40,479 nucleotides of DNA from Paracoccaceae bacterium. Its GTDB lineage: Bacteria > Pseudomonadota > Alphaproteobacteria > Rhodobacterales > Rhodobacteraceae. Both the position numbers and the translations under genes were made by a program. The notes beneath the pieces were generated by a model that had not been told where the DNA came from, made no database searches, and worked only from the letters and a program-made list of their open reading frames with translations. Of this stretch, positions 1 through 40,479 are shown in pieces (within the stretch, counting starts at the first letter, position 1; each line of letters opens with the position of its first letter). The DNA lies in the NCBI GenBank assembly GCA_902602765.1, contig CACKSH010000016.1, forward strand, positions 1 to 40,479. Reading direction: 5' to 3'.

Positions 1-314
1 TCGAGGCTGGAGATGGAACAATTGTTGGAAAGATTGCTGATATGTGGGTGGATGAACCAGAACAGTTGGTGAGATATCTTGAAATAGAATTATCCCCAAA
101 TTATGGAGATGGTACTCGTTTGGTGCCAATGACATTGGCTAGAGTTCGTTCTGACCGTGTTACAGTAAAGTCTATTTTTGGATCACATTTTGGAGATGTT
201 CCAAAACATAAGTCACCTAATCAAGTAACTTTGTTAGAGGAAGAGAAAATTTCGGCTTATTACGCTGGAGGTACTCTCTATGCATCCTCTGAGCGACTGG
301 AGCCACAAATATAG
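1..314 (+). CDS. puhA: Photosynthetic reaction centre H subunit, PuhA (3' part only)
   Basis: This is the C-terminal ~103 residues of RC-H, cut by the window edge; the reading frame enters at position 3. RC-H caps the cytoplasmic face of the L/M core of the type-II reaction centre, and this part is the cytoplasmic PRC-barrel domain. Family landmarks are visible: an AGDGTIVGKIADMWVD stretch, an RYLEIEL strand, and the near-invariant tail ITLLEEEK-ISAYYAGGTLYA ending in SERLEPQI. It is followed by puhB after a 22-bp gap, as in Rhodobacter. The visible part is intact, which matters because the partner subunits L and M are not encoded where expected in this window. The N-terminal membrane helix lies outside the window. 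Confidence 0.95.
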   Translation, partial: EAGDGTIVGKIADMWVDEPEQLVRYLEIELSPNYGDGTRLVPMTLARVRSDRVTVKSIFGSHFGDVPKHKSPNQVTLLEEEKISAYYAGGTLYASSERLEPQI

Positions 315-336
315 GGAAATTAATGGGAGGGCCAAA

Positions 337-975
337 ATGTCAGAAGACGATTTTGCAGTAGAACCGATAGAGGGATTGCCAGAACTTTTACCAAAAGGAG
401 AAGTGATACTTTGGCAGGGAAGACCGAATTGGTTGCAACTTACAATAGAGTCGTTGAATCTGTGGTGGATCATTGGGTATTTTGGCCTTTTAGCAACGTG
501 GAGGCTCGTTACAGTCATTGATTATATGCCACTAGGGACTGCGATTTCTGTAATTATACCATTTTTATTTATAGCGGCTGTTGCTGGGCTCTTGCTGTGT
601 ATTGTTGGCTATGTTCAGGCAAAAGCAACTTTGTACACAATAACTAACAAAAGAGTAGTAATGAGAATTGGAGCAGCTTTAACTATTACATTAAATTTAC
701 CTTTTACAAAAATTGATAATGCTTCAGTGGCAAAAAAGCGTGGGGGTTTTGGTAATATAGCGTTTGAGACCTCGGGCAGCACAAAGTTTTCTTATTTTGT
801 CCTATGGCCTCACGCTCGATCCTGGCATTTTGGAAAGCCGCAACCTACCCTCAGATGCATCCCTGAGATTGAAAAGGTTTCCTCAATTCTAGGGGACGCT
901 GCAAAATCAAGAATAATTGAGAAGGAAAACCATTCCCAACCCAATGCTCCTGGGGCGGGTGTGGTTGTGAACTAA
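337..975 (+). CDS. puhB: Photosynthetic complex assembly protein PuhB
   Basis: A 212-aa membrane protein required for efficient assembly of the reaction centre in Rhodobacter. The acidic N-terminus contains a LPKGEVILWQGRP motif (~18-30). Two membrane segments follow at about 42-60 and 67-93, then a bacterial PH-like domain starting with YTITNKRVVMRIG (~100-112). An upstream in-frame ATG at 280 would overlap puhA. The ATG at 337 was chosen because a GGGAGG ribosome-binding site lies just before it and it gives the usual family length. puhC follows 8 bp downstream, so the genes are probably cotranscribed from upstream of puhA. Confidence 0.93.
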   Translation: MSEDDFAVEPIEGLPELLPKGEVILWQGRPNWLQLTIESLNLWWIIGYFGLLATWRLVTVIDYMPLGTAISVIIPFLFIAAVAGLLLCIVGYVQAKATLYTITNKRVVMRIGAALTITLNLPFTKIDNASVAKKRGGFGNIAFETSGSTKFSYFVLWPHARSWHFGKPQPTLRCIPEIEKVSSILGDAAKSRIIEKENHSQPNAPGAGVVVN

Positions 976-983
976 ATACAGAA

Positions 984-1454
984 ATGAATAATATCGCTAT
1001 GCAAAACCGACTGTCAGAAAAAATTCCTAAAGCAATGCTTAGAGTGACGTTTGCTTTGGTAGTTTTCATTCTCATTGCGGTAAGTTTTGCAAGAGTTAGT
1101 GGTTTGTCGCTTATGGGGACACCACCCCAGTCAGAAGTCCAAGCGAAAGCCTCTTTATATTTTTTTAGTGAAGAAAATGGTTCAGTTAGGGTTTTGAGCT
1201 CTGATGGGGTTCTGCTCGCAAATTTGAGTGGTGAAGAGGGTGGATTTGTATCTGGTGTAGCCCGAGCCGTTGATCAAGAGCGCAGAAAACAAGGCGTTCA
1301 GTTAAATACGCCTGTAGAAGTTATCTGGAGAGAAAATGGACGAATATCTGTCTATGATCCATCGACCGCTTGGCAAGCGGATCTGATGGGATTTGGCGCT
1401 GACAATTCACGCGCTTTTGCCATGCTTTTAGCCAAAGCAAAGAAAGGGGAATAA
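984..1454 (+). CDS. puhC: Photosynthetic complex assembly protein PuhC
   Basis: A 156-aa protein with a single N-terminal transmembrane segment (about residues 19-38, ending FARVSG) and a periplasmic domain. This is the layout of PuhC, which helps organise RC-LH1 core complexes in Rhodobacter. The C-terminal half contains typical features of the family, such as VLSSDGVLLANL and the FVSGVARAVDQERR segment. The identification rests on these features and on its position directly after puhB. The stop is 1 bp before the GTG start of the next gene, so translation is probably coupled. Confidence 0.9.
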   Translation: MNNIAMQNRLSEKIPKAMLRVTFALVVFILIAVSFARVSGLSLMGTPPQSEVQAKASLYFFSEENGSVRVLSSDGVLLANLSGEEGGFVSGVARAVDQERRKQGVQLNTPVEVIWRENGRISVYDPSTAWQADLMGFGADNSRAFAMLLAKAKKGE

Positions 1455-1455
1455 A

Positions 1456-1752
1456 GTGGGAATATTTACTAGAGAACAAGAGAAAGTACCATGTACTGTG
1501 GAAATCAGTCATAAATTTGAGAGCCTACACGCGCATGTACGTTTTAACAATGGAGCTGTCGTTCACCCAGGCGATGAAGTGCTTGTTGAGGGTCCAGAAA
1601 TAATGGCACCTTTTGGTGAAGTTGTTCAAGAAGAGCGGAATGCGATAATTTTAAGGGCAAGCACTATTGAACGCTTGTGGACGAGAGCTACTGGTGACTT
1701 TGAAGTAATGGAGCTATGCGAATTTTCTTTTTCTGAGGAGGCGACGCTATGA
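1456..1752 (+). CDS. Conserved PGC protein between puhC and acsF (98 aa), function unknown
   Basis: A 98-aa soluble protein starting with GTG; an AAGGGGA ribosome-binding site sits about 7 bases upstream. Its stop overlaps the acsF start (ATGA). A hypothetical gene at this position is common in Rhodobacterales clusters, but I do not know an established function. The sequence has a conserved-looking core (VRFNNGAVVHPGDEVLVEGP, then FGEVVQEERNAIILRA), suggestive of a small beta-rich domain. No membrane segment, CxxC or heme motif is present. Being sandwiched in a tightly coupled run, it could be an assembly or cyclase accessory factor, but that is inference only. Confidence 0.85.
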   Translation: MGIFTREQEKVPCTVEISHKFESLHAHVRFNNGAVVHPGDEVLVEGPEIMAPFGEVVQEERNAIILRASTIERLWTRATGDFEVMELCEFSFSEEATL

Positions 1753-2846
1753 ATAAGCACAGTGCAGACGCTACAACCGCAGAGGAAGCTTTAGCCATTC
1801 AAGAGACTTTAGATAGTGGTATGGCCACTGAAGTGGCAATGAAAAATACGTTGCTGACGCCACGGTTTTATACCACAGATTTTGACGAACTTGATGCAAT
1901 TGACGTAAGCCATATCAGATCTGAGTGGGACCCATTAATAGAAAGAATGCTCAGCGATCCAAACAAGGGCCATTTCAAGAAAAATGATGATTGGGACCAG
2001 GTAGACTGGGATAATATGGAGCCGCAGTTAAAAAAAGAATTCATAGATTTTCTAATCAGTTCTTGCACGGCTGAGTTCTCCGGTTGTGTTCTATACAAGG
2101 AAATGAAACGACGTGGATCTAATAAAGAAATCACGCAATTATTCCAACTCATGGCTAGGGATGAAGCTCGGCATGCTGGCTTTATTAATGATGCTCTAAG
2201 AGAGGCTGGAGTAGCAGTTAATCTTGGGTTCTTAACTCAGAAAAAGAAATATACGTATTTTAGACCGAAGTTCATTTATTATGCGACCTACTTGTCTGAG
2301 AAGATTGGTTATGCTCGCTATATTACAATATTTAGGCATCTTCAGGAAAACCCTCAGCATCGGTTTCATCCAATCTTTAAGTGGTTCGAAGAGTGGTGTA
2401 ATGATGAATTTGCTCATGGAGAAGCATTTGCTCTTCTAATGAAGGCCGATCCAAAGCTTACTAAAGGCATAAATGTTTGGTGGATAAAGTTTTTTCTTAC
2501 CGCGGTCTATGCGACAATGTATATTAGAGATCATCAGAGGCCAGCATTCCATGCGGCATTGGGAGTGGATCCTGACTGGTATGCTCATGAAGTTTTTACA
2601 AAAACTTCCAAGCTCACTAAACAGATTTTTCCGATAACGCTGGATATTGAAAATCCACGCTGGAAAAGGGGTCTTGCAAGTATTCAAAAGGCAAATGAAG
2701 ATCTTGCAGATGCCAAGTCCAAGGGTAAGAAGTTTGCCCAATTAACTTCCAGTATACGAGCTGGTATGGCCTTCATAATGTTATTTACTGTCCCCAGTAA
2801 GAAGCACTCTGTTCCGTCTGTCACAAGTTTGGAGCCAGCATACTAA
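1749..2846 (+). CDS. acsF: Aerobic Mg-protoporphyrin IX monomethyl ester cyclase, AcsF
   Basis: The 365-aa di-iron oxidative cyclase that forms the isocyclic ring E, giving protochlorophyllide with O2 as oxidant. Carboxylate/histidine ligands are visible: EFSGCVLYKE (E109, E118), DEARH (138-142) and, later, EWCNDEFAHGEAF. Length matches the family. The start overlaps the preceding stop by ATGA, and its own stop overlaps the puhE start by one base. No oxygen-independent cyclase (bchE) is seen in the window. An O2-dependent cyclase fits an aerobic anoxygenic phototroph. Confidence 0.97.
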   Translation: MNKHSADATTAEEALAIQETLDSGMATEVAMKNTLLTPRFYTTDFDELDAIDVSHIRSEWDPLIERMLSDPNKGHFKKNDDWDQVDWDNMEPQLKKEFIDFLISSCTAEFSGCVLYKEMKRRGSNKEITQLFQLMARDEARHAGFINDALREAGVAVNLGFLTQKKKYTYFRPKFIYYATYLSEKIGYARYITIFRHLQENPQHRFHPIFKWFEEWCNDEFAHGEAFALLMKADPKLTKGINVWWIKFFLTAVYATMYIRDHQRPAFHAALGVDPDWYAHEVFTKTSKLTKQIFPITLDIENPRWKRGLASIQKANEDLADAKSKGKKFAQLTSSIRAGMAFIMLFTVPSKKHSVPSVTSLEPAY

Positions 2847-3661
2847 TGTCCAATCCTATTGTAATAGCATGCCTGGTAGCAGTATTTAGTTGGTGGTTTT
2901 TTACCGGCGTTATACTGCTCCTTGTCCGCTATTCAGACAGTGCAAGTTATCGGATCAGACAGCTTTACGCACTTTTTTCAGTACCCTTTATTTTAGTTGG
3001 TTTTTTATTAGTATATTTTTCAGCACAATTCTCGTCGGTGTCAGCAGTCTATTTATCATATCTTGGTGCGATGCTTGTATGGGGTTGGATTGAATATGTT
3101 TTCTTAATTGGCATAATTACTGGGCCAAACATATCAAATTGTCCCCAAAATGTATCCAATGGAGAAAGATTTATCAGAGCTTGGGGTACATTGGCCTATC
3201 ATGAAATAGCTCTCCTTTCTGCTTTTGGTATTATAGTTTATTTGGGTTGGTCTGGTGAAAATTTATTTGGTGTTTGGACTTTCGTAATTTTATATTTCGC
3301 TCGAATATGTGCTAAATTAAATTTGTTTTTTGGTGTGCCTAGGGTAAATGTCGAATTTGTACCGGCAACCCTTGCTCACTTAACAAGTCATTTTAAAATA
3401 TCAGCTTTAAACTGGTTTTTCCCATTTTCAGTTACAATTCTAACCTTTGCATTGGCTTGTTGGATCGAACGCTTATTATCAGTTGATCTGCTCAATCAAG
3501 TCATAGGTTTTACCTTGCTGTCATCTCTAACAGCGATGGCACTTTTAGAACATTGGGTAATGGTTTTACCCATTCCAGATGCCAAACTTTGGCGGTGGAT
3601 GCTACCTCAAGAAAAACAAAAAGAAGAACACTTTCGTCGAAAGGATTACCATGGATTATGA
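2846..3661 (+). CDS. puhE: PuhE, DUF3623 integral membrane photosynthetic complex assembly protein
   Basis: A 271-aa, very hydrophobic protein with about seven predicted membrane segments. Its position between acsF and hemA is that of PuhE (R. capsulatus orf274) in the puh operon. In Rhodobacter, loss of PuhE affects bacteriochlorophyll and core-complex accumulation; its exact activity is not settled. Recognisable features include [28 protein letters not shown] and a C-terminal [18 protein letters not shown] segment. The start overlaps the acsF stop (TAATG) and the end overlaps hemA by 11 bases. Confidence 0.92.
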
Positions 3662-4865
3662 TGCAATTTTTGCCGCCCAACTCGATAAGTTAAAAGAGGA
3701 AGGGAATTACAGAATTTTCGCAGAACTTGAGCGTCAGTCTGGAGCATTTCCGAAGGCAAAGAGTTATGATGATAATGCACCAAACGAAGTGACTGTCTGG
3801 TGCTCAAATGATTATCTTGGAATGGGACAAAACCCCATTGTGCAGAATGCGATGAAGGATGTAATTGACTCTTGTGGTTGTGGTGCCGGTGGAACCAGAA
3901 ATATTTCTGGTACCAACCACCATCACTTACTGCTCGAAAAGGAGTTGGCGGATCTCCATCAGAAAGAGGCTGCGCTTTTATTTACTTCCGGTTATGTGTC
4001 CAACTGGGCAGCGTTGAGTACTTTGGGGGCTCGCTTACCAAAGGCTGTTATTCTGTCTGATGCAGCGAACCATGCGAGTATGATCGAAGGTATACGGCAT
4101 TCAAGAGCTGAAAAAGTAATTTGGAGGCACAATGATCCAGATGACTTAGACCGGAAGCTTTCTGTCATTGATCGAGATCGGCCCAAGATTGTTGCATTTG
4201 AATCTGTTTATTCAATGGATGGAGACATTTGCCCAATGGAGGAGATTGTAGAGGTTGCTGAAAAGCATGGCGCAATGACCTACCTCGATGAAGTACATGC
4301 AGTTGGACTCTACGGGCCCAGGGGCGGAGGAGTATCTGAACAACTAGGACTGTCCAATAGGATAACGCTAATTGAGGGTACCTTGGGAAAAGCTTTCGGT
4401 GTTTTGGGTGGTTATATTACCGGATCTGAGCATTTATGTGATTTTATTCGTTCATTTGCGAGCGGGTTTATTTTTACTACCGCTCTTCCTCCAGCGGTAG
4501 CAGCTGGGGCACGAGCTTCTGTAGCTCACTTAAAAATTTCTGGAGAGGAAAGGTCGCGTCAGCGAGAGCAGGTTGCAAAATTAAGAGCAGGCTTAGATAG
4601 AGCGGGCATTCCACATATGGAAAACTCATCGCATATAATTCCTGTGATGATCAAGGACCCTATAAAATGCCGTCAGATATCTGACATACTGATGCATGAA
4701 TACGGTATTTATGTGCAGCCCATAAACTATCCAACGGTCCCAAAAGGAACCGAAAGATTAAGGTTTACGCCCTCACCCCTTCATTCCGATATCGATATAG
4801 ACAATCTGTTGTGCGCGTTAAGTACACTTTGGAAACAATGTGCTGTATCAAGAGCCGTTGCTTGA
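3651..4865 (+). CDS. hemA: 5-aminolevulinate synthase (Shemin pathway)
   Basis: A PLP-dependent enzyme condensing glycine with succinyl-CoA to 5-aminolevulinate, the first tetrapyrrole precursor. The 404-aa protein begins [20 protein letters not shown], as in alphaproteobacterial HemA. The cofactor site is visible: YLDEVHAVG (D213) and the Schiff-base lysine in GTLGKAFG (K247). The ATG at 3651, preceded by AAAGGAT, was chosen over an earlier in-frame codon because it matches the family N-terminus. It overlaps puhE slightly, so translation is probably coupled. A PGC-linked hemA ties precursor supply to pigment synthesis. Confidence 0.97.
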
Positions 4866-4929
4866 TAATTGTACCGTTGACTTTATGCAATGAATGCTAA
4901 TTTTCCGCTATGGAATGGTGGAGAGTTAA

Positions 4930-5349
4930 TTGAAGAAAATTTTGAATATTTTCAGTGTATTGTTGTTGTTCACATTTAGCCCAGTCGCTGCTGGTGATAT
5001 CACAAAAGGCGAGAAAAAATTCAAAAAGTGTAAATCTTGCCACATGATAGTTGATGATAGTGGAACGACGATTGTCAAGGGTGGTAGGAATGGTCCCAAT
5101 CTCTACGATATTTCAGGAAGAGTGGCCGCTAGCATAGATGGGTTCAAATATGGAGAGAGCCTGGCAACTTTAGGAAAATCAGGTTTCGTTTGGTCAGAGT
5201 CAGAGTTCATTGCTTATGTAGCGGACCCTAAAAAGTATCTAGTTGATAAACTGGATGATAAAAAAGCTAGATCCAAAATGTCATATAAATTAAAGAATGA
5301 CGCTGATACACTTAACATTTGGGCTTATTTGGAGTCCTTGTCTGAATAA
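4930..5349 (+). CDS. cycA: Periplasmic cytochrome c2
   Basis: A 139-aa c-type cytochrome with an N-terminal signal peptide (about 1-21, ending PVAAG), heme site CKSCH (C34, C37, H38) and a likely axial Met in KMSYKL (M117). The size and the GFKYGESL and FVWSESEFIAYVADPKKYL segments are those of Rhodobacter-type cytochrome c2, which carries electrons to the photo-oxidised reaction centre and in respiration. It starts with TTG at 4930; a GGAGAG ribosome-binding site lies about 5 bases before. A 64-bp gap separates it from hemA. It can serve respiration, so it would remain useful without a reaction centre. Confidence 0.92.
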   Translation: MKKILNIFSVLLLFTFSPVAAGDITKGEKKFKKCKSCHMIVDDSGTTIVKGGRNGPNLYDISGRVAASIDGFKYGESLATLGKSGFVWSESEFIAYVADPKKYLVDKLDDKKARSKMSYKLKNDADTLNIWAYLESLSE

Positions 5350-5375
5350 TTTCATAAGTTTTTATTTAAAAAATT

Positions 5376-6227
5376 TTACTTAGTTTTGCTCCTGAGTATG
5401 GATGACACTACGCTGGGATCCTCCTCATGCATTAGATGTCCCAGATCCTTGTATTCTGTAAGTATCGAGTTGCGCATTACTTTTTTCCAACTTTCAGAAA
5501 TGTGTGACGGAACAGTTTTATCTTTCCCTCCAACTAAGAAATGAATAGGCGCAGTGTCCTGAGGTAGCTCATCGAGAAAATTACCAAGATCCCAATCTGC
5601 CATAAGTTGTAAAGTGCCATCTACATGCTCAGGACTACTAAAGAGGTATTGATAACAACGTATTTGCTCTTCTGGAATTATGGAGCCTGTACTATAAAGT
5701 AACTTTCTAACTAATTCTTCTTTATTAGCAAGCAGGTTTAACAATCTTGCTGAAATAGTCGTAGAGGCAGCAATTTTTGCAAAATAAGGAAACGCTATGC
5801 CGGCCAGCCCTGAAAATTGCCCAAATGCAGCATTAATAGCTATAGTATTTGTCTTGGTTCCCATTTTTTTAGCTAGTTCATACGCAATCGCTGCGCCGGC
5901 GGAATGCCCTAATATTAAATCGGGATAGAAATCTATTTCATTGAGTAGAGAATTCATCTGGTCAACAATAATGTTCAGTTGTTTTTTTTGTCTTTTGAGT
6001 GCCCTGGTGAAGCCGTGTCCTGGCAAATCCAAGGATAATATTTCAAACTCTAGTTTAAGAGTTTCAGTCAATGGAAACCAGCTATGTGAAGAAGCTCCGG
6101 TGCCATGAATAAGCAATAGTCGTGTGCTGCCAGCTCCAAATTTCTGAATGTGCCAAGCATAATTATCTACGCCAATGAATTTGGACTTTTCTCTGTTTGG
6201 CCACCAGTTTGGTATAAGTTCTATCAC
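5376..6227 (-). CDS. bchO: Alpha/beta hydrolase BchO (magnesium chelatase-linked)
   Basis: A 283-aa alpha/beta-hydrolase-fold protein located next to bchD, as in other purple bacterial clusters. The nucleophile elbow is GHSAG (S109), and LLLIHGTGASSHSW (38-50) forms the oxyanion region. A late Asp-Lys segment (GGKDKTVP) and a terminal His region (DLGHLMHEEDP) complete the triad. BchO is thought to assist Mg chelation, but its precise reaction is not established. Its start overlaps the bchD stop (ATGA), so translation is coupled. It is convergent with cycA, and I see no clear terminator in the 26-bp gap. Confidence 0.93.
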   Translation of the reverse strand: MIELIPNWWPNREKSKFIGVDNYAWHIQKFGAGSTRLLLIHGTGASSHSWFPLTETLKLEFEILSLDLPGHGFTRALKRQKKQLNIIVDQMNSLLNEIDFYPDLILGHSAGAAIAYELAKKMGTKTNTIAINAAFGQFSGLAGIAFPYFAKIAASTTISARLLNLLANKEELVRKLLYSTGSIIPEEQIRCYQYLFSSPEHVDGTLQLMADWDLGNFLDELPQDTAPIHFLVGGKDKTVPSHISESWKKVMRNSILTEYKDLGHLMHEEDPSVVSSILRSKTK

Positions 6228-7903
6228 GCTTTTTCCAAAGACATTTTGAGAGATTCTGAAAGATCTCTCGCATTGGCTCTTGGTAGATTTATATATTGTG
6301 CATTCATCAAATTTGCCAAATCAGAAAGGTTTGGATTTGATTTTCGACCTACATCAATAAAAACTGCTGAAATTTTATTTTCACATCCTACTTTGGCTAT
6401 TTTTTGAGCATCGTCCATCGCTGGATTGCGTCCTGGGTTTCCGGCTAGATCTATGTTTGCTTTCCCGTCAGTTAGTACAGCCATTACAGGTGTTTTGCCA
6501 CTTTGGCGCGAGCGCTCCGCTAATTTTAGAGCCTTTTCCAAACCTGATGCTAAGGGAGTGCCGCCCCCCGCAGCGAAAGAAGACAAATTCTTTTTTGCCT
6601 GAACTAAGGAACGAGTTGGTTCTAGAAGAATCTGTGCAAATTGGCCTCTAAACCCAATTAAAGCAACGAAGTCTCTTTTTGAATATGCATTAGCAAGCAT
6701 TAGCTCTACGGCACCTTTGGCTTCTGCCAATCGAGCCACAGCTGCTGAACCAGATGCATCTACTACGAAAATAATTACGCGTTCTGAGCGATTGTGGAAT
6801 TGCTGGATTTGTAAATCCCCTGGAAGTATAACCAACCCTTTTCGGCCTGGCTGCTGCATTTTTCTCATTTTTTGCCAGGGAGCTGCATTTCGTAATGTAG
6901 ACAAGATTTCTATTCTTTCTCGGCCGTTTGGCCTGCCATTGGTAGATGGTTTTGGACGACCGCGGACTTTAGCTTTTATTTTGTGGCCAAACCCAGTTTT
7001 ACTACTGTTAGTTACTCTTTTATTTTGCATTTTTAAGTGGTTAATCAAATCGCTGGGTAGTTTTGCTTTTACCGCTTCAATAATCATATCTTGCAAAAGT
7101 TGCGTTTGATCATCATGAGTTAACTCCTCACCTTCATCCTTCTCAGATGTTTCGATTTTGTCAGTCGTATCATCGGTTTGGTCTGGCTCATCGCTTTGCA
7201 TAATTATTGCTCGGTGAGCTAAGACCATAACACTTGCGAGTTCTAAGTCGCGATTAGAGACGAAGTCACGGCCGTCAAGGAATGACAAAAATTGCGTGGC
7301 CTTTTGAGCCATGATAACGGGTCGAATGCTATATATACCTAGCTTTATTGCAGAAAGTACAAGCGCTTTGCGTTGGTTATCGGTTATTGCCGCCAGACGA
7401 ATATTTCTATCAAATGTTGAAGGATCTGACGGTTCAAAGTCACAATGCCTCACGTTAATCAAATCAACTTGGAAAGCCAGCCTATCTGAAATCTTTTGTA
7501 AAACATTAGGATCCTCCCGTCGAGAATCATCAAAAATCAAGATGGGACCAATTTGTTTTTCATCCATCTGCTTGCACATTACGGCTTGATTTTCTAAGGG
7601 TAATTTTTCACCCATGACTTGAATAAACCAACCCGGTTTTTCTAATAAACCAGACTGGGTCACAAGTTTACCGGCGGACATCGTGGAAATCGCATCTATC
7701 CCACCTGTAAGATCTTTCAGCGTATAAAAAGGTTGGAGGATTGTTACAGGTATTTTTTCAGATATGAAGAGGCCCCTAAGATGAGACATATGTGCCTCAC
7801 TGGCATTCTTAAAAACTATTCCTCCGAAGGCTTGCGGAGCTGCTGAGCATAAATTTAGTGCTATTTCAGTGAGTTTAGAAATGTCCATATAATCTTCTGG
7901 CAT
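6224..7903 (-). CDS. bchD: Magnesium chelatase subunit D
   Basis: The 559-aa D subunit of Mg-chelatase, which inserts Mg2+ into protoporphyrin IX together with BchI and BchH. It has an AAA+-like N-terminal region (~1-235) with a degenerate nucleotide site. A charged linker rich in Asp/Glu (~238-270) and a basic stretch follow. The C-terminal von Willebrand A domain has the MIDAS motif DASGS (from D382). Length matches the family. It starts 2 bp after bchI and ends overlapping bchO. Confidence 0.96.
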   Translation of the reverse strand: MPEDYMDISKLTEIALNLCSAAPQAFGGIVFKNASEAHMSHLRGLFISEKIPVTILQPFYTLKDLTGGIDAISTMSAGKLVTQSGLLEKPGWFIQVMGEKLPLENQAVMCKQMDEKQIGPILIFDDSRREDPNVLQKISDRLAFQVDLINVRHCDFEPSDPSTFDRNIRLAAITDNQRKALVLSAIKLGIYSIRPVIMAQKATQFLSFLDGRDFVSNRDLELASVMVLAHRAIIMQSDEPDQTDDTTDKIETSEKDEGEELTHDDQTQLLQDMIIEAVKAKLPSDLINHLKMQNKRVTNSSKTGFGHKIKAKVRGRPKPSTNGRPNGRERIEILSTLRNAAPWQKMRKMQQPGRKGLVILPGDLQIQQFHNRSERVIIFVVDASGSAAVARLAEAKGAVELMLANAYSKRDFVALIGFRGQFAQILLEPTRSLVQAKKNLSSFAAGGGTPLASGLEKALKLAERSRQSGKTPVMAVLTDGKANIDLAGNPGRNPAMDDAQKIAKVGCENKISAVFIDVGRKSNPNLSDLANLMNAQYINLPRANARDLSESLKMSLEKA

Positions 7904-7905
7904 TT

Positions 7906-8910
7906 TTACCCTATTATTTTTTCAACTGATCTTTCTACCCTTGTTCCTGATCCAGCGTCATCAAGTGGATCTCGTCGTAATCTATGACTTAAAGCCATAG
8001 GGGCAATTTTTTTTACTTGCGCAATATCCACACTTTTTTTACCGGTTAGTGCCGCTAGTGCTCTTGCGGTTCTAACTAGGGTAAGTTCTCCTCTTAGACC
8101 GTCACTGCCCAAATCGATGCAGATCTTTGCACAACATTCAAGAATATTAGTGTCAACAGAAACGGAATATAGATTTTTTTTTGCTCTCTGAATTTTAGTC
8201 CTTAATTTTTTGTTCTCTTTGTCCCAAGATCTCGCGTATTCATCAGAATTGTTATCGTAATCATCTCTTCTTTTTATAACTTCAATACGCTCATCAACGG
8301 TACCTGGTGTTAACACCTCAACAGATAATCCAAATCGATCAAGAAGCTGAGGTCTCAGTTCTCCTTCTTCTGGATTTCCTGATCCGATTAAAATAAACTG
8401 CGAAGTGTGTCGGACAGATAAACCTTCTCGTTCTACAACATTTTCACCCGATTGAGCGACGTCTAATAGTAAATCTACAAGATGGTCTTCTAACAGGTTT
8501 ACTTCATCAATATAGAGATATCCTCGATTTGCTTTCGCTAGTAGGCCTGTTTGAAACCTCTTTTTACCTTCGATTAAAGCGTATTCTATATCCAAAGCAC
8601 CGGTTATGCGGTCGGAGCTAATACCTAGTGGCAAGTCGACTACAGGAGTATTTATCCTGTGAGTTTTTTTTGACGCTGTATCTACCCAATCTGGGACGTC
8701 TATGTGGTGCTCTGAGTTCACTGGGCAGCCAGTTACTACTTTAATAGGTGGTAAAAGATCAGCAAAAGCTCTTATGGCCGTCGACTTTCCGGTTCCTCTA
8801 TCTCCAAACACTAGAACACCACCAATTTTTGGATCAATGGCTGTTAGAACTAACGCTAACTTCATATTATCTTGGCCAACTATTGCCGAAAATGGAAAGG
8901 GAGTATTCAT
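7906..8910 (-). CDS. bchI: Magnesium chelatase ATPase subunit I
   Basis: The 334-aa AAA+ ATPase of Mg-chelatase. It begins PFPFSAIVGQDNMKLAL, has Walker A GDRGTGKS (36-43), Walker B YLYIDE (131-136), and the GSGNPEEGELRPQLLDRFGL sensor/arginine-finger region. Full length for the family. It lies between crtA (2-bp gap) and bchD (2-bp gap) in the usual crtA-bchI-bchD-bchO order, so the four genes are probably one transcript started at the crtA/crtI intergenic control region. Confidence 0.97.
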   Translation of the reverse strand: MNTPFPFSAIVGQDNMKLALVLTAIDPKIGGVLVFGDRGTGKSTAIRAFADLLPPIKVVTGCPVNSEHHIDVPDWVDTASKKTHRINTPVVDLPLGISSDRITGALDIEYALIEGKKRFQTGLLAKANRGYLYIDEVNLLEDHLVDLLLDVAQSGENVVEREGLSVRHTSQFILIGSGNPEEGELRPQLLDRFGLSVEVLTPGTVDERIEVIKRRDDYDNNSDEYARSWDKENKKLRTKIQRAKKNLYSVSVDTNILECCAKICIDLGSDGLRGELTLVRTARALAALTGKKSVDIAQVKKIAPMALSHRLRRDPLDDAGSGTRVERSVEKIIG

Positions 8911-8912
8911 CT

Positions 8913-9674
8913 TTATATTTCCTGATTATTTAATTCGCCAAGAGCCGGCCAATATCCTTCAACTTTTTTAACTCGAAATCGAGCGTATAATTCCTCTTTG
9001 AACCAATTTCCACTTCTGACTTTGTCGATTGCTTCACGATGAGGTCCACTTAAATGAGCAAATTTTTTCATCGAGTTCAAATTAGGCCAGATCGAAAAAG
9101 TTAATTGTTGGCGCAATGGAACCTCACCCAATCCAACTTTAAACATTACATCAGTGTTATTTCCTATTCTTTGACTAATCGAAGGGGACTGCTGCCAAAA
9201 CTTTATAAGTTTTGTCCAACGAACGGTAGCCCTAGTTAAGATCGCAATTGGACCTTTTATTTCCGTAGAAGTCACAGAAAATGGTTCGTTATCAGACCAT
9301 TTGCCGCGAGAGGAGACAGCCTCCATATATATTGTTGCATGCTCAACTGATTGTGATTTATACCGCAAAAATATTTTAGAATTATTTGTAAATTCCAATG
9401 CTTCCTCTGAGGTATCCCACACGCACAATATAGCGTAGACCCCTAAATTAGGAATTGGCGTGAATCCTTGGTCTGTACCGGAACCTAATAGCTTCCAGAA
9501 ACGTAAATTATTCAACTTTTTGAGTTTTTGCCTAGCGAGTCCCATCATGGCAAAGGCCCAAAGTTGGCGCATTACCCCGTCGAAACGATAAAGGCTTATA
9601 GTTACCGTCTGTATAATATGCCTCCGATTAACAAAACATAGCAGGGGTTGCCAGTAGTGAACCACAAAAGACAT
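8913..9674 (-). CDS. crtA: Spheroidene monooxygenase CrtA (start codon unusual)
   Basis: CrtA is the oxygenase converting spheroidene to spheroidenone, the main carotenoid of aerobic Rhodobacterales phototrophs. Family landmarks: QTVTISLYRFDG, WKLLGSGTDQGFTPIPN and GLGEVPLRQQLTFSIWP. The coordinates given run to the first ATG of the frame (9674), which adds about 20 residues not typical of the family. The conserved family start MQTV aligns to an ATA codon at complement 9612-9614, and a CGGAGG ribosome-binding site lies 6 bases upstream (complement 9621-9626). Translation may therefore begin at ATA or the adjacent ATT, giving 233 aa. The ATG at 9674 has no visible ribosome-binding site, and the proposed promoter would make it nearly leaderless. 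Confidence 0.9.
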   Translation of the reverse strand: MSFVVHYWQPLLCFVNRRHIIQTVTISLYRFDGVMRQLWAFAMMGLARQKLKKLNNLRFWKLLGSGTDQGFTPIPNLGVYAILCVWDTSEEALEFTNNSKIFLRYKSQSVEHATIYMEAVSSRGKWSDNEPFSVTSTEIKGPIAILTRATVRWTKLIKFWQQSPSISQRIGNNTDVMFKVGLGEVPLRQQLTFSIWPNLNSMKKFAHLSGPHREAIDKVRSGNWFKEELYARFRVKKVEGYWPALGELNNQEI

Positions 9675-9678
9675 CTAT

Positions 9679-9721
9679 TGTAAAATAAAATGGACAGATG
9701 TATTGTCAATTTAATATGACA
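9679..9721. promoter_or_regulatory. Double PpsR/CrtJ operator between crtA and crtI
   Basis: Two perfect TGT-N12-ACA palindromes, at 9679-9696 and 9704-9721, separated by 7 bp. PpsR/CrtJ binds this motif cooperatively at paired sites and represses pigment genes under oxygen or light (known in Rhodobacter). On the minus strand, TTGACA (9704-9709) lies 16 bp before TATTTT (9682-9687), a plausible sigma70-type promoter for crtA-bchIDO that both operators overlap. The arrangement argues that crtI starts downstream, at 9752. Confidence 0.8.
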
Positions 9722-9751
9722 CGTTTAGAGCCAAATCTTAAAATACCTGTG

Positions 9752-11260
9752 ATGTCACCCGCCAAACCCTCCGCTGTAGTAATAGGAGCTGGATTGGGAG
9801 GTTTGTCGGCTGCGATGCGACTGGGTTCAAAGGGTTACTCTGTAACAGTAGTTGATCGATTGGACCGAGTGGGTGGCAGAGGTTCATCGGTTTCAAGAAA
9901 TGGTTTTAGATTTGACCTAGGGCCAACAATACTGACAGTTCCTCAAGTTTTTGAAAAGCTTTGGCAAGACTGTGGAAGGGACTTTGCAGCAGATGTTGAT
10001 TTAGTGCCCTTGGATCCTTTTTACGAAATAAGATGGCAAGATGGAACCCGTTTTCAAGTTCGAAGTAGTGAAAAAGATATGCTTGCAGAAGTTGCTAAAA
10101 ACTTTCCAAAAGATTTAAAGGGTTACAGCAAATTTCTTAAAGATTGTGAAAAACGGTATGTTTTTGGTTTTGAGGGCTTAGGTAGAAAGCCTATGAATAA
10201 GCTTTGGGATTTATTAAAAGAACTCCCTGGATTTATACGATTGAGAGCTGATCGATCTGTATATGCGCATGTGTCCACTAGAGTAAAAGATCCTAAATTC
10301 AGGATGGCTTTGTCCTTTCATCCGCTTTTTATTGGTGGAGACCCAAGGAATGTAACTTCAATGTATATTTTGGTCAGTCATCTGGAAAAGGCTTTTGGTG
10401 TTCATTACGTCAAAGGTGGAGTTCAAGCTTTGGCCGATGCAATGGCTAGTGTGGTCAGGGAGCAGGGTGGTCAGGTCCTATTAAATTCAAACGTTGAGAC
10501 TATAACTCAAAATAATCATAGGGCTACTGGCGTCATATTAGAAAATGGGTTGCAACTCAATGCTGAAATTGTTGTTTCAAATGCAGATCCAAGCTGGACC
10601 TACAGTAAACTTCTTCGGGAGCATAAAAAAAGGCGGTGGTCGGAAAAAAGGTTAAATAAGTCACGGTGGTCAATGGGGCTTTTCGTTTGGTATTTCGGCA
10701 CTAGGAATACCAAAGAAAAATGGCAGGATGTTGGGCATCATACAATTATGAATGGTCCTCGTTATCGTGGGTTGTTGAGTGACATTTTTGATAAATGTTT
10801 TTTGGCGGAAGATATGTCAATTTATCTTCATCGTCCATCGGTCACAGACCCAAGCGTAGCACCGAAAGGTGATGACTGTTTTTATGCACTGTCACCTGTT
10901 CCAAATCTTAAAACGACATCTCCAATAGATTGGCTCCGAGAAATAGATAGCTATAAAAATAACATGCGAAGTGTTCTAGAAAAAACAATCCCTGGTTTTT
11001 CTGATCACATTGTTGCAGAGCATATATTAACTCCAAAAGATTTTGAGGACCGTTATTTAAGCCCCTTCGGCTCTGGGTTTTCCCTTGAGCCTAGGATTTT
11101 TCAATCCGCATGGTTCAGACCTCACAATATTAGCGAAGAAATTGAAAACCTTTATCTTGTTGGTGCAGGAACCCATCCAGGTGCAGGTATTCCAAGCGTT
11201 GTAACATCATCAGAAGTTTTAGCGCAGCTGGTTGCTGATCCAGTCTTGAAGGGTAGTTAA
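9752..11260 (+). CDS. crtI: Phytoene desaturase
   Basis: A 502-aa FAD-dependent desaturase that introduces double bonds into phytoene to give neurosporene/lycopene. It has an N-terminal dinucleotide-binding motif VVIGAGLGGLSAAMRLG (from residue 9) and the CrtI C-terminal signature LVGAGTHPGAGIPSVV. The ATG at 9752 was chosen because it yields the family N-terminus MSP..AVVIGAG. Earlier in-frame ATGs (9698, 9716) fall inside the PpsR operators. The ribosome-binding site is weak. It is followed by crtB after 1 bp. Confidence 0.95.
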   Translation: MSPAKPSAVVIGAGLGGLSAAMRLGSKGYSVTVVDRLDRVGGRGSSVSRNGFRFDLGPTILTVPQVFEKLWQDCGRDFAADVDLVPLDPFYEIRWQDGTRFQVRSSEKDMLAEVAKNFPKDLKGYSKFLKDCEKRYVFGFEGLGRKPMNKLWDLLKELPGFIRLRADRSVYAHVSTRVKDPKFRMALSFHPLFIGGDPRNVTSMYILVSHLEKAFGVHYVKGGVQALADAMASVVREQGGQVLLNSNVETITQNNHRATGVILENGLQLNAEIVVSNADPSWTYSKLLREHKKRRWSEKRLNKSRWSMGLFVWYFGTRNTKEKWQDVGHHTIMNGPRYRGLLSDIFDKCFLAEDMSIYLHRPSVTDPSVAPKGDDCFYALSPVPNLKTTSPIDWLREIDSYKNNMRSVLEKTIPGFSDHIVAEHILTPKDFEDRYLSPFGSGFSLEPRIFQSAWFRPHNISEEIENLYLVGAGTHPGAGIPSVVTSSEVLAQLVADPVLKGS

Positions 11261-11261
11261 T

Positions 11262-12281
11262 ATGTCAATTGGCTTAGAAGATGATTTAGACTATTGCGAG
11301 CGAGCCATTAAAAATGGTTCGCTCAGCTTCCATGCAGCTTCAAAACTTTTGCCGCGTAATGTTCGTAATTCTTGTTTAGCGCTTTATGCTTTTTGCAGAT
11401 TGGCTGATGATGAAGTAGATTTAAAGGAGGATAAATCTGCCTCAGTTTATGACCTCGTTGAAAGGTTAGACCAGGTTTACTCTGGTAAGCCAAGAAATCT
11501 CCCAATGGACCGTGCTTTCACTAGAATGGTTGAGGAAACCCAGATGCCGAAAGCCCTGCCAGAAGCGCTTATAGAGGGCTTAGTTTGGGATGCAATGGAG
11601 CGGCGATATAAAACTTTTGAAGAATTAGTTGCTTACTCAGCAAGGGTTGCTTCAGCAGTTGGAGTAATGATGTGTGTAATTATGCGTCAACGTGATTCCA
11701 ACGTGCTTGCACGTGCATGCGACTTGGGAGTGGCGATGCAGCTTACTAATATTGCTCGCGATATAGGAGAGGATGCTCGGGAGGGACGGTTATATATTCC
11801 ATTGAATTGGATGAACGAAGTTGGGGTCAATCCTAAACTATTTTTGGAGGCTCCTGCTCCAACGCCGGAAATACGTGGGCTGGCACATCGTTTATTATCA
11901 AAAGCAGAAATTTTATATCAAAGATCGGAATCAGGGATAGTATGCTTACCCAGAACTGTACGGCCTGCTATGTTTTCTGCACGTCATATTTACGCTGCCA
12001 TTGGCCAAGAAATTCGAAAAAATGGCTTCGATAGTATTAGTCAGCGTGCTAAAACAACGCGTACAAAAAAGTTAGGGTTGCTTCTATTATCGTGTGCACA
12101 ATCAAGTGCTAGTTTGTTTTTACCAGGCCCTGCTACTCTTTATGCTCCCCCGTTGGAACAAACAAAATTTCTTGTTACTGCCGCGGAATTAAGGAAACCG
12201 GAAGACTCTGATTGGAGTGATCGTTTTATTTCTGTATTGGAGCAGTTACGGCAAAGAGATCTCGAACAATATGGCACGTAG
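11262..12281 (+). CDS. crtB: Phytoene synthase
   Basis: A 339-aa squalene/phytoene synthase-family enzyme joining two geranylgeranyl diphosphates. Both Asp-rich diphosphate-binding motifs are visible: DDEVD (49-53) and DIGED in the LTNIARDIGEDAREGRLYIP segment. It starts 1 bp after crtI, so it is translationally coupled, and is followed by tspO after 30 bp. Length agrees with Rhodobacter CrtB. Confidence 0.96.
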   Translation: MSIGLEDDLDYCERAIKNGSLSFHAASKLLPRNVRNSCLALYAFCRLADDEVDLKEDKSASVYDLVERLDQVYSGKPRNLPMDRAFTRMVEETQMPKALPEALIEGLVWDAMERRYKTFEELVAYSARVASAVGVMMCVIMRQRDSNVLARACDLGVAMQLTNIARDIGEDAREGRLYIPLNWMNEVGVNPKLFLEAPAPTPEIRGLAHRLLSKAEILYQRSESGIVCLPRTVRPAMFSARHIYAAIGQEIRKNGFDSISQRAKTTRTKKLGLLLLSCAQSSASLFLPGPATLYAPPLEQTKFLVTAAELRKPEDSDWSDRFISVLEQLRQRDLEQYGT

Positions 12282-12311
12282 CAACTACGATTTTCTGAAT
12301 TTTAAAATGCT

Positions 12312-12758
12312 ATGTTCTGGTTAGATTTTTTTATTTTTTTATTCGCATGTATGGCTGCAGGCCTAACAGGTTCACTTTTCCCACCAGGACAATGGTACTC
12401 TGAATTAAATAAACCAATATGGACTCCACCCAACTGGGTTTTCCCTGTCGCTTGGCCAATTCTTTACCTATGCATGTCTTACAGTGGCGCAACTCTAGCA
12501 AGTATTGATAGTGCGGGGTCTGCGTTGGCATTATGGGCGCTGCAAATAGCCCTAAATACCTTATGGACTCCAGTATTTTTTGGATTAGAAAACATAAAAG
12601 TTGGCTTAATTGTTATTTTTCTCTTATTGCTGACTGTTGCAATTTGTACATATGTTTTCTGGATGCAATCATTTTTATCTGGACTGCTGTTCCTACCATA
12701 TTTGGCTTGGGTAACCTTTGCAGCTGCGTTAAATATGGCTGTATTTAGGCTAAATTAA
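12312..12758 (+). CDS. tspO: TspO/MBR family tryptophan-rich sensory protein
   Basis: A 148-aa protein with about five membrane segments and the family signature NKPIWTPPNWVFPVAWPILY (33-52). In R. sphaeroides TspO is an outer-membrane tetrapyrrole-responsive protein that lowers pigment gene expression in oxygen. A tspO gene next to crtB is the usual Rhodobacter arrangement. It is convergent with crtC, only 4 bp apart, and I see no room for a classical terminator between them. Confidence 0.94.
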   Translation: MFWLDFFIFLFACMAAGLTGSLFPPGQWYSELNKPIWTPPNWVFPVAWPILYLCMSYSGATLASIDSAGSALALWALQIALNTLWTPVFFGLENIKVGLIVIFLLLLTVAICTYVFWMQSFLSGLLFLPYLAWVTFAAALNMAVFRLN

Positions 12759-12762
12759 ACAA

Positions 12763-13737
12763 TTATTTAAATGTCCAACGCTTCCTTCGAGGAACACGTA
12801 CGGCGAGCATTGCTAAAATCATAGGATTGCGGAATCGATGAAGATCTAGAGCTTCAAAGACGCCTGTAGTTTTTTGTCCGTCAAGCGTTGTTTCAACTGC
12901 AGCCCGGCTATAAAATGGTGCATCTAACATATTTTTAATCTGCCTTGGTTCAGAAGATTTATCACATCGAGTGCTGCGTTTAATAGACCAAAGGCTGCGT
13001 TTAAATTTTTTGATTGGAGGAGTGTCTACAATCGAAGATCCCTTTCCATCTAAATCGAAATTAAACGCGTAGCTTTCCTTCTTCCCATCTTTGAGCTCAA
13101 GATCGTAGAAGCACTTTGTCCCGCCAGAAATAGGAAATCGACCCCATGTCCAGTAATTAAAATCTTGCTCAAGTGCTCGAGTACCAAAATTTGCATCAAA
13201 ATAGCCGTGCCCTGACCATTTCCAGCCCGACATGTTTAGGTCTACGTCAATTTCTGCAGTTGGGGCGAACGGCCTCCAAATATGGGTGCCAGAAGAAGTT
13301 AAAGGTAACTCTACATCGGTGACTGACTTTGGCTTAACAATAATTGTACCTTTAATACGAGATATAAAAGGTAAGCTACTGACTTCATTTATAGATATTA
13401 CTAAACTTTTCTCCACCTCGTCCCAAATCATAGAAGAAGGGCCAACTGTAAGGCTGTATTTAGATTGCTGTAAAGCAGAAATCCCTCGGTCCGTCATTGT
13501 AAATCGACCACCAGGGCCGTAAGTTGCAACATTTATACAGACGTTATTTTGAGGAACTTTTCTTCCTGACCATTTATACCAAGGGGAAAAAACTGAGCCA
13601 ATAAAAGCAATAATTGAGATTGCTTTTCCACTTACCGGGTCGATGCCGTCAATGTACCACCAGGCATATCCATTTGAGGGAACGTCGATATTGAAGTTTG
13701 GCCCTTTGTCATCTCCTCGACCGCCAGCTGAGCGCAA
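12763..13737 (-). CDS. crtC: Carotenoid 1,2-hydratase CrtC (start uncertain)
   Basis: Hydroxyneurosporene synthase, adding water across the terminal C1-C2 double bond. Family landmarks: GPNFNIDVPSNGYAWWYIDG near the N-terminus, IIAFIGSVFSPWYKWSG, and NVATYGPGGRFTMTDRG. The frame stays open far upstream (to 13989) inside crtD. That extension is crtD-antiphase sequence unlike CrtC, so I place the start at a TTG (13737) just before the first conserved block. There is no suitable ATG; an ATG at 13815 is the alternative. The gene overlaps the 3' end of crtD by about 105 bases, implying translational coupling. Confidence 0.85.
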   Translation of the reverse strand: MRSAGGRGDDKGPNFNIDVPSNGYAWWYIDGIDPVSGKAISIIAFIGSVFSPWYKWSGRKVPQNNVCINVATYGPGGRFTMTDRGISALQQSKYSLTVGPSSMIWDEVEKSLVISINEVSSLPFISRIKGTIIVKPKSVTDVELPLTSSGTHIWRPFAPTAEIDVDLNMSGWKWSGHGYFDANFGTRALEQDFNYWTWGRFPISGGTKCFYDLELKDGKKESYAFNFDLDGKGSSIVDTPPIKKFKRSLWSIKRSTRCDKSSEPRQIKNMLDAPFYSRAAVETTLDGQKTTGVFEALDLHRFRNPMILAMLAVRVPRRKRWTFK

Positions 13738-15191
13738 AGAGTTGCCATTGGAACTCCTGCTCCGGGATGTACCCCGCCCCCCACTAGAAAAAGGTTTTGC
13801 AGGGGCGTTACGCATTTGGGGCGCTTCAACGTCGCTAGTAGGCTGTGAGGGCTCCGACCGTAGAGTGACCCGTCCGATGCTGGAAAAAGTTCCTCGAAGT
13901 CGTGAGGTGTTGATAGGTTCGCCCTTTTTAGCTTTGACTGAAAGTTCAGGCCAAACATTTCCAGCCGTTTGAAGGTTAATTCTTTGCATTGTTCATAATC
14001 CTCTGGAGTGTCTTTTCGCCTCGAAACAGGCGGAGCATTTAAAATTATTTCAAACCGTTCAGTCTTTGGGTATGGTGCATTTTTGCCTCGATCTTGAGCG
14101 CAAATATAAATGGATGGATCAATTGGCATTCTGCCTTTTTTTATGTCATTAAACTCTGAATTAGGTTCATCTGAAAAAAAGACATTGTGGTGAACTAGAT
14201 CTGGGCCAGAAACTTTAGCATCGAAGCCCCAAACATATGCTGATAGACTTCGTGCTCCAGTAGCTTCTTTCGCTGCAGCTTTTTTCACGCTCTGCCCAAG
14301 TTCTCCCAATGCTAATGCTCGTGGATCTCCATTAAAAATAAATTTATTAGCCTCATGTTTTTTCCCGAAAGTGTCAGTAATAGAAACTACTCTATCACCT
14401 TTTGTATTAAATTCTTTTATGTCTGTCCTGTAATTAAAAGACGCGCCACGAGTTTTGGCTAGCTGCTCTATCACCCGTGCAAGTTTTCTCATTCCACCCT
14501 TAATTGACCAAACTCCTTTTGCCTCTGCTTGCCAAACAAGTGAAAGAAGGGCTGGGGATTCCAATGGTGAACCTCCAACATAGGTTGCATATCGCCCAAA
14601 TAATTGTCTTAAGCGTCTATCTTGAAATCTATAATTAAGTAAACTACTTAGCGTGCGAAGTGGATGCATTTTTGACAGAATTTTTGGATTAGAGAGAACT
14701 GCACGATTCATGTCTAATATTGATGGTCTTGGGTTTTGCATCACAGGTAGGTCAAAACATGAGAATAAATCCCTCGTGTCACAAAAGTATTTTTCAAATT
14801 CTATGGCGGAGCTGGATCCGCTAAAATCCATTATAGCATCTCTTGATGTCTCGAAGTCGTCATAGAGGTCCAAAGACGTTCCGTCAGGCCACCAGTGCCT
14901 AGCGATAATTTTTTGCCTTACCAAGTCAACATGTTCAAAAATATCTTCACCAACTGATTTAAATAATTTTTGAAAAATTGGCAAAAGGGTAAGAACTGTA
15001 GGCCCTATATCGATCTCACCTGTAGAGCCTGTAATTGTTCTAAGTTTGCCGCCAGCACTGTTGGCTCTTTCGATTACTTCTACATCATAGCCCAAGTGCG
15101 ATAGGCGTAGTGATGATGCGAGGCCACCAATACCAGCCCCTACTATTATGACTTTGTCCTTATTCGCTACTGGTACCTGATGAAGGGTCAT
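13632..15191 (-). CDS. crtD: Methoxyneurosporene dehydrogenase CrtD
   Basis: A 519-aa CrtI-family FAD desaturase acting at C3-C4 of hydroxylated or methoxylated carotenoids in the spheroidene branch. It has VIIVGAGIGGL (15-25), the family C-terminal LVGGGVHPGAGVPMA, and GGSPLESPALLSLVWQAEAK in the middle. The gene is divergent from crtE across a region with a PpsR-type operator. The 3' end overlaps crtC. No strong ribosome-binding site is visible before the ATG at 15191. Confidence 0.94.
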   Translation of the reverse strand: MTLHQVPVANKDKVIIVGAGIGGLASSLRLSHLGYDVEVIERANSAGGKLRTITGSTGEIDIGPTVLTLLPIFQKLFKSVGEDIFEHVDLVRQKIIARHWWPDGTSLDLYDDFETSRDAIMDFSGSSSAIEFEKYFCDTRDLFSCFDLPVMQNPRPSILDMNRAVLSNPKILSKMHPLRTLSSLLNYRFQDRRLRQLFGRYATYVGGSPLESPALLSLVWQAEAKGVWSIKGGMRKLARVIEQLAKTRGASFNYRTDIKEFNTKGDRVVSITDTFGKKHEANKFIFNGDPRALALGELGQSVKKAAAKEATGARSLSAYVWGFDAKVSGPDLVHHNVFFSDEPNSEFNDIKKGRMPIDPSIYICAQDRGKNAPYPKTERFEIILNAPPVSRRKDTPEDYEQCKELTFKRLEMFGLNFQSKLKRANLSTPHDFEELFPASDGSLYGRSPHSLLATLKRPKCVTPLQNLFLVGGGVHPGAGVPMATLCAQLAVEEMTKGQTSISTFPQMDMPGGTLTASTR

Positions 15192-15220
15192 AATTGAATT
15201 GTTGACTCGAATAGATAATA

Positions 15221-15260
15221 TGTCCAGTATAATTTACACATATGTAAATAATAATTGTCA
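15221..15260. promoter_or_regulatory. PpsR/CrtJ-type operator upstream of crtE (divergent from crtD)
   Basis: One perfect TGT-N12-ACA palindrome at 15221-15238 is followed after 4 bp by a degenerate TGT-N12-TCA at 15243-15260. A TATAAT hexamer (15228-15233) lies within the first. The known role of such sites is PpsR/CrtJ repression. Its place between divergent crtD and crtE fits control of one or both genes. Confidence 0.65.
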
Positions 15261-15276
15261 CAATCGGAGTATTGCT

Positions 15277-16146
15277 TTGCTGGATAAGAGAATTGAGGCC
15301 GCTATTAGGCGTGTTGTTGGGGTTCGCGGCGAAAAATTGTCGGTGCCACAGACTCTTGATGAGGCAATTCAGTATTCTGTATTTCCTGGCGGTGCGAGAA
15401 TTCGGCCAACAATACTGCTATCAGTGGCGGTGGCGTGTGGTGATGATATTCCCTCCTTAGCGGATGCTGCCGCAGCAGCGCTGGAGATGATTCACTGCGC
15501 CAGTTTGGTTCATGATGATCTGCCATGTTTTGATAATGCAGAGACGAGGCGTGGGAAGCCGTCTGCGCATAATAAATTTGGACAGTCTACAGCTGTACTG
15601 GTAGGCGATAGTTTAATAGCCGATGCGTTTGGTGTTATCGCAAAGGCCTCAGAAAAGGATCCGGTACGAGCGACGAAGCTAATTTCGTTACTTTCTAAGT
15701 ATACTGGATTTCCAAACGGTATTTGTGCTGGGCAAGCCTGGGAAAACGAAAAAAATGTTGACTTGTCTGCTTATCATCAAACGAAAACAGGTGCATTGTT
15801 TATAGCTGCAACGCAGATGGGAGCGGCTAGTGCAGGTCATGATCCTGAGCCATGGTTTGAGTTAGGGGCTCGCATTGGAGAGGCATTTCAAGTTGCTGAT
15901 GATTTGTTAGATGTTCTTTGTTCGGAAGACGAAACTGGTAAGCCTGCTGGCCAGGATTTTATAAATCAAAGGCCAAATGCCGTTAGTGCTTATGGTATTG
16001 ATGGCGCAAAGCAGAAACTCAGAGATATACTGGGCGGGGCCATCTCATCTATTCCGTCCTGTCCAGGTGAGGCAAAACTTGCAGAGATGGTAAAGTTACA
16101 ATCAAACCGCCTATTGCCGAAGGAAAATATGAAGCCGGTGGCGTGA
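15277..16146 (+). CDS. crtE: Geranylgeranyl diphosphate synthase CrtE
   Basis: A polyprenyl synthase making GGPP, the shared precursor of carotenoids and the bacteriochlorophyll tail. Asp-rich motifs: DDLPCFD (80-86) and the later VADDLLD. GGARIRPTILLSVA (38-51) is typical. I start it at TTG (15277) because CGGAG lies 7 bases upstream and the protein then matches the ~289-aa Rhodobacter CrtE. An earlier in-frame start (15199) would put the operator region inside the gene. crtF follows 4 bp downstream. Confidence 0.94.
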   Translation: MLDKRIEAAIRRVVGVRGEKLSVPQTLDEAIQYSVFPGGARIRPTILLSVAVACGDDIPSLADAAAAALEMIHCASLVHDDLPCFDNAETRRGKPSAHNKFGQSTAVLVGDSLIADAFGVIAKASEKDPVRATKLISLLSKYTGFPNGICAGQAWENEKNVDLSAYHQTKTGALFIAATQMGAASAGHDPEPWFELGARIGEAFQVADDLLDVLCSEDETGKPAGQDFINQRPNAVSAYGIDGAKQKLRDILGGAISSIPSCPGEAKLAEMVKLQSNRLLPKENMKPVA

Positions 16147-16150
16147 AACT

Positions 16151-17287
16151 ATGGTAGTTGATAGTCCAGAAAGTAGTTTCATCAAAGGTCCTAAGTCACA
16201 TTTTTGGATGAGGGCTAAAAATAATTTATTTAAAAATCAGAAATTTCATAGGATTATCGGAAAGATACCAATTCTTTCGGGCGTCGCAAAGCGTGAAGGT
16301 GAAGATATCTTTGCGCTGATGTCTGGCTTTGTCGCGACACAGGTTCTTTTTGTTTGGATTCAAACAGGAGCGCTGCAGAAAATAGATAGAAAACCACATA
16401 CCTCTGCTATGTTATCTTCATTTTGGGGTTTTGATCTAGAGCGCACCAAAATTTTATGCCGCGCGGGTGAGGCCATTGGGCTTGTTAAAGAAAACAAAGG
16501 TACCTATCGCCTAACGCGCAAGGGGGCAGTAATTATCGGCTTGCCGGGTGTGGCGGATCTCATTGAACATCATAAGATTCTTTACAGAGATCTGCTGAAC
16601 CCATTGGATTTTTTTAGAGGTGTTGAGGAAACGCATCTCTCAAAGTTTTGGCCCTATGTTTTTAGCGGCGGTATGGACCTAAGTCCTAGTGACGTGGAGC
16701 AATACAGTAATTTAATGAGCGAATCTCAATACATGGTCGCAGCTGACACGCTTAATTCAGTCAATATACCACCAAAGTGCCGTTTCTTAGACGTGGGTGG
16801 TGGAAAAGGCACCTTTATAAGTGAGTTAAGTAAAATATATCCGAAGGTAGATGTAGCAGTTTTTGATCTGCCAGGCTCGCATTCCAAGAATGCACAGCAC
16901 ACTTGTATTACTGGGTCTTTCAAGGAAGATGAGCTGCCTGAAGGATATGATATAATATCTCTAGTACGTATACTTTATGACCATCGTGACAATACAATTG
17001 AGAGCTTACTTGCTAAAGTCCATCGTGCGCTAGGTCCAGGTGGTCGTTTGATAGTTTCTGAGCCAATGCTTGGCCCTGATAGACCTTCAATATGGGGTGA
17101 TGTGTATTTTGCTATTTATACACTGGCCATGTGCACAGGGAAAACACGATCTCCCAACCAAGTGTCTGACTTAATTAAAGCTGCAGGATTTGTGGATATT
17201 AAAATTCATAAATCCAGACGTCCTTTTATTACGACAGTAATAGAGGCTCGCAAAAGTAAAATCACAAAAAATGTCAAAAAAAATTGA
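16151..17287 (+). CDS. crtF: Hydroxyneurosporene O-methyltransferase CrtF
   Basis: A 378-aa SAM-dependent methyltransferase making the 1-methoxy group of spheroidene. An N-terminal winged-helix dimerisation part precedes the SAM motif FLDVGGGKGTF (212-222). The later GPGGRLIVSEPML and TGKTRSPNQVSDLIKAAGF segments are typical of the plant-type O-methyltransferase fold. The last codons run into the first PpsR operator of the bchC promoter, so the stop and the regulatory site overlap. Confidence 0.94.
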   Translation: MVVDSPESSFIKGPKSHFWMRAKNNLFKNQKFHRIIGKIPILSGVAKREGEDIFALMSGFVATQVLFVWIQTGALQKIDRKPHTSAMLSSFWGFDLERTKILCRAGEAIGLVKENKGTYRLTRKGAVIIGLPGVADLIEHHKILYRDLLNPLDFFRGVEETHLSKFWPYVFSGGMDLSPSDVEQYSNLMSESQYMVAADTLNSVNIPPKCRFLDVGGGKGTFISELSKIYPKVDVAVFDLPGSHSKNAQHTCITGSFKEDELPEGYDIISLVRILYDHRDNTIESLLAKVHRALGPGGRLIVSEPMLGPDRPSIWGDVYFAIYTLAMCTGKTRSPNQVSDLIKAAGFVDIKIHKSRRPFITTVIEARKSKITKNVKKN

Positions 17288-17315
17288 CACTCCCGATTGT
17301 CAGGTTAAACTGACA
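17272..17315 (+). promoter_or_regulatory. Double PpsR/CrtJ operator and promoter of the bchC-puf superoperon
   Basis: Two perfect TGT-N12-ACA palindromes at 17272-17289 and 17298-17315, exactly 8 bp apart, the classic spacing at Rhodobacter bchC. TTGACA (17284-17289) followed after 16 bp by TAAACT (17306-17311) is a plausible sigma70-type promoter overlapped by both sites. bchC starts 56 bp downstream of the second site. This is the best-formed control site in the window. Confidence 0.85.
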
Positions 17316-17371
17316 CTTATTACGACTTTTTACTGTAGCGATAAAGCAAGTGTCAGGGATAAGGGATAAGG

Positions 17372-18313
17372 ATGGAAACATCAGCAGTTTTATTGGAGGG
17401 TGCTAAGCAACTTTCAATCCAGTCCGTTGGCTTAAAAGATCCTACGGACGGGGATGTCGTTGTTCAGGTAAGTCACTCTGGAATTTCAACTGGTACTGAA
17501 AGCTTGTTATGGTCTGGCACCATGCCGCCTTTTCCTGGTATGGGATATCCTCTTGTGCCCGGTTATGAAGCAGTTGGTGAGGTTGTTCATGCAGAAAAAG
17601 GGGCAACAGTCACCCCCGGTGATCATGTATTTGTACCCGGATCGAATGGATTTAAAGAAGCCTTTGGTCTCTTTGGTGGATCAGCAAGATTACTTGTAAC
17701 TCATTGTGATAGAACAATTAAAATTGATTCAGGTTTGGGTGAGCAGGGTGCTCTTTTTGCTCTGGCAGCAACTGCCCGTCATGCGATTGCCGGAATGGAA
17801 GTTAGATTGCCAGATCTTATTATCGGTCACGGGGTCCTAGGGCGGATGTTAGCTCGTCTTACGCTTGCTGCTGGTGGGGAGCCTCCTACAGTCTGGGAAA
17901 TAGATGAAGCACGTAGACATGGAGCCACGGGTTATGAAGTTATCCATCCCGATATGGATAAAAGCAATAATTATCGAGCTGTGTTCGATGCGTCTGGTCG
18001 TTCTGATATTTTAGATCAGTGGATTCAAAAATGCCAAAAAGGTGCTGAAATAGTGCTTGCAGGATTTTACAGCGAGAGAATCAACTTTGCCTTTCCTCCA
18101 GCCTTTATGAAGGAAATTAAGATAAGAATAGCAGCTGAGTGGTCTCAGTCGGACCTTATTGCAGTCCGCGCACTGGTAGAGAGTGGGGCGCTTTCTTTGG
18201 ATGGATTGATTACACATAGGTCATCAGCTGAAAATGCAGACTTAGCCTATAGAACGGCATTTGAAACAGCCGATTGCAGTAAAATGATGCTAGATTGGAG
18301 CAATATGAAATGA
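17372..18313 (+). CDS. bchC: Bacteriochlorophyllide a dehydrogenase BchC
   Basis: A 313-aa medium-chain dehydrogenase/reductase oxidising the 3-hydroxyethyl group to the 3-acetyl of bacteriochlorophyllide a. GTESLLWSGTMPPFPGMGYPLVPGYEAVGEV covers the GroES-like domain, and the nucleotide-binding loop is GHGVLG (152-157). Length is as in Rhodobacter. First gene of the bchCXYZ-puf transcript. AAGGGATAAGG lies just before the start. Its stop overlaps bchX (ATGA). Confidence 0.96.
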   Translation: METSAVLLEGAKQLSIQSVGLKDPTDGDVVVQVSHSGISTGTESLLWSGTMPPFPGMGYPLVPGYEAVGEVVHAEKGATVTPGDHVFVPGSNGFKEAFGLFGGSARLLVTHCDRTIKIDSGLGEQGALFALAATARHAIAGMEVRLPDLIIGHGVLGRMLARLTLAAGGEPPTVWEIDEARRHGATGYEVIHPDMDKSNNYRAVFDASGRSDILDQWIQKCQKGAEIVLAGFYSERINFAFPPAFMKEIKIRIAAEWSQSDLIAVRALVESGALSLDGLITHRSSAENADLAYRTAFETADCSKMMLDWSNMK

Positions 18314-19323
18314 AAGATGATGTGCCAAATCTAAAGGATTATTCGCAAAGACTCAGGGATGAGGCGAATATGGAGCTTGCGGATATACAATCTGAGGGTA
18401 AGGCCACTGAACCCACAAAACACACACAGATTATAGCTATTTACGGAAAAGGCGGTATTGGGAAGTCTTTCACGTTAGCAAATCTTTCGCACATGATGGC
18501 GGAAATGGGTAAAAGGGTTTTGCTAATAGGATGTGATCCCAAATCCGACACCACAAGCTTATTGTTTGGCGGTAAGGCTTGTCCTACGATCATAGAGACC
18601 TCAACAAAGAAGAAGTTGGCCGGCGAGGAAGTTAAAATCGGTGATGTCTGTTTCAAGCGCGGTGGAGTATTTGCCATGGAGCTTGGTGGTCCTGAGGTTG
18701 GTCGAGGCTGTGGTGGTCGAGGTATAATTCACGGTTTTGAGTTGCTTGAAAAATTAGGATTTCATGACTGGGACTTTGACTATGTTCTGTTGGACTTTCT
18801 CGGGGATGTCGTTTGTGGTGGTTTTGGCCTACCGATTGCGCGAGATATGGCGCAGAAGGTTATATTAGTCGCTTCCAACGATCTGCAGTCCCTATATGTT
18901 TCCAATAATGTATGCTCTGCTGTTGAATATTTTCGAAAATTAGGCGGTAATGTTGGCGTTGCCGGATTGGTTATAAACAAAGACGATGGAAGCGGGGAGG
19001 CAGCTGCTTTCGCGCGAGAAGCTAAAATTCCGATTTTAGCTGCAATACCTCAGGACGATGACTTGAGAAAAAAATCTGCCAATTATCAAATTGTTGGGAC
19101 AAAGCAAGGTCAGTGGGGAGATTTGTTTACTCAGCTAGCTGAGGCAGTTGGGGAAGCTCCTCCTGTTCGGCCAACGCCATTAGATCAAGATGGGCTTCTT
19201 AATCTTTTTGATAGCAAAGACACTGGAGGTGATTTTGTACTAGTGCCGGCAACGGATACTGATATGCGTGGGCAACATGCAAAGCCGAAAAAGTCTTTAG
19301 AGGTTGTTTACGACGAGGCATGA
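18310..19323 (+). CDS. bchX: Chlorophyllide a reductase iron protein, subunit X
   Basis: The 337-aa nitrogenase-iron-protein homologue that feeds electrons to BchYZ for reduction of ring B. P-loop GKGGIGKS (46-53); Cys ligands for the shared 4Fe-4S cluster in GRGCGGRG (C134) and VVCGGFG (C169). The ATG at 18310, overlapping the bchC stop, was preferred over a TTG 15 bases upstream because of the coupling and N-terminus. bchY begins 1 bp after the stop. Confidence 0.97.
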   Translation: MKDDVPNLKDYSQRLRDEANMELADIQSEGKATEPTKHTQIIAIYGKGGIGKSFTLANLSHMMAEMGKRVLLIGCDPKSDTTSLLFGGKACPTIIETSTKKKLAGEEVKIGDVCFKRGGVFAMELGGPEVGRGCGGRGIIHGFELLEKLGFHDWDFDYVLLDFLGDVVCGGFGLPIARDMAQKVILVASNDLQSLYVSNNVCSAVEYFRKLGGNVGVAGLVINKDDGSGEAAAFAREAKIPILAAIPQDDDLRKKSANYQIVGTKQGQWGDLFTQLAEAVGEAPPVRPTPLDQDGLLNLFDSKDTGGDFVLVPATDTDMRGQHAKPKKSLEVVYDEA

Positions 19324-19324
19324 G

Positions 19325-20905
19325 ATGAGTAAGGAAATAAAATACGATACTGCCTCAGATACAGAAGTAATTCGAGGGCATCCCGAAGAGAAGCTGGGCG
19401 AGGAAATTCAAGCTTCCGAGGGCTCAGTTGAGGCTCAGCTGGGGTGTCACTCGGGTTCTACCATGAAAACAGCTGCAGAAAATAGTCAAAACTCTGAGAT
19501 TTTAGAAAAATATGCAGCTGATTATCCGATGGGCCCACATGATAAGCCTCAATCAATGTGTCCTGCTTTTGGCTCATTGAGAGTTGGTCTGAGAATGAGA
19601 CGAGTGGCGACTGTCTTATCAGGATCGGCCTGTTGTGTTTATGGGCTTACGTTTGTCAGTCATTTCTACGGTGCAAGGCGTTCGGTTGGATACGTTCCTT
19701 TCAATTCGGAAACATTAGTAACTGGAAAACTTTTTGAAGACATAAGAGATGCTGTTCACGAGCTGGCAGATCCAGACCATTACGATGCTGTTGTTGTTAC
19801 AAATCTTTGCGTACCTACTGCGAGTGGGGTTCCTCTAAGGCTCCTTCCAAATGAAATCAACGGTGTTCGCATTATTGGCATTGATGTCCCAGGTTTTGGT
19901 GTTCCAACTCATGCTGAGGCCAAGGATATCTTGGCCGGTGCAATGCTTAATTTTGCGCGACAAGAAGTTGAAGCAGGTCCGGTTCAGGCACCTAAAGGTG
20001 GCAAGAATGATAGACCTAGTTTAGCTATACTTGGCGAAATGTTTCCGGCTGACCCAATGGTAATTGGAGCAATGCTTGACCCCATGGGCCTATCTGCTGG
20101 TCCAGTTTTACCAGCCCGTGAGTGGAGAGAATTATACGCCGCTCTGGGGTGTGATGCAGTTGCTGCGATTCACCCATTTTATACTGCAACCTTAAGAGAA
20201 TTTGATGCGGCAGGGCGTCCGGCGTTCGGAAGTGCCCCAGTAGGATACGATGGAACGGCAAATTGGCTCGCCAATGTTGGAAAAATATTTTCTGTACCTC
20301 AGAAACAAGTAGCCCAAGCTCAAAATATGTTTTTACCAGCGATAAAAGAGGCCCTGGAGAAGACCCCTATTAAGGGACGCATTACGCTGTCGGGTTATGA
20401 AGGCAGTGAGCTATTGGTTGCAAGACTGTTAATAGAAAGTGGTGCCGAGGTGCCATACGTTGGGACTGCTTGTCCAAAAACGGAAATGTCTAAGGTAGAC
20501 GCCGCTTGGCTTAGTCAAAGGGGTGTTGCAGTAAAGTTTAGAGCTTCGCTTGAAGATGATTTATCGGCAGTTGATGCATTTGAACCAGACCTCGCCATAG
20601 GCACAACGCCGGTGGTGCAGCATGCAAAAGAGCAGGGACGCCCTGGCCTATATTTTACTAATCTAGTCTCCGCCCGTCCTCTTATGGGTGTTGCCGGTGC
20701 GGGAAGCTTGGCTGAAGTAATTAATACTGCCATTAGCAATCGTGATCGCATGGCAAATTTGAAGGGTTTCTTTGAAGGTGTAGGTACCGATGATACATCT
20801 GGCGTATGGGAAGCTTCACCTAATCTACGCCCAGATTTCCGTGCGCAACATCAGAAGAAATTAGATAAAGCAGCCAAAGCTGCCAAAGCACAGGAGATGA
20901 TCTGA
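19325..20905 (+). CDS. bchY: Chlorophyllide a reductase subunit Y
   Basis: The 526-aa alpha-type catalytic subunit of the nitrogenase-like chlorophyllide a oxidoreductase. It has a variable acidic N-terminus (~1-65), then [16 protein letters not shown] (C79) and [10 protein letters not shown] (C103/C104), which supply cluster ligands. ATG 19325 is 1 bp after bchX. An earlier in-frame codon within bchX (19304) adds only 7 residues and was rejected. The stop overlaps the bchZ start (TGATG). Confidence 0.97.
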
Positions 20906-22377
20906 TGTTGATCCAGGATCATGATCGTGCTGGAGGGTATTGGGGTGCTGTTTATGCTTTCTGTGCTGTTAAGGGGCTCCAGGTCGTTATAGATGGACCC
21001 GTTGGGTGTGAGAATTTGCCCGTTACTTCCGTTTTGCATTACACCGATGCTTTGCCTCCACATGAATTGCCGATTGTAGTTACTGGCTTGGGCGAGGAAG
21101 AGTTGGGCCGTGATGGAACAGAAGGTGCCATGAGAAGGGCTTGGGAAGCGTTAGATCCAGCACTTCCGGCGGTTGTTGTCACTGGCTCAATTTCTGAAAT
21201 GATTGGTGGTGGCGTAACACCGCAAGGCACTAATATTCAGAGATTTTTGCCAAGAACTATAGATGAAGACCAATGGGAGTCAGCGGATCGAGCTATGACT
21301 TGGATATTCACTGAATTTGGAATGACCAAAGGCAGAATGCCTCCCGAAAAGAAACGCGAGGAGGGTGCCAAGCCCAGGGTAAACATTCTTGGACCGATGT
21401 ATGGAACTTTTAACATGCCAAGTGACCTGCAGGAAATTCGTCGTTTAGTTACGGGGATTGGTGCCGAAGTAAATATGGTTATGCCCTTGGGTGCGCACTT
21501 AGCAGAAATGCGAAGTCTTGTTAATGCTGATGTCAATATTTGCATGTATAGAGAATTTGGTCGTGGTTTGTGCGAAGTTTTAGGTAAGCCATATCTTCAA
21601 GCGCCAATTGGTGTTGAAAGCACCACAAAATTTCTAAGGTCCTTGGGAGAGCTACTTAATTTAGACCCAGAGCCTTTTATTGAGAAAGAAAAGCACTCAA
21701 CTATTAAGCCAGTTTGGGATTTATGGCGCTCTGTAACTCAAGACTTTTTTGGAACTGCAAGTTTTGGGGTTGTGGCTAATGAAACTTATGCTCGAGGATT
21801 AAGAAATTATCTTGAAACTGATTTAGGGTTCCCCTGCGCATTCTCTGTTGCGCGGGTTCGTGGGAAAAAGACAAATAATCAAGAAGTTCGCTCTCTGATT
21901 GAGCAAAAACGGCCTCTTATAATTTTTGGTTCTATTAACGAAAAAATGTATTTGGCTGAACTCAGGAGTGGTCATGGACCTCAACCGGCTTTCATTCCTG
22001 CTTCATTTCCAGGGGCGGCCATAAGGCGAGCAACTGGAACTCCGATGATGGGTTATGCGGGCGCTACCTATGTACTTCAAGAAGTATGCAATGGTCTGTT
22101 TGATGCTTTGTTCCACATACTTCCCTTGGCAAGTGATATGGATGCCGCTGAGGCCACTCCCACCAATTTACGTAAAGACCTTCAATGGGATGCTCAAGCG
22201 CAAGCAGAATTAGATAGAATAGTATCAACTCATCCAATTTTAACTAGAATATCGGCAGCTAAGCGGCTCAGAGATGCAGTCGAAATAGCAACCGTTAATG
22301 CCGGTCACGACCGAGTGACAAAGGAAACTGTGATAGCTCTTGATGGCTCAGGTGCTATAGAAAATAAAGGAACTTAA
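20905..22377 (+). CDS. bchZ: Chlorophyllide a reductase subunit Z
   Basis: The 490-aa beta-type subunit of chlorophyllide a reductase, partner of Bch[23 protein letters not shown] near the N-terminus contains the cluster Cys (C35). The small C-terminal helical domain (from ~[24 protein letters not shown]) is the expected ending. In Rhodobacter, puf promoter elements lie in the bchZ 3' region; I did not recognise them here. pufQ follows 4 bp downstream. Confidence 0.97.
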
Positions 22378-22381
22378 GATA

Positions 22382-22603
22382 ATGACAGATGTTTCTCAAC
22401 CTACTAGGAAATTTAGAGCAAAGCCACGTCGCTCTTTCGAATTCATACTTTATTTTAGTATAATTTTTTTACTCGCAATCCCATTTTCGACTGTAATTTG
22501 GATTGCGGAGGTGTTTCGAAGAAAATCTATATTTGTAGATGGCCCTATCTCTCGCTCAAGAGCTGAGGCTGATCGGATCACGCCCGTTATTTTCTCGGCC
22601 TAA
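22382..22603 (+). CDS. pufQ: PufQ, bacteriochlorophyll/puf regulatory membrane protein
   Basis: A 73-aa protein with a basic N-terminus (KFRAKPRRS), one membrane helix (about 20-42) and a short tail, matching PufQ in size and layout. PufQ promotes bacteriochlorophyll accumulation in Rhodobacter, perhaps as a pigment carrier. The identification relies on the FEFILYFSIIFLLAIPF-type helix and on its position between bchZ and pufB. Confidence 0.88.
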   Translation: MTDVSQPTRKFRAKPRRSFEFILYFSIIFLLAIPFSTVIWIAEVFRRKSIFVDGPISRSRAEADRITPVIFSA

Positions 22604-22660
22604 TGTTACAGGTTGAGGATCAATATCTGCTCTGCCGTATCGGTGGAACAGGACCCCGAA

Positions 22661-22706
22661 AGAGGCAAATGCTTCTAGAGGGACCCGGCCGCAGGGGTGC
22701 TGTGGC
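22661..22706 (+). other. Tandem stem-loops in the pufQ-pufB leader
   Basis: Two hairpins can be drawn in the 132-bp gap before pufB. AGAGGC (22661-22666) pairs with GCTTCT (22671-22676) over loop AAAT, with one G-U. GCCGCAG (22688-22694) pairs with CTGTGGC (22700-22706) over a 5-base loop, with one G-U. In Rhodobacter the pufQ-B intercistronic region is a processing site that sets the 5' end of the stable pufBA message. That function here is inferred. A strong GGAGGA ribosome-binding site follows at about 22724-22729. Confidence 0.5.
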
Positions 22707-22735
22707 GTCAGCAAATTATTTCCGGAGGAAATGTC

Positions 22736-22891
22736 ATGGCTGATAAAAATGGCTTGTCTTTTACAGGTCTAACCGACGAACAGGCGCAGGAGTTGCATTC
22801 TGTTTATTTGAGTGGGATGTGGTTATTCGTAACCGCTTGCATCATAGCTCATATAGCAACTTACATCTACCGCCCCTGGTTCGCATTTTAG
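22736..22891 (+). CDS. pufB: Light-harvesting 1 beta subunit
   Basis: A 51-aa LH1 beta polypeptide: [19 protein letters not shown] cytoplasmic part, one membrane helix, bacteriochlorophyll ligand His39 in [12 protein letters not shown], and the second conserved His21. The ATG at 22736 follows CCGGAGGA and gives the family N-terminus MADK. An in-frame ATG at 22697 would add 13 atypical residues and was rejected. Confidence 0.97.
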
Positions 22892-22905
22892 GGAGGGATT
22901 GATTT

Positions 22906-23067
22906 ATGGCTAAATTCTATAAAATCTGGCTCGTTTTCGATCCACGCCGTGTGTTTGTAGCACAAGGTGTTTTCCTATTCTTGCTAGCAGCAATGATTCA
23001 TCTTGTTCTGCTAAGCACGGAGCATTTCAACTGGTTTGAATCGGCAGCTGCAGCAGCTGGTGGTTAA
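22906..23067 (+). CDS. pufA: Light-harvesting 1 alpha subunit
   Basis: A 53-aa LH1 alpha polypeptide beginning [20 protein letters not shown], with bacteriochlorophyll ligand His32 ([10 protein letters not shown]) and a short C-terminal tail ([14 protein letters not shown]). GGGAGGG precedes the start by about 8 bases. It is 14 bp after pufB. In relatives the next gene is pufL; here only a pufL fragment follows. Confidence 0.97.
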
Positions 23068-23074
23068 ACCATTG

Positions 23075-23095
23075 TTTTGTTCGAGGTGAACAAAA
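23075..23095 (+). other. Stem-loop just after pufA
   Basis: TTTTGTTC (23075-23082) and GAACAAAA (23088-23095) form a perfect 8-bp stem over loop GAGGT, 7 bp after the pufA stop. It is the first of a run of hairpins in the pufA-dxs gap. A-rich sequence rather than a T-run follows, so mRNA stabilisation is likelier than termination. Confidence 0.55.
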
Positions 23096-23102
23096 AATAA
23101 AG

Positions 23103-23135
23103 CCGCGGGCATTTGGCATGTCCATTTGCCCGTGG
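23103..23135 (+). other. pufA 3' intercistronic hairpin
   Basis: A GC-rich stem-loop: CCGCGGGCA (23103-23111) pairs with TGCCCGTGG (23127-23135) with one G-U. After two T-T mismatches, TGG/CCA closes over loop CATGT. Position and strength match the Rhodobacter pufA-pufL hairpins that protect the pufBA message from 3' decay and raise LH1 over RC. That role is inferred. Confidence 0.65.
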
Positions 23136-23153
23136 TGACCAAACAATAACTAT

Positions 23154-23175
23154 CGCTTCTCGGTTTTGAGAAGCG
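23154..23175 (+). terminator. Hairpin with short T-run before the pufL fragment
   Basis: CGCTTCTC (23154-23161) and GAGAAGCG (23168-23175) form a perfect 8-bp stem over loop GGTTTT, followed by TTT. It could be a weak terminator or a decay barrier between pufA and the former pufL. Confidence 0.5.
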
Positions 23176-23199
23176 TTTCGAAGAAAGTAGAGATACGAG

Positions 23200-23295
23200 A
23201 TGGAATTGCTAAGCTTCAAAATGAAGTATCGAGTTCTTTTAGGAAACTCGACGAGCGCCAATCTCGCATGCCAGATTTGGCCTATTGTCCCATAG
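23200..23295 (+). pseudogene. pufL: pufL remnant (N-terminal 12 codons only)
   Basis: A 31-codon frame starts at 23200, 132 bp after pufA, which is a normal pufA-pufL distance. Its first 12 residues, MELLSFKMKYRV, match the near-invariant N-terminus of reaction-centre L (MALLSFERKYRV) at 9 of 12 positions. Similarity then stops: instead of [21 protein letters not shown] the frame reads LLGNSTSANLACQIWPIVP and ends. No other frame nearby resumes PufL, PufM or PufC/PufX that I can recognise. The break falls at about 23235, inside a small hairpin (23230-23250). I read this as the 5' scar of a deletion or relocation of pufLM. A misassembly is the main alternative. Confidence 0.75.
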
Positions 23296-23346
23296 GTCAA
23301 ATTCGGGGTTTCCACACCCCGGTTCCCTTCCTGTTGGCTACAGGAA
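23230..23346 (+). repeat. Array of four stem-loops replacing the pufLM region
   Basis: Four hairpins follow one another. CGAGTT/AACTCG is at 23230-23250. An 11-bp stem ATTTGGCCTAT/ATAGGTCAAAT (one G-U) is at 23275-23302. CGGGGT/ACCCCG is at 23304-23321. TTCCTGT/ACAGGAA is at 23328-23346. A separate terminator follows. No convincing coding sequence was seen here apart from the pufL fragment. The array may be the former 3' end of the puf operon or a structured RNA element; I cannot tell which. Confidence 0.5.
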
Positions 23347-23349
23347 ACT

Positions 23350-23386
23350 GGCGTCGCACTTGCCCAATACAGGTGCGACGCCTTTT
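23350..23386 (+). terminator. Strong rho-independent terminator of the puf operon
   Basis: A perfect 10-bp GC-rich stem, GGCGTCGCAC (23350-23359) with GTGCGACGCC (23373-23382), has a 13-base loop and is followed by TTTT. It ends 22 bp before dxs and is the most probable end of the bchC-puf transcript. Confidence 0.8.
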
Positions 23387-23408
23387 AAAATAGCAAAAGG
23401 ATACTGAA

Positions 23409-25352
23409 ATGTCTTTTCCATTTGAACTGCCGATTTTGGATAATGTTTCCGGTCCGGAAGACCTTCGAAAACTGAGTGATTCTGATTTAGATCAGGTTGC
23501 TAAAGAACTCAGAAATGAAGTTATCGAGGTCGTTTCTCAAACCGGTGGGCATTTAGGTTCATCTCTTGGGGTTGTGGAATTAACGGTTGCTTTACATGCT
23601 ATATTTAAAACACCGCGTGACAAGTTAATCTGGGATGTTGGCCATCAGTGCTATCCACATAAAATTATTACTGGACGCAGAAAACGTATGATGGGCTTAA
23701 GACAGAAAGATGGCGTCAGTGGTTTTACTAAAAGGAGTGAGAGTGAATACGATCCTTTCGGGGCAGCACATAGTTCTACTTCCATTTCTGCCGCTTTGGG
23801 TTTCACAATGGGCCGTGAACTTGGTCAAAACGTGGGTGACTGTGTAGCTGTCATAGGCGATGGGTCAATTTCTGCTGGCATGGCTTATGAAGCAATGAAT
23901 AACGCTGGAGCTGAAAATAAAAGATTATTTGTAATTTTAAATGATAACGAAATGTCGATTGCTCCGCCAGTTGGCGCAATGTCTAGTTACCTGTCAGGAC
24001 TGTACGGTAACTCGGCTTTCCATAAATTAAAAACATTAGCGGAAGAAGTTGAGGTTCATTTGCCATGGGCGATGCGCGACGGAGCGCGAAGAGCCAGACA
24101 AATTGTAACTGGCCTGCATGGACAGGCAACTTTGTTTGAGGAATTAGGTTTTGATTATTTGGGGCCAATCGACGGTCATGATATGCCCCAATTACTATCT
24201 GTTCTTAGAGCTGCTAAAGCCCGAGCAACCGGACCAGTGCTTATTCATGTTTGCACAAAAAAGGGCTGTGGCTATGCTCCTGCTGAAAACTCTAGTGATA
24301 AATATCATGGAGTATCAAAATTTGACATCGCGACTGGACTTCAATCCAAGACACCTGCTAATGCTCCAAGCTATACTGGAATATTTGGGCAAGCCTTAAC
24401 GATTGAGGCGGAGGTAGACCCGAGGGTCGTAGCTGTCACTGCGGCAATGCCATCGGGTACTGGTGTTAATACTATGGCCAAAGTTTTTCCTACGCGCGTT
24501 TTTGACGTTGGCATTGCAGAACAGCATGGTGTAACTTTTGCTGCTGGTATGGCCGCAAGTGGGCTGAAGCCATTTTGCGCCATTTACTCAACATTCTTAC
24601 AAAGGGGCTACGATCAGATAGTCCATGATGTGGCATTACAAAATTTACCTGTGCGCTTTGCCATTGATAGAGCAGGGCTGGTAGGAGCAGATGGAGCGAC
24701 ACATGCAGGAGCATTCGACGTTGCTTATCTTTCAAACTTACCGAACTTTGTGGTTATGGCTGCCTCAGACGAAGCCGAATTAATGCACATGGTTCGAACG
24801 GCTGCCGAATATGACGAAGGACCAATTTCTTTTAGATATCCTAGAGGAAATGGGCTAGGTGTCGAGTTGCCCAAGCGTGGCGAAGTTCTCGAAATAGGAA
24901 AGGGTCGAATTCTCGAACAAGGTTCAGATATCGCAATTCTCTCTTTTGGAGCGCACTTGTCAGTTGTTCAAGAGGCCGCTGCAGCATTAAAATATCAAGG
25001 AATTTCAGTCACGATTGCTGACGCCCGTTTTGCAAAACCGCTAGATACAAAATTAATTAATGACTTGGTAGATAATCATTCCGCTATTTTGACAATTGAG
25101 CAAGGATCAGTTGGGGGTTTTGGTAGTCTGGTTCTTCACCACTTGATGCAGTTAGGTCAGTTGTGTAAGGGAGTGAATATTGACTGTATGTTCTTACCAG
25201 ATCGTTTCATTGATCAAGCAAGCCCTGCTGAAATGTACCGTGATGCCGGCATGAGTGAAGGGGATATAATAGCCCGTAGTATAGAATTACTATCAAAAAG
25301 TTTGAGTAAGTCTGATCAGCAGATAGATAAGATTAATATTCAAAGTTTCTAG
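23409..25352 (+). CDS. dxs: 1-deoxy-D-xylulose-5-phosphate synthase
   Basis: A 647-aa thiamine-dependent transketolase-like enzyme, the entry step of the MEP isoprenoid pathway that supplies carotenoids and the phytyl tail. TPP motif GDGSISAG (150-157) with the downstream [32 protein letters not shown] and [13 protein letters not shown] are typical. AAAAGGAT precedes the ATG. In Rhodobacter, dxs sits directly after pufX, so its presence here marks the expected right border of the puf operon and sharpens the observation that pufLM is missing. Confidence 0.97.
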
Positions 25353-25432
25353 AGCTTGATAGAATTGCTATTTTATCTCCAAAATTTATTTTTGAAATTC
25401 ACAAAAACGCAAAAGCCTAAACGCAATAGTTC

Positions 25433-26101
25433 ATGGCTATGAAGTTCTCAAAAAATCAAAAGTACGTTTGTGAATTTTTAGGATCATTTTTTCTTGTTTT
25501 AACAGTTGTCGGTTCTGGAATTATGGCTGACCATCTTTCCCAAGATGATGGCGTCACATTATTAGGAAATGCAATTCCAACTGGATTAACGTTGGTTGTA
25601 ATAATTTCAATTTTTGGACCAATTTCTGGAGCCCACTTTAACCCAATAGTGTCTCTTGTATTTTGGTTCAAGAAAGTAATTTCGTTAAATGATTTCATCG
25701 CATATGTTATTTTGCAAATAAGTGGAGGAGTTTTTGGATGTATTGTTGCTAATATTACTTTCGAATTGCCTGCTGTAACGATTTCTACTCTAGACCGGCA
25801 TGATCTTTCTCAATTTTTATCTGAAATATTAGCAACCTTTGGGTTAGTTTTAGTAATCTTTCTTGGAAGAGAATTTGCGAGGCTAAATTTACCAGTTTTG
25901 GTCGGTTCATATATAGCTTCGGCATATTGGTTTACGTCCTCAACAAGCTTTGCAAACCCAGCTGTGACTATTGCCAGACAGTTCTCTGATACTTTTACAG
26001 GGATTTCCCCCTTAGGAGTGCCCGTTTTCATCACGGCTCAGATATTGGGAGCAATTATAGGATATTATTTTGTTCAATGGCTTACTAACACTGTTGATTG
26101 A
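25433..26101 (+). CDS. MIP-family aquaporin
   Basis: A 222-aa membrane channel with six helices and two half-helix motifs: SGAHFNPI (NPI in place of the first NPA, 70-72) and SFANPAVTIAR (NPA 175-177, R182 as the likely selectivity-filter Arg). Water, glycerol or another small neutral solute is possible; the sequence alone does not decide. An 80-bp gap separates it from dxs, and it probably has its own promoter. Not a PGC gene. Confidence 0.88.
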   Translation: MAMKFSKNQKYVCEFLGSFFLVLTVVGSGIMADHLSQDDGVTLLGNAIPTGLTLVVIISIFGPISGAHFNPIVSLVFWFKKVISLNDFIAYVILQISGGVFGCIVANITFELPAVTISTLDRHDLSQFLSEILATFGLVLVIFLGREFARLNLPVLVGSYIASAYWFTSSTSFANPAVTIARQFSDTFTGISPLGVPVFITAQILGAIIGYYFVQWLTNTVD

Positions 26102-26304
26102 AAAAATAACTGGTTATTTCTTGATATGTCAGAACTCTGCAGTAAGTCAGGGTCAAATAATTACTGGTTAGCTATTACTATGATATCTGTATCCTATTTA
26201 TAATTTCAGCAAAAATTAATAAATGCATTTCTTTTTATAATTTAATTAATGATACTTATGTTATATCGTTTAATTGATGAAACTTTGTTTTTTTTTGGAA
26301 TTTT

Positions 26305-26691
26305 ATGCAGTACAAAATTTTAGATACAGCTGAACGCGAGGCAGGTGTTGAGTTTTATAAGGCATACTTTTACGGCACTGGTGAGCGTTCGTTACTTTTA
26401 AATCATTTAGAGAGTTGGCCCACACATGCCAATTGGCTTGTTGCAGAGCTCTTATTTTTTATTAAAAACCATAATCAGGATAGTCGTTGGCCGAACGGTG
26501 GGATTGGGTATGATATTAGAGATGATCAAATATGGATGTACTTCACAACAGGTATCGATGAAAATAATACTTATTATGATGAATACACAGAGGAAAACTA
26601 TCCTGATAGAGTCATAGACATTGCTAAATTTATGAATATAGATCCATTTTTAATTGAGCTCATCGTAAATTATAAAATGCAGCAAGTGTAA
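26305..26691 (+). CDS. Hypothetical protein (128 aa)
   Basis: I do not recognise this protein. It is acidic and soluble with no signal peptide or membrane helix, and is rich in Tyr, Trp, Asn and Asp. It has a SRWPNGGIGYDIRDDQIWMYF centre and a YYDEYTEENYPDRVIDIAKFM stretch. The start is the ATG at 26305, which has no strong ribosome-binding site. It stands alone: 203 bp of very AT-rich sequence before it (26102-26304) shows no other gene I can support, and 69 bp follow it. Confidence 0.65.
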   Translation: MQYKILDTAEREAGVEFYKAYFYGTGERSLLLNHLESWPTHANWLVAELLFFIKNHNQDSRWPNGGIGYDIRDDQIWMYFTTGIDENNTYYDEYTEENYPDRVIDIAKFMNIDPFLIELIVNYKMQQV

Positions 26692-26760
26692 TTTTTTGGA
26701 AAAGCGTCTAACTCTATTTAATAAGTTGGATCTAGTTGACCTTAATTATAATCTCACAAG

Positions 26761-27675
26761 ATGGCTAACTTAATACCAGTAAATAATAGTAAAGCTGGGC
26801 TTATTATGGTTCTGGCTATGCTCATTATTGGCTTTATCGATAACTACATCGCAATAATTGCTGAGACAGCAAGTTTGTGGCAGTTTCAGATAATGAGAGC
26901 AGGGCTGGCTGTGCCTATACTGTTAATTATTTCTGTCTTTGGGTTGGGTGTGTTAAGGCCAATAAGATGGTGGGCAGTCTATTTTCGTAGTTTTTTAACC
27001 GCTTTATCTATGCTTTTTTACTTTGGCAGCCTAGCATTTGTTCCATTTGCAGACGCGTTGGCTGGTCTATTTACAGCCCCAATTTTTGTACTTTTAATTA
27101 GTGCCTTTTTTTTACGGCAGTCTATTGGACCAATAAGAATAATTGCGGTTATTTTTGGTTTTTTAGGAATTTTACTTGTGTTGGGTAATACTGCGGAAAA
27201 TTTCAACTATATTCAATTATTACCTGCTGTTGGAGGTTTCTTTTATGCTTGCGGATCAGTAGCGACGAGGCAGCTATGTATGGGAGAAACAGCACTTTCT
27301 ATGCTTGCCGCTCTCCTAATTATTCAAGCACTTATTAGTTTTATGGCTATTATTGGTCTGTTACTATTTGGATTTGATGCTCCTTTAGGTGCTGATGGCT
27401 TTATTTTACGAACCTGGAGTTGGGAAATGTCTTCTTTCATTTGGTGGGTAGTTTTACAAGCTGTGGGGGCAACCATTGGTGTGGGCTTAATATTCAAAGC
27501 TTATCAGATAGGTGATGCTTCTTATGTTTCTATTTATGAATATTCTGTATTTATTTTTGGTCCTGCGTTTGCATGGCTGCTAATGGATCAGCCAATAGCC
27601 GCATCACAAGCATTAGGAATACTCTGTATCACTTTTGCCGGGATCCTGATTGCTTATCGTTCAGGTTCGACATGA
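26761..27675 (+). CDS. EamA/DMT-superfamily transporter
   Basis: A 304-aa protein with about ten membrane helices in two repeated halves, as in drug/metabolite transporters of the EamA family (for example FGSLAFVPFADALAGLFTAPIFVLLISAFFL in the first half and YEYSVFIFGPAFAWLLMDQPI in the second). The substrate is unknown. It lies 69 bp upstream of the galactose-pathway operon on the same strand and might be linked to it, but the gap holds a possible small hairpin and the family is not a known galactoside importer. Confidence 0.85.
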   Translation: MANLIPVNNSKAGLIMVLAMLIIGFIDNYIAIIAETASLWQFQIMRAGLAVPILLIISVFGLGVLRPIRWWAVYFRSFLTALSMLFYFGSLAFVPFADALAGLFTAPIFVLLISAFFLRQSIGPIRIIAVIFGFLGILLVLGNTAENFNYIQLLPAVGGFFYACGSVATRQLCMGETALSMLAALLIIQALISFMAIIGLLLFGFDAPLGADGFILRTWSWEMSSFIWWVVLQAVGATIGVGLIFKAYQIGDASYVSIYEYSVFIFGPAFAWLLMDQPIAASQALGILCITFAGILIAYRSGST

Positions 27676-27744
27676 CTGTAAAAAATGGTGTATAATTGAA
27701 AATAAAAACCCTTATAATTAAAGGTTTCTTAAGGTAGCAAAAAT

Positions 27745-29454
27745 ATGACAAAGAAACGTCGAAGTCGCTTATGGTATGGCAACAAAGATCGTGATGGTTT
27801 CATACATCGGTCTTGGATGAAAAATCAAGGATTTCCCGACCATGCTTTTGATGGAAGAGCTATAATTGGTATCTGCAATACCTGGTCTGAGTTGACTCCT
27901 TGTAACTCAAGCTTACGAGATCTTGCCGAGGGAGTTAAGCGGGGTGTTTGGGAGGCCGGTGGTTTTCCAGTTGAATTTCCTGTCATGTCCTTAGGCGAGA
28001 CCCAAATGAAACCTACAGCAATGCTATTTCGTAATTTATTAGCTATGGATGTTGAGGAAAGCATACGCGCTTATGGCATTGATGGTGTCGTACTTTTGGG
28101 CGGTTGCGATAAGACAACACCAGGACAACTAATGGGAGCAGCATCCGTTGATCTTCCAACGATCGTTGTAAGTTCTGGACCGATGCTGAACGGTAAGTGG
28201 CAGGGAAAAGATATAGGCTCTGGTACCGACGTGTGGAAATTTTCGGAAGCTGTGCGCGCTGGAGATATGCCACTCTCTGAATTTATGGCTGCGGAAAGTG
28301 GTATGAGCAGATCCAAGGGTGTTTGTATGACTATGGGGACCGCCTCAACAATGTCCAGCTTAGTGGAGGCTATGGGGCTTAGTCTTCCGACTAATGGCGC
28401 TCTTCCAGCAGTTGACGCTCGGCGCATGGCATTAGCTCACCTCACTGGCAAGCGTATCGTCGAAATGGTTGATGAGGAATTGAAGCCATCGGAAATTTTG
28501 ACAAGAGAAGCTTTTATTAATGCTATAGTTACCAATGCAGCGGTAGGCGGCTCATCCAATGCGGTCGTTCATTTATTGGCAATAGCTGGTCGCGTCGGGG
28601 TTGAGCTGGACTTAGATGATATTGATTTAGGCAAACAGGTGCCTTTGTTGGTAAATTGTATGCCGTCAGGCTCATACTTGATGGAAGATTTTTGTTATGC
28701 GGGAGGAGTTCCTGCGGTCTTGGCAGAAATTTCTCACCTTCTTAAGCCGGTGAAAACTGTTCTTGGCTCTGGTCTTGAAGAATATTATAAGGATGCAGAA
28801 TGTTGGAATAGAGATGTAATCTTTCCCTTCAAACACCCCATTAAAAAAGATGCAGGTCTAACAGTTTTGAGAGGTTCGCTGGCGCCCAAGGGTGCAATTA
28901 TAAAACCCTCTGCCGCAACGTCTGAATTACTTGAGCATCGTGGACCTGCATATGTTTTTGAAAGTGTTGAGGATATGAAAGCCAATATAAATAATGAGGA
29001 TCTACCAGTTACTAAGGATACTATATTAGTTTTAAAAGGTTGTGGTCCAAAAGGATATCCAGGAATGGCAGAAGTCGGCAATATGCCAATCCCAGCTAAA
29101 CTTGTAAAACAAGGCTTGCGGGACATGGTAAGAATATCAGACGCTCGAATGTCGGGCACGGCTTTTGGCACCGTTGTACTCCATGTTGCGCCAGAGGCCG
29201 CGGCTGGTGGTGTGTTGGCTTTGGTAAAGACAGGAGACGAGATCGTTTTGTCTGCAAAAGAAGGTAAACTTGATCTATTGGTTGAAGAAGAAGAGCTAAG
29301 TGCAAGGCGAGCTTACATGTCAACACCACTTCCTGACTATCAGCGCGGTTACATAAAGCTTTATATTGATCATGTCTTGGGAGCTGAACGGGGAGCAGAC
29401 CTAGATTTTTTAGTAGGCAATGATACTCGCATACCACAGCGGGAGAGCCACTGA
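27745..29454 (+). CDS. IlvD/Edd-family sugar-acid dehydratase (probably galactonate)
   Basis: A 569-aa iron-sulfur dehydratase with the three expected cluster Cys: TPCN (C53), GGCDKTTPGQ (C121) and GVCMTMGTA (C194). Within this family, dehydration of sugar acids (arabinonate, galactonate, xylonate) is more likely than of dihydroxyvalerate, given the YGNKDRDGFIHRSWMKNQG N-terminus and the neighbouring dgoK and dgoA. Inferred reaction: D-galactonate to 2-keto-3-deoxygalactonate. It would replace the unrelated enolase-type DgoD. First gene of the operon; the SDR gene starts 2 bp later. Confidence 0.88.
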   Translation: MTKKRRSRLWYGNKDRDGFIHRSWMKNQGFPDHAFDGRAIIGICNTWSELTPCNSSLRDLAEGVKRGVWEAGGFPVEFPVMSLGETQMKPTAMLFRNLLAMDVEESIRAYGIDGVVLLGGCDKTTPGQLMGAASVDLPTIVVSSGPMLNGKWQGKDIGSGTDVWKFSEAVRAGDMPLSEFMAAESGMSRSKGVCMTMGTASTMSSLVEAMGLSLPTNGALPAVDARRMALAHLTGKRIVEMVDEELKPSEILTREAFINAIVTNAAVGGSSNAVVHLLAIAGRVGVELDLDDIDLGKQVPLLVNCMPSGSYLMEDFCYAGGVPAVLAEISHLLKPVKTVLGSGLEEYYKDAECWNRDVIFPFKHPIKKDAGLTVLRGSLAPKGAIIKPSAATSELLEHRGPAYVFESVEDMKANINNEDLPVTKDTILVLKGCGPKGYPGMAEVGNMPIPAKLVKQGLRDMVRISDARMSGTAFGTVVLHVAPEAAAGGVLALVKTGDEIVLSAKEGKLDLLVEEEELSARRAYMSTPLPDYQRGYIKLYIDHVLGAERGADLDFLVGNDTRIPQRESH

Positions 29455-29456
29455 TT

Positions 29457-30221
29457 ATGCTTACTAAATTTTCAGACTTAGAAAATAAAAGTGTTTTAAT
29501 TACTGGTGGCGGATCTGGTATTGGTGCAGAGATAACTAAGGCTTTCATCCAACAGGGGGCTAAAGTTTCTTTTGTCCAACGGACAGATGCAGAGCATTTT
29601 TGTGATAAAGTTGAAGCTGAATTTCATTCGCGTCCGTACTTCATTAAGTGCGATGTAACCGATTTGTGTGAGTTAAAAAAAGCCGTTGAGTCCGCTATAA
29701 GTATTTCTGGTGATATAGATATTTTAGTAAATAACGCTGCAAATGACCATCGACACGAAACACTAAATGTAACAGAGGAGTATTGGGACAATTCACAGGC
29801 CATAAACCTCAAGTCATATTTTTTTGCTTCCCAATTCGTCTTAGCAGCAATGCGGGATAGGGGTGGAGGATCGATCATAAATTTTTCATCTATAAGCTAC
29901 ATGATGGGAAATTCAGGCTACCCAGCATATACCACTGCTAACGCTGGCATAATGGGAATGACACGCTCATTAGCAAGGGAATTTGGTCCAGATAATATTC
30001 GGGTAAATGCTATTGCACCAGGCTGGGTTTTAACAAAAAAACAGTTAGATAAGTGGGCAACACCAGAAGGTTTGAGAGCACATTTAGATCGCCAATGCAT
30101 AAAAAGTCATCTCAAAGAAGAAGATATAGCAGGGGGTGCCCTATTCCTTGCATCTGCGTCTAGTAGTATGATTACTGGCCAGCTTATCGCTATTGACGGT
30201 GGTGTCGTTATGACTGGATGA
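29457..30221 (+). CDS. Short-chain dehydrogenase, probable galactose 1-dehydrogenase (catalytic Lys replaced)
   Basis: A 254-aa classical SDR with cofactor motif TGGGSGIG (16-23), NNAAN (92-96), Ser145 and Tyr158. The active-site YxxxK reads YTTAN: residue 162 is Asn (codon AAC at 29940-29942). The C-terminal GQLIAIDGGVVMTG is normal. Context suggests oxidation of D-galactose to the lactone for the De Ley-Doudoroff route. Loss of the catalytic Lys normally impairs SDRs, so activity is uncertain. Overlaps dgoK by ATGA. Confidence 0.87.
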   Translation: MLTKFSDLENKSVLITGGGSGIGAEITKAFIQQGAKVSFVQRTDAEHFCDKVEAEFHSRPYFIKCDVTDLCELKKAVESAISISGDIDILVNNAANDHRHETLNVTEEYWDNSQAINLKSYFFASQFVLAAMRDRGGGSIINFSSISYMMGNSGYPAYTTANAGIMGMTRSLAREFGPDNIRVNAIAPGWVLTKKQLDKWATPEGLRAHLDRQCIKSHLKEEDIAGGALFLASASSSMITGQLIAIDGGVVMTG

Positions 30222-31135
30222 AAATTTTGAACGACTTGTGTTGGATAGCGGTTGATTGGGGCTCTAGCAATTTAAGAATATGGGCTTTGAACAAAAAAAA
30301 TGAGATTCTTGATAGTTTTTCCTCAAACGATGGGATGCTTGGTCTTGAGAATGATGACTTCGAACCTTTGCTCTCTGACAAAATATCAAACTGGGTCTCC
30401 GGTGACATTAATATCCCAATTTTATGCTGTGGAATGGTTGGTGCTAAACAGGGTTGGATGGAGGCTCCCTATGCGACTGTTCCATACAGTCTTATGCAAG
30501 AAACCGATAGCGTAAAAGTTATTTGTAATGACAATAGGCTTGATGTTCGAATTTTAGGTGGTTTGAAGCAAAATAATCCAGCAGATGTCATGAGAGGAGA
30601 GGAGACTCAGATCAGGGGTTTTTTGTCAATTTTTTCAAATTTCGACGGGATAATTTGTTTACCTGGCACTCATACAAAATGGGTCCACGTTAGTGCTGGA
30701 GAAGTGATAAGCTTTCGTACTTTTATGTCAGGCGAACTATTTGCTTTAATGTCTGAATACTCAGTATTAAAACACTCTGTGAATTCTGATGGCTGGAATT
30801 ATCAAGAGTTTAAAAGTGCGGTTTCTGAAAGCATTTCAAACCCGCAAAAATTATTTTCAGATTTTTTTAAACTGCGCGCTGACGATCTTTTAAATAAGGT
30901 GGAAAAATCAGTACTTAGATCAAAATTATCTGGTTATATAATAGGCACGGAATTAGCCGGTGCAAAACCGTATTGGCTTGGGCAAAATATTGTTATTTTG
31001 GCAAAAGATGATTTGTCAAAAGTGTATAAAGCAGCGTTGGAAGGGCAAGGATTATTTGCTCAAGAGGTGGATGCAACGAAGTGTACAATTGATGGTTTGA
31101 CCAAGGCATTTTCTTTAATCAATGGGAGATTTTGA
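30218..31135 (+). CDS. dgoK: 2-dehydro-3-deoxygalactonokinase
   Basis: A 305-aa kinase of the DgoK family phosphorylating 2-keto-3-deoxy-D-galactonate. The N-terminal ATPase-type phosphate loop is AVDWGSSNLRIWAL (11-24). MVGAKQGWMEAPY, RGEETQIRGFL and CLPGTHTKWVHV are family blocks. It is translationally coupled to both neighbours (ATGA at its start; its TGA shares a base with the next ATG). Fully consistent with a galactonate pathway. Confidence 0.92.
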   Translation: MKILNDLCWIAVDWGSSNLRIWALNKKNEILDSFSSNDGMLGLENDDFEPLLSDKISNWVSGDINIPILCCGMVGAKQGWMEAPYATVPYSLMQETDSVKVICNDNRLDVRILGGLKQNNPADVMRGEETQIRGFLSIFSNFDGIICLPGTHTKWVHVSAGEVISFRTFMSGELFALMSEYSVLKHSVNSDGWNYQEFKSAVSESISNPQKLFSDFFKLRADDLLNKVEKSVLRSKLSGYIIGTELAGAKPYWLGQNIVILAKDDLSKVYKAALEGQGLFAQEVDATKCTIDGLTKAFSLINGRF

Positions 31136-31749
31136 TGGATAGGGAATTAATTGCAATTCTGAGAGGTGTTACACCACTTGAGGTGATCGCTATTGCTGAA
31201 GAATTGATATTATCCGGGATTACCAAAATTGAGGTTCCACTTAACTCGCCAAACGCATATGAAAGTATAGAACGTTTAGTGAACCGCTTTTCCAGTGAGG
31301 CTGTAATTGGAGCTGGTACTGTGCTAAAAAAAAATGAAGTGTCTAGTGTTTGTAACGCTGGTGGGAAGATGATTTTTTCACCCAATGTTAACGCTGATGT
31401 TATTATAGAAACAAAGAAACTAAAAATGAGATCTTATCCTGGCGTTTTTACAGCTTCAGAATGTTTCGAGGCGATACAGAATGGGTCTGACGGGTTAAAA
31501 TTATTTCCAGCTTTTTTACTGGGCGTTGATGGCTTTAAAGCCTTGAAAGCAGTTCTCCCGCCAGGTTTACCAACTTATGCCGTTGGAGGCGTCGACCCTA
31601 TCAATTTCGCTGATTGGCTGGCTTTTGGTGTAAGGGGCTTTGGTATCGGAAGTTATCTCTACAAAGTAGGTGACAACGTCTCTGACGTTGGCAAAAAAGC
31701 AAAGATAATTGTTTCAGCATATGATGATGCCTCCTATGAACGAACCTAA
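31135..31749 (+). CDS. dgoA: 2-dehydro-3-deoxy-6-phosphogalactonate aldolase
   Basis: A 204-aa class I aldolase of the KDPG/KDPGal family, splitting the phosphorylated acid to pyruvate and glyceraldehyde-3-phosphate. AILRGV (7-12), IEVPLNSP (32-39, with the catalytic Glu) and Schiff-base Lys122 in GLKLFPA. The ATG at 31135 overlaps the dgoK stop and follows GGGAG, so it is preferred over a TTG 3 bases upstream. Pairing with dgoK supports the galactonate rather than gluconate branch. Confidence 0.92.
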   Translation: MDRELIAILRGVTPLEVIAIAEELILSGITKIEVPLNSPNAYESIERLVNRFSSEAVIGAGTVLKKNEVSSVCNAGGKMIFSPNVNADVIIETKKLKMRSYPGVFTASECFEAIQNGSDGLKLFPAFLLGVDGFKALKAVLPPGLPTYAVGGVDPINFADWLAFGVRGFGIGSYLYKVGDNVSDVGKKAKIIVSAYDDASYERT

Positions 31750-32587
31750 AGTATTTAATCATATAATTAACATGCTGGGAGAAGGGCCTTTATGGCACCC
31801 TGAGCTTCAAACGTTGTTCTGGTTTGATATCCTGAACAACACTATGCACATGTCAGATGGCTTGAGTCATAGGTCGTGGACATTTGAATGCTTTGTTTCG
31901 GCAGCTGGGTGGGTATCCAGTGAAAAGTTAGTAATAGCATCAGCAACTGATCTAAGGCTTTTCGATATTTCAACGGGTGCCAGTGAACAGATCTGTCAGC
32001 TTGAAAATAATAATTTTTCAACAAGATCAAACGATGGACGGGCTGATCCCTATGGCGGCTTTTGGATCGGGACTATGGGACTTGGCGCAGAACCTCAGGC
32101 AGGCTCAATTTATCGTTTTTTTGAAGGAGAAATAGTTCAGTTATTTCCAAACATTACCATATCAAATTCAATTTGTTTTTCTCCGGATAAAAAATTTGGA
32201 TATTTTTGTGACACACCAGAAAGACAGATAATGCGATTTTCATTAGACCAAAATGGATGGCCCAGTTCGGATCCAGAAGTTTTTATCGACTTGCAGGAAA
32301 CTAATTTAAATCCAGATGGCGCTATTGTAGATCTCTCTGGTTATCTTTGGTCCGCACAGTGGGGAGCATCGAGGGTCGCTCGTTATGATAGAGATGGCAG
32401 TTTTGTAAGTGAGGTTAAATTCAGTGCAAAACAAATAAGCTGTCCGGCACTCGGGGGTAAAAATATGAGTACTTTGTTTGCTACATCAGCTTCTGTAGAT
32501 TTAGAGGATGCCAAACCAATTGATGGAAAAACTTTCTCAATTGAAGTTGATTGCGTGGGGCAGAAAGAGCACAGGGTCAGAATATGA
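31721..32587 (+). CDS. SMP-30/gluconolactonase-family lactonase
   Basis: A six-bladed beta-propeller lactonase of about 288 aa. GEGPLWHPE near the N-terminus supplies a metal-ligand Glu, and NDGRADPYGGFWIGTMG and NPDGAIVDLSGYLWSAQWG are typical. It would hydrolyse galactono-lactone to galactonate. The start is ambiguous: ATG 31721 (chosen) or ATG 31736; neither has a good ribosome-binding site, and both overlap dgoA, suggesting coupling. Overlaps the next gene by ATGA. Confidence 0.88.
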   Translation: MMMPPMNEPKVFNHIINMLGEGPLWHPELQTLFWFDILNNTMHMSDGLSHRSWTFECFVSAAGWVSSEKLVIASATDLRLFDISTGASEQICQLENNNFSTRSNDGRADPYGGFWIGTMGLGAEPQAGSIYRFFEGEIVQLFPNITISNSICFSPDKKFGYFCDTPERQIMRFSLDQNGWPSSDPEVFIDLQETNLNPDGAIVDLSGYLWSAQWGASRVARYDRDGSFVSEVKFSAKQISCPALGGKNMSTLFATSASVDLEDAKPIDGKTFSIEVDCVGQKEHRVRI

Positions 32588-34509
32588 AACCTATCATGCG
32601 TGAGCTAGGAACCTGCTATTATCCAGAGCATTGGCCTGACGATATATGGAAAGATGATGCTCAAAAAATGGCTGATTTAGGACTAAAGTGGGTTCGTATT
32701 GGGGAGTTTGCTTGGTCAAGATTAGAGCCTCAAGAAACAGAGTTCTGTTTCGAATGGCTTGATCGGGCAGTACACATATTAGGTAAAGCTGGTTTGTCGG
32801 TAGTATTAGGAACTCCAACTGCAGCGCCGCCTACTTGGGTTCTGAAGAAATACCCAGATATGTTAGCCGTAGACTCTGAGGGGCGCCCCAGAGAATTTGG
32901 GTCACGAAGACATTACTGTTTTTCACACGAAGGCTATAGAGAGCAGTGTTCTATCATTGTAAGGAAGTTGGCAGAACGTTACGGATCTAACCCTTATATT
33001 GAAGCGTGGCAAACTGACAACGAATATGGATGTCATGACACGGCAATTTCATATTCATCTTCTGCACTTAAGTCTTTTCAACATTGGCTGGCGAAAGTTT
33101 ATGGCAATGACGTTAATAAACTAAATGAGGATTGGGGTAATGTTTTTTGGTCAATGGAGTACCAAAATTATGATGAGATACGTTTGCCAAATTTCACTGT
33201 TACTGAACCAAACCCTTCACACGCACTGGCTTTTCGGAGATTTACAAGTTCGCAAGTGTCTACTTTCAATAGAATTCAAACCGAAATTATTAGAGAATAT
33301 TCGTCTGCACCAATTATCCACAATTTCATGGGTCGTATTACTGATTTCGATCACTTTGAAGTTGGAGAAGATTTAGATATTGCAAGCTGGGATAGTTATC
33401 CTCTTGGGTTTTTGCTTGATAGAGCCGGAGCAACAGAGGAGGAAAAATTTAAATTCCTCCGTCAGGGTGATCCTGACTTTCAAGCTTTTCATCATGATTT
33501 GTATAGGTCGGTGGGCAACGGGCGATGGTGGGTTATGGAGCAACAGCCCGGTCCTGTTAATTGGGCTCCATATAATCCGGAACCTTTGCCGGGAATGATA
33601 AGGTTATGGACATGGGAAGCGTTTGCTCATGGAGCTGAGACCGTTTCATACTTTAGGTGGCGACAAGTTCCCTTTGCTCAGGAGCAAATGCATTCCGGGC
33701 TCTTACAACCGGACAGTGCTCCCGCACCTGGTTATTTTGAGGCTAAGCAGATAAAAGAAGAGCTAGACGCATCCCCAATAATTTCTACCGGTTCGTCTGA
33801 CGTGGCAATTTACTTTGACTATGATGCTCATGCTGCATGGCAGGTACAACCCATGGGGGAGAATCTTAATTACTTTGAACTAGTTATGGATCATTATAGA
33901 GCCATTAGGCGTTTAGGTTTAAATGTTGATTTTGTGCATAAAAAAACAAAAGACTTTTCTAAGTATAAGATAATATCTGTCGTTGGAGCGATTCATATTT
34001 CTTCGGAGTTAATTTCACGTATTTCTTCAGATAAAGCATTACTCATTTTTGGCCCTCGTACTGGAGCAAGAGAAGGAAATATGAAAATACCTAAAAAGCT
34101 GCCTCCAAATATCGATCTTGTAAAATCTCGCATTGTAAGAGTTGAAACTCTACCTCCAAATGAATCGCTCGATATTGATCCATTTGGTAATGCAAATAGA
34201 TATATTGAGACGCTAAAGCTCGACAGCAATGCTAGTCCTTATCTGAAGTTAAAAAGCGGCAAAGTAATTGCAACTAGCGAGGGGTCTGGTGCAATTTATT
34301 TGGGAGCAATGGTTGATCAAGATGGCTTGATTGCGTTTTATCAAAAACTATTCGAAGAGATTGGACTCGATTTCATTTTGATGCCAGATGGCGTGCGTAG
34401 AAGGTGTACTGAAAATGAAGAATTTTGGTTCAATTACAATAATAAAGTTATCCAAACAAAAATTGGTGATATGCAACCTGCAGATATTATACGATTGCAA
34501 CTTGTTTAG
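32584..34509 (+). CDS. GH42 beta-galactosidase
   Basis: A 641-aa glycoside hydrolase family 42 enzyme. It opens with ELGTCYYPEHWPDDIW, has acid/base Glu147 in QTDNEYG and nucleophile Glu319 in VMEQQPGPVNW, then the trimerisation and C-terminal domains. No signal peptide is seen, so it is cytoplasmic and probably acts on imported small beta-galactosides. ATG 32584 overlaps the preceding stop (ATGA), and an AGGG site lies before it. As last gene it supplies galactose to the upstream-encoded oxidative route. Confidence 0.94.
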   Translation: MKPIMRELGTCYYPEHWPDDIWKDDAQKMADLGLKWVRIGEFAWSRLEPQETEFCFEWLDRAVHILGKAGLSVVLGTPTAAPPTWVLKKYPDMLAVDSEGRPREFGSRRHYCFSHEGYREQCSIIVRKLAERYGSNPYIEAWQTDNEYGCHDTAISYSSSALKSFQHWLAKVYGNDVNKLNEDWGNVFWSMEYQNYDEIRLPNFTVTEPNPSHALAFRRFTSSQVSTFNRIQTEIIREYSSAPIIHNFMGRITDFDHFEVGEDLDIASWDSYPLGFLLDRAGATEEEKFKFLRQGDPDFQAFHHDLYRSVGNGRWWVMEQQPGPVNWAPYNPEPLPGMIRLWTWEAFAHGAETVSYFRWRQVPFAQEQMHSGLLQPDSAPAPGYFEAKQIKEELDASPIISTGSSDVAIYFDYDAHAAWQVQPMGENLNYFELVMDHYRAIRRLGLNVDFVHKKTKDFSKYKIISVVGAIHISSELISRISSDKALLIFGPRTGAREGNMKIPKKLPPNIDLVKSRIVRVETLPPNESLDIDPFGNANRYIETLKLDSNASPYLKLKSGKVIATSEGSGAIYLGAMVDQDGLIAFYQKLFEEIGLDFILMPDGVRRRCTENEEFWFNYNNKVIQTKIGDMQPADIIRLQLV

Positions 34510-34569
34510 TTAAGTTTTCAAAAAGATTTATATGCTGTGACACAACTATTTACCCATCAAATATCCCTA

Positions 34570-34611
34570 AACCAGCCCTGGAATTCGCCATATTAAAGCG
34601 ATCGGCTGGTT
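34570..34611. terminator. Possible terminator or hairpin between convergent GH42 and csp genes
   Basis: AACCAGCC (34570-34577) and GGCTGGTT (34604-34611) form a perfect 8-bp stem. An inner TCGC/GCGA pairing lies within the 26-base loop. No strong T-run follows on either strand, so termination is uncertain. The rest of 34510-34669 shows no gene. Confidence 0.4.
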
Positions 34612-34669
34612 CATAATATATAAAATTAAATTGATATGGCTGGTATCGAAATTTAAAACTTTTTCTTAA

Positions 34670-34876
34670 TTAAGCTAGACTGAGCTCATCTGCCATTTGG
34701 CGCCCGTCTCGGCCTTCGACCAATTCAAAATTCACTAATTGCTCCTCGGCTAACCCTTTTAGACCAGCCTTCTGGACCGCAGATATGTGAACAAATACAT
34801 CGTTTCCACCGTCACTTGGCTCAATAAAACCAAAGCCTTTTGTTGTATTAAACCACTTTACTTTTCCTTGTGGCAT
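34670..34876 (-). CDS. Cold-shock protein (CspA family)
   Basis: A 68-aa single cold-shock domain: [10 protein letters not shown] start, RNP1 KGFGFI (13-18) and RNP2 DVFVHIS (26-32). It binds single-stranded nucleic acid and acts as an RNA chaperone; whether it is cold-induced cannot be told. The ~148 bp upstream (34877-35024) could hold its promoter and 5' leader, shared with the divergent next gene; I found no clear motif there. Confidence 0.96.
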
Positions 34877-35024
34877 ATTCTAACCCTCATAAAATTCGTT
34901 TACTCTGTACTAGAGAAGGAATTAGATATAGCTACTTACAGCCAATCCTTTAACCATCGCTATAGCAAGGACGTTAGTGCTAAATTTGCATTTAGCCAGT
35001 AAATTTTTATTATAAGGTACTAAG

Positions 35025-35345
35025 ATGCTGATATATGGTTTAAAAAACTGTGATAAGTGCAGAGCTGCTAGGAAGGTTTTGCCGAATGCCAACTTCATCG
35101 ATATTAGGGATTACCCCTTTTCCAGGATTGAAGTTGCTAGTCTTATTGATAACTATGGCCAAGATATAATAAATAAAAAATCCACCACGTGGCGCTCACT
35201 GTCTGAGATTGATAAACAACTTCCTACCGCAGATTTGCTTGAAGCTTATCCCGCGTTGTTTAAACGTCCAATAATTAAATATCGCAACGATAAGTATTAT
35301 TTTGGCTGGACAGGTGATATAATTAAAAAATTACAGTCTTTTTAA
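35025..35345 (+). CDS. ArsC/Spx-family thioredoxin-like protein (YffB-like)
   Basis: A 106-aa protein of the ArsC/Spx fold. The CDKC redox pair (C9, C12), TTWRSL and the LFKRPIIKYRNDKYYFGW segment are typical of YffB-type 'arsenate reductase-like' proteins, whose substrate is not established. True arsenate reduction is not implied. Stands alone, convergent with thrS 35 bp away. Confidence 0.88.
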   Translation: MLIYGLKNCDKCRAARKVLPNANFIDIRDYPFSRIEVASLIDNYGQDIINKKSTTWRSLSEIDKQLPTADLLEAYPALFKRPIIKYRNDKYYFGWTGDIIKKLQSF

Positions 35346-35380
35346 AATTAGCTTCTTAGTAGTACATACAGAGTAGCAGT

Positions 35381-37315
35381 CTAACATTTAATATCTGGAG
35401 CCACACCCTCTTTTTGCAGGTCGATAATAACCTGATCAAGTCCAACTGTTTTTGTGTGCTTTTCGCCTAACTTTCGAATAGTTACAGTTCTTTCATCAAC
35501 TTCTCTATTTCCCACCGCTAAAATGATTGGGACTTTGGCTAAAGAATGCTCCCGAACCTTGTAACTTATCTTTTCATTTCGAATATCGCTTTCCGCCTTG
35601 ATACCCACAACTTTTAATGCATCTACAATCTCATTACAGTATTCATTTGCATCGGTTACAATGGAAGCGACAACGACCTGCCTTGGCGCTAGCCAAAAGG
35701 GTAATTTTCCGGCGAAATTTTCAATCAATATGCCTATAAACCTCTCGAGGGAACCAAATAAGGCACGATGCAACATAATAGGTGCCGACTTTTCACCAGA
35801 CGCGTTCACAAAAGTTGAGCCGAACCTTTCCGGTAGGTTATAGTCTACTTGAAGTGTTCCACATTGCCAGTCGCGACCAATTGCATCGCGTAAGACATAC
35901 TCCAGTTTTGGTCCATAAAATGCCCCTTCACCCTCAAAGATGGTATAATCCATTCTGGCGCGGTCTAAGGCCGTCTTTAGTGCAGCCTCTGACAAGTCCC
36001 AGCTTTCGTCGCTTCCAATACGGTTTTCAGGCCGCGTAGATAGTTTAATGTGCACATCCTGAAAACCAAAGTCTTTATAAATTGACAAAATCAACTCGTT
36101 TACCTTCAAGCACTCATCAGTAAGCTGCTCAGGAGTACAGTAAATATGCGCGTCGTCTTGAGTAAAACTGCGTACACGCAGCAATCCATGCAATGCCCCT
36201 GAAGGCTCGTAGCGGTGCACCTTGCCAAATTCAGAAATCTTCATCGGTAAGTCACGATAACTGCGAAGATTTTCGTTGTAGATCATCATATGACCTGGGC
36301 AGTTCATCGGTTTAAGCGCATAATCGCGATCATCATGAGTTTGTGCGAGAAACATATTTTCCATGTAGTTAAACCAATGCCCTGAGGTTTCCCACAAGGC
36401 TCGATCCATGATGTCTGGCGTGTTGACCTCGACATATCCTGCCTTTTCCTGACGACGGCGCATATAGTTTATTAAAGTCTGAAATAGATGCCAGCCGCTT
36501 GGATGCCAGAAAACAGACCCTGGTGCTACTTCTTCAAAATGAAATAGATTCATTTCGCGTCCTAGTTTTCTGTGATCGCGCTTTGCTGCTTCCTCCAGAA
36601 AGTTTAGATGCGCACGCAAGTCCTCTTTGTTTTTAAACGCAACGCCGTAAATCCGCTGAAGCATGGGGCGCTCACTGTCACCGCGCCAATATGCGCCCGC
36701 TACGGACATTAGTTTCCATGAGTCACCAGGTACCTGGCCAGTATTTTGAAGATGTGGACCACGACACAAATCTTGCCAATCTCCATGCCAGTACATTCGC
36801 AGTGGCTCATCCCCGGGAATGGCTTCGATTAGTTCTACCTTGTAGGGCTCATTGCTCTTTTTGTAATGAGCAAGTGCCGCTGATCGATCCCACACTTCTG
36901 TCCGCACTGGGTCGCGCGAATTGATGATATCTTTCATTTTTTTTTCGATTGTACCAAGGTCTTCCGGTGTGAAAGGGTCGCGCCTGTCAAAATCGTAATA
37001 CCATCCGTTTTCGATGACAGGACCAATGGTAACTTTGGCATCTGGCCAAATTTCTTGAACCGCCCGAGCCATAATGTGTGCAAGGTCATGGCGGATCAAC
37101 TCAATCGCACGATATTCATCTTTTATCGTGTTGATTGAAATTTGACAGTCTCTTTCAATTGCCCATTGAAGGTCCCAATGGTTTCCATCGACATCTGCAC
37201 TTATTGCTTTTTTAGACAAAGAAGTTGAGATAGTTTGAGCTACTTCCGAAGCTGTAATGCCAGAATTAAATTGACGCTTGTTGCCATCAGGAAACTTTAA
37301 AACTATTTTTTTCAT
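35381..37315 (-). CDS. thrS: Threonyl-tRNA synthetase
   Basis: A 644-aa class II aminoacyl-tRNA synthetase: TGS domain at the N-terminus ([10 protein letters not shown]), editing domain ([19 protein letters not shown]), catalytic core with [10 protein letters not shown] and [14 protein letters not shown], and the C-terminal anticodon-binding domain. The ATG at 37315 gives the family N-terminus [11 protein letters not shown] and is preceded by an ACGAGA site. The frame stays open 56 codons further upstream, but that part is unlike ThrRS. Confidence 0.97.
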
Positions 37316-37476
37316 ATAATTCTCGTCTTTTTGGCGCCTACGAAACACCCGATTGCGTGTATGCTTAGTAATGCCGTGTAGATATGAAGAGGTCAAGAAA
37401 GCTTTATATTTTTTTATTTCAAACTTGAAATAGGTCGTAACATTATGTGACAGTTCGCAATGAGTAAGAGTAGGAT

Positions 37477-38229
37477 ATGACAATAGAATACCTCACAAAA
37501 AATAAAAAAAATATTGCATATTCTGCTAATTCTGGCGGTGCATTTACACTGGTATTTTTGGGAGGGTTCATGTCTGATATGATGGGATCCAAGGCTACCC
37601 ATTTGGAAGATTGGGCTAAAAAAAATCACTATGGTTTTTTAAGATTTGATTATTCTGGTCATGGTCAAAGTTCCGGTGTCTTTGAAAATTGTAACATCAG
37701 TGATTGGGTAGAAGACACCTATGAAATAATTACTGAAAAAACAACGGGCCCAATTATTTTAATAGGATCGTCTATGGGCGGTTGGATATCATTTTTAATA
37801 TATCAAAAATTACGTGACCGAATAAGTGGCATTGTGACTATTGCAGCGGCACCAGACTTTACAGAAGATTACTTCTGGGCAAATTTAAGTGATAAACAAA
37901 AATCTGAGCTCTTGAGTTTGGGAAAGGTATTTTTGCCATCGGATTATGAGGAACCATATCCAATAACTCTTGCACTAATCGAAAATGGAAGAAAACATCT
38001 TATTCTAACAAGGCCACTAAAGGTTCTATGTCCTATAAGAATGTTACAGGGAACAGATGACAAAGCAGTTGAGACTCAAACAGCAATAAAATTACTGAAC
38101 CACATTGATTGTGACAATATGCACCTTAAACTTGTTGCCCAAGCTGATCATTCATTTTCATCTCCAACCTGTTTGCAAATTTTAGAGCAATCTATCAAGG
38201 AAGTTATACTGGAAGTGAAGATATCGTGA
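37477..38229 (+). CDS. Alpha/beta hydrolase
   Basis: A 250-aa cytosolic alpha/beta-hydrolase: oxyanion region FLGGF (27-31), [12 protein letters not shown] (56-66), nucleophile elbow GSSMGG (S99), a late Asp in [10 protein letters not shown] and His in AQADHSF. It resembles the ABHD10-type thioesterase/hydrolase group; the substrate is unknown. Its stop overlaps the GTG start of the next hydrolase gene (GTGA), so the two are probably made together. Confidence 0.86.
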
Positions 38230-39203
38230 TCATATTATTTATATTTTTGGCGATAGGTTCTTTTTTACTTGTCTACTATCTAATATTTTTGAAGCAAAAA
38301 ATACCAGTTGAAGCGTCTAAAGACTTTCATTTCTTTGATGAGAATTTAGATGACTATCTCTCTAGGTCAGAAGAAAGTATTCCAAACTTAAAAGCAGATT
38401 TAAATAAAAGAATTTTTTGGTTTTCAAACCCTGGTGAAAAGTCTGACGTGGGTATTGTTTATATTCATGGATACTCAGCGAGCCCTCAGGAAGTTAGGCC
38501 AGTTCCTGAAAAAGTTGCAAAGAAATTGCAGGCTAATTTACACTTTGCTCGTTTGACGGGTCACGGGTGCGACAGTAAAGAAATGTCTAAAGCACAAATT
38601 CAAGACTGGCTCAATGACGCAGCCGAAGCTATAGCTATTGGCCACGCAATAGGCGAAAAAACTTTAGTAATCAGTACTTCTACTGGTGGAACTCTTGTTT
38701 CAGCATTGGCATTATCAAAGAGATATTTTACTGATAGAGATAAGCTGGTTCTAATTTCACCAAATTTTGGGCTCAACAAAAGAATGGCTGGAATCTTGAC
38801 CTGGCCATTTTCTCAAATTTGGATGCCACCTATATTTGGCAGTGAGAGAACGTTTAAACCTAGAGGGGATCTTCATAGTTATTTTTGGACAACCCGATAC
38901 TCTACACAGTCGGTTATCAAAATGGCAAAAATGACAAATGCAATTGCTAAGCTAGACTTTTCTAAGGCTAAATCGTGTGCCCTATTTATGTATTCAAAAA
39001 GAGATAAAGTTGTTAAACCTTGGCTGGTAGAAAGGGTATTCAATGCTTGGGGTGGTAGAAAATCAAAACTAATAGTTGAAGTTGGAGAGCATGATGACCC
39101 TAACTCTCATGTTATATGCGGTGACATAATGTCACCGTCAATGAATGATTACTTCGTCGATAAGATCGTAGATTGGGCCACAGATATAAATCAAGGACTT
39201 TAA
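38226..39203 (+). CDS. Membrane-anchored alpha/beta hydrolase (esterase-like)
   Basis: A 325-aa protein with an N-terminal hydrophobic anchor (1-22) and an alpha/beta-hydrolase domain: VYIHGYSASPQEV (78-90), RLTGHG (109-114) and nucleophile elbow STSTGG (S152), with Asp and His candidates in YSKRDKVVKPW and VGEHDDPNSH. Starts with GTG overlapping the upstream hydrolase stop. Substrate unknown; an esterase or lipase role on membrane lipids is possible but unproven. Confidence 0.84.
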   Translation: MIILFIFLAIGSFLLVYYLIFLKQKIPVEASKDFHFFDENLDDYLSRSEESIPNLKADLNKRIFWFSNPGEKSDVGIVYIHGYSASPQEVRPVPEKVAKKLQANLHFARLTGHGCDSKEMSKAQIQDWLNDAAEAIAIGHAIGEKTLVISTSTGGTLVSALALSKRYFTDRDKLVLISPNFGLNKRMAGILTWPFSQIWMPPIFGSERTFKPRGDLHSYFWTTRYSTQSVIKMAKMTNAIAKLDFSKAKSCALFMYSKRDKVVKPWLVERVFNAWGGRKSKLIVEVGEHDDPNSHVICGDIMSPSMNDYFVDKIVDWATDINQGL

Positions 39204-39249
39204 TGCGCAAAGTGCAGTAAAATTAGACACAACTTGTTGCCGTCGTTTC

Positions 39250-39795
39250 TTATCCTGATATCTGTTCGGTTAATTCAAGTTGCAATAATTTTTCTATTTC
39301 ACTTGTTATTGTGCCAGACATTGGTCTGGTTAAAGAACCAAAGGTCTGAACTACTTCCCCGGAAGGTCCAATTAAAATTTTATTGAAATTCCATTTTGGT
39401 GAAAAACCGGTCGTCTCTTTGACCCAACGAAAAAACGGGTGTGCATTTTTTCCCCTTACAGAAGTTATATCGGTCATTGGTAAGGTAAGATTATAGTTAA
39501 CGGTACAGAACTCTTTCACTGCTTCTAAGCTTGATAATTCTTGGTTAAAATCATTCGATGGGACAGCCAATACTGTCAGCCCGTCACTGTTGTAAGTATC
39601 AGAAAGTTTTTGCAGCGTTTCCAACTGACCAGTGAAACCACACCGACTAGCGGTGTTTACCACTAACAGCGGCTTTCCTTTGAAGTCTTCTAAGTTGATA
39701 ACGCCGCCGTCAGCGCTTTTGAATACAAATTGGCTTGCATGAGGCATTGTTGCCGCTCCGATAAATAGTGATGTAACAATTGCAAAGATTTTCAT
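39250..39795 (-). CDS. Glutathione peroxidase-family thiol peroxidase
   Basis: A 181-aa GPx-family protein with an apparent signal peptide (~1-20, ending PHAS), peroxidatic Cys52 in NTASRCGFTGQ, and WNFNKILIGPSGE near the C-terminus. Cys rather than selenocysteine forms. The export signal suggests a periplasmic peroxide scavenger. A GAGAGG-like site lies upstream of the ATG at 39795. Confidence 0.92.
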   Translation of the reverse strand: MKIFAIVTSLFIGAATMPHASQFVFKSADGGVINLEDFKGKPLLVVNTASRCGFTGQLETLQKLSDTYNSDGLTVLAVPSNDFNQELSSLEAVKEFCTVNYNLTLPMTDITSVRGKNAHPFFRWVKETTGFSPKWNFNKILIGPSGEVVQTFGSLTRPMSGTITSEIEKLLQLELTEQISG

Positions 39796-39884
39796 GATTC
39801 CCTCTCGAAACCGTGAGATAGTTCAATCCAATCTAATTACAAGAGAAAAAACTGTAGCATTTTGCAATCATTATTTTGCAATAA

Positions 39885-40478
39885 CTACTTAATGCTTTCT
39901 AATTCGTTAATCATTGATGATATGACTGATAAACCCTTAGTCCAAAATTTAGGATCTGAAGCGTCCAAGCCAAATGGGGCTAATAAATCTGAGTGATGTT
40001 TAGATCCACCTGCTTCAAGCATGTCGAAATATTTTGACGCAAATCCACTAGGTTTGTCCTCATATTCCGCATAGAGGGCGTTAACCAGGCCATCCCCAAA
40101 AGCATAAGCATAAACATAAAATGGAGAATGAACAAAATGTGGTATATACGCCCAAAATGTATCATAGCCTGGCATAAATTTAAATGCTGGTCCAAGACTT
40201 TCGGCCTGTATTGACATCCATAAAGCATTTATATCATCCGGGGTTAATTCTCCTGTTTTACGAGCGTCATGCAGCTTGCATTCAAAATCATAAAAAGCAA
40301 TCTGCCTCACGACAGTATTTATCATATCCTCTACTTTGTTTGCTAATAAAACCTTTCGGGACTGTGGGTCAGGAGAGGCGTTTAGCATCTTACGAAAAGT
40401 TAGCATTTCACCAAAAACAGATGCTGTTTCAGCTAGAGTGAGGGGTGTTGAAGAAAGCATTTCCCCTTGTTTGGCTGC
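39885..40478 (-). CDS. pepF: M3-family oligoendopeptidase F, C-terminal part
   Basis: About 197 residues running off the right window edge; the frame continues upstream of the Met at 40460 (..AAKQGEMLSSTP). LAETASVFGEMLTFRKML, FYDFECKLHDARKTGELTPDDINALW and YIPHFVHSPFYVYAYAFGDG are typical of the PepF/M3 C-terminal region. The HExxH zinc site lies outside the window. Cytoplasmic oligopeptide turnover is the family role. Confidence 0.9.
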   Translation of the reverse strand, partial: AAKQGEMLSSTPLTLAETASVFGEMLTFRKMLNASPDPQSRKVLLANKVEDMINTVVRQIAFYDFECKLHDARKTGELTPDDINALWMSIQAESLGPAFKFMPGYDTFWAYIPHFVHSPFYVYAYAFGDGLVNALYAEYEDKPSGFASKYFDMLEAGGSKHHSDLLAPFGLDASDPKFWTKGLSVISSMINELESIK

Positions 40479-40479
40479 A

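Follow-up and report, generated by a model that had tools for sequence, protein, structure and literature searches.

Probable replacement of a resident PufC-type reaction-centre core by a distant PufX-type unit in a Paracoccaceae bacterium

In this marine Paracoccaceae bacterium a resident PufC-type pufL-pufM-pufC segment (LMC) was, as we hold with good confidence, deleted from the puf operon after a stand-alone PufX-type reaction-centre (RC) cassette had been gained, and a sister subclade followed a parallel course. The light-converting job in this bacterium is most likely done by the distant PufX-type core. The window, which is the whole stretch of DNA analysed (40 479 nucleotides), is contig C16 of draft genome G000 (1.85 Mb, 81.7% complete, 49 contigs); all window features given below lie on its + strand.

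Deletion and relic in the puf operon

bchZ (20905–22377) is followed by pufQ (22382–22603; PF05398, 61.5 bits, cutoff 22.1), by pufB for LH1 beta (22736–22891; 98% identity to G012, 100% to G003) and by pufA for LH1 alpha (22906–23067; 100% identical to pufA of the PufC-type genome G007). The next gene, dxs (23409–25352), starts at 23409, so that a spacer of 341 bp separates it from the end of pufA at 23067; bchZ and dxs are ORFs named by eye. An earlier note on this DNA had described pufQ-B-A as intact and dxs as following after 341 bp, and the window sequence and ORF coordinates bear this out. Its statement that L and M are missing throughout the window also holds: no pufL or pufM was found among the window ORFs of at least 100 aa. 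The pufA-pufL spacer retains a hairpin (23103–23135), present in the sequence as the inverted repeat CCGCGGGCA/TGCCCGTGG.

The frame opening at 23200 reads MELLSFKMKYRVLLGNSTSANLACQIWPIVP and stops at 23295. The pufL relic described there before is real and lies in this frame as claimed, but its proposed length of 12 codons was too short: the decayed pufL start covers 55 bp (23200–23254), with about 18 codons that keep the register of G012 pufL, as seen in an alignment with loci L061 and L050. From 23044 to 23234 the window matches the pufA-pufL junction of G012 (76%, 146/192 columns, E 1e-35) and, from 23255, the G012 sequence 3′ of pufC (94%, 173/185, E 4e-79). At the breakpoints G012 carries GCGGTAATCT on the left (codons 19–22 of its pufL) and GCGCCAATCT on the right, an imperfect direct repeat agreeing at 8 of 10 positions; a single copy, GCGCCAATCT, is left in the window as the deletion junction (23255–23264). 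Missing relative to G012 are pufL-pufM-pufC, about 2.94 kb. Comparison with sister genomes, as proposed earlier, found pufQ-B-A-L-M-C-dxs kept in G012 (PufC of 368 aa) and the same operon in G007, and a scar junction identical in position to that of G000 in G003, a separate assembly. Read from these alignments, the gap is real and the resident pufL-pufM-pufC is cut out of the puf operon.

The sequence 3′ of the scar (23255–23398) is predicted to form a structured puf 3′-UTR RNA with terminator, PcrX-like by position. It folds as consecutive hairpins plus the terminator with an MFE z of −6.2 (0/200 shuffles as stable), and matches to it were obtained in 54 of the 74 other puf loci, in 52 cases between pufM and dxs and in two in stretches without dxs or pufM. 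Compensatory changes occur in 20 of 30 consensus pairs among 14 sequences, which were hand-chosen, include three near-identical ones and also served for the structure prediction. Against Rfam, 22600–23500 gave only two hits, both weak: 18.5 bits where the gathering score is 428, and 17.4 bits where it is 40. G000 and G003 still have the element despite the LMC deletion; group II, the second of the two groups of sister genomes treated below, has lost it. The copies of the window and G012 match LMX-type loci (G432, 83% over 89 bp; L094, 95% over 56 bp) better than other LMC loci (G035, 77% over 57 bp; G030, G016 and G007 matched over short stretches or not at all; none listed for G232).

The earlier reading of all other cluster genes as open, RC-H included, fails for RC-H: only a C-terminal puhA fragment, truncated by the contig start, is present (3–281), a 93-aa open frame with 76–98% identity to the puhA region in ten genomes of the genus and 89–98% to that of the group I sisters; a profile search of G000 for the PRCH domain gave no match. 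Nor is the bch/crt set full, as had been supposed, the bchFNBHLM half being absent, by eye, from the window ORF list. The window further contains the resident puhC (984–1454; TIGR03054, 137.2 bits, cutoff 55) and an ORF, named by eye, for a soluble c-type cytochrome that may serve as RC donor (4930–5349).

Content, lineage and control of the relocated unit

The genome-wide search for pufL and pufM that the earlier note had suggested found both, intact and mid-contig, on the 86 kb contig C8 of G000 (58375–60139); a PF00124 search of the whole G000 genome matched on C8 only. The unit reads pseudoazurin (reverse strand), second puhC, pufL, pufM, pufX, and 3′ of pufX come a LysR gene and then the molybdopterin and iron-sulphur subunits of a formate-dehydrogenase-like enzyme. 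pufL and pufM both score above equivalog cutoffs, as do PuhC (TIGR03054) and pseudoazurin (TIGR02375) above theirs; pufX, directly after pufM, passes narrowly (PF11511, 29.0 bits, cutoff 25) and gave no match in an NCBIfam search. L and M contain His-containing motifs, which we take to be the ligand motifs. The unit thus holds RC and puh genes but no bch, crt or LH1 gene, and its LMX lies away from the pufBA-dxs interval, unlike that of an ordinary PufX-type operon. PufC (PF02276) had no match in G000, a genome 82% complete.

Integrase, transposase or other mobile-element domains were not found in ten flanking or nearby proteins searched against Pfam, one of which belonged to no family. The GC content of the cassette (0.411) equals that of the host (0.404), so that composition gives no sign of recent transfer. 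The best PufM in a plasmid search reached only 77.6%, and there is thus no close relative of the unit among the 11 plasmid records; peptide patterns gave no match in viral contigs.

Units of this kind (type A) are present in the group I carriers G000, G003, G008, G010 and G013; a second kind (type B) is present in the group II carriers G001, G004, G014 and G011. The type A island also has the LysR and formate-dehydrogenase-like genes (L003 15693–19001; G000:C8 60692–66124), and its fdsB is 72–76% identical to the copies in ten island-free genomes or contigs, including G012 and G006; this low identity suggests a second replaced operon. A pair of a doxX-like and a 131-aa gene lies near the type A island (G000:C8 71796–72800) and borders pufX in type B. 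About 7 kb past the type B unit is a 512-aa ORF without a Pfam family (L046 18379–19917), and the relocated pufL of G004 (L051 7162–8008) is split by a frameshift, which may be a sequencing error or mark a pseudogene.

Compared with the copies in the operons of G007 and G012, relocated PufL shows 75–76% and relocated PufM 72–74% identity. Two trees, of 88 and 41 rows, place the relocated LM in the PufX-type clade (support 99 and 100/99, respectively) and the LM of G007 and G012 with the PufC-type sequences. The 88-row tree was drawn from 97 loci, leaving out the duplicates L065–L069 and those with fragmentary L or M (L021, L080, L085, L087); the 41-row tree also leaves out contig C76 of G011. 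Since the C8 genes are PufX-type while the operon-keeping sisters have PufC-type genes, they are not the moved originals.

Type A and type B LM form one clade (100/99). The relocated units together with G432, which has LMX at the ordinary place, also form one clade (100/100); p-AU was 0.113 for the relocated units as a clade without G432. The LM path length between A and B is about 0.18–0.20, against about 0.10 between the LMC copies of the two groups, which favours two gains, although rates may differ. The genus adjoins G432 in a tree of bchZ and dxs (98/95), whereas pufA is closest to LMC genomes. The bchZ-dxs tree and the LMX-like 3′ UTR, set against the LMC-like pufA, indicate that the puf segment recombined against its backbone; recombination may earlier have brought LMC itself into this lineage.

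Paired palindromes of the PpsR/CrtJ type (TGTN12ACA) stand before pufL (before pufQ in G026, a genome from outside the genus) in 11 of 11 relocated units, or 12 of 12 if G011:C76 is included, 21–26 bp from start to start and 113–281 bp before pufL. The control covered the sequence before pufL in the 68 of 74 ordinary loci with 300 bp upstream of that gene, six being too short; a pair occurred in 0/68 and at least one site in 14/68. Single-letter shuffles of the G000 stretch yielded a pair in 7 of 20,000 cases (0.035%). The same paired design precedes pigment genes in the window, between crtA-like and crtI-like genes (9679–9721; palindromes at 9679 and 9704) and before the bchC-X-Y-Z-puf stretch (17272–17315; at 17272 and 17298), the genes being named by eye. 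The second palindrome of type A units has TTGACA at its end and TATCCT 16 bp further on, a sigma-70-like promoter by eye. In Rhodobacter capsulatus, according to the available text, paired CrtJ palindromes span the bchC promoter (PMC5362033). Judged by this layout, the relocated RC core probably has its own switch.

Sister genomes and the course of replacement

The genus sample comprised 16 genomes. PF00124 matched in 11, with LMC in two (G007, G012) and relocated units in nine; PF02276 matched in G007 and G012 only and not in the other 14. A second junction is common to five assemblies of the other subclade (G001, G002, G004, G011, G015); in G001, four to five pufL codons run directly into sequence that begins 34 bp upstream of dxs. 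The five sequences align across this junction (MAFFT), and both sides of the join were BLAST-matched to G007 in G001 and G002 only. As the two junctions differ, LMC was lost from the operon at least twice. Scar and unit occur together in G000, G003, G001, G004 and G011 (unit on C44). Four genomes have a unit but no puf-locus match (G008, G010, G013, G014) and two a scar but no LM match (G002, G015); these six drafts are 53–77% complete, and absences in them are weak evidence. A candidate case of two relocated RCs in G011 was dropped: contig C76 (L058) adds another rhomboid gene, of the group I type, and another fdsB to this genome, and over 4.5 kb it shares 95.8% identity with G013. By these sequence features it is probably a mis-binned group I contig.

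The insertion sites are seen without the unit in sister genomes. The type A island of G000, about 10 kb long, lies between a rhomboid gene and a gene for a 448-aa periplasmic-binding protein, which are 0.4 kb apart in G006 and G012. The type B unit of G001 lies between a dadA-like (FAD-oxidoreductase) gene and tig (trigger factor), which in G007 are 1.3 kb apart with no cassette-gene match between them. G006 and G012 together form the sister group of the five type A genomes (96/94); only G012 is shown as a keeper in that pair, G006 having no LM match and a puf contig that stops within pufA. G007 stands outside the other five group II rows (87/93). One flank-gene tree, in which G015 has 33% of the columns, puts G015 outside G007 (90/88), in conflict with the shared junction and the PGC tree. 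The rpoB tree was weakly supported, and reliance was placed on flank-gene and PGC-gene trees instead.

Pseudoazurin (at least 68%) accompanies relocated LM in 9/9 genomes and occurs also in G009, at a contig edge; it was not found in the LMC-keepers G007 and G012, and G006 has a 48% relative. G007 and those group I genomes that were read have the resident puhC, but it was not found between puhB and acsF in 5/5 LMC-less group II genomes (L197 11309–13460; L158, L159, L161, L164, L167), where the cassette puhC therefore probably replaced the resident copy.

Beyond the genus, a PuhC profile built from the cassette copies and G026 was run on 394 family genomes and matched in 163. The 30 best-scoring loci were read, and 27 of them had the order puhB-puhC-acsF, the exceptions being G000, G026 and G232; more units may exist among the other matches. 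G026 has puhB-puhC-pufQ-pufL-pufM-pufX together (L194 11399–15163), an unusual split cluster, with no pufBA or dxs match in the 20 kb read. G232 (98% complete) has both kinds of RC: its cluster contains pufQBALMC-dxs, and apart from this there is a puhC-pufLMX unit, whose contig shows a GC content of 0.585 and 0.628 in two stretches, inside the range of seven other stretches (0.574–0.640). In G232 and G000 the RC units adjoin, by eye, similar branched-chain-type ABC transporter genes at opposite ends (L281 13213–16831; G000:C8 66511–71600).

Among the alternatives, the one that survives best is a single old acquisition, by which the genus ancestor had both RCs, its descendants lost one or the other, and the cassette changed site by rearrangement. 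Types A and B being one clade (100/99) would agree with it, as would the two RCs coexisting in G232, the unit of which adjoins ABC genes like those bordering the type A island, and the doxX/131-aa pair found near both types. Sites A and B differ, however, the LMC-keepers showed no cassette gene at either site and have no second LM set by PF00124, and the A-B path in LM exceeds the LMC path between the groups; we regard a single acquisition as the less likely course. Far less probable is a simple move of the original pufLM to C8. The earlier note had rightly allowed for pufLM elsewhere in the genome, and they are intact on C8; as moved originals they do not qualify, being PufX-type by the trees and sharing 72–76% identity with the copies in the G007 and G012 operons, with PufC not found. 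An artefact of assembly or binning, including the assembly collapse once considered for this locus, might be suspected from the state of the G000 draft and from C76 of G011, but is scarcely credible given scar and unit together in five genomes, the same junction in the separate G003 assembly and the second junction in five assemblies. Loss of the RC with an antenna left behind, suggested by the lack of L and M in the window alone, is equally far-fetched and is contradicted by the intact pufL, pufM (PF00124) and pufX with their putative ligand motifs on C8.

Deletion of the resident LMC following the gain of a PufX-type cassette remains the preferred course. A cassette with pseudoazurin (a blue-copper protein), a second puhC, pufL, pufM and pufX would have been gained elsewhere on the chromosome, presumably by horizontal transfer, and the resident LMC would have been deleted later, through the short repeat, leaving the puf 3′-UTR RNA and terminator. 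Given the two PpsR/CrtJ-type operators before pufL, L, M and X would have a promoter to themselves, regulated by light and oxygen; their expression would keep pace with that of the pigment genes, off the pufQBA transcript. The old LH1 polypeptides from the puf operon and the old RC-H from puh would serve the new core; cytochrome c2 and/or pseudoazurin may have taken over electron donation from the lost PufC, and the LH1:RC balance would have to be set otherwise than by decay of one mRNA. With a related cassette at another site, the sister subclade would have taken the same course.

More tentatively, and with slightly less than even confidence, we propose a plug-in RC cassette (blue-copper donor, PuhC, L, M, PufX and paired PpsR operators) that moves around among marine Rhodobacteraceae and turns PufC-type phototrophs into PufX-type ones. 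It would be gained at unrelated sites and coexist with the resident RC for a time, after which the resident LMC, and in one subclade also puhC, would be deleted; the old LH1, RC-H and 3′-UTR RNA would remain and now work in trans on the new core.

Comparison with known systems

Here a core membrane complex appears to have been exchanged alone, with the relic, the compact unit, unit-free sister sites and a dual-RC genome all visible. In Rhodobacter the LH1:RC ratio is described, in the text available, as set by segmental decay of one puf mRNA (PMC10253847). Having LMX off the puf mRNA breaks this coupling in cis, and the strains would therefore be a natural test of other means of setting the ratio, as well as of whether pseudoazurin can replace PufC as donor. 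PcrX of Rhodobacter sphaeroides is made from the puf 3′ UTR and, by the available account, lowers pufLMX mRNA, probably through pufX (PMC9438474). The 3′-UTR element described here sits where PcrX is made, a likeness by position, but pufX is no longer on the same transcript; if the element is a PcrX homologue, its action would now be in trans.

Ten aerobic phototrophs show the puf orders pufQBALMC, pufQBALM, pufBALM and pufLMCBA in the accessible part of one report (PMC3176799), and a family study, as far as its available text goes, found photosynthesis clusters to act as whole units that are not partly transferred (PMC6739100). In the literature searched, which was available in part, no description was found of a relocated LMX unit together with a deleted resident RC; Yutin & Beja 2005, Yutin 2007 and Koblizek 2015 could hold earlier sightings. 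RC-only cassettes as such are already known from Citromicrobium sp. JL354, and full replacement with a scar was not found within that same literature.

In Citromicrobium sp. JL354, by the available text, an incomplete PGC, pufLMC-puhCBA, lies in an ICE beside a full cluster (PMC3338782). The likeness is in RC genes and puhC standing, without bch, crt and LH1 genes, apart from the main cluster. In JL354, as there described, both RCs coexist, and the unit is of the PufC type and carried by an ICE. The C8 unit is of the PufX type, its tested neighbours yielded no ICE gene, and the resident RC is deleted with a scar. Brinkmann et al. 2018 infer, in the portion available, a single switch from PufC to PufX at the same operon place, and whole-cluster transfer (PMC6052148). 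There, as here, a PufC-type was replaced by a PufX-type, but in the present genomes the RC core alone appears to have been exchanged, in two subclades. With the canonical pufQBALMX-dxs of Rhodobacteraceae the unit shares the LM lineage and PufX; it differs in not standing between pufBA and dxs and in having its own puhC, pseudoazurin and paired operators.
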